Shown here: one piece after another, positions 1 through 64,000 of the stretch
Layout of the letters: each line of letters begins with the position of its first letter
How positions within the stretch are numbered: position 1 is the first letter of the stretch
The notes under the pieces: model-generated
Told to the model about the DNA's origin: nothing
Database searches by the model: none
What the model saw: only the letters and a program-made list of their open reading frames with translations
NCBI RefSeq assembly: GCF_018324685.1
Contig: NZ_AP023354.1
Coordinates: 1-64,000 of the forward strand
Source: Actinocatenispora sera
Lineage (GTDB): Bacteria > Actinomycetota > Actinomycetes > Mycobacteriales > Micromonosporaceae
DNA length: 64,000 nucleotides
Reading direction: 5' to 3'
Program-made: the position numbers and the translations under genes

Positions 1-219
1 AGCTCCCAGGGGAAAAGTCGAGGAACGATAGCACCACCGGCGGACGTTTGGGGACACGGAGTGGTCACGCGACTACCGTTGTGCACCATTTGTCGTCAAG
101 GCAGGGAATGCCGCGCCGCGGCCGGCGTTGTACAGCACGGCGTCGGCGCGGTCCGACCGGCGCGACGCGTACCGTCGGGGCAGCCCGGCAGCCACCCAGA
201 CCCACGAGATGGAGCGAGC
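1..219. other. Upstream non-coding stretch
   Basis: This stretch precedes the helicase start. Reading frames through it are open on both strands, but only because of GC-rich composition. I see no recognisable protein, RNA or repeat, and the only clear element is the helicase ribosome-binding site at 211-214. Confidence 0.5.
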
Positions 220-2757
220 GTGACACTGACCGACCTGGTACCCGGCAGCGCGGAGCCGGACGCGGTCTACGAGGCGTTCGAGGGCTGGGTCGGCGAGCAG
301 GGCCTCGAGCTGTACCCGGCGCAGCAGGAGGCGCTGATCGAGCTGGTGTCCGGCTCGAACGTGATCCTGTCGACGCCCACCGGGTCGGGCAAGAGCCTGG
401 TCGCGGTCGGCGCGCACTTCGCCGCGCTGGCCGGGGTCGCCACCAGTGGCCGCCCGGGCGAGCAGCGCCGCGGCCGGACCTTCTACACCGCGCCGATCAA
501 GGCGCTGGTGAGCGAGAAGTTCTTCGCACTGTGCGACACGTTCGGCCCGGCGAACGTCGGCATGCTCACCGGCGACGCGAGCGTCAACCCGACCGCACCG
601 ATCATCTGCTGCACCGCGGAGATCCTGGCGAACCTGGCGCTGCGGGAGGGCTCCGACGCCGACGTCGATCAGGTCGTGATGGACGAGTTCCACTTCTACG
701 CCGACCCGGACCGCGGCTGGGCCTGGCAGGTGCCGCTGATCGAGCTGCGCAAGGCACAGTTCCTGCTGATGTCGGCGACCCTCGGCGACGTGTCGAAGTT
801 CGAGGCGGACCTGACCCGGCGCACCGGCCGCACCACCACCGTGGTCAGCTCGGCGCAGCGACCGGTGCCGCTGTCCTTCGAGTACGTCACGACGCCGCTG
901 CACGAGACGCTGGAGTTGCTGCTGGAGGACCACCAGGCGCCGATCTACGTCGTGCACTTCACCCAGGCGGCGGCGCTGGAGCGCGCCCAGGCGCTGATGA
1001 GCACGAACGTGAGCAGCAAGGCGGAGAAGGAGGCGATCAGCGCGCTGATCGGTGACTTCCGGTTCGCCGCCGGGTTCGGCAAGACGCTGTCGAGGTTGGT
1101 CCGGCACGGGATCGGCGTGCACCACGCCGGCATGCTGCCCAAGTACCGCCGGCTGGTGGAGCTGCTGGCGCAGGCCGGGCTGTTGAAGGTGATCTGCGGT
1201 ACCGACACCCTCGGCGTCGGCATCAACGTGCCGATCCGGACGGTGATCTTCTCCGGGCTGACCAAGTTCGACGGGGTACGGATGCGCCAGCTCAACGCGC
1301 GCGAGTTCCACCAGATCGCCGGCCGGGCCGGCCGGGCCGGTTACGACACCGCCGGTACGGTCGTGGTCGAGGCGCCGGACCACGTGATCGAGAACGAGAA
1401 GGCGCTGCGCAAGGCGGGCAACGACGAGAAGAAGCGGCGCAAGGTGGTGCGCAAGAAGCCGGCGCCGGGCACCGTGTCCTGGACGAAGGCGACCTTCGAG
1501 CGGCTGGTGGCGGCCGAGCCGGAGCCGCTCAGCTCGCAGTTCAAGGTCAGCCACGCCATGCTGCTGAACGTCATCGACCGCGGCGGCGAGCCGTTCCTGT
1601 CGATGCGGCACCTGCTGGAGGACAACCACGAGACCCGCGCCGCGCAGCTGCGGCACATCCGCCGGACGATCGCGATCTACCGGGCGCTGCGGGCCGGCGG
1701 GGTGGTGGAGGAGCTGGACGAGCCGGACGAGTACGGCGACACCATCCGGGTCACCATCGACCTGCAGGCGGACTTCGCGCTGAACCAGCCGCTGTCGCCG
1801 TTCGCGCTGGCCGCCCTGGAGGTGCTCGACCGCGAGTCGCCCTCCTACGCGCTGGACGTGGTGTCGGTGATCGAGTCCACTCTGGACGATCCCCGGCAGG
1901 TCCTGTCCGCGCAGCAGTTCGCCGCCCGCGGCGAGGCGGTCGAGGCGATGAAGGCCGACGGCGTCGAGTACGACGAGCGGATGGAGCGGCTGGAGCAGGT
2001 CACCTGGCCCAAGCCGCTCGCCGACCTACTCGACGTCACGTACGAGGCGTACGCGAAGGGCCACCCCTGGGTCCGCGACCACGAGCTGTCGCCGAAGTCG
2101 GTGGTGCGCGACATGTACTCCCAGGCGATGACCTTCACCGAGTACATCGGCGCGTACAAGCTGGCCCGCTCGGAGGGGGTGCTGCTGCGCTACCTGGCCG
2201 ACGCGTACAAGGCGTTGAAGCAGACGGTGCCGGACTCGGCCCGTACCGAGGAGCTGACCGATCTGGTCGAGTGGCTCGGCGAGCTGGTCCGGCAGGTCGA
2301 CTCGAGCCTGCTGGACGAGTGGGAGAAGCTGAGCCACCCGGACGCGGTACCGGATGAGTCCACTGTGGACGACAAGCCGCCGGCGGTGACCGCGAACGTG
2401 CGCGCGTTCCGGGTGCTGGTGCGCAACGCGCTGTTCCGGCGGGTCGAGCTGGCCGCGCTGCGCCGGTACGACCGGCTCGCCGAGCTGGACGACGCCGGTC
2501 TGGACGCCGACGAGTGGGCCGACGAGCTGGCCGCGTACTACGCCGAGCACGACGAGATCGGTACCGGCCCGGACGCGCGCGGCCCGAAGCTGCTGCAGAT
2601 CGAGCAGCAGCCGGACCGCTGGCTGGTGCGCCAGGTGCTCGACGATCCGGCCGGCGACCACGACTGGTCCATCGACGCCGAGGTCGACCTGGCCGCGTCC
2701 GACGAGGCCGGTACCGCCGTCGTCAACGTCACCGGGGTCCACCGCCTCGGCTACTGA
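220..2757 (+). CDS. DEAD/DEAH-box helicase with DUF3516 C-terminal region
   Basis: Superfamily 2, Ski2-like ATP-dependent RNA/DNA helicase of the actinobacterial DUF3516 group, about 845 residues. Seen: Walker A TPTGSGKS near residues 52-59, motif II DEFH (a DEVH/DExH variant) at 155-158, SAT near 185-187, and motif VI QIAGRAGRAG near 365-374. A long helical DUF3516-type region follows to the C-terminus. The frame is open from position 61, but I place the start at the GTG at 220 because GGAG lies six bases upstream and the preceding residues look like random arginine/glycine-rich translation. It is likely cytoplasmic and active in RNA metabolism, which is an inference from the family. It appears to be a single-gene unit; the next gene lies on the opposite strand. 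Confidence 0.93.
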   Translation: MTLTDLVPGSAEPDAVYEAFEGWVGEQGLELYPAQQEALIELVSGSNVILSTPTGSGKSLVAVGAHFAALAGVATSGRPGEQRRGRTFYTAPIKALVSEKFFALCDTFGPANVGMLTGDASVNPTAPIICCTAEILANLALREGSDADVDQVVMDEFHFYADPDRGWAWQVPLIELRKAQFLLMSATLGDVSKFEADLTRRTGRTTTVVSSAQRPVPLSFEYVTTPLHETLELLLEDHQAPIYVVHFTQAAALERAQALMSTNVSSKAEKEAISALIGDFRFAAGFGKTLSRLVRHGIGVHHAGMLPKYRRLVELLAQAGLLKVICGTDTLGVGINVPIRTVIFSGLTKFDGVRMRQLNAREFHQIAGRAGRAGYDTAGTVVVEAPDHVIENEKALRKAGNDEKKRRKVVRKKPAPGTVSWTKATFERLVAAEPEPLSSQFKVSHAMLLNVIDRGGEPFLSMRHLLEDNHETRAAQLRHIRRTIAIYRALRAGGVVEELDEPDEYGDTIRVTIDLQADFALNQPLSPFALAALEVLDRESPSYALDVVSVIESTLDDPRQVLSAQQFAARGEAVEAMKADGVEYDERMERLEQVTWPKPLADLLDVTYEAYAKGHPWVRDHELSPKSVVRDMYSQAMTFTEYIGAYKLARSEGVLLRYLADAYKALKQTVPDSARTEELTDLVEWLGELVRQVDSSLLDEWEKLSHPDAVPDESTVDDKPPAVTANVRAFRVLVRNALFRRVELAALRRYDRLAELDDAGLDADEWADELAAYYAEHDEIGTGPDARGPKLLQIEQQPDRWLVRQVLDDPAGDHDWSIDAEVDLAASDEAGTAVVNVTGVHRLGY

Positions 2758-2895
2758 CCGCACCCGCCACCGGCTACCGGTGGTCGACCCGCACGCGCAG
2801 CGCGGGCCGATCCCGGCGCCGCCGTCGACGATCGAGCGGGACCAGCTCCGCGCCGTCGTGGTGGAGTGTGGCCCGCCCGTGCGCGGATGCACCCG

Positions 2896-3828
2896 TCACG
2901 GCAACAGCAGCGTCTTGCCGACGACGGCGCGGCGCTCGATCGCGGTGTGCGCGCGGGCGGCGTGGGCCAGCGGGAACGACTGGCCGACCACCGGCACGAT
3001 CGAGCCCTCGACCGCGGCGGCGAACGCGCGGGCCAGCAGCTCCCGCTGCCGGGCCGGGCCGAACCGGACGTCGGCGATGCCGTAGCTGGTCAGCTCGCCC
3101 GAGCCGGGCACGGTGGCGAAACCGCCATCGGTGGCCGCCCCGAAGCCGAGGAAGGTGCCCCCGGCGGCGACCGCCGCGACGGCGGCCGTCCCGATCGCGC
3201 CGCCCACCCCGTCGAAGACCACGTCGGCGCGCAGCGACGGCCAGTCGGCCGCGCCGGTGTCGACCGCCTCGTCGGCACCCAGCCGCCGGACCAGATCGAG
3301 CTTGGCCTGGCCGCGCGCGCTCGCCAGCACGCGCGCGCCGGCCGCGTGCGCCAGCTGGACGAGCAGGATCGCCGCCCCGCCGGTACCACCGACCACCACG
3401 ACCCGCTGGTCCGGCTTGAGGCCGGCCAGCTCCGCCAGTGCCAGCGCGGTCGGCCCGTCGTGCGACAGCGCCGCCGACTCCCGCAGGTCCAGCGCGTCCG
3501 GCACGTCGACCAGCTCGGCGGCCGGCGCCACCACCTGCTCGGCGTACGAGCCGTCGACGTACGCGGCGACCCGGCGACCGCGCAGCCCCGGATCGACGCC
3601 GTCGCCGACCACCACGACCGTGCCGGTGACCGCGCCGCCCGGCACGTACGGCGGCGTCACCGGGAACCAGTCCCGCGCCTTCCCGGCCCGGATCCGGGTC
3701 TCGATCACCAGCGTGTCGATCGCGGCGACCTCGATGAGCACCTCGCCCGAACCGGCCACCGGCCCCGGTACCTGGTGCGCCACCAGCACATCCGGCCCGC
3801 CGAACCGGGTCGCCTGCACCACCAGCAT
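2896..3828 (-). CDS. NADPH:quinone oxidoreductase / zinc-free MDR-family reductase
   Basis: Medium-chain dehydrogenase/reductase of the quinone oxidoreductase type, 310 residues, using NAD(P)H to reduce quinones or enones. Seen: an N-terminal GroES-like half, then the nucleotide-binding motif VVVVGGTGGAA at about 143-153 in the Rossmann half. The cysteine/histidine ligands of zinc alcohol dehydrogenases are absent, so it is a QOR-like enzyme. The start at 3828 is chosen because AGGAGG sits just upstream; the longer open frame adds 52 residues of unlikely sequence. The promoter in front looks MerR-type (see 3863-3893), suggesting induction by redox or electrophile stress. No MerR gene is in the window. 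Confidence 0.9.
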   Translation of the reverse strand: MLVVQATRFGGPDVLVAHQVPGPVAGSGEVLIEVAAIDTLVIETRIRAGKARDWFPVTPPYVPGGAVTGTVVVVGDGVDPGLRGRRVAAYVDGSYAEQVVAPAAELVDVPDALDLRESAALSHDGPTALALAELAGLKPDQRVVVVGGTGGAAILLVQLAHAAGARVLASARGQAKLDLVRRLGADEAVDTGAADWPSLRADVVFDGVGGAIGTAAVAAVAAGGTFLGFGAATDGGFATVPGSGELTSYGIADVRFGPARQRELLARAFAAAVEGSIVPVVGQSFPLAHAARAHTAIERRAVVGKTLLLP

Positions 3829-3862
3829 CGTCGCCTCCTCGTCTCGCCGGACGTCGACCACC

Positions 3863-3893
3863 ATCCTGAAACATGAAGCTGACTTCAAGTCAA
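3863..3893 (-). promoter_or_regulatory. MerR-type promoter with operator palindrome
   Basis: Reading the minus strand, a TTGACT -35 (3893-3888) and a CAGGAT -10-like hexamer (3868-3863) are separated by 19 bases. The spacer holds a perfect inverted repeat, TGAAG-4-CTTCA (3874-3887). A 19-20 bp spacer centred on a palindrome is the hallmark of MerR-family promoters. It lies 35-65 bases upstream of the quinone oxidoreductase start. The assignment to MerR is inferred from architecture only. Confidence 0.65.
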
Positions 3894-3998
3894 GAACGCG
3901 GCGCGGCGCCCCAGCTCCGTTCCTCCTCAGACTGGTCAGACCGGCGTGCGGCCGGCACCTAAGCTGAGCCGACCAACCGGACACTGGGAGACCTGCGC

Positions 3999-5873
3999 AT
4001 GACGATCGACGCCAGCCGAAACACCGTCACGTTCCGTCTCGGCTCGGACCGCACCCTCACCGCCGAGGTCCCGGCCCGTGCCGCCGACGGGATACGCCGG
4101 GCCTGGCGTACCGTCGCCGACGAGCACGACGCGCGCCCCGAGACGGTCACCGCGATCGACTGCCGCTGGCAGCCCTCCGTCATGGACACCCGGTACCTGG
4201 AGCTGACGTTCGACGACGTCGACGTGACGTACGCGTTCGCCCGGCCGGCGGTGGACGGTTGGGACGCGGCGCTGGCCGACGCGACCCGCGCACTCGAGGA
4301 CGCCCCGCACCAGGCACTCCAGCATCCCACCGCGCCGCGCCCGGCAGCCGAGGCCGCGACCAGCGGGGACCGCCCCGGCGAGCTGCTTCCGGTCGTACAC
4401 AGCATGTCGCTGCCAGCCGGACGCGAACTGTGGGACACGGTGCCCGCGTTCGCAGTGGTCGACACTGCGCTGTTCGCCACGCTCGCCCGAATCACGACCA
4501 CGCCGGACGGAATGCTCGCCGCCGAATCGGTGGGCTGGGACGAGATCAGCGGCCAGGAGGAGTTCCTGTCGATGGCGAAGGACGCAGCGCTGCGGCTGAT
4601 GGCCGGCCTGGACATGGAGACGGTCACCAGCGACGGCGAGATCGCGCTGGTTCGGATCCGGCACGACGAGCAGGTCGCCGGCTCGGCAATCGTCCTCGCC
4701 AACCTGCACGGCACGATCCTCGAACGGTACGGCTGGGATGCACAGATCGTCGCCATCCCGTACCCGAACGAGCTGATGATCGTGCCGGCCGACTCCCCCG
4801 CGATGGACCAGTTGCGTGCACTGGTACGTAACGCGGAGGCGCGGTCGGCGACCTTCCGGCCGACGCTGATCCGGCTCACCGCGACCGGCCGGGAGATCCT
4901 GCTGGAGGGCGGAGCGGAGCCCGAACCGACCGAGGACCCGGCCACCGACCCCGCCGTCAACGTCGTGAACTTCCACCGCGGCACCGACGACGTGCACAGC
5001 GCGCTGATGACCGCGCGCGACGACCACGCCGTACGGCGGGCGTGGGCGCAGGTCGTCGAGCGCGACGGGGTACGGGCCGGCCAGGTCACGGCGGTGGCCG
5101 CACACTGGGAACCATCCGTTGCGGACAAAGAGTTCATCGCCGAGACGTTCGGCGACGTCCAGCACTTCTTCATCATGGGGCGGCCGGACGAGAACGGCTG
5201 GGACGAGGCGTACGAGACCGCCCGGCGCCTCAACGAGGAGGTGCAGAGGCAGCGCATCGAGGAGGAGCTGGCGAATGCCTCGCAGGGCATCCTCGAGAGC
5301 ACCCGGGATGCGGCGGTGCTGCCGGTGCTGCGCAGCACCTCGCTGCCGAGCAGCGACTGGATCAAGGAGACTCGGCCGTCCTGGCCAGTGGTGGGAGACG
5401 CGATCTACGCGACGCTGGCGCGGGTGGCGCTGACGCCGCGCGGCACCGTCGGCATGGGCCACATCCTGCACAGCCAGGTGACCGACGACGAGGACTTCCA
5501 GCGGCAGGCCGCGGACGCGGTCGCGGCGGTACTGGACGGCCTCGTCCTGGAGGCCACGGACGAGCTCGGGGCCGCGGACGAGCCCGGTGGCGACACGACG
5601 TGCCGGGTGACCCGCCGGGACGGCCTCCTCGCGGCGGGCGCGATCTGCCTGCCCGACTTCCACGAGCGGATCTGCGCGATCACCGGCTGGCCCGAGCTCG
5701 TCATCGCCATCACCTGCCCGGACCACATGTACCTGGCCCGACCCGGTACCTCGGCCGCCGACACGCTGCGCACGATGGTCGCCGAGTCGGCGGTCGAGGA
5801 CCGGGAGCTACGGCCGACGTTGCTGCGCTGCACCGCCGACGGCTTCGAGCTCCTGCTCGAGTCCGCTCTCTAG
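3999..5873 (+). CDS. Unrecognised protein made of two tandem copies of a ~290-residue module
   Basis: A 624-residue soluble protein of unknown function. The two halves are clearly homologous. In half one, residues about 28-100 carry RRAW, a WQPSV box and a GWD.A box; half two from about 345 carries RRAW, WEPSV and GWDEA in the same order. Later, LLPVVHSMSLP pairs with VLPVLRSTSLP, TALFATLAR with DAIYATLAR, and FRPTLIRLTATG with LRPTLLRCTADG. No signal peptide, membrane segment or catalytic motif is visible. The start at 3999 follows a GGGAG site and a TAAGCT -10-like box near 3959. It is a lone gene between two minus-strand genes. Confidence 0.85.
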   Translation: MTIDASRNTVTFRLGSDRTLTAEVPARAADGIRRAWRTVADEHDARPETVTAIDCRWQPSVMDTRYLELTFDDVDVTYAFARPAVDGWDAALADATRALEDAPHQALQHPTAPRPAAEAATSGDRPGELLPVVHSMSLPAGRELWDTVPAFAVVDTALFATLARITTTPDGMLAAESVGWDEISGQEEFLSMAKDAALRLMAGLDMETVTSDGEIALVRIRHDEQVAGSAIVLANLHGTILERYGWDAQIVAIPYPNELMIVPADSPAMDQLRALVRNAEARSATFRPTLIRLTATGREILLEGGAEPEPTEDPATDPAVNVVNFHRGTDDVHSALMTARDDHAVRRAWAQVVERDGVRAGQVTAVAAHWEPSVADKEFIAETFGDVQHFFIMGRPDENGWDEAYETARRLNEEVQRQRIEEELANASQGILESTRDAAVLPVLRSTSLPSSDWIKETRPSWPVVGDAIYATLARVALTPRGTVGMGHILHSQVTDDEDFQRQAADAVAAVLDGLVLEATDELGAADEPGGDTTCRVTRRDGLLAAGAICLPDFHERICAITGWPELVIAITCPDHMYLARPGTSAADTLRTMVAESAVEDRELRPTLLRCTADGFELLLESAL

Positions 5874-5912
5874 ATCACGCTCCGCACCGGCGCTGAGACA
5901 CGACCTCCTGCT

Positions 5913-5930
5913 CCCGGCTCACCTGCCGGG
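5913..5930. terminator. Short hairpin between converging genes
   Basis: Six-base stem CCCGGC/GCCGGG with a six-base loop, between the converging ends of the duplicated-module gene and the ABC-F gene. It could act as a bidirectional terminator, but the stem is short and there is no T-run. Confidence 0.4.
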
Positions 5931-5938
5931 ACCGAAGG

Positions 5939-7576
5939 TCAGGCCTGCTCGGTGACCCGGCCCTCCGCGACGGTGAGGCGGCGGGTGACGTGGACCGCTT
6001 CGAGCAGCCGGCGGTCGTGGCTGACCAGCAGCAACGTGCCCGGATAGTCGGCCAGCGCCGATTCGAGCTGCTCGATCGCCGGCAGGTCGAGATGGTTGGT
6101 CGGCTCATCCAGGACGAGCAGGTTCACCCCGCGGGCCTGCAGCAACGCGAGCCCGGCGCGGGTGCGCTCGCCCGGCGACAGGGTGTCCGCGGCGCGCAAC
6201 ACGTGATCGGCGCGCAGGCCGAACTTCGCCAGCAGGGTACGGGCCTCGGCCGGCAGCAGCCCGGACGCCGCGGCGAACGCGTCGACCAGCGGTTGCTCGG
6301 TCTCGAACGTCTCGCGCGCCTGATCGACCTCACCGACCACCACGCCGGGGCCGAGCGTCGCCGTACCGTCGTCGGGCGCGAGCCGGCCCAGCAGCACCGC
6401 GAGCAGCGTCGACTTGCCGGCGCCGTTCGCACCGGTGATCGCGACCCGGTCGGCCCAGTCGATCTGCAGGTCCACCGGGCCGAGCGCGAACCGTCCACGG
6501 TGGACGGTCACGCCGCGCAGCGTGGCCACCACCGCGCCGGACCGGGGCGCGGCGGCGATGTGCATCCGCAGCTCCCACTCCTTGCGCGGTTCCTCCACCA
6601 CGTCCAGCCGCTCGATCGCGCGCTCGGTCTGCTTCGCCTTCGCGGCGAGCTTCTCGCTGCCCTCGATCCGGTACGCCTTGATGTTCTTGTCCGGGTCGGT
6701 CTGCTTCTTCGTCGAGTTCGCTACGCCCTTGTCCGACCACGCGCGCTGCTTGCGCGCCCGCGCCAGCAGCTCCTCCTTCCTGCCCGCGTACTCCTCGTAC
6801 TCCTGCCGGGCCCGGCGTTTCGCCCGCTCCCGTTCCTCCACATAGGACTCGTAGCCGCCGCCATAGGTGCGGATCTGTTGCTGCGCAAGGTCGAGCTCGA
6901 CCACCCGGTCCACGGTACGGGTGAGGAACTCGCGGTCGTGGCTGACCAGCACGGTGCCGGCCCGCAGCTCGGTGACGAACCGCTCCAGCCGCGCCAACCC
7001 GGCCAGGTCCAGGTTGTTGGTCGGCTCGTCCAGCAGGAACACGTCGTACCGGGACAGCAGCAGCGAGGCGAGCCCGGCCCGCGCCGCCTGACCACCGGAC
7101 AGCGTCGCCATCGGTACGGTCAGGTCCACGGCGAGGCCGAGGTCGGCGGTGACCTCACCGGTACGCTCGGCGAGATCCGCGCCTCCGAGCGCGAGCCAGC
7201 GCTCCAGCGCCGTCGCGTACGCCTCGTCGGCGCCCGGGCTCCCCTCGGTCAGCGCCTGCGTCGTCTCGTCCAGCCGGCGCTGCGCCTCGGCGACGCCGGT
7301 GCGCCGGCCGAAGAACTCCTCGACCGTCTCCCCCCGCCGCGCCTGCAGCTCCTGCGGCAGGTACCCGACCGTCGCGGTCGGTGGGCTCAGCGACACCGCG
7401 CCGGACTCGGCCGTACCCAGACCGGCCAGCAGGCGCAGCAGCGTCGACTTGCCGGCGCCGTTCGCGCCGACCAGGCCGACCACGTCGCCGGGCGCGACGA
7501 TCAGGTCGAGCCCGGCGAACAGCACGCGGTCACCGTGCCCGGCGGACAGGTCCTTGGCGATCATGGTGGCAGTCAT
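5939..7576 (-). CDS. ABC-F family ATPase
   Basis: Cytoplasmic ATPase with two fused ABC domains and no membrane segments, 545 residues. Such proteins act on the ribosome in translation or in antibiotic protection. Seen: Walker A GANGAGKST at 37-45 and again near 380, signature motifs LSGGQ near 158 and LSPGE near 465, and Walker B LLDEPTN near 180 and VLDEPTNHLD near 495. Between them is a charged linker (P-site tRNA interaction motif region) rich in Arg/Lys/Glu. The start could be 7576 or the ATG at 7564; neither has a strong ribosome-binding site. It is divergent from the GNAT gene. Whether it is a resistance or housekeeping ABC-F cannot be decided here. Confidence 0.92.
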   Translation of the reverse strand: MTATMIAKDLSAGHGDRVLFAGLDLIVAPGDVVGLVGANGAGKSTLLRLLAGLGTAESGAVSLSPPTATVGYLPQELQARRGETVEEFFGRRTGVAEAQRRLDETTQALTEGSPGADEAYATALERWLALGGADLAERTGEVTADLGLAVDLTVPMATLSGGQAARAGLASLLLSRYDVFLLDEPTNNLDLAGLARLERFVTELRAGTVLVSHDREFLTRTVDRVVELDLAQQQIRTYGGGYESYVEERERAKRRARQEYEEYAGRKEELLARARKQRAWSDKGVANSTKKQTDPDKNIKAYRIEGSEKLAAKAKQTERAIERLDVVEEPRKEWELRMHIAAAPRSGAVVATLRGVTVHRGRFALGPVDLQIDWADRVAITGANGAGKSTLLAVLLGRLAPDDGTATLGPGVVVGEVDQARETFETEQPLVDAFAAASGLLPAEARTLLAKFGLRADHVLRAADTLSPGERTRAGLALLQARGVNLLVLDEPTNHLDLPAIEQLESALADYPGTLLLVSHDRRLLEAVHVTRRLTVAEGRVTEQA

Positions 7577-7615
7577 CGAACGCCGATGGTAGTGGCCGCC
7601 GCACCCGGGCTGACC

Positions 7616-7662
7616 ACCGATATTGCCGGTGACAGCCGACCGGGCCGACTGCCGATATCGGT
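7616..7662. promoter_or_regulatory. Inverted repeat in the divergent ABC-F/GNAT intergenic region
   Basis: ACCGATAT at 7616-7623 is mirrored by ATATCGGT at 7655-7662 in the 165-base gap between divergent genes. These are among the few AT-rich words in the region. A regulator site or a paired promoter element is possible; function is inferred from position only. Confidence 0.35.
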
Positions 7663-7741
7663 CGCGCCGCGCGCCATCTGCGGATAGTTTGCCCGCGTCG
7701 TCCCCGTTCCGGTGCACCACCGGGCCACGATCGGAGCGCAC

Positions 7742-8620
7742 GTGTCGGATCGCATCACCCTGACCGCCCTGACCGAGACCGGATCGCACCCGCGGCTGGT
7801 CTGGCTCGCCGCCGACCCGGACGGCTGTCCGGTCGGCTCCGCCTACCTGCGGCTGTTCGACTCGGACGGGCGGCGCCACCTCGGCGAGCTGTCGGTCGCC
7901 GTGCACCCCGCCCAACGCCGGCAGGGCACCGGTACCGCACTGCTCGCGGCGCTGGTGGCGGCGGCCCGCGCGGACGGCCGGCGCAGCCTGCTCGCCGAGG
8001 CGCACGCGGACACACCCGGCGACGCCTTCCTCGCCGCCCGCGGCTTCCGCCGGGTACTGCAGCTGATCTACACCCGGCTGTCGCTGGCCGACGTGGATCG
8101 GGCCGCGCTGACCGCCGAGGTCGCCACCCGGCACCCCGGGTACCGGCTGGTCAGCTGGCGCGGCACGGTGCCCGACGAGCTCGCGGCGAGCTTCGCCGCG
8201 TCTCGCCGGGCGATGGACGACATGCCGTTGGACGACACCGACTACGGCACCGTGCACTGGGATGTCGAGGCGGTACGCGACGCCGCCCGCGCGATCGCCG
8301 ACCGGGGCGAGCACCTGGACACCGTCGCCGTGGCCACCGAGGACACCGGCGAGATCGTCGGGTTCACCGAGCTGGTCGTCGGCGCCGACGGCACCGGCGA
8401 CGGCCAGCACTACGGCACCGGCGTACTGCCGGAGCACCGCGGCCACGGGCTCGCCCGGTGGATGAAGGCGGCGGCGATCGACCGCGCCGCGCACCGGTAC
8501 CCGCGGCTGTCCGGGCTGCTGGCGGACACCGCGTCGAGCAACGGGCCGATGCGCCGGATCAACGCCGACCTCGGCTACCGCCACAGCCGGGTCAGCCACG
8601 AGTACCAGCTCGATCTCTGA
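7742..8620 (+). CDS. GNAT-family N-acetyltransferase with two tandem GNAT folds
   Basis: Acetyl-CoA-dependent N-acetyltransferase, about 292 residues. Seen: an N-terminal GNAT fold with the acetyl-CoA loop region HPAQRRQGTGTALL, and a second, weaker fold at the C-terminus containing VLPEHRGHGLARWMK and the NGPMRRIN helix typical of two-domain actinobacterial GNATs. The GTG at 7742 is preferred over the upstream ATG at 7712 because GGAG lies five bases before it. The substrate is unknown. It is divergent from the ABC-F ATPase and could, speculatively, share its promoter region in a stress or resistance context. Confidence 0.85.
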   Translation: MSDRITLTALTETGSHPRLVWLAADPDGCPVGSAYLRLFDSDGRRHLGELSVAVHPAQRRQGTGTALLAALVAAARADGRRSLLAEAHADTPGDAFLAARGFRRVLQLIYTRLSLADVDRAALTAEVATRHPGYRLVSWRGTVPDELAASFAASRRAMDDMPLDDTDYGTVHWDVEAVRDAARAIADRGEHLDTVAVATEDTGEIVGFTELVVGADGTGDGQHYGTGVLPEHRGHGLARWMKAAAIDRAAHRYPRLSGLLADTASSNGPMRRINADLGYRHSRVSHEYQLDL

Positions 8621-8707
8621 CCGGTGTTAGGTCCACCACGGTGGGCGCCGCGGCGGCCGTAAATGGCTGCCGGGTTGTCTCAGGTCGGTGGCACGATTCG
8701 CGGTGAG

Positions 8708-10009
8708 ATGGCAACTTCCTTCACCACCGCCCCCACGCCCACCGAGGCCCCCGGCATGCCGCCGCTGCTGCGCCGGCTGTTCGCGGGCATCGCGTTCTCC
8801 GCGCTCGGCAGCGGCATGTCCATGCCGTACCTGTTCGTCTACCTGACCCAGGTGCGGCACCTGCCGACCACCCAGGTCGGGCTGATCCTGTCCTGGATGG
8901 GCGTGGTGGCGCTGGTCGTCTCCCCGCTCGCCGGCACGTTGATCGACCGGTTCGGGCCGCGGGTGGTGCTGCTGCTCGGGCTGCTCGGCGAGGCCGCCGG
9001 GATGGCGGCGGTGGGCTTCATCGACTCCACCGTGAACGCCGTCGTGGTGGCGAGCTGGATGGCGGTCTTCAACTGCGCCACCTTCCCCGGCTCGTCCGCG
9101 CTGCTGACCCGGTTGGTGCCGGTCGCGAAGCGGGAACGCGCGTACGGCGTGCAGTTCATGCTGATGAACGCCGGCTTCGGGGTCGGCGGGCTGGTCGCCT
9201 CGGCACTGGTCGATCTGGCCGATCCGCGCACCTTCCAGTGGTTGTACTGGATCGACGCGGCCAGCTACGTCGGCTACATCGTGGTGCTGCTGACCCTGCC
9301 GCGCGGCACCGGCAAGCTTGATCCGGTTGCCGCCAGCGACGCCGCGACGCCGCAGCCCGGCTGGCGCGAGGTGCTGCGCGACCGCACCCTGCTGCTCGTC
9401 ATCGTGGTCGGCACCCTGCTGTTGACCTGCGCGTACGCGCAGATGGACACCGGCTTCACGGCGTACGCGGTGAACCAGGCGCAGGTGCCGGCACGCACCC
9501 TGGGCTGGGCGTTCGCGGCGAACACCGTGGTGATCGTCGCCGGGCAGCTGGTCACGTTGCGGCTGGTCGCCGGCCGCCGTCGCAGTACCGCGCTGGGCAT
9601 CGCCGGGCTGATCTGGTCGGCCGCCTGGGTGGTCGTCGCGATCTCCGGCGCCTTCGTCGGCCGCCCGCTCGCGATCGTGGCGGTGGTGCTCGGGCTGGCC
9701 GTGTTCGGTGCCGGCGAGACGATCTGGGCGCCGGTGATGCCGGCGCTGGTCAACGGGCTCGCCGACGAGCGGGTCCGCGGCCGGTACAACGCGCTCGCCG
9801 GGATGACCTGGACCATCTCCGGCATCGCCGGCCCGGCGCTGGCCGGCCTGCTCATTGCCCGCGCCGACGGCCGGTACTGGGCGGCACTGTGCATCGGCGG
9901 CAGCCTGCTCGGCGGCCTGGCCTTCCTCACCCTCCGCCGCCGCCTCACCCCCACCCAGGACGGCCTCACCCCTGCCCCGACACCCGAACCCGCCAAGTCG
10001 GCAACCTGA
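8708..10009 (+). CDS. MFS transporter
   Basis: Integral membrane protein of the major facilitator superfamily, 433 residues with about 12 hydrophobic segments. A cytoplasmic loop after segment 6 contains charged residues near the middle. The N-terminal half includes a GTLIDRFGPR stretch that matches the MFS motif A loop between segments 2 and 3. It probably exports a small molecule by proton antiport, but the substrate is unknown. The ATG at 8708 is chosen because the hydrophobic core begins soon after; the earlier in-frame ATG at 8663 adds only 15 unremarkable residues. Confidence 0.88.
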   Translation: MATSFTTAPTPTEAPGMPPLLRRLFAGIAFSALGSGMSMPYLFVYLTQVRHLPTTQVGLILSWMGVVALVVSPLAGTLIDRFGPRVVLLLGLLGEAAGMAAVGFIDSTVNAVVVASWMAVFNCATFPGSSALLTRLVPVAKRERAYGVQFMLMNAGFGVGGLVASALVDLADPRTFQWLYWIDAASYVGYIVVLLTLPRGTGKLDPVAASDAATPQPGWREVLRDRTLLLVIVVGTLLLTCAYAQMDTGFTAYAVNQAQVPARTLGWAFAANTVVIVAGQLVTLRLVAGRRRSTALGIAGLIWSAAWVVVAISGAFVGRPLAIVAVVLGLAVFGAGETIWAPVMPALVNGLADERVRGRYNALAGMTWTISGIAGPALAGLLIARADGRYWAALCIGGSLLGGLAFLTLRRRLTPTQDGLTPAPTPEPAKSAT

Positions 10010-10115
10010 CCGCTGGCAAGCCCCGATGCAGCTTGGCGGTTGGCGCGGCAGGTGGGTCCGCGTCGCGTCGGACCGGTAGCGTGGTAACCGACCGTCGAGA
10101 AGGAGGTGCGTTCCA

Positions 10116-10703
10116 GTGGACCTTCCTGCGCTGCGGCCACGCCCTGGGCATCTGCGTGAGACCGCGGAGCGCATCGAGGCGTCGACGGGGCTACGGGTCG
10201 AGATCGTCGGAGGCAGCCTCGTGATGTCACCTACGCCGCGAGGTAAGCACGCGGGCACCATCCGTCGCCTACGAATTCAGCTCGAACCGCACCTGCCCGA
10301 GAGCCTCGCACCGTACGAGATGTCTTCCGTTGCACTGCCCGGCGACCCGGACGACTACGTGACGCCCGATCTGGCCGTGCTCCCGGTGGAGTGGGACGAG
10401 GACGACTCCTGGCTCGCCGATCCAGCGGACGTCGTGCTGGCGGTCGAGGTGATCTCCCAGTCCGAGAAGGCGAAGGACGTCACCGACAAGAACGGCTGGT
10501 ACGCCGAAGCGGGCGTCGCCGTCCTGCTGGTACTCGATCCGCGGGTCGGTCGCTGGAGCTTGCACACCCACCCGGCCGACGGCGAGTACCGCGGCCGTCT
10601 CGACGGCGTCTACGGCGAGCCGATCGAACTCCCCGCCCCGCTCCCTTCCCCGATCGACACCACGGTGCTCCCCCGGTACGGCCAGCCCACCGCACGTGCC
10701 TGA
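10116..10703 (+). CDS. Uma2 family endonuclease (DUF820)
   Basis: PD-(D/E)XK-like nuclease fold protein of 195 residues. Seen: the YVTPDLAVLP segment with the metal-binding Asp, AVEVISQSEKAKD with the E...K pair, and the C-terminal VDLRVGR-like tail region. These match the Uma2/DUF820 pattern, often expanded in actinomycetes and cyanobacteria. The GTG start at 10116 has a near-perfect AGGAGGTG Shine-Dalgarno at 10101-10108. A TAGCGT -10-like box lies at about 10076. The biological role of the family is unclear. Confidence 0.88.
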   Translation: MDLPALRPRPGHLRETAERIEASTGLRVEIVGGSLVMSPTPRGKHAGTIRRLRIQLEPHLPESLAPYEMSSVALPGDPDDYVTPDLAVLPVEWDEDDSWLADPADVVLAVEVISQSEKAKDVTDKNGWYAEAGVAVLLVLDPRVGRWSLHTHPADGEYRGRLDGVYGEPIELPAPLPSPIDTTVLPRYGQPTARA

Positions 10704-10732
10704 CGAGCCACCCTCCACGAATTCGACCCGCT

Positions 10733-10975
10733 CCCGAGATCGACATCGGCGGCGCGGATCGTGCCCCGATCGCCAAGAAGATCACCCTCGTGGGGTCGAT
10801 CAAGTGGCTGGAGGACCAGCCCTTCGATCAGCGTGATCTCGCCCGGCTCGTCGCCCACCGTGCCCAGTTGCCCGGTGTCGACGACGAGACCCCGTGCTCG
10901 CCGTCGCGCAGCGGCTGCACCGCCCACGGCGTCCGTCAACTCGGGCCGGCGGATCTACTGGAGGCATCACCGTGA
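10733..10975 (+). pseudogene. C-terminal remnant of a DUF234-type AAA ATPase
   Basis: The frame starting PEIDIGGADRAP encodes about 80 residues matching the conserved end of DUF234-containing ATPases: the IAKKITLVGSIKWLE segment, then QPFDQRDLARL, and the final SRSG...LGPADLLEA block. The AAA core is absent, there is no start codon or ribosome-binding site, and the stretch before SRSG looks disturbed, as if small indels altered the expected L-V-A-V. I read this as the tail of a lost gene. It sits between the Uma2 gene and the minus-strand oxidoreductase in a decayed-looking patch. Confidence 0.65.
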
Positions 10976-11110
10976 GACAGCAGCAGGACCGGGCGGCGCG
11001 GCCACGCCAACCCGGTCCCTGACCGATCGCGAAGGTGGACGAGATCGACAAGGGCGCCCACGTTAGGACGTTCTACGCGAAGCTGCGCGGCTTCTCGTCC
11101 GGCGGTCGGC

Positions 11111-11197
11111 GTGACGACCTCGATCGCTCTCGGCTTGCTTTGCACGATGCTGCTCGCGTTCGTGCTGGGGCTCTGCACTGCGCACAAGCAGAAGTAG
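11111..11197 (+). CDS. Possible 28-residue single-span membrane peptide
   Basis: GTG-initiated reading frame of 28 residues with a hydrophobic run of about 20 (TSIALGLLCTMLLAFVLGL) and a short basic tail ending HKQK. This resembles small single-pass membrane proteins. No good ribosome-binding site is visible, and the gene lies in a patch with a decayed neighbour, so it could also be a remnant or chance frame. Confidence 0.3.
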   Translation: MTTSIALGLLCTMLLAFVLGLCTAHKQK

Positions 11198-11200
11198 CGG

Positions 11201-12166
11201 TCAGGGGTGCAGGACGAGCTTGCCGAAGGTGGTGCCCTCGGCGAGGCGGGCGAACGCGGTGGCGGCGTCGGCAAGCGGATAGGTGGAGTCGACGACCGGC
11301 CGCAGGTTCTTCGCGACGCACAGGTCGACCAGGGCGGCCAGCTCGTCGCGGGTGCCCATGGTGGCGCCGACGATCTCCAGCTGCAGGAAGAAGACCCGGC
11401 GCAGGTCGACGGCGGGCAGGTGGCCGCTGGTGGCACCGGCGACGACGATCCGGCCGCCCGGCTTGGCGCACTTGAGCGAGTGCTCGAAGGTGGCCTCACC
11501 GACCGTCTCGATCACCACGTCGACCCGCTCCGGCAGCTTCGCCCCGGGCTCGACCGCGGTCGCACCGAGCTCGGCGACCCGGTCGCGCTTGGCGGCGTCC
11601 CGGCTCGTCGCGTACACCCGGGCGCCGAGCGCCTGGGCCAGCACCACCGCGGCGCTCGCCACCCCACCGCCCGCGCCCTGCACGAGCACCGCACCGCCAT
11701 CGGGTAGCCGGCCGCGGCTGGTCAGCATCCGGTACGCGGTGAGCCAGGCGGTGGGCAGGCACGCCGCGGCGTCGAAGTCGATTCCGTCCGGCAGCGGTAC
11801 CAGGTTGCGCGCCGGCACCGCGACCCGCTGCGCCAGGGTGCCCGGGTACCGCTCGGAGAGCAGGCTGCGGCGCGGGTCCAGGGTTTCGTCGCCGTCGCCG
11901 ACGGCGGGGTCGCCGAGCACCGCGTGCACCACGACCCGCCGCCCGTCCGCGTCGGTACCGGCGGCGTCGCAACCGAGGATCATCGGTAGCGCGTCGGCCG
12001 ACAGCCCCACCCCGCGCAGCGACCACAGGTCGTGGTGGTTGACCGAGGCGGCCGCGACGTCGACGACCGCCCACCCGTCCGGTACCTCCGGTTCGGGTTG
12101 CTCGCCGACCGCGAGGGCCGACAGCGGATCGTCCGGATCGATACGTTCTGCGTACGCGGCCAGCAT
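11201..12166 (-). CDS. Quinone oxidoreductase-like MDR dehydrogenase
   Basis: Zinc-independent medium-chain dehydrogenase, 321 residues. Seen: a GroES-like N-terminal half with SVNHHDLWSLRG, the conserved PTAWLTAYRML segment preceding the cofactor site, a Rossmann motif VLVQGAGGGVASAAV near the middle, and the ATSGH...DLRRVFFLQLEIVGATMG block common in QOR/crotonyl-reductase relatives. The reaction is probably NAD(P)H-dependent reduction of an enone or quinone. The start at 12166 lacks a clear ribosome-binding site, but the longer frame upstream is arginine-rich and overlaps the next gene's promoter. It is divergent from the flavin reductase gene. Confidence 0.88.
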   Translation of the reverse strand: MLAAYAERIDPDDPLSALAVGEQPEPEVPDGWAVVDVAAASVNHHDLWSLRGVGLSADALPMILGCDAAGTDADGRRVVVHAVLGDPAVGDGDETLDPRRSLLSERYPGTLAQRVAVPARNLVPLPDGIDFDAAACLPTAWLTAYRMLTSRGRLPDGGAVLVQGAGGGVASAAVVLAQALGARVYATSRDAAKRDRVAELGATAVEPGAKLPERVDVVIETVGEATFEHSLKCAKPGGRIVVAGATSGHLPAVDLRRVFFLQLEIVGATMGTRDELAALVDLCVAKNLRPVVDSTYPLADAATAFARLAEGTTFGKLVLHP

Positions 12167-12243
12167 GTCCCGGAGGCTAGCAGCCCGCCGGCGCCGGGAA
12201 CGGTGCGGATGATCACGTGCCCGGCCGGGTGGGATGCGTTCTA

Positions 12244-12768
12244 ATGGCAGTCGTGCCGTCAGACATCGAACCGGACGAATACCCCGCGCCCACCGGGCCG
12301 GAACCCGACGAGTACCGCCGGGTGCTCGGTCACTTCCCGACCGGGGTGACGATCGTGACGGCACTCGGCCCGGACGGTCCGGTGGGGCTCGCGGTGAACT
12401 CGTTCACGTCGGTGTCGCTGCGCCCGCCGCTGGTCGGGTTCTTCCCGGCGCACACGTCCGGGTCCTGGCCGGTGATCCGGCAGGCCGGCGGGTTCTGCGT
12501 CAACATCCTCGGCCACCACCAGGAGTCGCTGGCCCGCACGTTCGCCTCACCCGGTACCGACCGGTTCCGGGACGTCGGGATGCGGCCCGCGCCGAGCACC
12601 GGCGCACCGGTACTGCTGGGCGCGGTGGCGTGGCTGGACTGCACCATCGAGTCGATCACGCCGGCCGGCGACCACGACTTCGCGCTGGCCCGGGTACGCG
12701 CCATCGCCGCGGACTCCAGCCGCCCGCCGCTGGTGTTCCACCGCGGCCGCTACGGCACCTGCGACTGA
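12244..12768 (+). CDS. Flavin reductase family protein
   Basis: FMN-binding split-barrel protein of 174 residues, the small reductase component that supplies reduced flavin to two-component monooxygenases. Seen: FPTGVTIVTALGPDGPVGLAVNSFTSVSLRPPLVGFFPA near the N-terminus, which is the characteristic flavin-binding pattern, then GGFCVNILGHHQESLARTFA. No partner monooxygenase is nearby, so the physiological acceptor is unknown. Start chosen at the ATG at 12244; it is only about 78 bases from the divergent quinone oxidoreductase, and the two may share regulation. Confidence 0.9.
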   Translation: MAVVPSDIEPDEYPAPTGPEPDEYRRVLGHFPTGVTIVTALGPDGPVGLAVNSFTSVSLRPPLVGFFPAHTSGSWPVIRQAGGFCVNILGHHQESLARTFASPGTDRFRDVGMRPAPSTGAPVLLGAVAWLDCTIESITPAGDHDFALARVRAIAADSSRPPLVFHRGRYGTCD

Positions 12769-12786
12769 CCGCACGGGTACGTGCGG
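12769..12786. terminator. Hairpin between flavin reductase and CGNR gene
   Basis: CCGCAC/GTGCGG stem with a six-base loop immediately after the flavin reductase stop codon and before the converging CGNR-gene stop. Probable short bidirectional terminator. Confidence 0.45.
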
Positions 12787-12818
12787 GGCCGGTCGGCGTG
12801 ACGCCGGGCGTGCCCGCG

Positions 12819-13403
12819 CTACCCGACGGTGGCGCGGGCGCGGTATGCGGCGGTCTTGACCCGGTTCTGGCAGCGGGTCGAGCAGAACCGGCGATGCGAG
12901 TTGCGGGACAGATCGACGTACGCCCGGTCGCAGTTCGGCGCCGAGCACAGCCCGAGCCGGCTACCGGCGTCGCCGCCGATCGCCATCGCCAGCCCGGCCG
13001 CGATGCCGGCCGCCCAGCCGCGGGCGAACGTGTCGTCCGGCCCGTGGAAGTGCAGGGTGTGCCCGCCGCGGCCGTTGGCGTCCAGCTGCGGCCGGGCGTC
13101 GCTGTGTTGCAGCATCGCGTTGACCAACGCGGCGGCCCGGTCGGCGGCGCCGTCCTCCAGTGCGGCGAAGACCTCGCGCGCCTCGGCGGCGCTCCCGCGC
13201 AGCGCCTGGGCGTCGGCGGCGCTGGGCGAGAAATCGCGGCCGACGCCGAGCACCGTCTCGGCGACCACCTCGCGCAGCGCCGGCCCGGTCGGCGGCGTCA
13301 CCGGCCGGCCGCCGTCGAGGCCCGGCGTCAACGCGTTCACCAGCCGGACGGTGGTGGTCAGCAGCCGCTCGATGTGACTGTTGAAACGCATCTCGCTGGT
13401 CAC
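12819..13403 (-). CDS. CGNR-type zinc-finger regulator (ABATE domain)
   Basis: Transcription factor-like protein of 194 residues. The N-terminal part is helical with FNSHIERLLTTTVRLVNALTPG, matching the ABATE domain; the C-terminus has the zinc finger CSAPNCDRAYVDLSRN and then FCSTRCQNRVKTA. The usual CGNR box reads CQNR here. The start is the GTG at 13403, placed by AGGAGG five bases upstream. Only 13 bases separate it from the divergent MFS gene, so it very probably controls that exporter and itself. This regulatory link is inferred from arrangement. Confidence 0.85.
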   Translation of the reverse strand: MTSEMRFNSHIERLLTTTVRLVNALTPGLDGGRPVTPPTGPALREVVAETVLGVGRDFSPSAADAQALRGSAAEAREVFAALEDGAADRAAALVNAMLQHSDARPQLDANGRGGHTLHFHGPDDTFARGWAAGIAAGLAMAIGGDAGSRLGLCSAPNCDRAYVDLSRNSHRRFCSTRCQNRVKTAAYRARATVG

Positions 13404-13410
13404 GTAGCCT
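13381..13410 (+). promoter_or_regulatory. Promoter for leaderless MFS gene, inside the CGNR gene start
   Basis: TTGAAA at 13381-13386 and TAGCCT at 13405-13410 are 18 bases apart, and the ATG at 13417 is six bases after the -10. There is no ribosome-binding site for that ATG, so the transcript probably starts at the ATG. The promoter overlaps the first codons of the divergent CGNR gene. On the minus strand a TACCCT box at 13438-13433 could serve the CGNR gene. Confidence 0.5.
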
Positions 13411-13416
13411 CCTCTC

Positions 13417-14586
13417 ATGTCACTGACGTCTGAGGGTACAACAGTCACGCGATGGCTCGTCCTGATCCGCGTGGTGAACCGGCTCGGCGCCTTCGCCATG
13501 GGGTTCCTGAGCCTGCGACTGACCCACGACCTCGGCGCCAGCCTGGCGCTGGCCGGCCTGGTACTCGCCGCCTTCGGCGCCGGCACAATCCCCTCCCGGC
13601 TGCTCGGCGGGGTGCTCGCCACCCGGTTCGGCGCCCGTACCGCGATGCTCGCCGGGCTGCTCGCCTGCGCCGCGGCACAGGCCACGATCGCCCTCGGCAC
13701 CTCGATCCCGGTCGTCGTCGGCGGCGCGCTGCTGCTCGGCCTCGCGTACGAGCTGGTCGAACCGGCCACCCAGGCGCTGATCGCCCAGTCGGTACCGGCC
13801 GACCGGCGCGCGTCGAGCTACTCGCTGCTGTGGGCGTCGCTCGCGGTCGCCGGCGTCGTCGCCGGCGTGTTCGCCGCGGTACTGACCCGGTGGAGCGTCG
13901 GCGCGCTGTTCCTCGCCGACGCCGCGACGAGCCTCGCCGCCGCGGCCGTCGTGTGGCATCGGCTGCCCGCCGGTCGCACGCTGCGCGGCACCGAGGTACG
14001 TGCCGCCTGGCGCGCGGTGCTCTCGCTGCGGCTCGCCGCCTGGACCGCCGTCGGCAGCGGGTACGCGACGCTCGCGATGATCGTCGTGTTCCTGCTGCCG
14101 CTCGCGGTGCAGGCCGGCGGCCATCCCGCCACCCTGACCGGCTGGCTGCTCGCGATCGCCGCCGCGGCCGCGATCGCCGCGCAGCGGATCGTCGCCGCCA
14201 CCGAGCGGCGGCTGGCACCGGCGACGACGCTGACCATCGGGTACCTCGCGCTCGCGGCGGCGCTGCTGCTGTGGGCCGGCGGGACGGTCCCCGAACTCGT
14301 GGCCGGCGCGGTGTTCGAGGGCGCGAGCGGCAGCCTGCTGCTCGGCACCCAGCAGGCGATCGCGTCCCGGCTCGCCCCGCCGCAGCACGCCGCCACCGTG
14401 CTCACCGGGTACGGCCTGTCCTGGGGGGTCGGCACCGTCCTGGCACCGCTGCTCGGTGCGCCGCTGCTGGCGCACGGCACCGCGACGCTGTGGCTGACCG
14501 CCGCCGCCGGTGCCGCGGCCCTCGCCCTCGGCACCGCCCTGTACCCACGGATCGCCCCCCGCCGCCGCGCACCGACCCCCGCCTGA
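13417..14586 (+). CDS. MFS transporter divergent from CGNR regulator
   Basis: Multi-pass membrane transporter, 389 residues with about 11-12 hydrophobic segments. The early LGGVLATRFGARTAM loop matches the MFS motif A region between segments 2 and 3. It most resembles drug or metabolite exporters, but the substrate cannot be told. The start codon at 13417 has no Shine-Dalgarno and sits six bases after a -10-like TAGCCT, suggesting a leaderless message. The gene is head-to-head with a CGNR regulator, an arrangement typical of locally controlled exporters. Confidence 0.88.
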   Translation: MSLTSEGTTVTRWLVLIRVVNRLGAFAMGFLSLRLTHDLGASLALAGLVLAAFGAGTIPSRLLGGVLATRFGARTAMLAGLLACAAAQATIALGTSIPVVVGGALLLGLAYELVEPATQALIAQSVPADRRASSYSLLWASLAVAGVVAGVFAAVLTRWSVGALFLADAATSLAAAAVVWHRLPAGRTLRGTEVRAAWRAVLSLRLAAWTAVGSGYATLAMIVVFLLPLAVQAGGHPATLTGWLLAIAAAAAIAAQRIVAATERRLAPATTLTIGYLALAAALLLWAGGTVPELVAGAVFEGASGSLLLGTQQAIASRLAPPQHAATVLTGYGLSWGVGTVLAPLLGAPLLAHGTATLWLTAAAGAAALALGTALYPRIAPRRRAPTPA

Positions 14587-14660
14587 CCCGCCCGCCGCCG
14601 CGCCCCGATCCCGGCCTGAGCCGGCCCGGCCCGAAACCCCGCCGTATCGAGGGATCGCGG

Positions 14661-15554
14661 TCAGCGTGCCCGGCCCGGCTGGTCGAGCTGCTCGGCCGCC
14701 GCGGCCCGGATCGCCGCGGCCGTGCGGTCGAGCGCGTCGGTGCGCAGCGTCCACTGCTGCCAGTTGAGCACCACGTCCAGGTGCGCACCAGGATCGAACT
14801 CGACCAGCTGGCGCCGCCGGCGTTCCGGCCGCAGCTGCTGGTCGGGCAGCATGCCCCAGCCCATCCCGAGCCGGACAGCGCTACCGAAGTCGGCGGTGGC
14901 CGGAATGTAGTGCCGCGGCGGATCGAGCCGGCGCCGGGTACGCCGCCGCAGGTAGGCGTCCTGCAGGTCGTCCCGGCGGTCGAAGGTCAGCACCGGCGCG
15001 GCCGCCAGCGCGTCGGGCGTGGCGCCGTCGGGAAACCAGCGACGGGCGAACGCCGGCGAGGCCATCGGCCGGTACCGCATGGTGCCGAGCCGGGTGACCG
15101 TGCAGCCCTGCACCGGTTGCGCGGCGGTGGTGATGGCCGCCATCACCACTCCCTGGCGCAACAGTGCGGCGGAATGGTCCTGGTCCTCCCGCCGGATGTC
15201 GAAGCGCACCGCATCGGCCAGCGGCGCCAGCGCCGGCAGCACCCAGGTGCCGAGCGAGTCGCCGTTGACCGCGAGCGCCACCACCGGCGGTTCGCCGGCA
15301 TGGCCGTCAGCGGCGACCGCCTCCGCGGTGAGCGCCTGGATCTGCCGGGCCAGCCGCAGGTAGGCCTGGCCCGGGCCGGTCACCGTGATCGGTTTGCTGC
15401 GCAACAGCAGCACCTGACCGGCGGCGGTCTCCAGCGCCTTGATCCGCTGGCTGACCGCGGACGGCGTCACGTGCAGCACCCGAGCCGCCGCCTCGAACGA
15501 CCCCTCGTCGATCGCCGCGACCAGCGCCCGCAACTGCGGCAGGTCCACCTCCAC
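14661..15554 (-). CDS. lysG: LysR-type regulator of the LysG/ArgP group
   Basis: LysR-family transcription factor, 297 residues. Seen: an N-terminal winged HTH (LPQLRALVAAIDEGSFEAAARVLHVTPSAVSQRIKALE), then a periplasmic-binding-protein-like effector domain with VALAVNGDSLGTWVLPAL, characteristic of ArgP/LysG proteins that sense lysine or arginine. It is divergent from the lysE exporter gene, the classical arrangement in which LysG with basic amino acid co-inducer activates lysE. The GTG start at 15554 has no obvious ribosome-binding site. Confidence 0.88.
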   Translation of the reverse strand: MEVDLPQLRALVAAIDEGSFEAAARVLHVTPSAVSQRIKALETAAGQVLLLRSKPITVTGPGQAYLRLARQIQALTAEAVAADGHAGEPPVVALAVNGDSLGTWVLPALAPLADAVRFDIRREDQDHSAALLRQGVVMAAITTAAQPVQGCTVTRLGTMRYRPMASPAFARRWFPDGATPDALAAAPVLTFDRRDDLQDAYLRRRTRRRLDPPRHYIPATADFGSAVRLGMGWGMLPDQQLRPERRRRQLVEFDPGAHLDVVLNWQQWTLRTDALDRTAAAIRAAAAEQLDQPGRAR

Positions 15555-15624
15555 ATCAGCAATGCTAATCCAGCTACAGAACGATGAGCTTCACTGTTGC
15601 GACTCGGCCCGCCAGGCTGGAACC
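15555..15624. promoter_or_regulatory. lysG-lysE divergent intergenic region
   Basis: A 70-base gap between the divergent lysG and lysE starts. It contains AGCAATGCT at about 15558-15566, an imperfect dyad with the T-N11-A spacing style of LysR sites nearby. This is the expected location of the LysG operator; the exact site is not certain. Confidence 0.4.
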
Positions 15625-16233
15625 GTGATCGTCGCCGTCGTGTCCGGCCTGGGATTCGGGCTCTCGTTGATCGTCGCCATCGGCGCGCAGAACGCGTTCG
15701 TGCTGCGCCAGGGGCTGCGCCGCGAGTACGTCGCGGCCATCGTACTGGTCTGCACCGCCTCCGACGCAGTACTGATCTCCGCCGGTGTCGGTGGCCTCGG
15801 CGCCCTGGTCGAGGCGGCGCCGGTGATCCTCACCGTGGCCCGGCTGGCCGGCGCCGCGTTCCTGCTCGGGTACGCGGTGCTCGCCGCCCGGCGCGCGCTG
15901 CGTCCCGGCGCCCTGACCGCGACGGTCGGCGGCGCCGCCGCCGCGGCACCCGCCGTACTGGCCAGCTGCCTCGCCCTGACCTGGCTCAACCCGCACGTCT
16001 ACCTGGACACGGTGGTACTGGTCGGCTCGGTGGCCAGCGCGCACGGGTCGCTGCGCTGGTGGTTCGGGCTCGGTGCGGCGATCGGCAGCGCGATCTGGTT
16101 CAGCGCACTGGGTTTCGGCGCGCGGCTGCTCTCACCACTGGCCCACCGCGGTACCACCTGGCGGGTGCTCGACGCCGGCATCGCGCTGATCATGCTCGGC
16201 TCCGCCACCACGTTGCTGCTCGGCCTGCGCTGA
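15625..16233 (+). CDS. lysE: LysE-family basic amino acid exporter
   Basis: Inner-membrane exporter of the LysE/ArgO group, 202 residues with about six hydrophobic segments, exporting lysine and/or arginine. Seen: the N-terminal GLSLIVAIGAQNAFVLRQGLRR, the family hallmark, and ALTWLNPHVYLDTVVLVGS in the middle with the conserved Asn-Pro. The GTG at 15625 is chosen because the conserved segment begins directly after it. The partner regulator lysG is divergent and 70 bases away. It would be induced by high internal basic amino acids, as known for the family. Confidence 0.92.
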   Translation: MIVAVVSGLGFGLSLIVAIGAQNAFVLRQGLRREYVAAIVLVCTASDAVLISAGVGGLGALVEAAPVILTVARLAGAAFLLGYAVLAARRALRPGALTATVGGAAAAAPAVLASCLALTWLNPHVYLDTVVLVGSVASAHGSLRWWFGLGAAIGSAIWFSALGFGARLLSPLAHRGTTWRVLDAGIALIMLGSATTLLLGLR

Positions 16234-16341
16234 CCCGAGCCACGAACCCGAGCCGGCGCAGCCCGCCGACCGCGCACCCGGGCACCGCCCGACGGCGCGG
16301 GAGACGAGATCACGCAGGTGCGCGGCCCATCCGGCCGGCGG

Positions 16342-16875
16342 TCACGGCTGCGACGACAGGCCGCGGAGCCACTCGCGTACGACGGTGAAGTCGCGCTCGG
16401 TCAGCCCGTGCCGGGCGTCCACCCGGTGCAGCAGCGCCGGCCCGGAGTGATGCGCGTCGACCCAGGCCCGGTCCGCGTCGTTGATCTCGTCGTCCAGCCA
16501 GGCGAACGGCCGGCCTGCGGCCTGGTCGACCAGCGCCCTGGTCTTCCAGCTCAACGCGGCACCGGCGGCGCTCAGCGACCAGCTCGGATCCTCGGCGGCC
16601 GGCACCTCGCCCAGCTCCGCCACCGGCAGCTGGGGCAGTCCCAGCCGCGGTGCGACGAGCTCGTTCGCGTCGGCCATCCAGGCGGTGGCCCAGACCAGCT
16701 CGCACGACAGCGCCAGCAGCCGAGGACCGTGCGCCGGCGACAGCCGCGCGAGCAGCGGGTTCGCGTCGGTCTGCCAGCTCTCGTCCCAGGCCACGCTCGG
16801 CACGTCACCACCGACCGGCAGCAGCGTGCCGTCGACGTCCAGGAACAGCAACGGGCGGTCCACGGGGTCAAGCAC
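16342..16875 (-). CDS. HAD-like hydrolase-fold protein
   Basis: Protein of about 177 residues beginning with the HAD motif I LLFLDVDGTLLP, in which both Asp residues of DxD are present. Later parts carry LALSCELVWATAWMADAN and a DDEINDAD segment that may provide the acidic motif IV. It resembles short actinobacterial HAD proteins without a cap domain; the substrate is unknown. Two GTG starts are possible (16875 and 16863) and neither has a clear ribosome-binding site. It is divergent from the APH-type kinase gene 79 bases away. Confidence 0.75.
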   Translation of the reverse strand: MLDPVDRPLLFLDVDGTLLPVGGDVPSVAWDESWQTDANPLLARLSPAHGPRLLALSCELVWATAWMADANELVAPRLGLPQLPVAELGEVPAAEDPSWSLSAAGAALSWKTRALVDQAAGRPFAWLDDEINDADRAWVDAHHSGPALLHRVDARHGLTERDFTVVREWLRGLSSQP

Positions 16876-16953
16876 GCGCGCAGGATAGCGGGATCCGGTC
16901 GACCGACGGAACCGCTTTGCCGCCGGCCGGCGGCGGGCGCACACTGGTCGACC

Positions 16954-17793
16954 GTGACCGACGTACTCTCCTGGGCCGCCGAGCAGCTCGGCTGCCCGGT
17001 GCGCCGCCTCCGCCCGCTGACCGGCGGTACCCACGCCCGGACCGAGCTGCTCGCCACCGGCGACGGCCGCGAGGTGGTACTGCGTGTCTTCCCGGCCGGC
17101 GATCCCGCGGTGCAGCGGGAGACCCGGGTGTTGCCGCTGCTCGACGGGCTGGCCGGGCTCGCCCCGCGGCTGCTCGCGGCCGACCCGGACGGTGCCGCCA
17201 CCGGCCGGCCGACCCTGCTGGTCAGCCGGCTGCCCGGGGACGGCTGCCTGGCACCGGCCGACCCGCGGTCCTGGGCCCGTCAGCTCGGCCGCACCCTGGC
17301 CCGGATCCACGCCGTACCGGTGGGCATCGAGCTGCGTGACCCGCTCGCGGCGGGGCCGACCGGCGCGGGTCCGACCGGACCGACGGTACGGGAGCACTGG
17401 CACCGCCTCGTCGCGCAGCCGCGGGTGCTCACCCACCTCGACTACTGGTCCGGCAACACGCTGTGGGTGGGCGACCGGCTCACCGGCGTCGTCGACTGGT
17501 CCGGCGCGGCGTACGCACCCCGCGGCTTCGACGTCGCCTGGTGCCGCCTGGACCTGATCCTGTTGTACGACAGCCGGATCGCCGACGTGTTCACCGACGC
17601 CTACCGGTCCGCGGCGGGGTCACTCGACGACGTCGAGCTGTGGGACCGCAGCGCGGCGATGCACGCGTACGGCCAGATCGAGACCTGGGCGCCGAACTAC
17701 GCCGGGTTGGGCCGCCCCGACCTGGACGGCCCGGCCCTGCGCGACCGACTCACCCGCTGGACCGACACCCTCACCGACCGAACCCCGCGGTGA
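16954..17793 (+). CDS. Aminoglycoside phosphotransferase (APH)-family kinase
   Basis: Protein-kinase-like small-molecule kinase, 279 residues. Seen: the catalytic loop HLDYWSGN (H-x-D-x4-N Brenner motif) followed by VVDWS, which supplies the metal-binding Asp. The N-terminal lobe includes LTGGTHARTELL with a glycine-rich loop. Family members phosphorylate antibiotics, choline, homoserine or other hydroxylated compounds, so the name does not prove resistance. A CACACT -10-like box lies eight bases before the GTG and there is no ribosome-binding site, so the message may be leaderless. Confidence 0.82.
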   Translation: MTDVLSWAAEQLGCPVRRLRPLTGGTHARTELLATGDGREVVLRVFPAGDPAVQRETRVLPLLDGLAGLAPRLLAADPDGAATGRPTLLVSRLPGDGCLAPADPRSWARQLGRTLARIHAVPVGIELRDPLAAGPTGAGPTGPTVREHWHRLVAQPRVLTHLDYWSGNTLWVGDRLTGVVDWSGAAYAPRGFDVAWCRLDLILLYDSRIADVFTDAYRSAAGSLDDVELWDRSAAMHAYGQIETWAPNYAGLGRPDLDGPALRDRLTRWTDTLTDRTPR

Positions 17794-17854
17794 ACAGTGC
17801 CTTCGCTCGATGCTTCCCATGAGGGAGCAGAGCAAAGCGCGGTGGACACGCCGT

Positions 17855-17888
17855 CCGTACGCGCCGAGCCGGCGCGCCGGCGGTACGG
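17855..17888. terminator. Imperfect hairpin between converging kinase and malic enzyme genes
   Basis: CCGTAC/GTACGG outer stem with a GC-rich partly paired interior (GCGCC/GGCG) in the gap between two converging genes. Probable terminator with a bulge. Confidence 0.4.
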
Positions 17889-17890
17889 GG

Positions 17891-19039
17891 TCAGTGGGCG
17901 GCGGCGACCGCGGTGGCGACAGCCGGGGCGACCCGCGGGTCGAGGGCGCTCGGCACGATCCGGTCGGCGCGCAGGTCGTCGGCGGCGACCGCGGCGATCG
18001 CCTCCGCCGCGGCGAGCTTCATCGGCTCGGTGATCCGCGAGGCGGACGCGTCCAGCGCGCCGCGGAAGATGCCCGGGAACGCCAGCACGTTGTTGATCTG
18101 GTTCGGGAAGTCGCTGCGGCCGGTGGCGACGATCGCCGCGTACCGGTGGGCGACGTCCGGGTGCACCTCGGGTGTCGGATTGGCCAGCGCGAACACGATG
18201 GGGTCGGCCGCCATGCCGGCCACCGCGGCCTCGTCGATGTGCCCGCCGGAGACCCCGATCAGCACGTCGGCGCCGCGCAGCGCGTCGGCGATCGTCCCGG
18301 TGACGCCGCGCGGGTTGGTGTGCTGCGCCAGGTCCGCCTTGACCGGGGTCAGGCCGCCGCGGGAGGCGTGCAGCACGCCGCGCGAGTCGCAGACGACCTG
18401 GTCGGTGGCGCCGGCCGCGGCGAGCATCCGGCTGACCGCGACGCCGGCCGCCCCGGCGCCACTGATGACGATCCGCTGGCTCGCCAGATCGCGGCCCAGC
18501 AGCCGGACCGCGTTGCGCAGCGCGGCCAGCACGACGACGGCCGTACCGTGCTGGTCGTCGTGGAAGACCGGGATGTCGAGCCGCTCGTCGAGCCGGCGCT
18601 CGATGTCGAAGCAGCGGGGTGCGCTGATGTCCTCCAGGTTGATGCCACCGAACGACGGGGCCAGCCGGGCCACCGTCGCGACGATCTCGTCCGGATCGGT
18701 GGTGTCCAGGCAGATCGGCACCGCGTCGACCCCGCCGAACTGCTTGAACAGCACCGCCTTGCCCTCCATCACCGGCATCGCCGCGGCCGGGCCGATGTCG
18801 CCGAGGCCGAGCACCGCGGTGCCGTCGGTGACCACCGCGACCGTGTGCGACACCCAGGTGTACCGCCGGGCGAGCGTCGGGTCCGCCGCGATCGCCCGGG
18901 ACACCTCGGCCACGCCCGGCGTGTACGCCTTGGACAGGTCCTCGGGCGTCTCGATCGGCGACGTGGCCGCCACGGCGAGCTTGCCACCCTCGTGCAGGGC
19001 GAAGATCGGATCATCGGTACGAATCGACAGCGCGGTCAC
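17891..19039 (-). CDS. NAD(P)-dependent malic enzyme
   Basis: Malate oxidoreductase (decarboxylating), 382 residues, converting malate to pyruvate and CO2. Seen: SKAYTPGVAEVSRAIA near the N-terminus, NLEDISAPRCFDIERRL with metal-binding acids, PVFHDDQHGTAVV, the Rossmann motif VISGAGAAGVAV, and FALANPTPEVHPD. The length fits short bacterial malic enzymes without the phosphotransacetylase domain. The GTG start at 19039 is fixed by AAGGAG 7-12 bases upstream. Cofactor preference cannot be read with confidence. Confidence 0.92.
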   Translation of the reverse strand: MTALSIRTDDPIFALHEGGKLAVAATSPIETPEDLSKAYTPGVAEVSRAIAADPTLARRYTWVSHTVAVVTDGTAVLGLGDIGPAAAMPVMEGKAVLFKQFGGVDAVPICLDTTDPDEIVATVARLAPSFGGINLEDISAPRCFDIERRLDERLDIPVFHDDQHGTAVVVLAALRNAVRLLGRDLASQRIVISGAGAAGVAVSRMLAAAGATDQVVCDSRGVLHASRGGLTPVKADLAQHTNPRGVTGTIADALRGADVLIGVSGGHIDEAAVAGMAADPIVFALANPTPEVHPDVAHRYAAIVATGRSDFPNQINNVLAFPGIFRGALDASASRITEPMKLAAAEAIAAVAADDLRADRIVPSALDPRVAPAVATAVAAAH

Positions 19040-19522
19040 GGGCGTCTCCTTGCCGGTCAGCTCAGCATGCTTGGGTGCCGTCGGCGGCGCCGGCCGCGTC
19101 GTGTCGCGGCACGGCCGGGCGGGTCGGCACGTGCCGAGCGGCGCGGCTCGAAACCACTCGGCCCGGGTCCGCTCGGCCTCGGGCCGATCGGTTCGAGGCC
19201 GTTCGGTTCTGGGCCGTTCGGTTCTGGGCCGGCCTGGCACGGTCGACTCGGCACGAGACCACCGAGGCTCGCCACGGCGGTCGGCCGGACGCGGAACATA
19301 TCGGGCGGTGGGTGCACCCGATGACGCTGGAGTCTAGCCAGCGACCGCGCATTCGTCATGCGCAATCCGCTGCCTGGTGGCCGCCAAACGTTGTCCCGTT
19401 TCCGCCGTTCCACGTGGCGAAACCGATCGCTCAACGCGCTGCGCGGAAGTGCCGGGTGCCCGCCCGCGCCGGCCGGCGCCCGGCTCGCGTCACCGTCGGC
19501 GGGGGCGATCCGGCGGCTTCGA
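19040..19522. other. Gene-free stretch with short tandem repeats
   Basis: This is the 483-base gap between malic enzyme (minus) and SodX (minus). It contains a 15-base repeat at 19180-19224 and is otherwise C/G-rich. Open frames through it are repetitive Arg-Pro-Glu sequences and do not look like proteins. A malic enzyme promoter should lie here but I cannot place it confidently. Confidence 0.5.
19180..19224. repeat. 15-bp tandem repeat, three copies
   Basis: Three consecutive units of GGCCGTTCGGTTCTG, the first with two or three changes, upstream of the malic enzyme gene. Likely simple slippage sequence in non-coding DNA. Confidence 0.7.
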
Positions 19523-19885
19523 TCAGCGTGTGGCGCGGAAGTACCTGAGGCGGACCCGGCCGAGCACGTCGGCCACGCCGTACCGGCGGGAGTCGTCGGT
19601 GACCGCGGGGTTGTCGCCCTGCAGCCACCAGCCGTCGCGGTACGGCCGGACCGCCCGCTTGACGACCAGCAGGTCGGGCCGCACCCGGAACCGGGCGATC
19701 ACCACGTCGCCGGGGCGGACCCGCCGCACCGGGGTCGCCAGTACCGCGTCGCCGTGCCGCAGGGTCGGCACCATCGACGGCCCGGACACCGCCACCGCCC
19801 GGGTACGCCCGGCCAGCCAGCCGACCGCGGCACCCGCCGCGGCGACGACCAGTCCGACCCCGACCACCCGGCGCGTCCGTCTCAC
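19523..19885 (-). CDS. sodX: Nickel superoxide dismutase maturation protease (S26 family)
   Basis: Small signal-peptidase-I-like serine protease, 120 residues, which removes the leader of SodN so that His1 can bind nickel. Seen: an N-terminal hydrophobic segment (VVGVGLVVAAAGAAVGWLAG), the catalytic serine in SGPSMVPTL, and the catalytic lysine in VVKRAVRPYRDGWWLQGDN. It is short, as expected for SodX. It is divergent from sodN. The GTG start at 19885 follows a TAGGGT box by seven bases with no ribosome-binding site, suggesting a leaderless transcript. Confidence 0.88.
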   Translation of the reverse strand: MRRTRRVVGVGLVVAAAGAAVGWLAGRTRAVAVSGPSMVPTLRHGDAVLATPVRRVRPGDVVIARFRVRPDLLVVKRAVRPYRDGWWLQGDNPAVTDDSRRYGVADVLGRVRLRYFRATR

Positions 19886-19892
19886 CCGCCCG

Positions 19893-19898
19893 ACCCTA
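19893..19898 (-). promoter_or_regulatory. -10 box of leaderless sodX
   Basis: TAGGGT on the minus strand ends seven bases before the sodX GTG. No convincing -35 is visible. A similar TAGGGT at 20043-20048 on the plus strand could be the sodN -10. No clear Nur site was seen between them. Confidence 0.4.
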
Positions 19899-20146
19899 GA
19901 GGTACTCGCCGAGCCGGCCGCCAACGCCTCCGCGGGCGCAAGACTTGAAGCTCGGTTCAGACACTCGGTGGACTGCCTCGCCCGGCGGACCGTGATCAAG
20001 GTCGCTCCGGTACTTCCCCGGTTTCCGGCCGGACCCCGGGGGTAGGGTCCTGCTGTGGGGAGATCCAGGCCGATGGCACGGTGTCTCCCTCCGTGCGCGG
20101 ATTGACCACCCGCGTAGCCATAGCCATGTTGTTGACGGAGGACCGA

Positions 20147-20551
20147 ATGCGACTGCCGCGTTTCCTCGCTCCTCGTCTCGTCGCGCACGCACACTGCGAC
20201 CTTCCGTGCGGTGTGTACGACCCTGCGCAGGCGAGGATCGAGGCCGAGTCGATCAAGGCCATTGCGGAGAAGTACCAGGCGAACGAGGACCCCGAGTTCC
20301 GCACCCGATGCGTGATCATCAAGGAGCAGCGCTCCGAGCTGGTCAAGCACCACCTGTGGGTGCTGTGGACCGACTACTTCAAGCCGCCGCACTTCGAGAA
20401 GTACCCGCAGCTGCACCAGCTGGTGAACGAGGCGACCAAGCTCGCCGGCGCCACCGGCACCAAGGGCTCCGTCGACCCGGCGGTCGCCCAGCAGCTGCTG
20501 GACAAGATCGACGAGATCGCCAAGATCTTCTGGGAAACCAAGAAGTCCTGA
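20147..20551 (+). CDS. sodN: Nickel-containing superoxide dismutase
   Basis: Ni-SOD precursor of 134 residues, converting superoxide to hydrogen peroxide and oxygen. Seen: a 15-residue leader ending in ...LVAHA followed by the nickel hook HCDLPCGVYDP, which supplies His1, Cys2 and Cys6 after cleavage. The rest is the four-helix bundle with KYQANEDPEFRTRCVIIKEQRSELVKHHL. The ATG at 20147 has GGAGG five bases upstream; an upstream in-frame ATG at 20081 would give an unlikely longer leader. Divergent sodX supplies the protease. In this family nickel induces expression and represses Fe-SOD through Nur. Confidence 0.96.
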   Translation: MRLPRFLAPRLVAHAHCDLPCGVYDPAQARIEAESIKAIAEKYQANEDPEFRTRCVIIKEQRSELVKHHLWVLWTDYFKPPHFEKYPQLHQLVNEATKLAGATGTKGSVDPAVAQQLLDKIDEIAKIFWETKKS

Positions 20552-20558
20552 CCTGCCT

Positions 20559-20594
20559 CGGTGCCCCGGCCGTCCGCGTGCCGCCGGGGCACCG
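20559..20594 (+). terminator. Rho-independent-like hairpin after sodN
   Basis: Twelve-base perfect stem CGGTGCCCCGGC/GCCGGGGCACCG with a 12-base loop, beginning eight bases after the sodN stop codon. There is no long T-run, as is usual in GC-rich actinomycetes. Confidence 0.75.
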
Positions 20595-20648
20595 TCGTGT
20601 CCGCCCCCTGCGGTACCCGACCGAGCGCGCGGCGGGCATGCTGCGGGG

Positions 20649-21134
20649 ATGAGTGAGACGCAGATCCGGCCGGTGGAACCGGCGGACGTGCCCGCCGTGG
20701 TGGCGATGGTGTACGAGCTGGCCGCGTACGAGAAGGCGCCCGAGTCGTGCCGGCTGACCGAGGCGCAGCTGCACTCCTGCCTGTTCGGCGACCACCCGGC
20801 GCTGTACGGGCACGTCGCGCTCGACGCCACCGGCGCCCCCGTGGGCTTCATGCTGTGGTTCCTCAACTTCTCCACCTGGGAGGGGACGCACGGCATCTAC
20901 CTGGAGGACCTGTACGTCAAGCCGGCCGCGCGGGCCGGCGGGATCGGCCGGCGGCTGCTCGCCACGCTCGCCGGCATCTGCGCCGACCGCGGGTACGCCC
21001 GGCTCGACTGGTCGGTGCTCGACTGGAACCCGGCCCGCGAGTTCTATGCCGCGATCGGGGCGTCCGCGCAGGAGGAATGGGTCCCGTACCGGCTGACCGG
21101 TACCGCTTTGACCGGACTCGCCGAATATCGATGA
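20649..21134 (+). CDS. GNAT-family acetyltransferase, SSAT-like
   Basis: Acetyl-CoA-dependent N-acetyltransferase, 161 residues. Seen: IRPVEPADVPAVVAMVYELAAYEKAPE at the N-terminus, then GFMLWFLNFSTWEGTHGIYLEDLYVKPAARAGGIGRRLL with the acetyl-CoA pyrophosphate loop, and LDWNPAREFYAAIGA near the end. This pattern matches spermidine/spermine (diamine) acetyltransferase-like GNATs (thialysine/diamine acetyltransferases). The true substrate is not provable here. Start ATG at 20649 follows GGGG. It is probably monocistronic. Confidence 0.88.
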   Translation: MSETQIRPVEPADVPAVVAMVYELAAYEKAPESCRLTEAQLHSCLFGDHPALYGHVALDATGAPVGFMLWFLNFSTWEGTHGIYLEDLYVKPAARAGGIGRRLLATLAGICADRGYARLDWSVLDWNPAREFYAAIGASAQEEWVPYRLTGTALTGLAEYR

Positions 21135-21220
21135 CCGTCATCGTCACGACGCGGTTACCGGACGGTAGCGATCGTCCGTCGGTCGGGTACGAGGCATGGG
21201 CGAAGGTACCGGTGAGCCTT

Positions 21221-21226
21221 TAGAGT
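21221..21226 (+). promoter_or_regulatory. -10 box of leaderless RsbW-like gene
   Basis: TAGAGT ends six bases before the GTG at 21233, and no ribosome-binding site precedes that codon. This fits a leaderless message. The -35 region is not recognisable, so autoregulation by its own sigma factor cannot be judged. Confidence 0.4.
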
Positions 21227-21232
21227 GCACAC

Positions 21233-21640
21233 GTGACGCAGGCGCTGCCCGAACCCGACGTGGACGACGAGGATCTGGTCGTCCTCACCGTCCCGGCGGA
21301 CGGCGCGTACCTGTCGGTGCTGCGTACCGCCACCGCCGGGCTGGCCGCGCGGCTGCACTTCACCCTCGACGAGATCGAGGACCTGCGGATCGCCGTGGAC
21401 GAGGCGTGCGCCATGCTGCTCGCCACGGCGCCCGCCGACGCGGAGCTGACCTGCCGGTTCGAGGTGGCCGAGCAGACGCTCACCGTCGCGGTCAGCGTGC
21501 CGAGCAACGGGCAGCGGCTGCCCGGCACCGAGACGTTCGCCTGGATGGTGCTCGCCGCGCTCGCCGGCAGCGTCCGCTCCGACGTGTCCGGTGGGCGCGC
21601 CACGATCTGGCTGACCATGAAGCGGGACGGGTCGCGGTGA
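21233..21640 (+). CDS. RsbW-like anti-sigma factor (HATPase)
   Basis: GHKL-fold protein of 135 residues, homologous to RsbW/SpoIIAB anti-sigma serine kinases that bind SigB/F-type sigma factors. Seen: a conserved helix FTLDEIEDLRIAVDEACAMLL (the N-box region) and a short G-box-like area. The conserved Asn of the N-box, which chelates Mg-ATP in true kinases, is replaced here, so kinase activity is doubtful and it may act mainly as a binding antagonist. Its stop overlaps the GTG start of the sigma factor gene (GTGA), implying translational coupling. Confidence 0.85.
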   Translation: MTQALPEPDVDDEDLVVLTVPADGAYLSVLRTATAGLAARLHFTLDEIEDLRIAVDEACAMLLATAPADAELTCRFEVAEQTLTVAVSVPSNGQRLPGTETFAWMVLAALAGSVRSDVSGGRATIWLTMKRDGSR

Positions 21641-22455
21641 CCGCCGCGTCCCGCCGCCCGTCCACCCGCACCGCACCGAGCCGCGCCCCGGCACGGGTGA
21701 TCCCGCGGCCGTCCCCGGCGTACGCGGAGCAGGCACCCACCGCCGAGCTGCTGGCGCGGCTGGCCCGCAGCCGCCCCGGCGAACCGGAGTGGTCGACGCT
21801 GCGGGCCGAACTGTGCCGCCGGCACCGGTCCCTGGTCCGCGCGCTCGCCTGGCGGTTCCGCGACCGCGGCGAGGATCTGGACGATCTGGTCCAGGTCGGC
21901 ACGGTCGGGCTGCTGCACGCGATCGACCGCTTCGACCCGCAGTGCGGCGCCGAGTTCACCACCTACGCGACGCCGACGATCGTCGGCGAACTCAAACACC
22001 ACCTGCGCGACCGGGCCGGCACGGTCCGGGTGCCGCGCCGGCTGCAGGAGCGGCACGCCGCGGTGTCCGCCGCCTCCGTCCGGCTCTACCAGCGGCTCGG
22101 CCGCTCCCCCACGGTGCACGAACTCGCCGAGGTCACCGACCTGACCGACGAGGAGGTGCTGGAGGCGCTGGAGGTCGCGCAGGCCAGTACCACGATCCCG
22201 TTGGACGGCAGCGACTCCAGCGCCGACACCGCCGCGCTGGACAGCGCCGACGCGCTCGCCGGCGTGGAGAACCGGGCGGCGCTGCGACCGCTGCTCGACC
22301 GGCTGCCGCCGCGCGACAAGCGCATCATCGTGCTGCGCTTCTTCGCCCACCGCACCCAGTCCGAGATCGCCGCCGAACTCGGCATCTCCCAGGTCCAGGT
22401 CTCCCGCCTGCTCACCCGCACCCTCACCACCCTCCGCACCGCCCTCGCCGACTGA
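21637..22455 (+). CDS. SigB/SigF-type RNA polymerase sigma factor
   Basis: Alternative sigma-70 factor of the SigB/F/G group, 272 residues, used for stress or development. Seen: region 2 with DDLVQVGTVGLLHAIDRFDP and GAEFTTYATPTIVGELKHHLRD, region 3 with GRSPTVHELAEVTDLTDEEVLEALE, and region 4 with QSEIAAELGISQVQVSRLLTRTL. The GTG start at 21637 overlaps the stop of the RsbW-like gene by four bases, so the sigma factor is co-translated with its presumed antagonist. Target promoters cannot be judged. Confidence 0.92.
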   Translation: MTAASRRPSTRTAPSRAPARVIPRPSPAYAEQAPTAELLARLARSRPGEPEWSTLRAELCRRHRSLVRALAWRFRDRGEDLDDLVQVGTVGLLHAIDRFDPQCGAEFTTYATPTIVGELKHHLRDRAGTVRVPRRLQERHAAVSAASVRLYQRLGRSPTVHELAEVTDLTDEEVLEALEVAQASTTIPLDGSDSSADTAALDSADALAGVENRAALRPLLDRLPPRDKRIIVLRFFAHRTQSEIAAELGISQVQVSRLLTRTLTTLRTALAD

Positions 22456-22671
22456 CGCGGCAGCCTCCCAGCTGGCGGTACCGGATCGGTCCGACACCGC
22501 CGACGCGCCCGGAGCCAGCAGGTCATGGAGCCGCCGTTGGCGGGGTGGTGTCGAAGTAGTTGTTGTTCGCGGTCATGGGCATCGTCCGAAGGGTATTCCC
22601 GGCCAGGCAGCTCAACGGATAAACCCCAGATAGCCACGTTTCCCCCACCGCCGCCCAAGAGACCAGAGGCG
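22456..22671. other. Non-coding gap after the sigma factor gene
   Basis: About 215 bases between the sigma factor stop and the terminator hairpin at 22672. It includes a 19-codon minus-strand frame I do not credit (22523-22582). No other element is recognised. Confidence 0.4.
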
Positions 22672-22706
22672 AACGGGGCACGCGCCTGGGTGGTGCGTGC
22701 CCCGTT
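22672..22706. terminator. Strong hairpin downstream of the protease operon
   Basis: Twelve-base perfect stem AACGGGGCACGC/GCGTGCCCCGTT with an 11-base loop, twelve bases beyond the stop of the long S53-like protease (minus strand). It would end the secreted-protease operon and could also stop transcription from the sigma factor gene. Confidence 0.75.
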
Positions 22707-22717
22707 GTTGCGGTGGG

Positions 22718-25183
22718 TCAGGAGAGGGTGAAGTCGAGGGCGGTGGTGTGGTCGAGGGTGACGGTCGCGGTCCTGGTAGCGGGGGTGTGGTTCGGGGCGG
22801 TGGCGGTGACCGACTGGTCGCCGGCCGGGGCGAACAGCCGGTACCGGCCGTCGGCGTCGGTGTCGACGGTGGCTCCGGCCGCGGCGACCGTACCGGTCAG
22901 GCCCGCTCCGGCGGTGTCGGTGACGCGGCCGACGAGCAGGCCGCCCGCCACCGGGTCACAGGTGCGGTCGCCGACGAACACGTCGTCGATCTCCCACCAC
23001 CTCGACCAGCTGCCGACGTAGTGGAACCGCACCTGCACCTGGTGGCCGGCCGCGGCCGGCAGCTCGACGACCACCGGCCCACGGGCGTTCGTCGTGCCTG
23101 CCTTGCGCCACACCGACTTCCAGGTCGCCCCGCCGTCGGTACTGGTCTCCACGGTGGCGGTGGAGTTCACCGCACCGCGCAGCTCGGTACCGAACGAGAG
23201 CGCTGGCGTCGCAGCCGCCGACAGGTCGAACGTCGGGGAGGTCAGCGTCGTGTCCTGGATGGCGTGCTGTCCACTGTGGTCGGAGTCGACCACCGCGAAG
23301 TTGCCCGAGCCGCCGGTGGCGTTGTCCCGATCGCCGGGGTTGGTGAACTGCCAGCCCGGCCCGTCGGCGTAGCCGGGCTCGTTGTGGTTCCGCTCCTGGA
23401 CCACCCAACCCTTCGGCGCCCGCGTCCGGTCGAAGGACTGCACGGTGCCGTCCTCGGTGGCCCGGTAGCCGGCCGCCGTGCACGTGGACTCGACCGTGAG
23501 CGCAACATCCTTGCTGACGGCGTCGGTGCCCACCGGCACGGCGACGTCGGTGGCCGTGTACCCGGCGTCGATCGCGGCCACGTGCAGGGTGTACTTCTGG
23601 TTCTGCAACAGATCCAGCTCGTACCGGCCGGTCGCCGGATCGGTGTGGGTGGTGGTGCCGTCCGAGGCCGTCACGGTTGCGTACAGGCCCCAACCATGAC
23701 CGGAGCCGTCGGTCACCGTGCCGGTCACCGCGACCGTGGGGATCGGGTCGAGCGCGATGTCCTGTGTGGACGCTTGGCCGCCGGCAACGGTGACCGTGAC
23801 GGTCTTCGCCTGGTAGCCGTGGATCGACGCGGTCACCTCCCAGCTGCCGTCCGGCAGCCCCAGGTGGTACCTGCCGTCCGTGCCGGTTCTGGTGTGCCGA
23901 CCGATGGCCGTGACGTCCGCGTTCGACAGCGGCTTCCCGGTGTCCGAGTCGGTGATGGTTCCGGTGACCTCCCCGGGCGACTGGTAGCGGAACGCCCCGA
24001 CACCGTTCGGCGTGCCGAGGCCGGTCGGGCCGTCGTACCCGGCGGTGCCGTTGCAGAGGTACGCCGCGCCGCACGTGCCGTTGCTGCCGGACGTGACGTC
24101 GTTCACCGCATTCGGATCCACCGCCACCGCATCGTAGGGGTACGAGGCCGCCTCGGTGCCCGCCGCCGGCGTGCCGGCGAGCGCGTAGGTCGCGGCGATG
24201 ATCGGGGCCGACGCGCTCGTCCCGCCGTACACCGACCAGCCGCCGTAGTAGACCGCGACACCGGTCTTCGGGTCGGCGACCGCGGACACATCTGCATCGG
24301 ATCGCTTGTCGCAGCCGGTGTCGGTCTGCCACGCCGGCTTGTCCTGGTACGCCGAGCAGCCGCTACCGGCACCGCTCCACGCCTGTTCCGCCCACCCGCG
24401 GGTGGTCGAGGTGTCCCGCAGCAGCGAGGTGCCGCCGACCGCGACGACGCCCGGGGACGCGGCGGGATACTCGACCCCGTACCCGGTGTCACCGGTGCTC
24501 GCGGTGATCACCACGCCGGGATGGTCGTAGTGCGCGTTGTAGGCGGGGTCGTCGACGCCCTCGCCGTCGCTGCCGTAGCTGTTCGACACGTACCGGGCGC
24601 CCATCGCGACCGCCTGGTCCACCGCCGCGGACAGCGAGTCGAGGTTGGGGGCGTCACCCTCCACCAGCAGGATGTGGCAGTTCGGGCAGACCGCCGACAC
24701 CATGTCGACGTCGAGCGAGATCTCGCCCGACCAGTCGCCGTTCGCCGCCGGATAGTCGGTGCCACCGCGCTGGTCCACCTTACGGAAGCAGCCGTTGGCG
24801 GTGGTGCAGGGCGGCAGGCCGTACTGCTGACGGTAGATGGCCAGGTCCGACTCCGCCGTCGGATCGTCGTACGCGTCGACTATCGCCACCGTCGCTCCGT
24901 CGCCGGCTGATCCGCCCGGCAACGAGTACGCGTCGATCAGGTCTGCCGGGCCGAACCCGGAGGGCGTCGTCGCATCGGGCATGACTCCCCGGGTGCGCTT
25001 GACATCGGTTCGTCTCAGCGCGAGGCAGCGGACCCGGTCGGGTGCGGACGGGCGGGCACAGGAGGGTTCGACGGTCGGGGTGCTGTCGGTGCTCGCCGGG
25101 ATCGACGCCGTGGCCGGCGCCGTCGCCAGCACGGTGCCCACCGCGAGTGCCGCCACCGCTATGATGCCGCGCAGTCTGTTCAT
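22718..25183 (-). CDS. Secreted S53/sedolisin-like serine peptidase with C-terminal carboxypeptidase-regulatory-like domains
   Basis: Exported endopeptidase-like protein, 821 residues. Seen: signal peptide (MNRLRGIIAVAALAVGTVLA...), a short pro-segment, then the S53-type catalytic core: GEISLDVDM near residues 152-160 carrying the Glu/Asp pair, STGDTGYG with the oxyanion-region Asp, and the catalytic serine in GGTSASAP near 322. From about 410 on are beta-rich modules typical of carboxypeptidase regulatory-like folds (EVTGTITDSDTGKPLSNADV and GTVTDGSGHG), and at the end a further VGRVTDTAGAGL repeat, perhaps substrate or wall binding. AGGAGG-like GGAGGGG precedes the ATG. It overlaps the stop of the gene before it by four bases (ATGA). 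Confidence 0.88.
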   Translation of the reverse strand: MNRLRGIIAVAALAVGTVLATAPATASIPASTDSTPTVEPSCARPSAPDRVRCLALRRTDVKRTRGVMPDATTPSGFGPADLIDAYSLPGGSAGDGATVAIVDAYDDPTAESDLAIYRQQYGLPPCTTANGCFRKVDQRGGTDYPAANGDWSGEISLDVDMVSAVCPNCHILLVEGDAPNLDSLSAAVDQAVAMGARYVSNSYGSDGEGVDDPAYNAHYDHPGVVITASTGDTGYGVEYPAASPGVVAVGGTSLLRDTSTTRGWAEQAWSGAGSGCSAYQDKPAWQTDTGCDKRSDADVSAVADPKTGVAVYYGGWSVYGGTSASAPIIAATYALAGTPAAGTEAASYPYDAVAVDPNAVNDVTSGSNGTCGAAYLCNGTAGYDGPTGLGTPNGVGAFRYQSPGEVTGTITDSDTGKPLSNADVTAIGRHTRTGTDGRYHLGLPDGSWEVTASIHGYQAKTVTVTVAGGQASTQDIALDPIPTVAVTGTVTDGSGHGWGLYATVTASDGTTTHTDPATGRYELDLLQNQKYTLHVAAIDAGYTATDVAVPVGTDAVSKDVALTVESTCTAAGYRATEDGTVQSFDRTRAPKGWVVQERNHNEPGYADGPGWQFTNPGDRDNATGGSGNFAVVDSDHSGQHAIQDTTLTSPTFDLSAAATPALSFGTELRGAVNSTATVETSTDGGATWKSVWRKAGTTNARGPVVVELPAAAGHQVQVRFHYVGSWSRWWEIDDVFVGDRTCDPVAGGLLVGRVTDTAGAGLTGTVAAAGATVDTDADGRYRLFAPAGDQSVTATAPNHTPATRTATVTLDHTTALDFTLS

Positions 25184-26382
25184 CGCCCGCCCCTCCCGCA
25201 GTGCAGGTGCGCAACCTGTGGCTCGGTGTCGAGAGTCGAGTAGTCGGTGACGTTGCCGACCGCCCAGACATCGTCCGGGCCGGACCCGTCGATCGCGGCG
25301 TAGGCGTAGGTCAGCCCGTACTCCTGGGGTCCGGGCATCGTGCCCACCGACCACGCGGTGCCGTCCCAGTGCAGGTACCTGTTGGCGCCGCTCTGTTCCT
25401 CGACGAGCGCCCACACCGAGTTGGCGGCGGCCACGTACAGCGCGTCGATCCGGGCGTTGCCCAGGTCCGGCAGCGGGTCAACCTGCCACGCGCTGCCGTC
25501 CCAGCGTTCGGCCAGCACCGCGGCGGCGTTGTTGCCGCTGGGCAGTTCCTGGTTCCCGGCCGCCCAGACGGTGCCGTCCGGACCGATCGACACGCTCCGC
25601 AGCTCCGAGGTTCCGTGTCCGGACGGCGCCGGTACGACGGTCCAGGACGTGCCGTCGTAGTGCTCGGTGAACGGCGTGATCGCCCCGTCCGCGTCCTGCT
25701 GGTAGCCGACGGCCCACACGTCGTTCGCGGAACTGGCCGCGATCGCCAGCAGCTTGGCACCGTCCTGGTCGGCGGCGGGGTTCGGCGTCACCTGCCAGGC
25801 GGTGCCGTCCCAGTGCTCGATCAGCGTGCCGAGCGCGTGCGAACGCGGCAGGATGGTGGTACCCGCCTCGTAGGCGGCGCCGACCGACCAGGCGTTCGTG
25901 GGCGACACCGCGGCGACGTCCTCGATCCAGTAGTCCTCGGTGGCCGCGTCCGGCGTCACCGCCAGCGGCATCAGCGTCCACCGACCGCCGCTCCAGCGTT
26001 CCATCGCCTCGCCGCTCCCGGTGCCGGTGACAGCCCAACCGTCGCTCCCGGAGGAGTAGGCGATGTCGTACGGCGTCAGCGTGGTGACCAGCGGGGTGAT
26101 CGGCATCGGCTGGTCATCGACCAGTTCCCGCCCGTTCCAGCGCAGCTCCCACGACGCCTCGGCGGGTGCCTCCGCCCTCCCGTCGATCCGGACGTCGTGG
26201 CGGCCCACGACGTCGACGTCGGACAGCGGGACGCTCCCGCTGGGTGAAGGCGGCGTGTCGACCAGTGCCCAGGAACAGGAGGTCTGCTCCACCGCCGGGC
26301 TCGCTGCGGCAGGCGTGCTCACGCCGACCGCCGCGAGCAGCGCGCCGAGTGCCACCGCGGTCCTCACCGTGCTCGTTCTCAT
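25180..26382 (-). CDS. Secreted beta-propeller (Kelch-like) protein
   Basis: Exported protein of 400 residues with signal peptide MRTSTVRTAVALGALLAAVG. It contains about six degenerate repeats of the type WDGTxWxVxP, each preceded by xDVWAVG or similar: AMERWSGGRW, EHWDGTAW, EHYDGTSW, ERWDGSAW and LHWDGTAW are visible. This is the actinobacterial secreted propeller pattern. No enzymatic residues are recognised. Its stop overlaps the start of the long S53-like protease (ATGA), and the short S53-like protease lies nine bases upstream, so a role with these proteases is likely but unproven. Confidence 0.82.
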   Translation of the reverse strand: MRTSTVRTAVALGALLAAVGVSTPAAASPAVEQTSCSWALVDTPPSPSGSVPLSDVDVVGRHDVRIDGRAEAPAEASWELRWNGRELVDDQPMPITPLVTTLTPYDIAYSSGSDGWAVTGTGSGEAMERWSGGRWTLMPLAVTPDAATEDYWIEDVAAVSPTNAWSVGAAYEAGTTILPRSHALGTLIEHWDGTAWQVTPNPAADQDGAKLLAIAASSANDVWAVGYQQDADGAITPFTEHYDGTSWTVVPAPSGHGTSELRSVSIGPDGTVWAAGNQELPSGNNAAAVLAERWDGSAWQVDPLPDLGNARIDALYVAAANSVWALVEEQSGANRYLHWDGTAWSVGTMPGPQEYGLTYAYAAIDGSGPDDVWAVGNVTDYSTLDTEPQVAHLHCGRGGR

Positions 26383-26391
26383 GGGGGTCTC

Positions 26392-27585
26392 CTAGAAAGC
26401 GCCGATGCCGTGGGGGGTGCCCAGGCCGGTCGGCCCGTCGTACCCCTTGGTCGCGGTGCACAGGTAGCTACCGCCGCAGGTACCGTTCGCACCGGTGGTC
26501 ACGTCGCGCAGCCCCGCAGCGTGTGCGTACGGGTAGGCGGGCAGCGCGGCGGTGTCCAGATTGCCGGCCAGCGCGATCACGCCGGCGACCAGCGGCGCAG
26601 CGGCACTCGTGCCGCCGACCGCGATCCATCCGGTGGAGCCGTACGTGTCGTACACGGCGACCGGGGTGGAGGGGTTGGCGACCGCGGCGACATCGGCGAC
26701 GGTTCGCTTGCGGCACAAGCGGTCCTTCTGCCACGACGGCTTCGTCACGTACGCCGAACAGCCGGAACCCGAACCGGCCCAGGCCTGCTCGCCCCAACCG
26801 CGAGACGAGGAGTCCTGGTACAGCGTGGTGCCGCCGACTGCGACCACTGTGGACAGTGCCGCCGGCACGCTCACGCCGAACCCCGAGTCACCGGAGGACG
26901 CGACGATAGCGGTACCGGGATGGTCGAAGTGCGCGGCGAGCTCGGCCAGCTCGGTCGAGTACTCGTTCGCCCCGTAGCTGTTGGACACCACATCGGCGCC
27001 CAACGCCACGGCCGTGTCGACCGCGGCGGCGAGGCTGGTGGTACTGGTGTCGTCGGCCTCGACCAGCAGCAGCTGGCAGTTCGGGCAGGCGGCCGAGGCC
27101 ATGTCCAGATCCAGCGAGATCTCCACCGCCCAACCGGCATCGGCCGGCGGTGGGGTGCGCTCACCGCGCTGGTTCACCTTGCGGAAGCACGGAAAGTCCG
27201 CGTCGCAGGCGGGCAGCCCGTTGGTCCGGCGATACTCGGCGAGGTCGGCCTCGGCGTTCGGGTCGTCGAAGGCGTCGACGATCGCGATCGTCTGCCGCGC
27301 GCCGAGCAGATCCGACGGCAGGTCGTAGGCGGACTGCAGATCGGCCGCCTGGTACGGATGCAGGTCGGCCGCCGCGAGCCCGGACGGCGACAAGGCCTTG
27401 CCCCTGGCGTCGGCGTCGACCAGGGCCAGGCAGGCGGCGTGGTGCGCGGTGGGCGTCGAACACGCCCGGTGTGGCACGACCGGCCCGGCGGGCGCGGCGC
27501 TCCCGACGCCCGCCAGCACGGCGGCCAGCAGCCCCGCCGCGGCGACGGTGCCGCCGAGTCGGCGACGGAATCCCGGATGGCTCAT
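26392..27585 (-). CDS. Secreted short S53/sedolisin-like serine peptidase
   Basis: Exported peptidase of 397 residues consisting of signal peptide (FRRRLGGTVAAAGLLAAVLAG), a short pro-segment and the catalytic core only. Seen: EISLDLDMASAACPNC near 156-171 with the Glu and Asp of the S53 triad, ASSGDSGFG, and GGTSAAAPL near 320 with the nucleophile serine. It is a paralogue of the longer protease, sharing ...VDAxDDPxAExDLAxYR and CFRKVxQRGG. GAGGAGC precedes the ATG at 27585. It is nine bases from the upstream gene. Confidence 0.88.
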   Translation of the reverse strand: MSHPGFRRRLGGTVAAAGLLAAVLAGVGSAAPAGPVVPHRACSTPTAHHAACLALVDADARGKALSPSGLAAADLHPYQAADLQSAYDLPSDLLGARQTIAIVDAFDDPNAEADLAEYRRTNGLPACDADFPCFRKVNQRGERTPPPADAGWAVEISLDLDMASAACPNCQLLLVEADDTSTTSLAAAVDTAVALGADVVSNSYGANEYSTELAELAAHFDHPGTAIVASSGDSGFGVSVPAALSTVVAVGGTTLYQDSSSRGWGEQAWAGSGSGCSAYVTKPSWQKDRLCRKRTVADVAAVANPSTPVAVYDTYGSTGWIAVGGTSAAAPLVAGVIALAGNLDTAALPAYPYAHAAGLRDVTTGANGTCGGSYLCTATKGYDGPTGLGTPHGIGAF

Positions 27586-27594
27586 CGCAGCTCC

Positions 27595-29982
27595 TCAGCT
27601 CATCCCGTAGGCGTGGATGACGGTCTGGGTGACCGCGTTCCCGTCCGCGTCCTGCGCGGAGATCCGCAGCGATGCGAACCCGGTGGTGTCAGCCAGCGCC
27701 GGCTGATCCACCGTCGCGGTGAAGCGGCCGTGGCCGGTCGCGGTCGCGCCGACCGGATCGCTCCAGGTCGTGCCGTCGTCGTAGGACACCGACACGGTGG
27801 CCGCCGTCGCGCGCTGCGTGGAGTGCTGCTGCCCGGCCACGGTGAACCCGAACGTGTACGGCGCTCCGGCGGTGGTCCGGTCGTGCAGATCCAGCGGCAG
27901 ATCGTAGGTGACGTACAGCAACGGCAGGAACGAGCACGACCGGCTCTGGTCCGGCGAGCAGGTCTCTTCCGGCGGCAACGGCGCGGCCGCGTCGCTCGGC
28001 CCGGACCGGAACCGCCACGAGGTGGTCACCCGATGCTCGGTGTCGTGCTTTCCGATGCTCGCCCAGTCGAGCCGGTAATCGGCGGCGGTGGCCAGCATCG
28101 GCAGTACCACCCCGTTCGGGCTCAGCCTGCGGGTCACTCGGGTGTCCGAGGTCAACGCCAGCTTTCCGTTGCGCCAGAACCGCACCGACGAGTTCTCGTC
28201 CACCGGATTGCCGGCGCCGTAGTGGCTGGGGTCGGAATCCCCGAGCGGCTGCAACCACAGCACCGCATCGTCGTCTTGCCGGCACGCCCCGCAGCCGGTC
28301 AGCGTCGACGCTCGCACCGTCCCGCCCGCGCCACCGAGGCCGGTCGACGGAGTCTGCAGGTACGGCGCCGCCGGCGACGGGACCGCCGGCCCCCGGTTGA
28401 ACTCCTCGTCCAGCCGGCCGGGTTTCAACGTCTCGCGCGGCCCCCACCGACGGGTTCCGTCGCTGGCGTTGAAGGCGCTCTGCCAGACCGTCAGCGACGG
28501 CTCCGAGCTGTACCGGTAGTCGACCCGGTCGGCCAGCGGCACCAGCGCGCCGAGGCCGAGTTCGTCCTGGCTCCAGGGCAGGAACACCAGCTGCAGCAGC
28601 TCGGGATCGTCGGTACAGGTCGCGCACGGGCTGGCGTGCATCGAGGTGTGCACCGCGGTCAGGTCCGCGGCCGGTACCCGGTAGGTCAGCGACGACGGGA
28701 TGGACCCCTGGTGCGGGAACATCAGGAAGTAGCGGGGATCGGGATTCGAGCCGTAGATGGACCCGACCACCTCGCTGATCGCGGCGAAGTTCATGGTGCC
28801 GTGCCGCACCGGCGGCGTCGGCGTCGCGAACAGCTGCGCGGGCATGGCGCCGGGCTGGCGCGCCAGATGCAGCGCGACCAGGAGCAGCGCGCCGTCGTAC
28901 CCGTATGCCTGGATGTTGACGCCGCCACCGGTCGCGCTGCTTCGCGCGTAGGTCATCATGTCGACCTGGATGTCGTCGGCCGGTTGGTCGGCGACCGACG
29001 CGTCGTACGGGACCCCCTGCCGCGCGTCGAGGGTGATCGACGTGTCGCCGTCGATCGGCACCTCCGGCTTCACGACCAGGGTCGACTGCACGGAGAGGTC
29101 ATCGGCCGGCCCGTCCATCACCGAGAACTCGAAGCTGTAGGTGCCCCTGGGTACGCTCAGCGCCAGCGGCGCCGGTTGGCCGGGGTAGGCGACGGCGAGT
29201 ACCCCGAGCCGGGCGTCGTCGACGTTCTGCAGATAGCCGACCACCGTCCCCTCGTTTCCCGACCGGTCGATCGCGTCGATGGTGACGGTCTCGAACGGCA
29301 GCCCGGCGCTGTTCGGCGACAGCGTCTGTCGCGCCTTCGGCGTGCCGGCGAGGACCGGCGCGGCCGGCAGTGCGGGCGCGCCGGTGCGGTGCGCCAGCGT
29401 CAGCCGGCCGCCGCCCGGCAGCGTGCCGGGATGCCCGCGCCGCCACCGGGTCGCGAGCATCCGGCCCAGCTTCCCGGCGGATTTTTTCGTCACCGCCGTG
29501 GTGCCGCCGTCGGTCGTGGTGGCCGGCAGTGCCGTGTCGTCGGATCCGGCCACCGCGACCGGGACGGTGCGGGCGTGTGCGTCGTCGAGCTTGGCGCGCA
29601 CCAGGTAGCTGACGTCGAACAGCCGCACGTCCAACGCCGAACCGAGGTACGGGGCGGCGGCGGCCGGCACCACGTAGCGGTCACCGCGGTAGACGAACGA
29701 CGTGTACGCACCGGCGCTGGGGGCGACGAGCGGCGTCACCGAGGTCGTACCGTCCGGACGGGTCGAGACCCGGAGCCGGTCGCCGGTGACCAGGGTGACG
29801 GTCGCCTCCGAGGCGGCGGTACGGGCGACCGGGGCGGCCGGCGCGGCGGTGGGCGCGTCGGCGCGTAGCGGCGGGTCGGTCGAGTGGCTGGGCGCCGCGG
29901 TGACGATGCCGACGACACCGACGGTACCGGCGGCCAGCGCCAGCCCGACGAGCGTCGCCAACGTTCTGCGCGGGATCTGCAT
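27595..29982 (-). CDS. Secreted protein resembling an S8 peptidase without its catalytic domain
   Basis: Exported protein of 795 residues with signal peptide MQIPRRTLATLVGLALAAGTVGVVGIVTA. The N-terminal region (ATVTLVTGDRLRV..., RYVVPAAAAPYL..., LFDVSYLV) is the same style as the front of actinomycete secreted S8 (subtilisin-like) peptidases. The Asp, His and Ser catalytic blocks that should follow are not present; the chain continues directly into the domain found after the S8 core in such proteins (ARQTLSPNSAG... to PRGTYSFEFSVMDG). Two CxxC pairs are seen (CATC, CGAC). GGAAGGATCCGTC precedes the ATG at 29982. Confidence 0.75.
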   Translation of the reverse strand: MQIPRRTLATLVGLALAAGTVGVVGIVTAAPSHSTDPPLRADAPTAAPAAPVARTAASEATVTLVTGDRLRVSTRPDGTTSVTPLVAPSAGAYTSFVYRGDRYVVPAAAAPYLGSALDVRLFDVSYLVRAKLDDAHARTVPVAVAGSDDTALPATTTDGGTTAVTKKSAGKLGRMLATRWRRGHPGTLPGGGRLTLAHRTGAPALPAAPVLAGTPKARQTLSPNSAGLPFETVTIDAIDRSGNEGTVVGYLQNVDDARLGVLAVAYPGQPAPLALSVPRGTYSFEFSVMDGPADDLSVQSTLVVKPEVPIDGDTSITLDARQGVPYDASVADQPADDIQVDMMTYARSSATGGGVNIQAYGYDGALLLVALHLARQPGAMPAQLFATPTPPVRHGTMNFAAISEVVGSIYGSNPDPRYFLMFPHQGSIPSSLTYRVPAADLTAVHTSMHASPCATCTDDPELLQLVFLPWSQDELGLGALVPLADRVDYRYSSEPSLTVWQSAFNASDGTRRWGPRETLKPGRLDEEFNRGPAVPSPAAPYLQTPSTGLGGAGGTVRASTLTGCGACRQDDDAVLWLQPLGDSDPSHYGAGNPVDENSSVRFWRNGKLALTSDTRVTRRLSPNGVVLPMLATAADYRLDWASIGKHDTEHRVTTSWRFRSGPSDAAAPLPPEETCSPDQSRSCSFLPLLYVTYDLPLDLHDRTTAGAPYTFGFTVAGQQHSTQRATAATVSVSYDDGTTWSDPVGATATGHGRFTATVDQPALADTTGFASLRISAQDADGNAVTQTVIHAYGMS

Positions 29983-30017
29983 GACGGATCCTTCCTGAGA
30001 GGTGCCGTGGATCGCGG

Positions 30018-30194
30018 TCAGAGCGGCTCGTAGCCGTCGTCGCCATCCGGCTCGGCATCGGCGCCGGCCCGCTCGGCCTCGATGCCGGCGCGCCCGGATT
30101 CGGCGTCGACCGGCTCGGGCCCGGCGTCGACCGGTTCGCGCTCGGTGGGGGCAGGGGGATCGGCACCGTCGCCCGTACGGCCGGGTGCGGTCAT
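30018..30194 (-). CDS. Possible small acidic peptide at the head of the protease operon
   Basis: Frame of 58 residues rich in Asp, Glu, Pro and Gly, ending DGDDGYEPL, with an internal EPVDAGPEPVDAE near-repeat. GGAGC lies eight bases before the ATG at 30194. It ends 35 bases before the S8-like gene and could be its first gene. No homologue is recognised; a low-complexity chance frame is possible. Confidence 0.35.
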   Translation of the reverse strand: MTAPGRTGDGADPPAPTEREPVDAGPEPVDAESGRAGIEAERAGADAEPDGDDGYEPL

Positions 30195-30301
30195 GTCGGT
30201 GCGCTCCGTTCCGGGAGGGGGCCACGGTCGAAACGGAGTCTTCGCCCTCGTCGGGGGCACGCACGACTGGTCAGTGTCGTGGTTTTACTGCCGGACGGGG
30301 T

Positions 30302-33229
30302 TTACTCGTCGCCTTCCAGCAGACCGAGTTCCACCGCCCGTACGGCGATCGCGGTGCGGCTGGCCACCCGGAGTTTGCGCAGGACAGAGCGGACGTGGCT
30401 GCCCACCGTCTGGCGGGAGAGCACCAACGCGTCGGCGATCTGGCGGTTTGTTCGTCCGGCGACGACGAGCCGGACGACCTGCAACTCGCGTGGCGACAAC
30501 CGGTCGCCGTAGCTGGGCCGACCGCCGGGACCGCGGCGCCGCGGCACCGCACCACGCCGCGCCAGTTCGGCGCCGACCCGCGCTGCTGGTACCAGTGCGC
30601 CGAGGGCGGAGAACCCTTCGTGCACCTCCGCGAGCAGGTCCGCGCCGGCCTGCGTCGCCCCGGCCGCGAACTGGCAGCGAGCCCGGGACTCGCTGGCGAG
30701 CAACGCATCGTAGGGGCGGGGCAGGGCGGCGAACCCGGCCGCGGCACGGGCGTACAGCGCAGCGGCTCGCGACAGTTCCCCCCGGTGTTCGGCGAGCCGG
30801 GCCCGGCACCGGGTCAGTGCCGCCCGGGACGCCGGCGCCGGGCATCCGACCATCCCGGCCGCGAAGTCGGCGACGAGTTCGGTCGCCTCCCGGTGCCGGT
30901 CCGCCCGCAACAACGCGTCGAGCCGGACCGGGGCGATCTCGCTGGCGAAGATCCAGTTGTCGCAGCGGGCGACCCAGGCCATCGTCTCGCCGCTGAGCGC
31001 CAGCGCGTCGTCGATCCGGTCGACGGCGAGCCACAGCGTCGCGAGCGCCGCGGCCGGTTCGACCGCCTCGTAGATCGATGCCGCTGCGGTCTGCTCGACG
31101 ACGCCGCGCAGCCGCGGTTCCGCCCGCGCCGGGCCCCCGGTGACCAGTTCCAGCTGCCCGGCGACGAGCTCGGCCTCGATCCGGCTCATCCGCGAGACTT
31201 CGGGGTCGACGGTGATCGCGGCGGTCCGCTCGGCCAGGCCGTCCCAGCGACCGGTCGCCCAGTCGATGTGCGCGAGGTTCACCCGCGCCAATCCGCCGTA
31301 CCGGTGATACTGCCGCTGCTCGGTCAGCGCCAGGGTGGCCGTCATCCGCCGCCGGGCTTCCTCGTTGTGTCCCCAGACGAGCGCCAGCGCGCCCATGTTG
31401 ATGCCGACCCGGGCGATCTGCGGCCAGAGCTGCGAGGTCGGCGGGGCGTCCGGGATCCGGGACGCCACCGCCCATCCCTCCCGGTCGCCGAGCATCAACA
31501 GACCGAGCGCCACGTCCGCCGTGACGCTGAACCGCGCCACCGGAGGCAGGTCGTCGAGCTGCGCGGCGAGCCGGTCCAGCCAGTACCGTTCCTTGTCGGC
31601 CGGCCGATCGGTGCCGCGCGGCAGGCAGAGCAGGCTCATCGCGCTGGTCGCCGCCGGGGACGTCGGTGGCAGGTCGGCCACCGCGCGTTCCAGCTCCGCG
31701 TAGCCACGCTCGAAGTCCTCCCGGTGCAGCAGCACCCGGCCGAGTTCGACGCGGACCTCGGCCCGTGCCACCGTGTCCAGGCCGGGGTCGTCGACGACTC
31801 CGCACAGCGTGTCGACGAGGCGCCGGTACCGGTCGTCGCCGGTGAACGAGGCGAACGCGGTCTTCGAGGTCAGCCGGGCGACCTGGTCCGGCGCCGCGCT
31901 CGCCGCGTACGCGATGAGGTCGTCCAGAAAGGTGTCCGCGGTGGTCTCGTCGCCGGCCAGGAGCGCCGCGTCGATCGCACGTTCGGCATGGTGGAACCAG
32001 GTCGCGGTCTCGCCCGCCGCGCCGAAGTGCCGCGCCAGCCGGGCCAGCCAGGCCAGCGACTGCTGCCCGCGCCCCTCGTACTCCCGGGCTGCCCGCAGGT
32101 GCATCGCCCGGCGCTCCGGTGGCGGCGTCGCCTCGTACACCGTGCGGCTCGCCAGCACGTGCCGGAAGGACACCAGCCCGCGCTGGTCGGCCTGCAACAG
32201 GCCGGCCGAGATGGCCACCACCAGCCCGGAGCGGACCCGGCCGACCGGCAGGTCGAGCACCGTCGCCAGGGTCGCCTCGTCCACCGGATCGGCCAGTACC
32301 GCCGCGCCGCGCAACGCCTGCACCGTGTCCGCGTCCAGCCGGGCGATGCGTTCGAGGACCGCGTCGCGAACCGTCGGTGGTACGGCGATGTCGGCGAGAT
32401 GCCGCCGCACCCACCGGCCGTTGCGGCGGGCCAGATCGGCCCGCTCGTACATCAGCCGCACCGACTCCTCGATCGCCAGCGGCACCCCGTCGGTGTGCGC
32501 GCGGACGAACTCCGCGAAGCTGGCCGACATCGGCTCGTCGGACAGCATCGACGACATCAACGCACCGGTCTCGGCCACCGTCAGCGGCGCCACCGACACC
32601 CGTACCCGCGCCGTACCGACCGGTAGCCAGGAGGACAGCCGCAGCAGCAGCGAGTCGGCCGGGACGTCGTCCGGCCGGTAACTCACCACCAGGCTCATGC
32701 CCGACCGTGACACCAGGAACAGCAGGAACTCCAGCGTCGCCTCGTCCGCCCAGTGCACGTCCTCGACCACCAGCGTGGTTGCTCCGGCGGCGGTCATCAG
32801 CTCCACCAGCGCCCGGAACAGCCGGTGCCGGGCCGCGCCGGCATCCTCGGCCGGCTCCGGTGCCGGCGGTAGCGCGTTCGCCCACTCCGGGAACAGCTGC
32901 CGCAGCGCACCGCTCAGGCTGCTCAGCCTCAGCCGCGCCACATCGGTGATCGCCGGGCGAATCGCGTCCACCACCGGACCCAGCGTGTACGGCGCCCGAA
33001 ACGGCGGGCAGCCGCCCACCAGTACCGACCGCTGGTCCGGTTGCGCGGCAAGGAACTCCCGCACCAACCGGCTCTTCCCGATCCCCGCCTCGCCCTCGAC
33101 CAGCACCACCGCGGGCGGCTGCGCGAGCGCCGCGCGGAGCGCGTCGAGTTCGTGTCGGCGGCCCACGAACCGCGGGCGGAACAACGATGGTGCGGGGACA
33201 GGGTGGTCGCGCTGCGCCTCTGCCGCCAT
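30302..33229 (-). CDS. LAL-type LuxR-family transcriptional regulator
   Basis: Large ATP-binding LuxR regulator, 975 residues. Seen: Walker A GEAGIGKS at 46-53, Walker B LVVEDVHWADEAT near 140-155, a long tetratricopeptide-like helical middle, and a C-terminal LuxR HTH (SPRELQVVRLVVAGRTNRQIADALVLSRQTVGSHV). Such proteins activate specialised-metabolite or degradation operons. GGAGG precedes the ATG at 33229. It directly precedes the secreted-protease operon on the same strand, so it is the obvious candidate activator, and a TetR-like palindrome lies 47 bases upstream of it. Confidence 0.9.
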   Translation of the reverse strand: MAAEAQRDHPVPAPSLFRPRFVGRRHELDALRAALAQPPAVVLVEGEAGIGKSRLVREFLAAQPDQRSVLVGGCPPFRAPYTLGPVVDAIRPAITDVARLRLSSLSGALRQLFPEWANALPPAPEPAEDAGAARHRLFRALVELMTAAGATTLVVEDVHWADEATLEFLLFLVSRSGMSLVVSYRPDDVPADSLLLRLSSWLPVGTARVRVSVAPLTVAETGALMSSMLSDEPMSASFAEFVRAHTDGVPLAIEESVRLMYERADLARRNGRWVRRHLADIAVPPTVRDAVLERIARLDADTVQALRGAAVLADPVDEATLATVLDLPVGRVRSGLVVAISAGLLQADQRGLVSFRHVLASRTVYEATPPPERRAMHLRAAREYEGRGQQSLAWLARLARHFGAAGETATWFHHAERAIDAALLAGDETTADTFLDDLIAYAASAAPDQVARLTSKTAFASFTGDDRYRRLVDTLCGVVDDPGLDTVARAEVRVELGRVLLHREDFERGYAELERAVADLPPTSPAATSAMSLLCLPRGTDRPADKERYWLDRLAAQLDDLPPVARFSVTADVALGLLMLGDREGWAVASRIPDAPPTSQLWPQIARVGINMGALALVWGHNEEARRRMTATLALTEQRQYHRYGGLARVNLAHIDWATGRWDGLAERTAAITVDPEVSRMSRIEAELVAGQLELVTGGPARAEPRLRGVVEQTAAASIYEAVEPAAALATLWLAVDRIDDALALSGETMAWVARCDNWIFASEIAPVRLDALLRADRHREATELVADFAAGMVGCPAPASRAALTRCRARLAEHRGELSRAAALYARAAAGFAALPRPYDALLASESRARCQFAAGATQAGADLLAEVHEGFSALGALVPAARVGAELARRGAVPRRRGPGGRPSYGDRLSPRELQVVRLVVAGRTNRQIADALVLSRQTVGSHVRSVLRKLRVASRTAIAVRAVELGLLEGDE

Positions 33230-33275
33230 CGTCGGTCCTCCCGCAGTCGCCGCAGGGTCAGCAGGACGCTACCTG

Positions 33276-33291
33276 CTTACCGTCCGGTAAG
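33276..33291. promoter_or_regulatory. TetR-type operator palindrome
   Basis: CTTACCG-TC-CGGTAAG, a 16-base near-perfect dyad with seven-base arms, 47 bases upstream of the LAL regulator start. It matches the common TTACCG/CGGTAA operator style of TetR-family repressors. A TAGCGT -10-like box follows on the minus strand. No TetR gene is in the window, so the repressor would be elsewhere. Confidence 0.55.
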
Positions 33292-33465
33292 GAAGCGAGC
33301 CGGGTCGCCGCCGGACGGTGATCGGCGGCGACCCGGTCGCACGGTACGGCGACGGGCAGTTACCAAGATCGACACAACGGCGCCGATTGGTCGTGATTCG
33401 TGCTGGTTCGCGCGTTCTACCCTGCGCGAGTTTCCCCGTCACGACAACCTGAGGTGTGCCCTTCC

Positions 33466-33768
33466 ATGACCTATCCCCCACAGCCCGTCTCGTCCGGTAC
33501 CGGTGACCCGGGCCAGGGCGAGCAGACCTACGGGGCGCCGGCCCAGCCGGCGAACGACAAGATGAACCCGATGGCGATCGTCAGCCTGGTGTTCGCGCTG
33601 ACCGGCTGCCTGTCGCTGTTCGGCATCGTCGCGGGAGTGCCCGCGCTGCGGCAGATCAAGCAGGACGGCGGGCGCGGTCGCCCGCTCGCGATCACCGGCA
33701 TCGTCATCGGCGCCGTGATCAACGGCGGCGCGCTCATCCTCACCGGCATCTCGTTCCTCCTGGGCTAG
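33466..33768 (+). CDS. DUF4190 domain membrane protein
   Basis: Small protein of 100 residues: a Gly/Gln/Pro-rich N-terminal tail (MTYPPQPVSSG...) and then two hydrophobic segments separated by a charged turn (RQIKQDGGRGR), which is the DUF4190 pattern of actinobacterial membrane proteins. Function unknown. GAGGTG lies near 33451 ahead of the ATG at 33466. Monocistronic, ended by a strong hairpin. Confidence 0.82.
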   Translation: MTYPPQPVSSGTGDPGQGEQTYGAPAQPANDKMNPMAIVSLVFALTGCLSLFGIVAGVPALRQIKQDGGRGRPLAITGIVIGAVINGGALILTGISFLLG

Positions 33769-33782
33769 TCCCGCCGGCCAGC

Positions 33783-33821
33783 ACGCGGTGCCGGATCGGC
33801 GATCCCGACCCGGCACCGCGT
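33783..33821. terminator. Bidirectional terminator hairpin
   Basis: Twelve-base stem ACGCGGTGCCGG/CCGGCACCGCGT with a 15-base loop between the converging DUF4190 and acyltransferase genes. Confidence 0.7.
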
Positions 33822-33892
33822 CGCGCGGACCACGACGTTCCCGCAATCTCTCGGCCGCAGCCCGGTTCCGGCGGCGCCCGGTGCTGCCGCGG

Positions 33893-35257
33893 TCAGGGCC
33901 GGAGACCGCGACCGGGCAGCCGACCGGCGGACGAGCCGTCGACCGGCCGGCGGGACAGCACCAGTAGCGTGCCGCCGAGGGCGCCGAGCAGCAGCGCGAC
34001 GGTCTGCGGGCCGAACGGGCCGGTGACCATCGTGCCGGTCGTGATGACCAGCAGCAGCCCGGCGAGCAGGCAGCCGATCCCGGCGTACCCGGCGATCGTC
34101 CGACCGGACCGCGGCGCCCGCGGCGCGCGCAGCTCGACCCGGCCGAACACCCGGACCAGCACGGCGGTGAGCGCGATCAGCACCCCGTACCAGAGCGGGC
34201 GAGTGGCCCACCAGTCGGCGGACCAGGCCGCCGGCAGCTGCCGGTGCAGACCGAACAGCACGCCGCCGATCAGCACGAACATCGCGGTCAGGTGCCACAG
34301 GTACAGGGTCATGCTGCGGGCCTGGACGAACGCCACCGCGCGGCCCACCGGCCGGTACGCCAGTGCCCGCAGCACGGGCCGGCGCACCAGCAGCGCCAGC
34401 GGCACCTGGAACCCGGTAACGAGCAGCAGGCAGATCGTCGGCGGATTCATGTTCGACATGGCGTCGCCGGGCAGCCCGACCATGCTCGCCGGGTACGGGC
34501 CGGCGGCCACGAGCAGCGCGAGGACCAGCACCGAGGCGGCGGCGACGGCCACCAGGACCCGGCGCGACACCCCGCGGAACCGGCCGTCGGCGTAGCCGAA
34601 CCCGAGCAGGTAGGGCACCGCCCAGACGAACAGCACGTTGAGGTAGCCGAGCCAGGGCGGGCCGCCGAGCAGGAACCGCGCGCCGTCGACCGCCACCGCG
34701 GCGCCGGCGAACGGCAGGATCAGCCCGAGCCCGTACCGGTGGAAGGCGCGCAGCAGCCACGGGGTGGCAAGCGACAGAAGCAGGTAGACCGCGACGAACC
34801 AGAGCAGTTGCGGCGCGATCGACGCACCGCGCGCCACCGCCGCCGCCGGTACCCCCAGCGCCAGCGCGGCGGGCGCGAGCACCACCGCCCAGGCCAGGAC
34901 GAACGCGGCGACCGGGGGCAGCAGCCGGCCCAGCCGCCGGCGCAGGAACGGTACCGGCCGCTCGGCCTGCGACCGCGACCACCAGGCGGCGGCGCCCGCG
35001 GCGAAGAACATCAGCGGGATCACCTGCAACGGCCAGGTGACGAGCCAGCCCTGCCCGGCCGACAGCGCGTTGCCGACCGCGAGCCGCTGACCGTCCCAGC
35101 CGACCACCGGGATCAGCCAGTGCAGCAGCATCACCACCAGGGTGCCGAACGCGCGGACCGCATCGACGAACCGGTCCCGCCCGGCGGCCGGGACCCCGGC
35201 GCCATGATCCGGCGTTCTCGCTGCTGGAGCGTGCCCTGGCGGCGTCAGCAGTGCCAT
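33893..35257 (-). CDS. Acyltransferase family 3 membrane protein
   Basis: Multi-pass membrane O-acyltransferase (acyltransferase 3), 454 residues with about ten hydrophobic segments. Seen: the conserved start RFVDAVRAFGTLVVMLLHWLIP with Arg and His separated by ten residues, and YLWHLTAMF near the middle. The acceptor (sugar, glycan or lipid) is not identifiable. Start ATG at 35257 follows AAGAGG. Its promoter lies in the 215-base gap to the carboxylase gene, which also holds no other gene. Confidence 0.87.
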   Translation of the reverse strand: MALLTPPGHAPAARTPDHGAGVPAAGRDRFVDAVRAFGTLVVMLLHWLIPVVGWDGQRLAVGNALSAGQGWLVTWPLQVIPLMFFAAGAAAWWSRSQAERPVPFLRRRLGRLLPPVAAFVLAWAVVLAPAALALGVPAAAVARGASIAPQLLWFVAVYLLLSLATPWLLRAFHRYGLGLILPFAGAAVAVDGARFLLGGPPWLGYLNVLFVWAVPYLLGFGYADGRFRGVSRRVLVAVAAASVLVLALLVAAGPYPASMVGLPGDAMSNMNPPTICLLLVTGFQVPLALLVRRPVLRALAYRPVGRAVAFVQARSMTLYLWHLTAMFVLIGGVLFGLHRQLPAAWSADWWATRPLWYGVLIALTAVLVRVFGRVELRAPRAPRSGRTIAGYAGIGCLLAGLLLVITTGTMVTGPFGPQTVALLLGALGGTLLVLSRRPVDGSSAGRLPGRGLRP

Positions 35258-35472
35258 CGTCAGCCTCTTTGGAAGTCGGGGGTGTCAGCTCCCTCCAGGC
35301 TTCCGTCCGGGCGGCTTTCCCCCCATCCGGCGACCGGTAGCATCCGGCGCGGACAACCACCGCATCCGCGGTGGGGAATACCCCCGGGGCCGCGCGACGT
35401 TCGGCCCGGCCGGGACGGTCGGGAGCGGGTCATAGACTCCCGGTGACAGGCGAGGACGTGGGAGGAGCCCGG

Positions 35473-37215
35473 GTGCGGAAGGTGCTGATCGCCAATCGGG
35501 GCGAGATCGCGGTGCGGGTGGTACGGGCCTGCCGGGACGCCGGCCTGACCAGCGTCGCGGTGTACGCGGACGAGGACCGTGACGCCCCGCACGCGCGGCT
35601 GGCCGACGAGGCGTACGCGCTGGGTGGCGTCACGGCCGCCGAGACGTACCTGAACATCGGCGCGCTGATCGAGGTCGCCGCGCGCTCCGGCGCCGACGCG
35701 GTGCACCCCGGGTACGGCTTCCTGTCCGAGAACGGCGACTTCGCGCAGGCGGTGCTGGACGCGGGGCTGACCTGGATCGGGCCCAGCCCGCAGGCGATCC
35801 GCGACCTCGGCGACAAGGTCACCGCCCGGCACATCGCGGCCCGCGCCGGCGCCCCGATGACCCCCGGTACCCCGGATCCGGTGTCCGGGCCGGACGAGGT
35901 CGTCGCGTTCGCCGAGCGGTACGGGCTACCGGTGGCGATCAAGGCCGCGTTCGGTGGCGGTGGCCGCGGCCTCAAGGTGGCCCGTGACCTCGACGACATC
36001 CCCGAGCTGTACGCGAGTGCGGTGCGCGAGGCGCAGGCGGCGTTCGGCCGCGGCGAGTGCTTCGTGGAGCGCTACCTCGACCGGCCACGGCACGTGGAGG
36101 CGCAGGTACTGGCCGACACGTACGGCACGGTGATCGTGGTCGGCACCCGCGACTGCTCGCTGCAGCGCCGGTACCAGAAGCTGGTGGAGGAGGCGCCGGC
36201 GCCGTTCCTGTCCGACGAGCAGCGCGCCACCATCCACGCCGCCGCCAAGGCGATCTGCGCGGAGGCGGGCTACCACGGCGCCGGCACCGTCGAGTTCCTG
36301 GTGGGTGCGGACGGGATGATCTCGTTCCTGGAGGTCAACACCCGACTGCAGGTGGAGCACCCCGTCACCGAGGAGACCGCCGGCATCGACCTGGTACGCG
36401 AGCAGTTCCGGATCGCCGACGGCGAGCGGCTGCGGCTGACCGAGGACCCGGCGCCGCGCGGGCACGCGTTCGAGTTCCGGATCAACGGTGAGGATCCCGG
36501 CCGCAACTTCCTGCCGGCCCCCGGTACGGTCACCCGGTTCGTGGCGCCGGCCGGCCCCGGGGTGCGGCTGGACTCCGGGGTGGAGACCGGTTCGGTGGTG
36601 GGCGGAAACTTCGATTCGTTGCTGGCCAAGCTGATCGTGGTCGGCGAGACCCGCCGGCAGGCGCTGCAGCGGGCCGCCCGGGCGCTGGACGAGATGCAGG
36701 TGGACGGGATGGCGACGGCGCTGCCGTTCCACCGCGCCGTGGTCCGCGACCCGGCGTTCACCAGCGAGCCGTTCAGCGTGCACACCCGCTGGATCGAGAC
36801 CGAGTTCGACAACACCATCCCGCCGTACGCGCAGCCGGCCGCACCGGCCGAGGCGCAGCCGCGGCAGACGGTCGTGGTCGAGGTCGCGGGTAAGCGGCTG
36901 GAGGTGACGCTGCCGGACGGCCTCGGTACCGCGCCGGCCACCACCGGCGCCCGCCGGTCCGCGCCGAAGCGCCGCGCCGCACCGCACGCCGCGCCCGCCA
37001 GCGCGACCCTGGCCAGCCCGATGCAGGGCACCGTGGTCAAGGTCGCGGTGGCCGACGGCGATCTGGTCGCCGAGGGCGACCTGGTGCTGGTGCTGGAGGC
37101 GATGAAGATGGAGCAGCCGATCACCGCACACCGTGCCGGCACCGTCACCGGGCTGTCCGCCGCGGTCGGCGCCACCCTCACGGCCGGCGCCGCGATCTGC
37201 GACATCACCGACTGA
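35473..37215 (+). CDS. Acyl-CoA carboxylase alpha subunit (biotin carboxylase and BCCP)
   Basis: Biotin-dependent carboxylase alpha chain, 580 residues, for acetyl- or propionyl-CoA carboxylation. Seen: N-terminal biotin carboxylase domain ([22 protein letters not shown]), ATP-grasp loop [13 protein letters not shown] near 158-170, [15 protein letters not shown], and a C-terminal biotinyl domain with [13 protein letters not shown] carrying the biotinylated lysine. The GTG start at 35473 has GGAGGAG five bases upstream. Its beta (carboxyltransferase) partner is not in the window. The next gene begins five bases after the stop, so the two are likely co-transcribed. Confidence 0.94.
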
Positions 37216-37220
37216 CCACG

Positions 37221-37736
37221 ATGGTCGCCGCAATCGAGGTGTACTTCGACGGCGCTGCCCAGGCCCGGCTTCGCCGGCTGTGGGACGCGTTCGAGCAGGC
37301 CGGGATACCGAGCCTGCGGGAGCACACCCACCGGCTGCACCGGCCGCACCTGTCGTTCGCGGTGGCCCGCCGGTTCGACCCGCAGCAGGTGGCCGACGCG
37401 GTGTCCGGGCTGCTCCCGCCGGAGGGTGTCGAGGTCGAGTTCAGCTCGGTGGGCCAGTTCCCCGGCCGGGTGCTGTGGCTGGGCCCGGTGCCCCATGCCG
37501 ACCTGCTGGCCAGGCACGATGCGGTACACCGGCGGCTGGCCGAGGCGGGCATCGAGGTCGACGCGGTGTACCGGCCGGGTGCGTGGGTCCCCCACTGCAC
37601 TGTGTCCCAGCAGGTACCGTGGGCCGACCTGGCGCGGGCGGTCGGGCTGTGCCTCGATGCGTTGCCGATCACCGCGTCGTTGCGTTCCGCGGCGGTCGCC
37701 GACCATTCCCGCGGGTTGTACCGACCGATCGGCTGA
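37221..37736 (+). CDS. 2'-5' RNA ligase / 2H phosphoesterase family protein
   Basis: Protein of 171 residues with two HxT/S motifs, HLS at about 43-45 and HCT at 125-127, the pair that defines the 2H phosphoesterase superfamily. The activity in bacteria is usually phosphodiesterase or RNA ligase-like; substrate unknown. It begins five bases after the carboxylase stop, so it is in the same transcript, though a functional link is not obvious. Confidence 0.88.
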   Translation: MVAAIEVYFDGAAQARLRRLWDAFEQAGIPSLREHTHRLHRPHLSFAVARRFDPQQVADAVSGLLPPEGVEVEFSSVGQFPGRVLWLGPVPHADLLARHDAVHRRLAEAGIEVDAVYRPGAWVPHCTVSQQVPWADLARAVGLCLDALPITASLRSAAVADHSRGLYRPIG

Positions 37737-37776
37737 CCGACACATCACCTGGTCACCGTGCGCAGGAAGGGTGAGC

Positions 37777-39345
37777 ATGAACGAGGACGTGGCCTGGTGG
37801 CTCGGTGACGGCGACTGGTACGACCGGCGTCAGCGGCGGCAGATCGAGGAGCTGGACACCGCCATCTCCGGCGCCTACGCGCAGTCGTCCCGGCTGCGCA
37901 GCCGGCTGTCGGCGATCGAGGGCAACCTGTCCGCCAAGGTCGACCGGATCGCCGCCGCGTTCGACGCGTTCGTGGAGCTGTCCGACATCCGCGCCGAGCT
38001 GATGGTGTACAGCAAGCCGGCGGTGGTGCGGCACGCGGTGCGCGAGCTGATCGGTCAGCTGTCGGCCGGCAGCACCGTGGTGCCGCCGGACCTGCCCGAG
38101 GTACCCGGCTACTGGCTGGTGCCGGCGACCCACGCGCTGTACGCGCAGCTGAACGACGACGACGCGACCGCCGCCCGGCACATCGAGCAGGCCACCGAGC
38201 TGGACGGCCCGCGTACCCGCTACTTCCTGACCGCGGCGCTGCGGCTGGCCGGCCCGGTCGACCTCAGCGCGGTGCAGCTCGCCGCGCTGCTGCCGGCGCC
38301 GGGCGGCCCGGTGACCCGGTCGGCACGGGCCATGTGGCGCGCGACCGCGGCCGGCGCGTTCGGCGCACCCGGGACCGCTCTACTGGTCAGCGCGCTGGTC
38401 AGCGCGCTCGGCCGGCCGGACGCCGACCCCGCGCCGGTGGTACCGGAGCCGCGCACCGGCGACGACGAGGGCGATGCGGCGGAGCGGTCCGACCGGCTGC
38501 CCGCCTGGCTCACCGCGATCGGCGGCTCGGGCAACTCGGCCGGGTCGGTGGCCAGCGCGCTGGCCGCGCTGGCCAAGCGGTGCACGCCGCCGGCGGACGA
38601 ACCCGCCGAGGCGGACCCGACCGAGCCGCTACGCGAGATCCTCGGCCCGCTCATCGACGAGGGGCACGAGCCGGAGCGGCCGCTGCTGCGCCGGGCCGAG
38701 AAGCTGCGGTCGCTGGTGGAGTCCGGGCTGGCGCGGCCCGAGTTCGAGCCGTGGGACGAGCCGGTCGGCGCGGTCGACGAGCTGGTCCGGCACGACATCT
38801 TCGGCTCCGACACCGGCCCGCTGCGGGCGCCCGCGGTGCGCGCCGCGCTGCCCTGGCTGACCCACGCCGCCGACGCCATGGTCGCCGGCGTTTCCGCGCC
38901 GCCGCGGGCCCGTACCGCCCGGATCCGCGGCCGGGAGGTCACCGTCACCGCGTCCGGCCCGGACGCCACCGTGCTCGACCAGTTGCGGACCGAGGCCGAG
39001 GCGTCGCACCAGATCTCGTCGGCCCGGTTGATCGCCGGCCTGGCGGTGGGTGCGGTCGGCCTGGTCGTCGGGGTGATCGGCGCCGTCGCGGGCACCGCGC
39101 TGGTGGTCGTGCTCGGTGCGCTGGCGCTCGTGGTGGGCCTCGGCGTCGCGATCGCCGGCTACCGCAGCAACGCCGAGGCGCAGCGGTTCGCCGCGATGGA
39201 CCGGGACGCGCTGGAGCGTTCGATCGACAGCCAGGTGGAGACGCTGCGGCAGACGATCGAGCAGGACAACCGCGACCGGGCGCTGCTGGACCGGGCTCGG
39301 GCCGAGCTGTCCGAGGTGCTCGCCCAGCCCGCCGCGAGCCGCTAG
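37777..39345 (+). CDS. Unknown protein with coiled-coil ends and two C-terminal membrane segments
   Basis: Protein of 522 residues, not recognised. The N-terminus (EDVAWWLGDGDWYDRRQRRQIEELDTAISGAYAQSSRLRSRLSAIEG) reads as a coiled coil. The middle is helical with Asp/Glu/Pro-rich segments. Residues about 415-470 hold two adjacent hydrophobic segments (LIAGLAVGAVGLVVGVIGAVAG and LVVVLGALALVVGLGVAIAG), followed by a long charged helix. AGGAAGGG precedes the ATG at 37777. The layout suggests a membrane-anchored scaffold or sensor; no function is claimed. Confidence 0.8.
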   Translation: MNEDVAWWLGDGDWYDRRQRRQIEELDTAISGAYAQSSRLRSRLSAIEGNLSAKVDRIAAAFDAFVELSDIRAELMVYSKPAVVRHAVRELIGQLSAGSTVVPPDLPEVPGYWLVPATHALYAQLNDDDATAARHIEQATELDGPRTRYFLTAALRLAGPVDLSAVQLAALLPAPGGPVTRSARAMWRATAAGAFGAPGTALLVSALVSALGRPDADPAPVVPEPRTGDDEGDAAERSDRLPAWLTAIGGSGNSAGSVASALAALAKRCTPPADEPAEADPTEPLREILGPLIDEGHEPERPLLRRAEKLRSLVESGLARPEFEPWDEPVGAVDELVRHDIFGSDTGPLRAPAVRAALPWLTHAADAMVAGVSAPPRARTARIRGREVTVTASGPDATVLDQLRTEAEASHQISSARLIAGLAVGAVGLVVGVIGAVAGTALVVVLGALALVVGLGVAIAGYRSNAEAQRFAAMDRDALERSIDSQVETLRQTIEQDNRDRALLDRARAELSEVLAQPAASR

Positions 39346-39365
39346 CGCAGTGTCACGACCGCCCG

Positions 39366-39430
39366 GCGGCTCGGTGCTGCCGGCGGCTCGGTGCTGCCGG
39401 CGGCTCGGCGCTGCCGGCGGCTCAGTGCCG
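39366..39430. repeat. 17-bp tandem repeat, about 3.5 copies
   Basis: Units of GGCTCGGTGCTGCCGGC recur at 39368, 39385, 39402 and 39419. The repeat runs into the stop codon of the following minus-strand gene (39422-39424), so the array sits between converging genes and could extend or shorten by slippage. Confidence 0.8.
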
Positions 39431-39760
39431 GACCGCGGCCAGCGGTTCGAGCAGCGCCGTCTCCCACATGTCCGCATACGGCTGGGGCTCCTCGACCAGT
39501 ACCAGGTGGCGGGCCAGCCGTTCGGCGATCACCTCGGTGGCCTCCCGCAGGCTGTGCACGTCGGCCAGGTGCTGTCGCAGGTAGCGCACCTTCAACCCGG
39601 GCACCGTCGAGGGCGGGTAGCCGAGCTTCTCGGCGTTGTGGGCGGTCACCCGCACGACGTTGTAGCCGTTGATCGGGTCGAGGGTGTCCCACTCCTTCCC
39701 GAGGGTCGGCCCGTGCAGCACGGTCGGCTCGTCCGACCTGGGTTCCGGCGGTGTGGACAT
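39422..39760 (-). CDS. Hypothetical protein
   Basis: Soluble protein of 112 residues, not recognised. It carries DPINGYNVVRVTAHNAEKLGYPPSTVPGLKVRYLRQHLADVHSLREATEVIAERLARHLV. GGGAGC precedes the ATG at 39760; an upstream in-frame ATG at 39817 has no such site. A tandem repeat touches its 3' end. Confidence 0.7.
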   Translation of the reverse strand: MSTPPEPRSDEPTVLHGPTLGKEWDTLDPINGYNVVRVTAHNAEKLGYPPSTVPGLKVRYLRQHLADVHSLREATEVIAERLARHLVLVEEPQPYADMWETALLEPLAAVRH

Positions 39761-39936
39761 GATCAGCGCTCCCGTTCGACCAGAACCATCCCGTCGACGA
39801 CCCGTACCGTCGCCCACACATCGACAAACGCCGCATCGGCGGCCGCTCAGCGGCTGGTGGGCCCGGCGCAGCCGATCATGAGGTCCCCAACAGCCTCTCT
39901 ATTCATACCCGGGACGATCAAGGTGCGCGCACCCCG

Positions 39937-39961
39937 CCGTCCGGCGGGCCTGCCCGGACGG
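39937..39961 (-). terminator. Hairpin after the LpdA-like gene
   Basis: CCGTCCGG/CCGGACGG eight-base stem with a nine-base loop, about 60 bases past the stop of the LpdA-like gene on the minus strand. Confidence 0.5.
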
Positions 39962-40020
39962 TAACCGGTCCGGGCGCGTCCCGCACCCACCACTTCGAAA
40001 GGCGACAGACGCCGGTCGGC

Positions 40021-41412
40021 TCAGTCGAACTCGTGCTGCATCAGCTGCCGGGCCGCCTCGGCCAGCGAGCCGGACAGCGACGGGTAGATCGTGATCGTCT
40101 GGGCCAGCTGCTGCACCGACAGGTGATGTTCGATCGCCATCGCGATCGGCAGGATCAGCTCGGACGCCTTCGGGGCCACCACGACGCCGCCGACCACCAG
40201 CCCGGACGCCGGCCGGCAGAACAGCTTGACGAAGCCGTCCCGGATGCCCTGCATCTTCGCCCGCGGGTTGGTCCGCAGCGGCAGCATCACCGTGCGCGCC
40301 GGTACCTTGCCCGAGTCGACCGCGGCCTGCGAGGCGCCGACGGTGGCGATCTCCGGATCGGTGAACACGTTCGCCGACACGGTGGACAGCCGCAGCGGCT
40401 GCACCGCCTCGCCCAGCGCGTGCCACATCGCGATCCGGCCCTGCATGCCGGCGACCGAGGCGAGCATCAGCAGCCCGGTGCAGTCGCCGGCCGCGTAGAT
40501 GCCGGGCACGGTGGTGCGCGACACCCGGTCCACGGTGACGAAGCCGCCGCGGCCCAGCGCCACGCCGTACTCCGCCAGGCCCAGCCCGGCGGTGTTCGGC
40601 ACCGAGCCGACGGTCATCAGCGCGTGCGAACCGGTGATCACCCGGCCGTCGGTCAGCTCGACCCGGACCCCGTCGCCGTCGCGCCGCACGCTCGCCGCGC
40701 GGGACCGGTGCAGTACGGTCATGCCCCGGTCGCCGAACACCTGCTCCAGCGCCGCGGCCGCGTCGGTGTCCTCGCTCGGCAGGACCCGGTCGCGGCTGGA
40801 CACCAGCGTCACGTCGACGCCCATCGCGAGGTACGCGGAGGCGAACTCGGCGCCGGTCACCCCGGAGCCGACGACGATCAGCTTCTCCGGCAGCTCGGGC
40901 AGGTCGTACACCTGGCGCCAGGTCAGGATCCGCTCGCCGTCCGGCCGGGCGTCCGGCAGCACCCGCGGCGTCGCGCCGGTGGCGAGCAGCACCACGTCGG
41001 CGTCCACCTGGTACTCGGCGCCCTCGGCCGGGGTGATCCGGACCCGGTGGGTGTGCCCGAGGGTGTCCTCGGCGAGCCGGGCGGTGCCGGTGACGATCTC
41101 GACGCCGGACTTCGCCACCTTGTCGTGGATGTCCTCGGACTGCTTCGCGGCGAGCCGCTTCACCCGGCCGTGCACCGCCGCCGCGTCCACCGTGGCCCGC
41201 CCGGCGCGTACCCCGAGGGCGTCGGCGCCGCGGAACGTGGTGACCACGTCGGAGGAGGCGATGAACGTCTTGCTCGGCACGCAGTCGTACAGCACGCAGG
41301 CGCCGCCCGAGCCGTCCCGTTCGACCAGGGTGACCTCGGCGCCGAGCTGCGCGGCCACCAGCGCCGCCTCGTAGCCGGCCGGGCCGCCCCCGACGATGAC
41401 GATGCGTGCCAC
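40021..41412 (-). CDS. lpdA: LpdA-like NAD(P)H flavoprotein disulfide reductase family protein
   Basis: Two-dinucleotide-binding flavoprotein, 463 residues, FAD motif VGGGPAGYEAAL at the N-terminus and GSGVTGAEFASAY in the middle. The pair GGACVLYDC (Cys39, Cys44) is placed as the redox disulfide of the family. However, the C-terminus reads TITIYPSLSGSLAEA: the His-Glu catalytic pair of lipoamide dehydrogenase is missing. This matches the mycobacterial LpdA group, which reduces quinones rather than lipoamide. The GTG at 41412 is preferred because GGAG lies six bases upstream. It is divergent from the gamma-glutamylcyclotransferase gene. Confidence 0.86.
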   Translation of the reverse strand: MARIVIVGGGPAGYEAALVAAQLGAEVTLVERDGSGGACVLYDCVPSKTFIASSDVVTTFRGADALGVRAGRATVDAAAVHGRVKRLAAKQSEDIHDKVAKSGVEIVTGTARLAEDTLGHTHRVRITPAEGAEYQVDADVVLLATGATPRVLPDARPDGERILTWRQVYDLPELPEKLIVVGSGVTGAEFASAYLAMGVDVTLVSSRDRVLPSEDTDAAAALEQVFGDRGMTVLHRSRAASVRRDGDGVRVELTDGRVITGSHALMTVGSVPNTAGLGLAEYGVALGRGGFVTVDRVSRTTVPGIYAAGDCTGLLMLASVAGMQGRIAMWHALGEAVQPLRLSTVSANVFTDPEIATVGASQAAVDSGKVPARTVMLPLRTNPRAKMQGIRDGFVKLFCRPASGLVVGGVVVAPKASELILPIAMAIEHHLSVQQLAQTITIYPSLSGSLAEAARQLMQHEFD

Positions 41413-41573
41413 CACTGACTCCGATCTGCGACGTCGCGTACGAGAAGCTCCTGCCTGCGGATTCTCCTCCCCGTCCGGCCGGCGCGCCGCAGCCGGGGTA
41501 AGGCCGGGTACCGAAAAGTGGGACGTACGCATCATCGTGCGGCCAGTTGCCCCGGGATGGGCGTTGGCCCGAC

Positions 41574-41579
41574 TAGTGT
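41574..41579 (+). promoter_or_regulatory. -10 box of leaderless GGCT gene
   Basis: TAGTGT ends eight bases before the GTG at 41588. There is no ribosome-binding site before the GTG, which fits a leaderless message. Confidence 0.4.
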
Positions 41580-41587
41580 TGCCTTCC

Positions 41588-42031
41588 GTGTCGCTGTATG
41601 CCGCGTACGGCTCGAACCTCGATCCCGCCCTGATGCGGGAGCGCTGCCCGCACTCCCCGCTGGTCGGTACCGGCTGGTTGGAGGGCTGGCGGCTGACCTT
41701 CGGCGGTGCCGAGCTCGGCTGGACCGACGGCCCGCTCGCCACGATCGTCGAGGATCCGACCGAACGGGTCTTCGTCGCGCTGTACGACCTGCACAAGTTC
41801 GACGAGCCGGCGCTGAACCGGTGGGAGGGCGTCGAGAGCGGCCTCTACCACAAACTGCGGCTGCGGGTCGCGACGCTGGAGGGCGACCAGCTGGCCCGGG
41901 TGCACGTGCTGCACGGGTACGAGGGCGGGCTGCCCTCGGCGCTGCACGTGCAGCTCGTCGCGGACGCCGCGGTCAAGGCCGGCGCCCCGGACGACTATGT
42001 CAAGGCGATCCGCGCCCGCCCCTCCCTCTGA
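41588..42031 (+). CDS. Gamma-glutamylcyclotransferase family protein
   Basis: GGCT-fold protein of 147 residues, beginning YAAYGSNLDPALM, the family signature YGSNL. The acidic residue for catalysis probably lies within EPALNRWEGVESGLYHK. These proteins act on gamma-glutamyl amines or related substrates; the exact one is not known. The GTG at 41588 follows a TAGTGT -10-like box by eight bases without a Shine-Dalgarno. Confidence 0.85.
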   Translation: MSLYAAYGSNLDPALMRERCPHSPLVGTGWLEGWRLTFGGAELGWTDGPLATIVEDPTERVFVALYDLHKFDEPALNRWEGVESGLYHKLRLRVATLEGDQLARVHVLHGYEGGLPSALHVQLVADAAVKAGAPDDYVKAIRARPSL

Positions 42032-42249
42032 CTCACCGCACCGACCGGCCGGCGCGATCGCCACCGCCGCCGTCCACCAACCCCCGCCGGTACGCGGCCG
42101 GCGACCACGCACCCGGCTACGACCCGTAGCAACGCTGGTACCGGCGGCTGTACATCGGCGGCTACCGGGCCTGGCGTGCCGCCGGCCGCCCGATCAGCTG
42201 ATCCCCTCCGCCCCCGGCCCGCCCGGGCCCGGCTCGGCCCGGCGGGCGG

Positions 42250-43497
42250 TCACAGCGACGGGTCGGACAGGGCGGCCAGGGCGGTGTGCACCAGCACCCG
42301 CACGCCGTGCCCGATCGCCGCCTCGTCCACGTCGAAGTTCGGCTGGTGCAGGTCGAGCTGCTCACCGGGCCGGCCGACACCGAGCCGGGCCATCGCGCCC
42401 GGCACGTGCTCCAGGTACCAGGCGAAGTCCTCGCCGCCCATGCTGATCGGCGCCTCCACCACGTGCTCGCGGCCGAGCGCGGCGGCCGCCGCGGCACCGA
42501 ACACCGCGGCCGCCGTACGGTCGTTGACCACCGGCGGCACGCCGCGGCTGTAGTCCACCTCGACCCGGGTGCCGGTCCCGGCCGCGGCCGCGTGCACCAG
42601 CTCCTCCACCAGCGCCGGAGCCTCGCCCCACGCCGCGCGGTCGAGCACCCGCACCGTGGCCTCCGCCGTACCCTCGCGCGGGATCGCGTTCGCCGCCTGC
42701 CCGGCGTGGACCGCGCCGAACACCACCGAGATGCCCGAGCGCGGGTCGGCCCGGCGCGAGACGAGCGCCGGCACCTCGACGACGATCTTGGCCAGCGCGT
42801 GCACCAGGTCGGCGGTCAGGTGCGGCCGGGCGGTGTGCCCGCCGGCGCCGGACAGCCGGACCCGCATCATGTCGGCCGCCGCGGTCAGCGGACCGGACCG
42901 GACGCCGACCATCCCGGTCGGCAGCTTCGGGTCGCAGTGGAACGCGAACACCGCGCGCGCGTCGGCCAGCCCACCGGCGGCGACCATCTGCGGCGCGCCG
43001 GAGGGGAACTTCTCCTCGGTCGGCTGCAGCAGCAGCCGGACCCGGCCGGGCAGCTGGCCGCGCGCGGCCAGCTCGGCGAGCGCCAGCCCGGCGCCGGTGA
43101 CGACCGTGGCGTGCACGTCGTGGCCGCACGCGTGGCAGGCGCCGGCCACCGTCGACCGGTACGGCACGTCCTTGACGTCGTCCATCGGCAGCGCGTCGAT
43201 GTCGCCGCGCAGCGCGATCAGCGGCGTGCCCGGCTCGTCCGGCCCGATCTCGCAGAGCACCCCGTTGCCGGTCGGCAGCAGCCGCGGCGTCAGCCCGGCC
43301 GCGGTCAGCACCCCGGCCAGGTGCGCGGCCGTGTTCTGCTCGTGCCCGGACAGCTCCGGATGGGCGTGCAGGTGCCGGCGCAGCGCGACGAGGTCGGCCT
43401 GGTGCCGGCCGAGCCAGTCGTCCAGCAGGGCGGGCAGCGGGTCGGTACCCGGCTCGCACGGGGTGGGCAGGTCGGCGCTGAGCGTGGATGCAGTCAC
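42250..43497 (-). CDS. M20 family amidohydrolase
   Basis: Metal-dependent amidohydrolase, 415 residues, of the M20D group (N-acyl amino acid or indole-amide hydrolases). Seen: LRRHLHAHPELSGHE at the N-terminus, GDIDALPM, GACHACGHDVHATVV with the metal ligands, PTEEKFPSGA with the catalytic Glu, and SMGGEDFAWYLEHVPG near the end. The start is the GTG at 43497. Substrate unknown. The 400 bases upstream hold no gene, so its promoter lies there. Confidence 0.9.
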   Translation of the reverse strand: MTASTLSADLPTPCEPGTDPLPALLDDWLGRHQADLVALRRHLHAHPELSGHEQNTAAHLAGVLTAAGLTPRLLPTGNGVLCEIGPDEPGTPLIALRGDIDALPMDDVKDVPYRSTVAGACHACGHDVHATVVTGAGLALAELAARGQLPGRVRLLLQPTEEKFPSGAPQMVAAGGLADARAVFAFHCDPKLPTGMVGVRSGPLTAAADMMRVRLSGAGGHTARPHLTADLVHALAKIVVEVPALVSRRADPRSGISVVFGAVHAGQAANAIPREGTAEATVRVLDRAAWGEAPALVEELVHAAAAGTGTRVEVDYSRGVPPVVNDRTAAAVFGAAAAAALGREHVVEAPISMGGEDFAWYLEHVPGAMARLGVGRPGEQLDLHQPNFDVDEAAIGHGVRVLVHTALAALSDPSL

Positions 43498-43894
43498 GGT
43501 CGGATCGTCTCGATCTCGGGTCGACGGACAGTTACGGAACGCACTCTCACCGGGTGTGCGGACAGCGATCCGGCGGTACCGGCCGGATCGGCGTCAAGAT
43601 CCTGGCGAACGCGAGAATCCTAGACCTGCCCGATCGCACCACGGTGACCGGAACACCGACCGTCCACTCCCTGTCCGGGCCTGGTTGCAGGGAAAATCCC
43701 CGAATCCGGACCGAACGCCGGCCGCACCGGCCGGCCCGGGTCACGAGCCCGGCCGGTCGCGCCGGACCGGCCGTGCCGGCCGGCGTCGGGATTCCGCGCG
43801 CCGCCCGGCCACCACCGGCTACAACGCCGTACCGGTACGGCTGGTGACGCTGCGGGGTCGCCCGACCGTGCCGCCGGAGGACGACGCCGGCTCG
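43498..43894. other. Gene-free stretch between amidohydrolase and mutase
   Basis: A GC-rich 397-base stretch with several imperfect inverted repeats of CCGGCC type that may fold as a terminator for the upstream mutase gene (minus strand). I see no clear reading frame, RNA or defined operator. Confidence 0.45.
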
Positions 43895-45474
<1,580 letters not shown>

Positions 45475-45478
<4 letters not shown>

Positions 45479-45585
45479 CGGGCCGCCTCGCGCCGCCACC
45501 TGTCGGGCTGTCGCCACCCCGACGTACCGTGTGGGCCGACCGACGCGCGGGACGGCACGGCGAAACCTGGCATGGCTGCGGTCAT
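45475..45585 (-). CDS. Possible leaderless upstream ORF coupled to the mutase gene
   Basis: A 36-residue frame starts at the ATG at 45585, six bases after a TACGAT -10-like box, and ends in a TGA that overlaps the mutase ATG (ATGA). The peptide ([15 protein letters not shown]...) is not recognised. The mutase itself has only a weak GAGG site, so coupling through this ORF is plausible. Chance remains possible. Confidence 0.4.
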
Positions 45586-45591
45586 GCGCCG

Positions 45592-45597
45592 ATCGTA
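45592..45597 (-). promoter_or_regulatory. -10 box for the upstream ORF/mutase transcript
   Basis: TACGAT on the minus strand, six bases before the ATG at 45585. The -35 region is not evident. Confidence 0.35.
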
Positions 45598-45818
45598 GGC
45601 GCCGCGCCGGGCCGGCGCACCGGCACACGACCGGTGCCGGCGTCGCCGCTGGGCCGCGTGCCCGACGGCTGCCGGATCACCAGGTCCGCCGCGCGCCGGT
45701 CACCCCGACTCCGGGCCCGATCCGACCCGGTGTCACGGCCCGATTGACGGAAGGTGATGGCGCGATGGACGGGGTGACCCCCACGCTGCGCGCCGCACGC
45801 CGACCGCCCACACTAGGG

Positions 45819-45905
45819 CGTGTTTCTCAACCCCCGATGGTCCCGAAACACACCCTGGGACGCGGTTCGGAACCCCCGGCGCGCTGCACCCCGAAACACG
45901 TCCTG
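45819..45905. promoter_or_regulatory. Repeated operator-like element upstream of the Ser/Thr kinase
   Basis: GTGTTTC at 45820-45826 is mirrored by GAAACAC at 45845-45851, and CCCGAAACAC with a trailing CCTG recurs at 45890-45905. AACCCCCG also recurs (about 45829 and about 45871). The region therefore contains an inverted pair and a direct repeat, 78 or more bases before the kinase start. It lies in the 504-base gap between divergent genes. Confidence 0.45.
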
Positions 45906-45982
45906 CTGGCCGTTCCGCACCGATGCCCGCTTCGGAGGCCGCCCCGCACCGGGGAGCGGTCGACTACCGGAGGACCCACCTC

Positions 45983-47881
45983 GTGACCACCCCAGCATCC
46001 CTCGGCGGCACCCCCGACCAGCCGCCCCAGGCGCCGAGCGACAGTCATGGCAGTACCGGCGCGGTCATCGGCGGCCGATACACGCTGCACGAGCTGATCG
46101 GCTCGGGCGGCATGGGCGCGGTCTGGCACGCCTGGGACGACCTGCTGCGCCGTGACGTCGCGATCAAGGAGGTGCTGCTGCCGCCCGGCATCCCCGCCGA
46201 CGAGCGCGCCGCACTCTACGAGCGCACCCTGCGGGAGGCACGGGCCGCGGCCAGCCTGTCGCACCCGTCGGTGGTCCGGATGTACGACGTGGTCCAGGAC
46301 GCCGACCGCCCGTGGCTGGTGATGGAGCTGCTGCAGGCCCGCAGCATCGCCGACATGATCACCCGCAACGGCCCGCTGCCGCCTCGCGCGGTGGCGAAGA
46401 TCGGCCTGTCCGTGCTGGGCGCCCTGGAGGCCGCGCACTCGGCCGGGGTGCTGCATCGCGACGTGAAGCCGGCGAACGTGTTGATCTGCTCGGACGGTCG
46501 GTGCGTGCTGACCGACTTCGGCGTCGCCCGGATCATGACCGACCAGAACGCGGCGCTCACCACCCCGGGCATGGTGCTCGGTTCGCCGCAGTACATCTCG
46601 CCGGAGCGGGCGATGGGGGCCGACTTCGGCCCGCCCTCCGACCTGTTCTCGCTCGGCGTCACGCTCTACACCGCGGCGCAGGGCACCCCGCCGTTCGACC
46701 GCGGCGACCCGCTGTCGACCATGCACGCGGTCGTCTACGAGGACCCGGAGCCGCCGCGCAACGCCGGCCCGCTCGCCCCGGTGTTGCTCGGGCTGCTGGT
46801 CAAGGACCCGGCCCAGCGCTGGGACGTGGACCGCACCCGCTCCGAGCTGCGGGCCGCCCTCGCCGGCCCGCTCGCCCCGGGTGCCCGGCCTGCCCCCGGG
46901 GGGTACGCGGCCGGCACCCCGATGTCCGGCCCACCCGGCCCGGCCCCGATGTCCCCCGGCCCGGTCGCACCGGCACCCGCGGCGGGCGCTCCGATGCCGC
47001 CGGCCCCGGCGGGTGGTCCGATGCCGCCCGGCCCGATGTCCGGCGCACCGGCGCCCGGAGTGCCCGGCCCGATGTCCGGCGCGCCCGCGCCCGGCATGGC
47101 CGGCCCGATGTCCGGCGCGCCCGCGCCCGGCATGGCCGGCCCGATGAGCGGCGCGCCCGCGCCCGGGGTGCCGGGTCCGATGTCCGGGCCGCCGGCGTCC
47201 GGCGGCCCGGCGAACCCGATGCGCGCCACCGCGGCCGTGCCCCAGCGGTACCCGGAGCCCGGTTACGGCGACGGGTACGGGCAGCCGCACGCACCGTCCC
47301 GCCAGCTGCGGCACCTCGGTCCGTGGCTGGTCGGTGCCGGTGCCGCGATCGTGGTGATCATCCTGGTCGTGGTGGCGCTCGGCGCCGGCGGCGCGTTCAG
47401 CCCGGACGAGCCGGACGCGAACCCGACCACACCGGCCGCGGAAGCCGGCGGGCCGACCAAGGCGGTCCAGGATCCGGCCGGGTTCCACACCGCGGTGCCG
47501 AAGGGTTGGCAGCAGATCCAGGCCGAGCCGCGCAAGTACTCGGCGCCCGGCGACCGGAACGAATGGATCATGTTCCAGGCCAGCCGGGACGGGGGGAACC
47601 CGACGGCGTTCCTGCGCGGCGCCGCGCACGGCCTCAAGGTCGGCAAGAAGTGGAAGAACTACCACCAGATCTCGCTGCACGGCGGGTTGCGGCTGGGCGG
47701 GCGCGCGGCCACCGAGCTGGAGTACACGCTTACCGCCAACGGCCAGGAGCGGCACGGCCTGTGGCGGGTCGCGGCGGTCGACGGTCACCTGTACGAGGTG
47801 TACCTGTCGGTGCCGCAGTCCTCGTTCGCCAAGGACAAGCAGGTCTACCAGCAGGCGGTGAAGAACTACCGGTTCAACTGA
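45983..47881 (+). CDS. Membrane-anchored Ser/Thr protein kinase (PknB-like)
   Basis: Transmembrane receptor-like Hanks kinase, 632 residues. Seen: glycine loop GSGGMGAV near 40-47, catalytic Lys62, HRDVKPANVL at 158-167, DFGVARI, and SPERAMGADFGPPSDLFSLG. A Pro/Gly/Met-rich linker follows, including 12-residue GPMSGAPAPG repeats at about 350-410, then a single hydrophobic segment near 445-472 and an extracellular C-terminal domain with a GFHTAVPKGWQ start. The linker would sit in the cytoplasm. The GTG start at 45983 has GGAGG nine bases upstream. The stimulus is unknown. Confidence 0.92.
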   Translation: MTTPASLGGTPDQPPQAPSDSHGSTGAVIGGRYTLHELIGSGGMGAVWHAWDDLLRRDVAIKEVLLPPGIPADERAALYERTLREARAAASLSHPSVVRMYDVVQDADRPWLVMELLQARSIADMITRNGPLPPRAVAKIGLSVLGALEAAHSAGVLHRDVKPANVLICSDGRCVLTDFGVARIMTDQNAALTTPGMVLGSPQYISPERAMGADFGPPSDLFSLGVTLYTAAQGTPPFDRGDPLSTMHAVVYEDPEPPRNAGPLAPVLLGLLVKDPAQRWDVDRTRSELRAALAGPLAPGARPAPGGYAAGTPMSGPPGPAPMSPGPVAPAPAAGAPMPPAPAGGPMPPGPMSGAPAPGVPGPMSGAPAPGMAGPMSGAPAPGMAGPMSGAPAPGVPGPMSGPPASGGPANPMRATAAVPQRYPEPGYGDGYGQPHAPSRQLRHLGPWLVGAGAAIVVIILVVVALGAGGAFSPDEPDANPTTPAAEAGGPTKAVQDPAGFHTAVPKGWQQIQAEPRKYSAPGDRNEWIMFQASRDGGNPTAFLRGAAHGLKVGKKWKNYHQISLHGGLRLGGRAATELEYTLTANGQERHGLWRVAAVDGHLYEVYLSVPQSSFAKDKQVYQQAVKNYRFN

Positions 47882-47901
47882 CCGCTGCCCCGGCGCCTCC
47901 A

Positions 47902-47949
47902 CCTGGTCCGGCCGGAACCTGGTCCGGCCGGAACCTGGTCCGGCCGGGA
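47902..47949. repeat. 16-bp tandem repeat, three copies
   Basis: CCTGGTCCGGCCGGAA occurs at 47902, 47918 and 47934 in the gap between the kinase and the phosphohexomutase genes. It may act as a weak hairpin-forming or slippage sequence; no function is claimed. Confidence 0.8.
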
Positions 47950-48017
47950 GGCGGGCCGGCGAGACCGGGCGACGGGACCGCGGCCGGACGGTTGGCCGGA
48001 TGCGGCAGGATGGTGCG

Positions 48018-49778
48018 GTGACCGCGGAGATGACCGAGCAGCTGCGTGCGCGCGCGACGGCGTGGCTCGACGACGACCCCGACCCCGCCGACCGGCAGGA
48101 GCTCGCGGCGCTCCTGGACACCGGCCCGGCCGGCACGGTGGAACTCGCGGACCGGTTCGCCGGGCCGCTGAGTTTCGGTACCGCCGGGCTGCGCGGCCCG
48201 CTGCGGGCCGGGCCCAACGGGATGAACCGGGCCGTGGTCCGCGGCGCCGCGGCCGGGCTGGTCCGCTGGCTCGCCGCCCGGGACGCCGCCGGACCGATCG
48301 TCATCGGCTACGACGCCCGGCACCGCTCGCACGAGTTCGCGGTCGAGACCGCCCGGGTCGCCACCGGCGCCGGCCGCCGCGCCCTGCTGCTGCCCGGCCC
48401 GCTGCCCACCCCGGTCCTGGCGTACGCGGTGCGCGAGCTCGACGCGGCCGCCGGTGTGATGGTGACCGCGAGCCACAACCCACCGCAGGACAACGGCTAC
48501 AAGGTGTACCTCGGCGCCGCGCTCGGTGGCCCGGGCGGCGCCGGCGCCCAGCTGGTGTCGCCGGCGGACGCGGCGATCGAGGCGACGATCCGCGAGGTCG
48601 GGCCGCTGACCGAGGTGCCGCTGGGCGAGCCCGGCGAGGTACTCGGCGACGACCTCCTGCAGCGCTACCTGGACGCCGCGGTGGCGGTGGTCGACCCGGA
48701 CGCGCCGCGCGCGCTGACCGTGGCGTACACGCCGCTGCACGGGGTCGGCGGCGCGGTGGCGGCGGAGGCGTTCCGCCGGGCCGGGTTCGACGCGCCCGCG
48801 GTCGTCGCCGAGCAGGCCGAACCGGATCCCGACTTCCCGACCGTGGCGTTCCCGAACCCGGAGGAGCCGGGGGCGATCGACCTCGCGGTGGCGCTGGGCG
48901 CGTCGACCGGGGCCGATCTGGTGATCGCGAACGACCCGGACGCCGACCGGTGTGCCGTCGCCGTACCCGACCCGGCCCGGGGTGCCGGCCCGGACGATCC
49001 GGCCGGCTGGCGGATGCTGCGCGGCGACGAGGTCGGCGTGCTGCTCGCCGACCACCTGATGCGCCGAGCCACCCCCGGGGTGTACGCGACGACGATCGTG
49101 TCGTCCTCGCTGCTACGGGCGCTCGCCGAGGCCCGCGGCGTGCGCTACGCCGAGACGCTCACCGGGTTCAAGTGGATCGTCCGCGCCGGCAGCGTGCCCG
49201 AGCCGAGTCTGGAACGGCCACGCTCCCCGCTCGCCGACGCTCGCCGCGAGGCTCCCGGACCCGTCACCGACACCGACACCGACCTCGCCTTCGGGTACGA
49301 GGAGGCGCTCGGCTACGCGGTGGCGCCCAGGCTGGTGCGTGACAAGGACGGGATCACCGCCGCGCTGCTGGTCGCCGAGCTCGCGGCGACGTTGCGCGCG
49401 CAGGGCCGTACCCTGGTCGACCGGCTGGACGAGCTGGCCGCCGAGTTCGGCCGGTACGCGACGGACCAGCTGTCGGTGCGGGTCACCGACCTCGCCGACA
49501 TCGGCGCGATGATGTCCCGGCTGCGCGCGGCGCCGCCGGACACCCTGCTGGACCACAAGATCACCGTGGACGACCTGCTGCCCGACGCCGACGTGCTGCG
49601 GCTGTCCGCGGACGGCCTGCGCGTCGTCGTCCGCCCGTCCGGCACCGAGCCGAAGCTCAAGGCGTACCTGGAGGTCGTGGTCGCCGCCGACGCCGACCCG
49701 GCACCGGAACTCACCCGGCTGCGCGCGGAGATCTCCACCGCCCTCGGCCTGATCAGCCCGGGTGGTCCCACGGGCTGA
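48018..49778 (+). CDS. Phospho-sugar mutase (phosphoglucomutase/phosphomannomutase family)
   Basis: Alpha-D-phosphohexomutase, 586 residues. Seen: GTAGLRGPLRAGPNGMN near the N-terminus, the phosphorylated serine in TASHNP near 150, the metal loop NDPDADRCAV near 305, and VRPSGTEPKLKAYLE near the end. It interconverts hexose 1- and 6-phosphates, and the length fits the eukaryote-like long form. GTG at 48018 is preferred over the ATG at 48000 because AGGA lies at a suitable distance. The stop lies inside a hairpin. Confidence 0.92.
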   Translation: MTAEMTEQLRARATAWLDDDPDPADRQELAALLDTGPAGTVELADRFAGPLSFGTAGLRGPLRAGPNGMNRAVVRGAAAGLVRWLAARDAAGPIVIGYDARHRSHEFAVETARVATGAGRRALLLPGPLPTPVLAYAVRELDAAAGVMVTASHNPPQDNGYKVYLGAALGGPGGAGAQLVSPADAAIEATIREVGPLTEVPLGEPGEVLGDDLLQRYLDAAVAVVDPDAPRALTVAYTPLHGVGGAVAAEAFRRAGFDAPAVVAEQAEPDPDFPTVAFPNPEEPGAIDLAVALGASTGADLVIANDPDADRCAVAVPDPARGAGPDDPAGWRMLRGDEVGVLLADHLMRRATPGVYATTIVSSSLLRALAEARGVRYAETLTGFKWIVRAGSVPEPSLERPRSPLADARREAPGPVTDTDTDLAFGYEEALGYAVAPRLVRDKDGITAALLVAELAATLRAQGRTLVDRLDELAAEFGRYATDQLSVRVTDLADIGAMMSRLRAAPPDTLLDHKITVDDLLPDADVLRLSADGLRVVVRPSGTEPKLKAYLEVVVAADADPAPELTRLRAEISTALGLISPGGPTG

Positions 49779-49782
49779 TCAG
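49749..49782 (+). terminator. Terminator hairpin overlapping the phosphohexomutase stop
   Basis: Twelve-base perfect stem CTGATCAGCCCG/CGGGCTGATCAG with a ten-base loop; the stop codon at 49776-49778 is inside the second arm. A second hairpin (49776-49788 with 49821-49833, one wobble) would compete for the same bases. Confidence 0.6.
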
Positions 49783-49969
49783 CTTCGCTCCGGTCCCCTC
49801 GACGCGGTCGACGCGGGCCGGCGAAGTTGATCAAGGGGTCGGGACACTCGGTGCTGGGCCTTCGTGTACGAATCCCTTGATCGACGACCGCCCACCGGCG
49901 CTGCCGCGGGTGCCGGCGCAGCCCACCGGTCCGGCGGGCGACTCGTCGGTCGACGTACCGCCGGATCCG

Positions 49970-50620
49970 TCAGGACTCGGTACCGGCGGCGAAGCGCGGC
50001 ATGCCGCCGAACTGGCGGTCGCCGGCGTCGCCGAGGCCCGGGACGATGAACGCGCGGTCGTTGAGCCGCTCGTCGATCGAGGCGGTGACCAGCCGCAGCG
50101 GCAGGCCGCTGGCCTCCAGGCGGGCCAGCCCCTCCGGCGCGGCGAGCACGCACACCACGGTCATGTCGGTGCACCCGCGGTCGGCGATCAGCTGGCAGCA
50201 GTGCGTCAGCGAGCCGCCGGTGGCCACCATCGGGTCCAGCACGATCACCGACCGGCCGGTCAGGTCGGTCGGCAGCGACTCCAGGTACGCGCGGGGCTCG
50301 AAGGTCTTCTCGTCCCGGGCCAGGCCGACGAACCCCATCGACGACTCGGGCAGCAGCCCGAGCGCCGAGTCGGCCATCCCGAGTCCGGCTCGCAGCACCG
50401 GGACGAGCAGCGGCGGGGCGGCCACCCGTACGCCCTGGGTGGGCGAGACGGGGGTGTTGATGTCGAAGCGCTCGACCGGCAGCTCCCGGGTCGCCTCGTA
50501 GACCAGCATCGTGGTCAGCTCGCGCAGCGCGGCCCGGAACGTGCCCGGTTCGGTCAGCACGTCCCGCATCGCGGTGAGTCGGGCGGCGGCCAGGGGGTGA
50601 TCAACCACGGTGACGTCCAC
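49970..50620 (-). CDS. upp: Uracil phosphoribosyltransferase
   Basis: Enzyme of pyrimidine salvage converting uracil and PRPP to UMP, 216 residues. Seen: [16 protein letters not shown] at the N-terminus, [10 protein letters not shown], and the PRPP motif [17 protein letters not shown], with the uracil-binding loop [16 protein letters not shown] near the end. Start GTG at 50620. No other pyrimidine genes are adjacent. Confidence 0.95.
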
Positions 50621-50667
50621 GCGGACAACCTAGCGGCCCGGCGCCGGCCCGACGGTACCGCCTCCGG

Positions 50668-51054
50668 TCAGTCGGAGTCCTGGGAGATCTCCCAGACATA
50701 GCCGGCCGGGTCGGCGAAGGTCGCGGTACGGATGCCCCAGGCCAGGTCCGCCGGCGCGCTGAGCAGCGTCACGCCGCGCCTCTGCAACTCGGCGGCCGTC
50801 TCGTCCACGTCCTCCACCGGCAGCGCGAGCTGGCCGACGCCGATCCTCGCCAGGGCGGCCTGGTCGGTGGGCGACGGCTGGTGCGCCGGGTCGGACCGCA
50901 ACGCGAGGTAGAGGTCACCGAGCTGGTAGATCAGCGTGTCGGCGTCCTCGTCCAGCGGTGCCAGGTCGAACGTGTCGCGGTAGAACCGCTTCATCGCCGC
51001 CAGGTCGTCGACCATCAGGTTCAACGCTCCGATCCGCTTCGCCCACTCCGCCAT
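50668..51054 (-). CDS. VOC family (glyoxalase/bleomycin resistance-like) protein
   Basis: Small metal-site protein of 128 residues with the beta-alpha-beta-beta-beta VOC fold: an N-terminal MVDDLAAMKRFYRDTF and a C-terminal FADPAGYVWEISQDSD, where the family's Glu lies. Function unclear. AAGGAGC precedes the ATG at 51054. Two tandem 18-base repeats sit in its 5' region. It is divergent from the MaoC-like gene. Confidence 0.85.
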   Translation of the reverse strand: MAEWAKRIGALNLMVDDLAAMKRFYRDTFDLAPLDEDADTLIYQLGDLYLALRSDPAHQPSPTDQAALARIGVGQLALPVEDVDETAAELQRRGVTLLSAPADLAWGIRTATFADPAGYVWEISQDSD

Positions 51055-51066
51055 CGCACGCTCCTT

Positions 51067-51103
51067 CGCATCGTCGTGGTGGTACCGCATCGTCGTGGTG
51101 GTA
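51067..51103. repeat. 18-bp direct repeat upstream of the VOC gene
   Basis: CGCATCGTCGTGGTGGTA occurs twice, perfectly, at 51067 and 51086 with one base between copies, just before the VOC ribosome-binding site. Confidence 0.75.
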
Positions 51104-51310
51104 TCGACGGGTGGACGACGCGGCGGCGACGAACTCATCGGTTCGGCCGATGTCGTGCGGGGGCGGGGATCTGGCACGATCCGGTCACGTCGGGCGGGAT
51201 CGGCGTCGGCGGGAGTGCGACCGCGATCGGCCACGATTACCATGTGCCACGCATCGCGGCGGACGATGCGGCGGCCGGTGTCCGGCCGGCCCCACGCCGG
51301 GGCGCCCGAC

Positions 51311-51374
51311 GCGCGAAGCAGCCGACCGGTCCGCGATGAACCGAGCTGCCCGGCGCGCGAGGCAGCCGACCGGT
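51311..51374. repeat. 20-bp direct repeat upstream of the MaoC gene
   Basis: GCGCGAAGCAGCCGACCGGT and a copy with one change at 51355-51374, spaced 44 bases start to start, before the MaoC-like gene. A possible regulator site pair. Confidence 0.65.
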
Positions 51375-51394
51375 ATGCGAAGAAGAGGAACGAG

Positions 51395-51856
51395 ATGCAG
51401 CTCAACGTGAGCCTGGCCGGTCGCAGCTACCCGCCGACCGAGCCGTACGAGGTCAGCCGGGAGCACATCCGGATCTTCGCCGAATCGCTGCACGACACCA
51501 ACCCGCTCTACCTCGACCCGGCCGCCGCGCGCGCCGCCGGCTACCGGGACGTGCTCGCCTCGCCGACGTTCCTGACCGTGCTGTCCGAGCGGGCCGAGCG
51601 CGCGCAGGTCGCGGCCGACACCGAGCTCGGGCTGGACTACAGCCAGACCGTGCACGGCTTCCAGCGATTCGTGCACCTGCGGCCGGTGCACCCGGGCGAC
51701 GTGCTCAACCTCGAGGCACACATCGACGACGTCCGCATCACCGGCGGGATCGGCCTGGTCACGGTCAGCTGCCGGGTGTTCCGGGACAGCACCGAACACG
51801 TCGCCACCATGTACTGCACGATGGTCGAACGGCCCGTCGGTGTGCCGCTGAGCTGA
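51395..51856 (+). CDS. MaoC-like (FAS1-type) dehydratase
   Basis: Hot-dog fold hydratase/dehydratase of 153 residues. Seen: AESLHDTNPLYLDPAAARAAGYRDVLASPTF, the N-terminal MaoC-like dehydratase signature, and the VHGFQRFVHLRPVHPGD segment. This type dehydrates beta-hydroxyacyl thioesters. AAGAGGA precedes the ATG at 51395. It is a short distance from a LAL regulator and a lipid-type operon on the other side, so it may supply their dehydration step, though this is a guess from neighbourhood. Confidence 0.85.
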   Translation: MQLNVSLAGRSYPPTEPYEVSREHIRIFAESLHDTNPLYLDPAAARAAGYRDVLASPTFLTVLSERAERAQVAADTELGLDYSQTVHGFQRFVHLRPVHPGDVLNLEAHIDDVRITGGIGLVTVSCRVFRDSTEHVATMYCTMVERPVGVPLS

Positions 51857-52316
51857 CCGCCGCGGGCGCGACCCGGACCCCGGGTCGCCGTTCCCGGGAC
51901 TCTCGGCCCTGGCGCGATCGGCGCAGGGCTCGGCGGAACCGGCTCGCGCGCGATGCGCAACCGGGCCCGGATGACAAGTTCTTGCCGGCGACGGCGACCG
52001 GGGCCGAGAAACGACCCGTGGTGGACGAGACTCGACGACGTCCCAGAGTCCACGCCGGGAGGTCGCAGACCACGACTCGTCACACGAAATCCTGGGGAGA
52101 ACCGGCGCCGGTTCGCGCGGCGCGCCAACGGTTCGACGGCCCATGCCCCGGGCCGCCGACGCCGCCGTGGCCTCGTCGCACGCCGGACCGGGCACGAACC
52201 TCGTACCGCGCCTGCCCGTCCTGGCGGCCCACCGCCGCGACGCCGCGGTGTGTGCGGGGCCGGCCGCCGCGATCGCCCCGCCTCTCGGACCCATCGAGAA
52301 TCGGAGGTACGAAACC
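51857..52316. other. Gene-free stretch before the second LAL regulator
   Basis: 460 bases with no convincing reading frame. The only clear element is the GGAGG at 52303 serving the LAL start at 52317. Longer in-frame translation upstream of that start is alanine/arginine-rich and unconvincing. Confidence 0.45.
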
Positions 52317-55148
52317 ATGTCGCCGGTCAGCCCAGCCGGAGCGCGCGAACCGCTGGTGGAACGGGTCGAGGAGCTCGACACGCTCAAGGTGTGCGTCGAA
52401 CGGCTGCTCGCGGGGTCGTCCGGCCTGCTCGTGATCGAGGGCAGTGCCGGCGTGGGCAAGACCTGCCTGCTGGCCGCCCTGGTGACGCTCGCCCGGCGGT
52501 CCGGCGCCCAGGTGCTCACCGGTTCGGGCGGGCCGAGCGAACCCGACATGCCGCTCGGCCTGCGCAGCCAGCTGTTCGGTCAGGACGGCCGCACCGAACC
52601 GGCCGACATGCAGCCGGAACGGCTCGCCGCGGCGTTCGACGCGCTGCACGGCAGGCTGGTCCGGCTGGCGGGTACCGGACCCGTGGTCATCGCCGTGGAC
52701 GACGTCCATCTGCTCGACGAACTGTCGTTGCGGTGGCTCGGTTTCCTCAGCCGGCGACTCGGTGAGCTGCCGGCGATCCTCGCCATCACCGGCCGTACCG
52801 ACGAGATCGCGGCCATGTCGTCGGACGCGCAGACCGACCTGCGGTACAGCCTGAACGCGACGACGATCCGGCCGGCCGCGCTCAGCCGGGCGGGCGTAGC
52901 GGCGGTGCTGCGGTCGCGGCTCGGCGCACCGATCGACGACGATCTCGCCGCCACCGTGCACCGGATGACGTCGGGCAACCCGCGGTTCGTCACCGAGGTC
53001 TGCCAGACCTTCGTCGCCGAGAACCTCGAACCCGGCGCCGTGGACCTGGCCGCGGTACGGCAGCTGGCACCGCCGGGCGTGACCCGGTACGTGCTGGGCC
53101 GGTTGCGGCGCAACGACCCCACCACGGCGGCCGTGGCCCGCGCGATTGCCGTCGTGGGCGGCGGTACCTGCGCGTCGATGATCGCGGCGATGTGCGGCAT
53201 GGAGCGCGATTCGGTCGCTGACGTCATCGCCGAGCTGGCCCAGCTCGGCATCCTGCGGGCCTCCGAACCCGCCACGTTCGTGCACCCGGTCGTGCGCAAC
53301 GCGCTCTATGCCAGCCTGCGCTCCTCGGAGCGCCAGCAGTACCACCGCAACGCCGCGGCGCTGCTCACCGAGCAGCACGGCGACCCGGCCCAGGTGGCGC
53401 GGCACCTGCTCGCCGGCAACCCGGCGATCGACCCGGACATGATCGACACCCTCTGCCGGGTCGCCGTCGACCTGATCGCGCGGGGCGAGCACGCCCTCGG
53501 TACCGAGTGCCTGCAGCGGGCGATCCACGGATCCATGTCACCGACGCACCGCGGCCGGCTCGCGCTGAAGCTCGGTTCGGCGCTGGCCGTGCACCATCCG
53601 GCGAGCGCGATCGCGCACCTGCGGCACGCGAGCATGGTGGTACGCCAGCCGGATCAGGTCAACGCCGCGCACCGGGCACTCAGCGAGGCGCTCGCCGGCG
53701 ACGGCCAGGTGCTGGAGGCCATCGAGGTACTCGACGAGTGCGCGACCCAGCTCGCCGGGGTCCGGCCGGAACTCGCGACCAGGGCCCGGGATTCGGCCAC
53801 CCTGCTGTCCCTGCTGCACGCCGACACCGCCCGGGAGGCCCGTTCCCGGCTGCCCACCGACCGGCCCCGCGGCGACGCGGCGCGCACCGTGCTCGCCACC
53901 GCCACCGCGGCGCTCGGGGCGGCCTGGGCCGGCAACGACCGGGAGTACTGGGTCCGTGCGCTCGCCGGCGTGGTCGACTCCAACGCGCTGACCAGCCTGC
54001 AGCCGATCGAGTGCATGGCGGTGGTGCTGCCGCTGCTGTACGCCGACCGGCTGGACCTGGCCGACCGGGTGCTCGGTCGGCTCGACGACGAGGTGACCGG
54101 CGCGGTGGCCGAGATCGCCGCGCTGCGGTCCTGGGTGGCGCTGGCCCGCGGGCACGTACCGGCGGCCGCGGACCAGGCCCGGCGGGCCGCCGCGGCGGTC
54201 GACGACGGCAAGGGCATCCCGCTGTACACCGACCACCGGTCGGCGCTGATCGTCACGCTCACCGAGCTGGGTGAGGCGGACGAGGTCAACCGGATCATCG
54301 ACCTGACCGCGCCGGCCGACGAGCTGCCGCCGCACTGGCGGTACACGCAGCTGCTCGCCAGCCGTGGCCGGATCCGGGTGGCCAGCGGCGAACTGCACGC
54401 CGGGCTGACCGACCTGCGCGAGTGCGGGCGCCGGCTGACCGAGTTCGGCGTGACCAACCCGGCGGTCAACCGCTGGCGGTCGACGACCGCCCTCGCGCTG
54501 GCCCGGGCCGGTGAGCCGGGCCGCGCCCGCCAGCTCGCCGACGAGCAGCTGCGCGACGCGCGCCGTTGGGGTACGCCGCGGGCGATCGGCCTGGCGCTGC
54601 ACGTTCGTGGCCTGGTGGCCGACGAGACCGCGGACCGGGCCCGCTACCTCAGCGACGCCGTCGACCGGTTGCGTGACTCCCCCGGGATGCTGGAACTGGC
54701 CCGGACGCTGATCGATCTCGGCGCCGCACAGATCGACTGCGGTACCGCCGCGCCGGCGCGGGACCTGCTGCGCGAGGCGCTCGATCTCGCCCAGCGCTGC
54801 GGCGCGGTGGGGCTGACCGACCGGGCCCGGCGGGAACTGGTCCGCAGCGGCGCCCGGCCGCGCCGCCGGACCGAGTCCGGGCTGGGCTCGCTGACCTCGG
54901 CCGAACGGCGTACCGCGCTGCTCGCCGCGCGGGGCCAGACGAACCGGGAGATCGCGCAGCAGCTGTTCGTCACGCAGCGCACGATCGAACTGCACCTGAC
55001 CAACACGTACCGCAAGCTGCGGGTGGCCGGGCGGGCCGGGCTGATCGCGCTGCTCGCCGAGGAGGCGGTCGAGCCGACACCGCTGCCCGGCCCGTACCCG
55101 GTGCCGTCGCCGCGAGAGGTGCACCGCTCCGACGGCCCGGCCGCCTGA
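52317..55148 (+). CDS. LAL-type LuxR-family transcriptional regulator
   Basis: Large regulator of 943 residues. Seen: Walker A GSAGVGKT at 42-49, Walker B VIAVDDVHLLDELSLRWLGF near 125-140, a long helical TPR-like middle and a C-terminal LuxR HTH (LTSAERRTALLAARGQTNREIAQQLFVTQRTIELHLTNTYRKLRV). The ATG at 52317 has GGAGG nine bases upstream. It converges on the minus-strand MMPL operon across a strong hairpin and is the best candidate activator of that locus. It is divergent in sequence from the LAL protein at 30-33 kb. Confidence 0.9.
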   Translation: MSPVSPAGAREPLVERVEELDTLKVCVERLLAGSSGLLVIEGSAGVGKTCLLAALVTLARRSGAQVLTGSGGPSEPDMPLGLRSQLFGQDGRTEPADMQPERLAAAFDALHGRLVRLAGTGPVVIAVDDVHLLDELSLRWLGFLSRRLGELPAILAITGRTDEIAAMSSDAQTDLRYSLNATTIRPAALSRAGVAAVLRSRLGAPIDDDLAATVHRMTSGNPRFVTEVCQTFVAENLEPGAVDLAAVRQLAPPGVTRYVLGRLRRNDPTTAAVARAIAVVGGGTCASMIAAMCGMERDSVADVIAELAQLGILRASEPATFVHPVVRNALYASLRSSERQQYHRNAAALLTEQHGDPAQVARHLLAGNPAIDPDMIDTLCRVAVDLIARGEHALGTECLQRAIHGSMSPTHRGRLALKLGSALAVHHPASAIAHLRHASMVVRQPDQVNAAHRALSEALAGDGQVLEAIEVLDECATQLAGVRPELATRARDSATLLSLLHADTAREARSRLPTDRPRGDAARTVLATATAALGAAWAGNDREYWVRALAGVVDSNALTSLQPIECMAVVLPLLYADRLDLADRVLGRLDDEVTGAVAEIAALRSWVALARGHVPAAADQARRAAAAVDDGKGIPLYTDHRSALIVTLTELGEADEVNRIIDLTAPADELPPHWRYTQLLASRGRIRVASGELHAGLTDLRECGRRLTEFGVTNPAVNRWRSTTALALARAGEPGRARQLADEQLRDARRWGTPRAIGLALHVRGLVADETADRARYLSDAVDRLRDSPGMLELARTLIDLGAAQIDCGTAAPARDLLREALDLAQRCGAVGLTDRARRELVRSGARPRRRTESGLGSLTSAERRTALLAARGQTNREIAQQLFVTQRTIELHLTNTYRKLRVAGRAGLIALLAEEAVEPTPLPGPYPVPSPREVHRSDGPAA

Positions 55149-55193
55149 ACGGCTGCCGGGAACCGCGATCGAGGCCCGCAGCCCCGGCACAGC

Positions 55194-55230
55194 GGTCCCG
55201 GCATCGCCTCGCCGGGGCGATGCCGGGACC
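55194..55230. terminator. Bidirectional terminator between LAL and MMPL genes
   Basis: Fifteen-base perfect stem GGTCCCGGCATCGCC/GGCGATGCCGGGACC with a seven-base loop between converging genes. Confidence 0.8.
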
Positions 55231-55235
55231 CGTGT

Positions 55236-57482
55236 TCAGTGGTGACCGAGGCCGATCCGGTCGCTGAGCCGCCGCATCCCGGCCGGCGACCACCAGGCCG
55301 CGCGGCCGGTCAGCCGCAGGAAGATCGGTACCAGTACGCCGCGGATCAGGGTGGCGTCCACGACGATGGCGAGGCCCGCACCGATGCCGAACAGCTTCGC
55401 CACCGACACCCCGGACATCGCGGTGGAGAAGAAGGTGATCGCCAGGATCACCGCCGCCGCGCTGACGATGGAGCCGCTCATCCCGAGCCCGACCCGGACC
55501 GCACCGCGCGGATCACCGGTCGACTCGTACGTCTCCTTGATCCGGGACAGCACGAACACCTCGTAGTCCATCGACAGCCCGTACGCGACGCAGAGCACCA
55601 GCACCGGCATCGACACCGCGATCGGTGACGGGGTGAAGTTCAGCGGCCCGGACAGGTGCCCCTGCTGGAACACCCACACCAGGATGCCGAGGATCGCCGT
55701 CAACCCGAGCGCGTTGAGCAGTACCGCCTTGATCGGAACCAGCAGGCTGCCGGTGGCGAGGAACAGCAGCACCATCGTGACGAGGATGGCGAGCGCGATC
55801 GCGAGCGGCAGCCGATCGGTCAGCGCCGAGTCGATGTCCAGCAGCTGCGCGGACATGCCGCCGACCCGCACCGTCCGGTCGCCCGGTACCGGCGTCGCCC
55901 GGACCGCCTCGGCGAGCTTCTTCCCGTTGTCGGAGTAGGGCGTCACGTCGTTGAGCACCTGCAGGTAGACCGCGTCACCGGTGTGCATCGCGGCCGCCTG
56001 GCCGGGCGCCGGCCGCGCCACCCGCGCGCCGTCGGCGTACCGCCCGGTGGGCGCGTTGACCGCCACCACGTGCGGCAGCCGGGACAGCGCGGTCGCGTAC
56101 CCGTCGAGCGCGGTGCCGTTGGCGTCGCCCAGCCACCGGTCGGTGGTGACCGCAACCGCGCCCTGCTGCTCGGCGGCACCGGGGAACTGGGTACGGATGG
56201 TCTGGCTGGCCTGCCGGCCCTCCGACGACGTCGGCAGCACCCGCTCGTCCGGCACGTTGAGCTGGATGGACCGCAGCGGGGAGGCGGCGACGACGAACAT
56301 CGCCAGCGCGACCAGGCCGAGGATCAGCGGTCGGCGCATGCTGATCCCGGCGATCCGGCCCCACAGCCGGCGCTGCGGTTCCCGGGCCGGCCTGCGGCGC
56401 CGGATCGACCACTTGTCGACCCGGTCGCCGAGCAGCATCAGCGCCGCCGGCAGCGGCAGCAGCGCACCGATCGCGGCCACCGCCACGACGGTCACCCCGG
56501 CGAACGCGAACGACCGCAGGAAGTCCTGCTTGAACACCAGCATGGTGAGCAGCACCGCGGCAACGATGCTGGCGCTGAACAGGACGGTACGCCCGGCGGT
56601 GCGCATGGTCGTCGACAGCGCGGCGGCCTTGTCCAGCCCTCTCGCCCGTTCCTCCCGGAACCGGGACACGATCAACAAGCTGTAGTCGATCGCCAGGCCC
56701 AGTCCCAGTGCGGTGATCAGGTTCAGCGCGAACACCGAGATCGAGGTCAGCCGGCCGAGCCCGTCGAGCACCGCGAACGAACCGAGGATCGCGAACACGC
56801 CGATGAACAGCGGCAGCAGCGCGGCGATCACCCCGCGGAACACGAAGAACAGCAGGATCAGCGTCAGCGGCAACGCCACCAGCTCGGACATCCCGAGATC
56901 GGCGTTGAGCTGATCGCTCATGTCGTTGTTGATCTGCAGGATGCCGCCGAACGTGACGTGCACCCCGTCCCGGTGCCCGGCGAGCTTGTCGTGCAGCTGC
57001 TTCGCCGCCTTGCCTGAGGCGTCGTCGTCCCCGGCGACCCGGGCCAGGACCAGCCCGTACGAGCCGTCCTTGCCGACCATCGTCGGGTCGGTGCCGCCGA
57101 CGTACGAGCCGACGACGGTGACCCCCGCGTGCGCGCGCAGCGTGGCGACGATCTGCCGGCCGGCGCGCTGCGCGTCGGTGCCGGCGATCTTCCCGTCGTC
57201 CGCTCGGACCAGCACCGACAGGTTCGGTTGGGTGGCCGGGAAGTGCCGGGACAGGACGTTGGTGGCGGCCACCGAGTCGGAGGCCGGGTCGTCGAAGCCG
57301 CCGTTCTTGAGCAGCGCGGTGGCGCTCCCGGCGAGCACCACCCCCGCCACCATCACCAGGAACGCCAGTACGAGGATCAGCCGCGGCCGGCGCAGCGCCA
57401 GCGCCAGGCGCCGCCGCACCGGACCGCCCACCGGGGGGTCCGCGGTACCGGTGTCGAGCTGACCGGACGAGATCACATTCAC
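55236..57482 (-). CDS. MMPL family lipid/drug exporter
   Basis: RND-superfamily integral membrane protein, 748 residues, with about 12 hydrophobic segments in two repeats and two large extracellular loops, as in actinobacterial MMPL transporters of lipids and drug-like molecules. Seen: LGLAIDYSLLIVSRFREERARG and, in the second half, VAYGLSMDYEVFVLSRIKETYESTG, both conserved MMPL segments. The start is the GTG at 57482. It is the last gene of the lipid-type operon and probably exports its product. Confidence 0.9.
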   Translation of the reverse strand: MNVISSGQLDTGTADPPVGGPVRRRLALALRRPRLILVLAFLVMVAGVVLAGSATALLKNGGFDDPASDSVAATNVLSRHFPATQPNLSVLVRADDGKIAGTDAQRAGRQIVATLRAHAGVTVVGSYVGGTDPTMVGKDGSYGLVLARVAGDDDASGKAAKQLHDKLAGHRDGVHVTFGGILQINNDMSDQLNADLGMSELVALPLTLILLFFVFRGVIAALLPLFIGVFAILGSFAVLDGLGRLTSISVFALNLITALGLGLAIDYSLLIVSRFREERARGLDKAAALSTTMRTAGRTVLFSASIVAAVLLTMLVFKQDFLRSFAFAGVTVVAVAAIGALLPLPAALMLLGDRVDKWSIRRRRPAREPQRRLWGRIAGISMRRPLILGLVALAMFVVAASPLRSIQLNVPDERVLPTSSEGRQASQTIRTQFPGAAEQQGAVAVTTDRWLGDANGTALDGYATALSRLPHVVAVNAPTGRYADGARVARPAPGQAAAMHTGDAVYLQVLNDVTPYSDNGKKLAEAVRATPVPGDRTVRVGGMSAQLLDIDSALTDRLPLAIALAILVTMVLLFLATGSLLVPIKAVLLNALGLTAILGILVWVFQQGHLSGPLNFTPSPIAVSMPVLVLCVAYGLSMDYEVFVLSRIKETYESTGDPRGAVRVGLGMSGSIVSAAAVILAITFFSTAMSGVSVAKLFGIGAGLAIVVDATLIRGVLVPIFLRLTGRAAWWSPAGMRRLSDRIGLGHH

Positions 57483-57542
57483 CTGCTGGCTCCATTCGAC
57501 GAGTGTGTTGCCCTACCGGGGCCCCCACGGAGGGTGGGCGAG

Positions 57543-58247
57543 TCAGTGCCCCATGCCCATGCCGCCGTCCACCGGTACCACCGCACCGGTGATGTACCCG
57601 GCGTCCTCGCTGACGAGAAACCGCGCCACCCGGGCGATCTCGGTGGGCGAGGCGGCCCGGCCGAGCGGGATGCCGGCGAGCGCCGCGGTCCGTTGCCGGT
57701 CCGACAGCACCGCGGTCATGTCGGTGTCGACGAACCCGGGTGCCAGCGCGTTGGCGGTGATGCCGCGGCTGCCGAGCTCCCGGGCCAGCGACCGCACGAA
57801 GCCGACCATCCCGGCCTTCGCCGCGGCGTAGTTCGTCTGCCCGGCGGCACCCTGCAACCCGACGACCGACGACACCGCGAGGACCCGGCCGTAGCGGGCC
57901 TTCACCATGCCCCGCACCACCCGGCGGGTCACCCGGAACGTGCCGGTCAGGTTCGCGTCGAGTACCGCGGTGAAGTCGTCCTCGGACATCGTGGCGAGCA
58001 GCGTGTCGCGGGTGATGCCGGCGTTCGCGACGAGGACCTGGACCGGCCCGTGCCGGTCGGTCACCGTGGCGAGCGCCGCGTCCAGCGAAGCCGGATCGGT
58101 GACGTCGCACCGTACTCCGAGCAGGCACGTCGGCGGTTCGCCGGAGCGGTAGGTGATCGCCACCCGGTCGCCGTCCGCCGCGAGGGTCCGCGCGATGGCG
58201 AGGCCGATCCCCCGGTTGCCGCCGGTGACCAGTACCGACCGGGTCAC
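57543..58247 (-). CDS. FabG-type 3-oxoacyl-ACP reductase (SDR)
   Basis: NADPH-dependent short-chain reductase, 234 residues. Seen: TGGNRGIGLAIARTLA cofactor motif, NAGITRD, SSVVGLQGAAGQTNYAAAKAG with the Ser-Tyr-Lys triad, and a C-terminal VDGGMGMGH tail typical of FabG. It would reduce ketoacyl-ACP made by the KAS in the same operon. Its GTG start at 58247 overlaps the stop of the desaturase gene by four bases. Confidence 0.9.
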   Translation of the reverse strand: MTRSVLVTGGNRGIGLAIARTLAADGDRVAITYRSGEPPTCLLGVRCDVTDPASLDAALATVTDRHGPVQVLVANAGITRDTLLATMSEDDFTAVLDANLTGTFRVTRRVVRGMVKARYGRVLAVSSVVGLQGAAGQTNYAAAKAGMVGFVRSLARELGSRGITANALAPGFVDTDMTAVLSDRQRTAALAGIPLGRAASPTEIARVARFLVSEDAGYITGAVVPVDGGMGMGH

Positions 58248-59188
58248 GAGCGGCTCCGCTCGCGTCGCGCGTTGCGTTCCGCCCGGCGGGTGACGAACCG
58301 CTCCGCGGCGACGTCGACCTCGCGCAGGAACTCGGCGAGCTGCTCGCGCGCCTGCTCCGCGGCCGGCGGCAGGTCGGTGCGGTCGAACACCTTCCAGTAC
58401 CGCAGCACCGGCATGATGACCGCGTCGTGGTGCAGCCGCAGGTCGTAGATGCCGGCGTTGGCGATGATGGCGGAGTACCGCAGAAAGTCCGGCTGCCCGG
58501 CGCCGGGCATCTCGAAGGAGAGCACCACGTCACGGATCGCGCACATCATCGCCTCCGGGGCGAGCTCCAGCGCCGCCTCGACCAGGTTGCGGTAGAAGAC
58601 CATGTGCAGGTTCTCGTCGGCGGCGATCCGCGCCATCAGCTGGTCGCCGATCGGGCAGCCGGTCTCCCGGCCCGCGTTGCGGTGCGACACGCGGGTGGCG
58701 AGCTCCTGGAACGACACGTACGCGAGGTTCTCCAGCAGGCCCTGTGGCCCGTCCTCGATGCCGGCGCTCATCAGCCGCATCCGGCGCCGTTCCAGGTCGA
58801 CCGGGTCGACGCCGCGGGTGACGGTCAGGTAGTCGCGCATCGCGACCGCGTGCCGGTTCTCCTCCGCGGTCCACCGGTCCAGCCAGGTCCGCCACGCGGC
58901 GTCCCGGCCGAACGCGGTCGCGATCACCCGGTGGTACGAGGGGAGGTTGTCCTCCGTCAGCAGGTTCACGATCATCGCCGCCTTGGCGACGGGCGTGAGC
59001 CGGGACTGCTCGGGTGCCCAGTCCTCGCCGCCGAGGAACGCGAAGTTGCGGCCCTCGCTCCACGGCACGTAGTCGTGCGGGTTCCAGTCCCGCGCGACCG
59101 ACAGGTGCCGGTCGATGTTGGCCGCCACCACCGGTTCGAGTTCGCCCAGAAGGCCGCGTTCGACGGTGGGGTCGAGGATCCGGGTCAT
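58244..59188 (-). CDS. Acyl-ACP desaturase-like diiron protein
   Basis: Soluble ferritin-like diiron protein, 314 residues. Seen: AEENRHAVAMRDY and ADENLHMVFYRN, the two EExxH-like iron-binding motifs separated by about 90 residues, as in FA_desaturase_2 (acyl-ACP 9-desaturase-like) proteins. It could insert a double bond into an ACP-bound chain. A different oxidation cannot be excluded. Its ATG at 59188 overlaps the stop of the YqcI/YcgG gene (ATGA); its stop overlaps fabG. Confidence 0.87.
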   Translation of the reverse strand: MTRILDPTVERGLLGELEPVVAANIDRHLSVARDWNPHDYVPWSEGRNFAFLGGEDWAPEQSRLTPVAKAAMIVNLLTEDNLPSYHRVIATAFGRDAAWRTWLDRWTAEENRHAVAMRDYLTVTRGVDPVDLERRRMRLMSAGIEDGPQGLLENLAYVSFQELATRVSHRNAGRETGCPIGDQLMARIAADENLHMVFYRNLVEAALELAPEAMMCAIRDVVLSFEMPGAGQPDFLRYSAIIANAGIYDLRLHHDAVIMPVLRYWKVFDRTDLPPAAEQAREQLAEFLREVDVAAERFVTRRAERNARRERSRS

Positions 59189-60000
59189 ACCAAGCCCTCC
59201 TCGGCTTGCTGCGTGCTGCTCTCGGTTGCCTGATCGGTCGGCCGGAACGGGCAGGTCCAGTCGTCCTCGACCAGCCGACCGGAGTACATGACGGTCTCCG
59301 GGCGCTTCGCGTCGAACTGCCGGAGACTCGGGTTCTCGCTGCCCTGCACCCGCCGGTCCCGCATCCGTACCGTCTGCTGCATCCGCGGCATCACCCCGGC
59401 GTCGCGCAACAGGTCGAACTGGGCGTGCGAGTTGAAGATGAGCGTCGGCCACGCGGTCCGACGGGCCCACCGGGACGCGCCGGGATGCATGCCGACGATG
59501 AAGAACGCGCGTTCGGCGAAGCTGAAGGAGAAGCCGTACTCGGTCGGGTCGGTACCGACCTCGGCATCCCAGCGGCTGTGCCGCACGTCCAGCTCGTGCA
59601 GCAGCTGGAGCTGGCGCCACAGCAGGTCCTCGAACCCCTGCTCGGTGGCGGTGCACGGGCCGTCGAACGCGGCCACGAACGAGGCGTAGCGGTCCGGCCG
59701 GATCGGGAACTCGGCCACGAACTCCCACAGATCGCAGGCGACCGCCGCGGCGGCGTCCTCGGTACCGAGTCGCGGGTAGCAGCCGAACCGGTAGTCGCCG
59801 CGGCGCATCGCCGAGCGCGCGACGACGCACGGATAGGTCTCCGACAGCGCCATCGACCGGAACGTCTCGTGCACCATCGTCGCGGCGGCGTCCGCCGGGC
59901 CCTCCGCCGGCTGCAGCCGCATCAGCCGCTTGCCGCGCATCCCGTGGTACGAGCGTCGTACGTCCCCGCCGAGGTACGGGTTCGCTGCGCGATCCTGCAT
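59185..60000 (-). CDS. YqcI/YcgG family protein (possible heme-dependent N-oxygenase)
   Basis: Protein of 271 residues. Seen: ETYPCVVARSAMRRGDYRFGCYPRLG near residue 50, FEDLLWRQLQLLHELDVRHSRWDAEVGTDPTEYGFSFSFAERAFFIVGMHPGASRWARRTAWPTLIFN in the middle, and DDWTCPFRP near the end. These match the YqcI/YcgG family in order and spacing. Characterised members include GntA, a heme-dependent N-hydroxylase in guanitoxin formation, but most are uncharacterised. GAGGGG precedes the ATG at 60000. Followed by a four-base overlap with the desaturase gene. Confidence 0.8.
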   Translation of the reverse strand: MQDRAANPYLGGDVRRSYHGMRGKRLMRLQPAEGPADAAATMVHETFRSMALSETYPCVVARSAMRRGDYRFGCYPRLGTEDAAAAVACDLWEFVAEFPIRPDRYASFVAAFDGPCTATEQGFEDLLWRQLQLLHELDVRHSRWDAEVGTDPTEYGFSFSFAERAFFIVGMHPGASRWARRTAWPTLIFNSHAQFDLLRDAGVMPRMQQTVRMRDRRVQGSENPSLRQFDAKRPETVMYSGRLVEDDWTCPFRPTDQATESSTQQAEEGLV

Positions 60001-60094
60001 CACGTCGCCCCTCTGCAACGGTGTGTTCGGGTGCGGCCCGCGGCCCCGGGCCGTCCTGCCGGCTGTCCGGACGGCCCGGGCCACGCACCGGCGG

Positions 60095-60349
60095 TCAGGC
60101 CGGGGTCGGCGCCACCGCGTGCTCGATGAAGTCCACCAGGTCGCCGACCGTGTGCAGGCCCGTCATCGCGTCGTCCGGCAGCTCCACGCCGTACTTGTCC
60201 TCGATGGACACCACCACTTCCACCATCGACAGCGAGTCGATGTCCAGGTCGTCGCGCAGCGACTTCTCCCGGGTGATCTCACCGGCCGCGGCACCGCCGA
60301 GATCCTCGATGACGGCGGCGAGGTGGGCCAGGATCTCTGAGTCGGACAT
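60095..60349 (-). CDS. Acyl carrier protein
   Basis: ACP of 84 residues. Seen: the phosphopantetheine attachment motif DIDSLS with Ser39, and LPDDAMTGLHTVGDLVDFIEHAV, the helix 3-4 region. It carries the acyl chain for the KAS, FabG and desaturase of the operon. AGGAGGAG precedes the ATG at 60349. A dedicated ACP in the operon supports a specialised rather than a housekeeping role. Confidence 0.92.
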   Translation of the reverse strand: MSDSEILAHLAAVIEDLGGAAAGEITREKSLRDDLDIDSLSMVEVVVSIEDKYGVELPDDAMTGLHTVGDLVDFIEHAVAPTPA

Positions 60350-60420
60350 TGCTCCTCCTTGAACGCGGGCGGCCTCCGGCCGCCACTCTGAGAGTTCGGA
60401 AAGTCGGTTCGGCGACGGGA

Positions 60421-61674
60421 TCAGCCCTGCCACCGGCGGACCACGGCCACCGCGTTGTGCCCGGCGAAGCCGAACGAGTTGCTCATCGCCACGTCGACCC
60501 GATGCTCCTGTGGCTTGTGCGGCACGTAGTTCAGCTCGGGGTCCTCGGGGTTGTCGCAGTTGATCGTCGGCGGCACCCGGCCGTCGAGCATCGCGTTGAC
60601 CGTGGCCATCAGCTCCACCACGCCGGCCGCGCCGATCATGTGCCCGGTCATCGACTTCGTCGACGAGATCGGGATGCGCAGCGCGTGCTCGCCGAACAGG
60701 GTGCGGATCGCCTGCGACTCGGTCCGGTCGTTGAGCACCGTACTGGTGCCGTGCGCGTTGATGTAGTCGATGTCCTCCGGCCGCACGCCGGCGTCGGTCA
60801 ACGCGGCCTGCATCGCCTGCCGGGCACCGCGGCCGGTCGGGTGCGGCGCGGTCGGGTGGTACGCATCGGTGCTCGCGCCGTACCCGATCACCTCGGCGAG
60901 GATCAGTGCGCCGCGGGAGAGCGCGTGCTCCAGCTCCTCCAGTACCACCATGCCGGCGCCGGCGGACACGACGAATCCGTCCCGGTCGACATCGAACGGG
61001 CGGCTGGCCCGTTCCGGGTCGTCGTTGCGCTTCGACAGCGCCCGCGACATCGCCGCGGAGCCGACGTCGACGGAGGTCACCGAGTTGTCCGAGCCGCCGG
61101 CGAGCACCACGTCGGCGTTGCCGTACATGATCATGCGCATGCCCATGCCGACCGCGTCGGTGCCGGACGCGCACGCGGTACTGATGGCTCCGCTCGGCCC
61201 CTGCGCGTTGACGCGCAGCGCCACCTCACCGGCCGCGCTGTCGATCGCCGCGCCCGCGGTGATCCACGGGGTCAGGCCACGGAATCCCTTCTCCACCATG
61301 TTGATCGCGCTGTGGTGCAGGATCAGCGTGGCGCCGAACCCGGAACCGACGAGCACGCCGACCCGCGGCGCGATGTCGTCGTCGATCGTCAGCTTCGACT
61401 CCTCCAGCGCCTGCAGCGTCGAGGCGATCGCGTAGTGCGCGAACCGGTCGATCCGCCGGGAGACCTTGCGCTCCATCCAGTCGGTCGGCTCGAATCCCTT
61501 GATCTCGCCGGCGATCCGCACCGGCAGGCCGCTCGCGTCGAACGAGGTGATCGGGCCGATGCCGCTGCGGCCGGCCATCAGCGACGCCCAGAACTCGGCG
61601 ACGTTGAGCCCGATCGGGGTGATCGCCCCGCGGCCGGTGATGACCACCCGGCGCCGTGCTGGTTGTGGGTTCAT
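60421..61674 (-). CDS. Beta-ketoacyl-ACP synthase II-type
   Basis: Condensing enzyme, 417 residues. Seen: active-site Cys168 in ISTACASG, NAHGTST with the first catalytic His, and ISSTKSMTGHMIGAAG with the Lys and second His. All three are intact, so it is an active KAS and not a chain-length factor. The start is placed at 61674 because GGAG and AAGG-like bases lie upstream; an upstream ATG at 61704 is less likely. It elongates the chain on the ACP next to it. Confidence 0.92.
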   Translation of the reverse strand: MNPQPARRRVVITGRGAITPIGLNVAEFWASLMAGRSGIGPITSFDASGLPVRIAGEIKGFEPTDWMERKVSRRIDRFAHYAIASTLQALEESKLTIDDDIAPRVGVLVGSGFGATLILHHSAINMVEKGFRGLTPWITAGAAIDSAAGEVALRVNAQGPSGAISTACASGTDAVGMGMRMIMYGNADVVLAGGSDNSVTSVDVGSAAMSRALSKRNDDPERASRPFDVDRDGFVVSAGAGMVVLEELEHALSRGALILAEVIGYGASTDAYHPTAPHPTGRGARQAMQAALTDAGVRPEDIDYINAHGTSTVLNDRTESQAIRTLFGEHALRIPISSTKSMTGHMIGAAGVVELMATVNAMLDGRVPPTINCDNPEDPELNYVPHKPQEHRVDVAMSNSFGFAGHNAVAVVRRWQG

Positions 61675-61727
61675 GACCTTCTGCTCCGATGCTGTCGCGT
61701 GCACCGCGGCGCGGTGCAGTGGGGCCG

Positions 61728-63419
61728 TCAGCGGTCCTCGACCGCCGGGAAGTCACCGTCCAGCTCGTCGAGGTCGGCCGGGACGTCGGACAACGCCACC
61801 GGTACCTCGACCACCGCCACCCGGCCGGCCGCGCACTCCTTGAGCGCGCGGTCCAGCTCGGCGTCGATCGCGTCGGCGGTCGATACGACCGCCCGATGTA
61901 CCGCGGCGGGCAGCTCGCGCAGTCCGGGCGAGGCGACGAAACGGAACCGGTCGCCACCCTCGGATCGCTTGTCCCACTGCGACTGCAGCCAGCCGTACCC
62001 GCCGTTGTCCAGCACCACGAACAGCACGCCGATCCGCTGCTCGGCCAGTACCGCGAGGTCGGCGCCGAGCATTCCGAACGCGCCGTCGCCGACGAGTGCC
62101 ACGACGGTACGGTCCGGCGCGGCGAGCTTGACCCCGCCGGCCGCGGCGGCGCCGAAGCCGAGGCTCGTCTGCTCCGACGGGACGATCGAGTTCGCCGGCC
62201 CGGCGCAGCGCCAGAACGGGAAGAAGTAGGACCACATGTCCTGCAGCCCGTTCTCCTGCACCAGCACGTGCTCCGCCGGCAACCGCTCGGCCAACGAGGC
62301 GAGCAGGGCGGCGATGCGCGGCGCGCTCGATGCCCGCGCCGCGGCCGTGTCCGCTTCGACCCGCTGCCGCGCCCGTACCGACACGGCACCCGCACGGTCG
62401 ACCCAGACCGGGTCGGGCTCACGGCGGCCGACGGCGAGCCGGGCACACCAGTCCTCGACCACGCGCCCGGCGTCCGCGACCACCGACGGCCCGGCGAACT
62501 CGGTACTCAGTTCGGTCGCGTCGATGTTGACCTGCACCACCGGTACGCCGGCCGGTGCGAAGCCGGTGCCGAACGTCGCGGTCTCCTCCAGCCGGCTGCC
62601 CAGCGTGATCACCAGGTCGGTGTCGCGCCACAGCTCGACCGCCTCGGTCGGCGAGTACAGGCCGCAGACTCCGCAGCACAGCTCGTGCGCCTCGTCCACG
62701 GCACCCCGGCCGGACGCGGTACTGAACACCGCCGCGCCGAGACCGGTCGCCAGCTGCTCCACCACGGCGGAACCGTTGCGGTGCCGCATCCCACCGCCGA
62801 CCACCAGGATCGGGCGCCGGCTCGCCCACACCGCCGACCACGCGGTCGCCGCGGCGGCCGCGTCCGGCCCCGGGTACTGCGGGGCGACGTCCCGCCACGG
62901 CCGCGTCCGGGGTACGACGGCATCGGACAGGTCGTCGGCGATCTCCAGGTACACCGGCCCAGGCGCGCCGGCCGCCGCCGTCGTGAACGCCCGTTCCAGC
63001 GCCGGGACGAGCCGGTCCGGATGGTCGACCCGGTACGCCCACTTGGTCAGCGGCCGCAGCAGCGCCACCTGGTCCAGCTCCTGGAAGGCCCGCGCACCGC
63101 GCCGGGCGACCGCGGTACCGGCGGCGAGCACCACCAGCGGCGCGGCCGACGCCGCGGCCTCCAGTACCCCGGTCAGCACGTTGGTGCTTGCCGGCCCCTT
63201 GCCGATCAGGCACACCGCCGGGTTGCCGCTCTGCAGCGCGTACCCGGTCGCCATGAAGCCGGCGTTGCGCTGGTCGCGGTTGAGCACGAACCGGATCTCG
63301 CCGTCCCGCAACGCATCCAGTACGGTCAGGTCGTCGGCCGGCAGGCCGAACACGGTGTCCACGCCGCGGGTGGTCAGGAAGTCGACCACCGCCTGCCACG
63401 CGCCGGGATACGAGGTCAT
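61728..63419 (-). CDS. ThDP-dependent enzyme of the acetolactate synthase-like family
   Basis: Thiamin-diphosphate enzyme, 563 residues, with three domains: PYR (GVDTVFGLPADDL...), central and PP (GDGAFGM near 441 followed by LDNGGYG near 470, the ThDP-Mg motif). The usual catalytic Glu of the PYR domain lies in an R-H-E-Q-type stretch; here the aligned stretch is NRDQRNAGFM, with Gln50 at that place. So the activation of ThDP may differ. It could be a carboligase or a decarboxylase. The start is 63419, which overlaps the stop of the gene before it (ATGA). Confidence 0.86.
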   Translation of the reverse strand: MTSYPGAWQAVVDFLTTRGVDTVFGLPADDLTVLDALRDGEIRFVLNRDQRNAGFMATGYALQSGNPAVCLIGKGPASTNVLTGVLEAAASAAPLVVLAAGTAVARRGARAFQELDQVALLRPLTKWAYRVDHPDRLVPALERAFTTAAAGAPGPVYLEIADDLSDAVVPRTRPWRDVAPQYPGPDAAAAATAWSAVWASRRPILVVGGGMRHRNGSAVVEQLATGLGAAVFSTASGRGAVDEAHELCCGVCGLYSPTEAVELWRDTDLVITLGSRLEETATFGTGFAPAGVPVVQVNIDATELSTEFAGPSVVADAGRVVEDWCARLAVGRREPDPVWVDRAGAVSVRARQRVEADTAAARASSAPRIAALLASLAERLPAEHVLVQENGLQDMWSYFFPFWRCAGPANSIVPSEQTSLGFGAAAAGGVKLAAPDRTVVALVGDGAFGMLGADLAVLAEQRIGVLFVVLDNGGYGWLQSQWDKRSEGGDRFRFVASPGLRELPAAVHRAVVSTADAIDAELDRALKECAAGRVAVVEVPVALSDVPADLDELDGDFPAVEDR

Positions 63420-64000
63420 CCGCGTACCGGGCATTCGTCCGCCACCACCTTCGAGATCAGCAGCGGCTGGGCCCAGCGCCGCTTGCGATGACTGACGTAG
63501 TTGGCCATGATGCCGCGGCCGCCGAACGGGCGGTTCCCGTCGTCGACGTCCAGCAGGGTCCGGTCCACCGCCACCACGTGCCGCTTCCCCAGCTGCTCCA
63601 CCAGATCCGGCGCGTGCCCGTACACCATCGCGCCCATCGCCCGGTCCTGGAACGACGGCTCGGTCAGCCGGGTGCGCAGCTGTTCCCGGTCGGTGTAGCT
63701 GACGACGTTGAACACCGGGCAGAACAGTTCGGTCAGCGACATCGGCGCATCGAAGTCGCGCAGCAGGATCGTCGGATGCACCTGCCGGGTACGGAAGTCG
63801 ACCGCGCCGCCCTGCACGATGTAACCGGCGTTGCGCGGCAGGTACTCGGTCACCGCGGTCAACGCGCTGTCGTAGCAGATCGGTCCGTAGTCCGCGGCCG
63901 GGTCGGCGCAGTCGCCGAACGTCATGGCGGACAGTCGTTTCCCGATCCCCTCGACGAAACGGGCCGCGTCCTGCTCGGGGACGAAGAACACGTCCGGGCC
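63416..64000 (-). CDS. Aldehyde dehydrogenase-family protein, C-terminal part (cut by window end)
   Basis: Partial minus-strand gene of at least 195 codons, running off the right edge. The visible part matches the end of ALDH proteins: VDFRTRQVHPTILLRDFDAPMSLTELFCPVFNVVSYTD corresponds to the PTVL...E-x-F-GPV block, and PFGGRGIMANYV to the PFGG segment. The catalytic Cys and NAD site lie beyond the window, so I cannot say whether it is an active dehydrogenase. Its stop overlaps the ThDP gene start (ATGA). Confidence 0.72.
   Translation of the reverse strand, partial: GPDVFFVPEQDAARFVEGIGKRLSAMTFGDCADPAADYGPICYDSALTAVTEYLPRNAGYIVQGGAVDFRTRQVHPTILLRDFDAPMSLTELFCPVFNVVSYTDREQLRTRLTEPSFQDRAMGAMVYGHAPDLVEQLGKRHVVAVDRTLLDVDDGNRPFGGRGIMANYVSHRKRRWAQPLLISKVVADECPVRG

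Follow-up and report, generated by a model that had tools for sequence, protein, structure and literature searches.

The window analysed here (bases 1-64000 of the 7,044,238-base single contig of an Actinocatenispora-type genome, 64,000 nucleotides in all) ends within a lipid biosynthesis cluster of about 28 kb (about 51.4-79.6 kb), whose left half it contains. The core set of this cluster, consisting of a polyketide synthase (PKS) with a C-terminal oxoamine synthase (AOS), a ligase-ALDH fusion, a ThDP enzyme, KAS II, an acyl carrier protein (ACP), a YqcI protein and FabI, recurs in nine genomes. Three of these belong to Actinocatenispora (two of them by inference), four to Streptomycetaceae, and one each to Planobispora and Streptosporangium. 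This recurrence places the gene set far beyond chance. The dedicated lipid cluster with an ACP-borne chain that a preliminary description of the window had proposed is supported. We tentatively propose, with somewhat less than even confidence, that the product is a lipid with both an alpha-aminoketone and an N-hydroxylated guanidine, which would interfere with arginyl-tRNA synthetase (ArgRS).

Cluster Extent and Gene Content

The genes and the models that they match are given in Table 1. All genes named in the preliminary description were recovered in place with domain profiles, including the flanking MaoC-like dehydratase and LAL regulator, and the coordinates confirm its three stop-start overlaps in the minus-strand operon: ligase-ALDH/ThDP (63416 with 63434 or 63419), YqcI/diiron protein (59185/59188), and diiron protein/FabG (58244/58247). 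The "ALDH-like gene" at the window edge does contain an ALDH domain, but it continues past the edge as a ligase-ALDH fusion of 900 aa, of which the ALDH makes up the C-terminal half. The PKS-AOS (a possible entry point for nitrogen), the halogenase-like protein and FabI all lay outside the window and were missed by a reading confined to it.

Table 1. Genes of the cluster, with positions on the contig and supporting matches (positions above 64000 lie beyond the window).
Feature	Position	Strand	Evidence
HadA/MaoC-type (3R)-hydroxyacyl-ACP dehydratase	51395-51856	+	PF13452 9e-28; HadA model 92.9 bits, cut-off 180 not reached
LAL-type (AAA + LuxR) regulator	~52143-55148, true start probably further in	+	PF13191, PF00196
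MMPL lipid exporter (predicted)	55236-57482	-	PF03176 5e-71; MmpL3 model 385.5 bits, cut-off 1400 not reached
FabG 3-oxoacyl-ACP reductase	57543-58247	-	PF13561; FabG models
Acyl-ACP desaturase-like diiron protein (FA_desaturase_2)	58244-59188	-	PF03405 3.9e-69; EENRH and DENLH motifs
YqcI/YcgG (GntA-family) heme-dependent N-hydroxylase (predicted)	59185-60084	-	PF08892 9.7e-51; NF041366 247.2 bits
Acyl carrier protein	60095-60349	-	PF00550; NF002147 102.3, cut-off 84
KAS II (FabF)	60421-61704 (61674 alternative start)	-	TIGR03150 543.8, cut-off 493.75
ThDP-dependent enzyme, acetolactate-synthase-like clade, catalytic Glu to Asp	61728-63434	-	PF02776/00205/02775
AMP-ligase-ALDH fusion, 900 aa	63416-66118 (63416-64000 in window)	-	PF00501 and PF00171
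KS-AT-ACP-AOS PKS	66187-71154	-	Domain models and motifs
LuxR-type regulator	71350-73680	-	
Cation/H+ antiporter	73878-75293, true start probably lower	-	
Sulfotransferase	ends 75125	-	
DUF4386 protein	76213-77028	-	
FabI	77021-77785	-	
Flavin halogenase-like protein	77811-79622	-	PF04820 9.7e-21

The desaturase-like protein of the preliminary description resembles acyl-ACP desaturases, combining the FA_desaturase_2 profile with both diiron motifs; Kitasatospora sp. MAA4 has a truncated copy. Flavin-dependent halogenases carry the motifs GxGxxG, WxWxIP, and FxxPxxSxG. All three are found in the halogenase-like protein (GGGPGGS, WGWFIP, and FVDPLFSSG), which also matches the QhpG and LodB monooxygenase/maturase models and the halogenase model CmlS, all below their cut-offs; halogenation is a candidate activity of this protein. 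The FabI/DUF4386/halogenase block is conserved in Planobispora and Streptosporangium, and no halogenase-like gene was seen among the Streptomycetaceae. We set aside a siderophore or NRPS product, as no NRPS occurs among the listed genes of the Actinocatenispora cluster region; the gene lists of the loci were drawn up with a simple GC-position filter rather than a gene finder.

We consider the cluster, of which the window holds only a part, to be so far undescribed. A search of the open-access literature gave no description of it among the matches listed, in agreement with the preliminary description, and, as far as this search reached, the extension to the right that the latter had suggested as a test met no known, described cluster. 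Among plasmids, YqcI relatives occur in 17 records, all below 60% identity. The central 4.5 kb of the cluster matched 11 plasmid records, none covering 80% of the query: the five listed are short ketosynthase or ACP matches, and four of the 11 match at 99% identity or more, each over less than 80% of the query.

A PKS Ending in an Oxoamine Synthase

In prodiginine biosynthesis, RedL-type PKSs consist of KS-AT-ACP followed at the C-terminus by an oxoamine synthase, which uses an amino acid to release the chain. The PKS described here shares this layout: its KS, AT, and C-terminal AOS were found with domain models (bioF and serine palmitoyltransferase being the best for the AOS), and motifs are present for the KS, AT, ACP (GFDSL), and AOS (SGTLSKS), the ACP being recognised by its GFDSL motif only and not by Pfam. 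No KR or DH appears among the listed domain matches. In contrast to RedL-type enzymes, the PKS has no N-terminal ligase, a separate ligase-ALDH fusion being present instead, and a YqcI protein is added; no pyrrole or prodiginine genes were recognised in the cluster. The PKS-AOS explains how nitrogen can enter the chain, and an alpha-aminoketone head is a well-founded prediction for the product.

Which amino acid the AOS would use bears on the origin of the guanidine. One cyanobacterial AOS reportedly uses arginine, and condensation of the chain with L-arginine or N-hydroxyarginine would give an arginyl ketone lipid mimicking arginyl-adenylate. Such a head would best explain the spare ArgRS genes described below, because ArgRS should require both the alpha-amine and the guanidine. 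In the YqcI family, ChmN takes free arginine as its substrate, according to PMC11177257 and PMC12866846. However, nine 20-kb stretches that show no match to ALDH, ThDP, or YqcI contain PKSs whose AOS domains share 57-72% identity with the Actinocatenispora AOS, and the AOS domains of the clusters described here are not recovered as one clade; on these two grounds an arginine-specific AOS was downgraded. Furthermore, the closest solved structures in the PDB are serine palmitoyltransferases, and the four NRPS-type loci have YqcI without an AOS match. We consider an arginine-derived head unlikely.

The same comparison raises a more ordinary explanation, namely a long-chain-base (sphingoid-like) lipid cluster, where YqcI would have another or a lost role and the linked ArgRS would be a passenger. 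Synthases of the KS-AT-ACP-AOS-like kind are no rarity in the absence of YqcI and the cassette: at 1e-75, 26 of 394 genomes give an AOS match, and 17 of the 30 listed AOS places lie in open frames of more than 1000 aa (Actinocatenispora and G369 included). This explanation appears improbable to us and is the least favoured of those considered, given that YqcI is present once per genome in the eight genomes searched, each time in or near the cluster and with its heme Cys kept, and that a spare ArgRS is linked in every Streptomycetaceae member.

The YqcI Protein, a Predicted Heme Enzyme

The YqcI protein passes the cut-offs of its family profiles (PF08892, 173 bits against a cut-off of 27; the GntA model NF041366, 247.2 against 145). 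One Cys is invariant in 19 of 19 YqcI rows (18 distinct sequences). A profile of six members searched against the PDB matched only AglA chains (three distinct sequences), and the invariant Cys aligns with AglA Cys44, a position counted by hand on the alignment. Cys44 of AglA and Cys47 of ChmN are the heme ligands, and the characterised YqcI/YcgG members AglA, GntA, and ChmN are guanidine N-hydroxylases, according to PMC11177257 and PMC12866846; for DcsA, the activity reportedly lacked confirmation in vitro. The cluster protein has in common with these enzymes the Pfam and NCBIfam family, the heme-thiolate Cys, and the gate residues Phe152 and Phe182 of AglA; it differs in having His at AglA Arg179, in its placement in a lipid cluster, and in its fusion to MaoC in relatives. 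The AglA-type Cys makes the previously suggested N-oxidation reasonable, but the characterised members act on guanidines and not on plain amines. By inference from its family, a guanidine is the predicted substrate.

Several loci link YqcI to the acyl pathway through MaoC/HadA. The two genes adjoin in the Streptomycetaceae clusters and are fused in locus L090, and in three other loci (L076, L080, L115) the same MaoC-like sequence lies upstream of YqcI, in frame; three of six frames of the YqcI family match both.

The Ligase-ALDH and ThDP Cassette

We collected 80 loci anchored on the ALDH, dropping matches that covered 45% of the query or less. A ThDP gene is present in 66 of them, the class III lanthipeptide synthetase LanKC in 36, and a GNAT in 36. 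YqcI lies within 10 kb of the ALDH in only eight, and the cassette is accordingly not guanidine-specific. The YqcI loci include one set with an AOS and another with NRPS, the feature shared being the acyl chain; in an ALDH tree (FastTree), they take two changes against the LanKC rows, a count restricted to YqcI and LanKC rows that leaves 34 unlabelled rows uncounted and L017 and G369 out as Planobispora duplicates. The cluster of genome G089 is, by eye, of aromatic polyketide type.

In many of the counted loci, ligase, ALDH, ThDP, and KAS genes adjoin LanKC and a GNAT, and these loci resemble class III lanthipeptide/fatty acid clusters of lipolanthine type (microvionin, nocaviogua, goadvionin; PMC10435860 and PMC10373908). 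According to these papers, the fatty acyl tail has a guanidino group in microvionin, nocavionin, and nocaviogua. The Actinocatenispora cluster differs in having no LanKC, its chain ending on an AOS and not on a peptide. A lipolanthine was rejected as product: LanKC is absent from the 10 kb around the A. comari ALDH (L039) and from the listed Actinocatenispora genes, and no LanKC match was found in the stretches of the Actinocatenispora cluster (G000), G966, A. comari, or Streptosporangium.

Residue counts were made on 68 ThDP and 81 ALDH rows, homologues below 80% query coverage being dropped and L017 and L040 left out as Planobispora duplicates. The catalytic Cys and Asn of the ALDH are each kept in 81 of 81. 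The general base of hydrolytic ALDHs, which we take to be Glu268, has no equivalent in any of the 81: Glu is absent from three candidate columns, and the aligned column holds F (58), Y (18), L (4), or H (1). A hydrolytic ALDH was rejected on this basis. For the ThDP enzyme, the closest PDB entries are acetolactate synthase (6lpi, 1e-51) and BbmA (2e-50), and the position aligned with their catalytic Glu is Asp in 66 of the 68 homologues; with this change and a TIGR00118 score of 252.4 against a cut-off of 538.35, a true acetolactate synthase was rejected.

In LuxE/LuxC and in carboxylic acid reductases, acyl activation is coupled to a reductase or ALDH-type partner that holds the acyl group on Cys. 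The fusion resembles them in this respect, but it matches Pfam Aldedh and not LuxC, and no carrier domain was found. It could act as a carboxylic acid reductase-like enzyme turning an acid into an aldehyde, which the ThDP enzyme would join to pyruvate to give an acyloin (alpha-hydroxyketone), the product being an acyloin or aminoketone lipid. Loss of the general base with Cys and Asn kept would suit an enzyme that reduces thioesters, the fusion has its ligase at the N-terminus and its ALDH at the C-terminus, and the ThDP enzyme is nearest to acetolactate synthase. Other observations speak instead for supply of a starter unit. In the 36 LanKC loci, C1 of the acyl chain is presumably spent on the amide; the gene next after the ThDP gene encodes KAS III, which fits starter supply, in G442 and in L052, L086, and L088, three of four Bacillota loci examined (L065 being the exception); and the ThDP Glu is almost always Asp. 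The absence of the hydrolytic Glu from the ALDH is counted for the starter role as well. A carboligase is a possible function of the ThDP enzyme, with the starter-unit role favoured, and we regard the reductase direction as doubtful, if the strongest of the competing explanations.

A Spare Arginyl-tRNA Synthetase

In all four Streptomycetaceae members, the cluster has a second ArgRS gene as its neighbour, and the Kitasatospora copy has all three ArgRS domains. Among 145 matched Streptomycetaceae genomes, seven have two ArgRS matches, and four of these seven are cluster carriers; 55 of 200 genomes had no match in the loose first search, hence the 145, and G906 and G918 were left out of the closer comparison. 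An extra ArgRS gene in this position suggests self-resistance to an arginine mimic. No cluster-linked ArgRS was found in the five other members (one copy each in four genomes, none in the G966 stretch). Two ArgRS genes also occur in genome G850, with 88% and 64% identity to the copy of the Kitasatospora cluster, and the 20-kb stretches around them contain no cluster signature genes, which speaks for the explanation with ArgRS as a passenger. We found no paper in the open-access literature that brings together arginyl-tRNA synthetase, self-resistance, biosynthetic gene cluster, and natural product.

Proposed Pathway and Its Significance

In the pathway that we favour, with each chemical step, the guanidine, and the target predicted from sequence, the ThDP enzyme and ligase-ALDH would convert a 2-oxo acid first to an aldehyde and then to an activated acyl group, which the dedicated ACP would carry as the starter, the favoured starter being a guanidino acid from arginine. 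KAS II, FabG, MaoC/HadA, and FabI would lengthen the chain and the diiron protein would desaturate it. The KS-AT-ACP module would then add one malonyl unit, and the AOS would condense the chain with an amino acid under decarboxylation, releasing it as an alpha-amino ketone. The YqcI enzyme would N-hydroxylate the guanidine, the halogenase-like enzyme may chlorinate, and MMPL would export the product. Interference with ArgRS is proposed because the Streptomycetaceae clusters carry a spare copy. What the sequence itself shows is the genes with their domain order and motifs, their recurrence in nine genomes, and the linkage of the spare ArgRS. Taken as a whole, the preliminary interpretation is partly supported.

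Some points run against the favoured pathway. No aminotransferase was recognised by eye among the gene families present in at least four of the 80 loci (functions of unlabelled families being judged by eye from one representative each), most loci are without YqcI, five members have no linked ArgRS, G850 has its ArgRS pair with no cluster nearby, the AOS is close to cassette-free AOS, and AglA Arg179 is His. A ligase at the N-terminus of the fusion is compatible with the opposite direction as well, from acid to aldehyde.

More speculatively, and on balance doubtfully, the cluster may represent a new antibiotic family, lipids with an alpha-aminoketone end and an N-hydroxyguanidine aimed at ArgRS and produced by at least nine actinobacteria, with a spare ArgRS protecting one branch, and the starter cassette of ligase-ALDH and Glu-to-Asp ThDP enzyme may be a general, unrecognised route to polar-ended fatty acyl groups in Actinomycetota and Bacillota. 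The spare ArgRS makes the question of the target directly testable. If the favoured pathway is right, it would point to a natural inhibitor class for arginyl-tRNA synthetase, extend the YqcI heme enzymes to lipids, and offer a way into the acyl cassette that was counted at 80 loci, among them 36 that also have a lanthipeptide synthetase.

Extent and distribution of the cluster

Every gene that the preliminary description had named between 51395 and 64000 was confirmed by Pfam or curated-model profiles, and the stop-start overlaps that it claimed at three joints are all real. The ALDH-like gene at the window edge is indeed an ALDH, but only as part of a larger fusion with an AMP-forming ligase. 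The genome of A. sera is a single 7.04-Mb contig, of which the window constitutes bases 1-64000, and beyond the window the fusion is followed by a polyketide synthase ending in an alpha-oxoamine synthase (PKS-AOS) and, at higher coordinates and also on the minus strand, by genes for a LuxR-type regulator, a cation/H+ antiporter, a sulfotransferase, a DUF4386 protein, FabI and a flavin halogenase-like protein. Since the FabI, DUF4386 and halogenase genes recur as a block in Planobispora and Streptosporangium, we assign them to the cluster. The extent, gene content and conservation of the cluster are well founded.

Coordinates of the features discussed
Feature	Genome or locus	Coordinates	Strand
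ThDP enzyme	A. sera	61728-63434	-
AMP-forming ligase-ALDH fusion, 900 aa, extends beyond window	A. sera	63416-66118	-
KS-AT-ACP-AOS polyketide synthase, 1655 aa, beyond window	A. sera	66187-71154	-
Flavin halogenase-like protein, last of the genes beyond window	A. sera	to 79622	-
Diiron desaturase remnant	Kitasatospora sp. MAA4 (L140)	16455-16991	
Cytochrome bd oxidase and 2-isopropylmalate-synthase-like genes	Planobispora takensis (L033), G369:C35	46834-49120 and 52927-54282	
Repeat protein	L021, G442:C3	12840-13286	
YqcI-dehydratase fusion	L090	16456-17553	
AurF-type protein	L115	4858-5895	
Cluster-type ArgRS	L131, G850:C35	75924-77465	
Cluster-type ArgRS	L132, G850:C1	207304-209064	

The core set (PKS-AOS, ligase-ALDH, ThDP enzyme, KAS II, ACP, the YqcI/YcgG protein or YqcI, and FabI) is present in nine genomes: A. 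sera, its congener G966, Actinocatenispora comari (the nearest named relative by ALDH domain, 98% identical to that of A. sera), Planobispora takensis, Streptosporangium sp. KLBMP 9127, Kitasatospora sp. MAA4, Streptacidiphilus pinicola, S. anmyonensis and G890, from the same family as the last three. YqcI is single-copy in each of eight genomes searched, and lies inside or adjoining the cluster. Among 61 genomes of the window's family, ALDH was found at 1e-30 in three (A. sera, G966 and, at 50%, G937), with no match in the congener G929. Across 394 genomes sampled from the class, A. sera among them, YqcI (1e-30) and ALDH (1e-40) each occurred in 8, and both in two, A. sera (about 3 kb apart) and Planobispora (about 12 kb apart).

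The diiron desaturase gene of Kitasatospora sp. MAA4 is a truncated remnant of a gene that is longer in both Streptacidiphilus and G890, and the desaturase step may therefore be dispensable. Near the Planobispora YqcI we noted by eye cytochrome bd oxidase genes and a 2-isopropylmalate-synthase-like gene, possibly for resistance or precursors, or chance neighbours.

The ligase-ALDH-ThDP cassette

Scanning the ALDH alignment against genome contigs gave 112 pattern matches, with at least 80 loci confirmed. Within 10 kb of ALDH in the 80 loci listed, tblastn detected the ligase in 68, the ThDP enzyme in 66, KAS II in 64, FabI in 37, a class III lanthipeptide synthetase (LanKC) and a GNAT protein in 36 each, a ferritin-like diiron protein in 20, YqcI in 8 and KAS III in 7. 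The one LanKC tested by a curated model scored 919 bits against a cut-off of 575, and one ferritin-like protein matched R2-like oxidase models below cut-off. No aminotransferase was recognised by eye among gene families occurring in at least four of these 80 loci. In G442 the gene immediately after that for the ThDP enzyme encodes a KAS III, and the same order holds for three of the four Bacillota loci examined.

The ALDH Cys, Asn and second Glu are all kept in 81/81 aligned sequences. Because the general-base Glu is missing in all 81 (its column holds F, Y, L and once H), the enzyme is expected to hand the acyl group on to a thiol, or to act as a reductase, without hydrolysis. Judged by sequence, the ThDP enzymes form a clade of their own, near acetolactate synthase and the solved protein BbmA; 66 of 68 homologues have Asp where the catalytic Glu would stand. 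Conserved FGLPxDD and ENGLxDxWSY motifs mark this clade.

The cassette could reduce an acid to an aldehyde for ThDP-dependent carboligation to an acyloin, or supply a starter unit. We somewhat favour starter-unit supply, since in nocaviogua-type lanthipeptide lipids the acyl chain is reported to be joined through C1 (PMC10435860). The direction of the reaction can be proposed only tentatively.

In six Bacillota loci (L086, L088, L093, L104, L112, L052), the cassette and KAS III adjoin, by eye, a cysteine-synthase-type gene, in most cases also with threonine aldolase and ATP-grasp genes; an argininosuccinate-lyase-like gene lies beside the cassette in L052. The product here could be a lipid built on a small diamino acid. 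Near the G442 cassette and a LanD-like flavoprotein, a short protein of repeated near-identical segments looks like a multi-core RiPP precursor.

The YqcI enzyme

Membership of the YqcI family is well founded. The window protein scores above the GntA model cut-off, and a PDB search with a profile of six members matched only chains of the guanidine N-hydroxylase AglA (E 1.8e-5). One Cys, invariant in 19 aligned rows (18 distinct) including outgroup homologues, aligns with AglA residue 44; Phe152 and Phe182 are kept, and Arg179 is replaced by His. According to the AglA paper, residue 44 is the heme ligand, and the substrates hydroxylated by the six characterised family members are arginine derivatives; the chalkophomycin paper gives DcsA activity as lacking in vitro confirmation (PMC11177257 and PMC12866846 for the family). 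An N-hydroxyguanidine in the product is a reasonable prediction, and any source of its guanidine a tentative one.

L090 encodes a fusion of YqcI with a dehydratase of the MaoC/HadA type (Pfam), and the same sequence lies in frame upstream of YqcI in L076, L080 and L115. By eye, all four carry NRPS-like genes; L115 also has an AurF-type protein. In a FastTree ALDH tree, the YqcI loci require two changes when set against the LanKC rows, and starred branches force two; this count covers those two kinds of row and is indicative only. The acyl pathway is the part common to both sets of YqcI loci, those with an AOS and those with an NRPS, which argues that YqcI works on the acyl chain.

Chain release and the spare arginyl-tRNA synthetase

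The KS, AT and AOS motifs of the PKS-AOS are intact, and no reducing domain was listed in a domain profile search. Its AT looks malonyl-specific, carrying GHSVGE and NAFHT, which we take to be malonyl-specific motifs. Release is expected to yield an alpha-amino ketone, a well-founded prediction; the best solved relative of the AOS domain is serine palmitoyltransferase. Similar KS-AT-ACP-AOS proteins occur outside the cluster family. Because nine 20-kb stretches around AOS matches 57-72% identical to that of A. sera held no match to ALDH, ThDP or YqcI, and the AOS domains of cluster members were not recovered as a single clade, the amino acid is more likely a common one than arginine.

An arginine-like product is proposed on account of a spare arginyl-tRNA synthetase (ArgRS), a duplicated target enzyme being a classic sign of self-resistance. 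An ArgRS gene comes after those for YqcI and an MFS protein in three clusters, that of Kitasatospora and those of the two Streptacidiphilus species; the Kitasatospora copy has all three domains and scores 447 with the argS model (cut-off 261.65). These genomes have two ArgRS genes each, and A. sera, A. comari, Planobispora and Streptosporangium one. Among 200 genomes of the Kitasatospora/Streptacidiphilus family, ArgRS was matched in 145, with two matches in seven: the three known carriers, G890, G850, G906 and G918. G890 was located via its second ArgRS, which the whole cluster adjoins. Identity to the Kitasatospora cluster copy is 77-100% for the four spare copies, versus 47-53% for the housekeeping enzymes of the same genomes. 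Counting against a strict link, G850 has two cluster-type ArgRS genes (88% and 64% identical to that copy), and the 20-kb stretches examined around them held no cluster signature gene, showing an unrelated PKS ketosynthase instead. ArgRS is a tentative candidate for the product's target.

The cluster family is real and conserved, lies within known types of chemistry and, as far as the literature searchable here extends, is apparently without earlier description.
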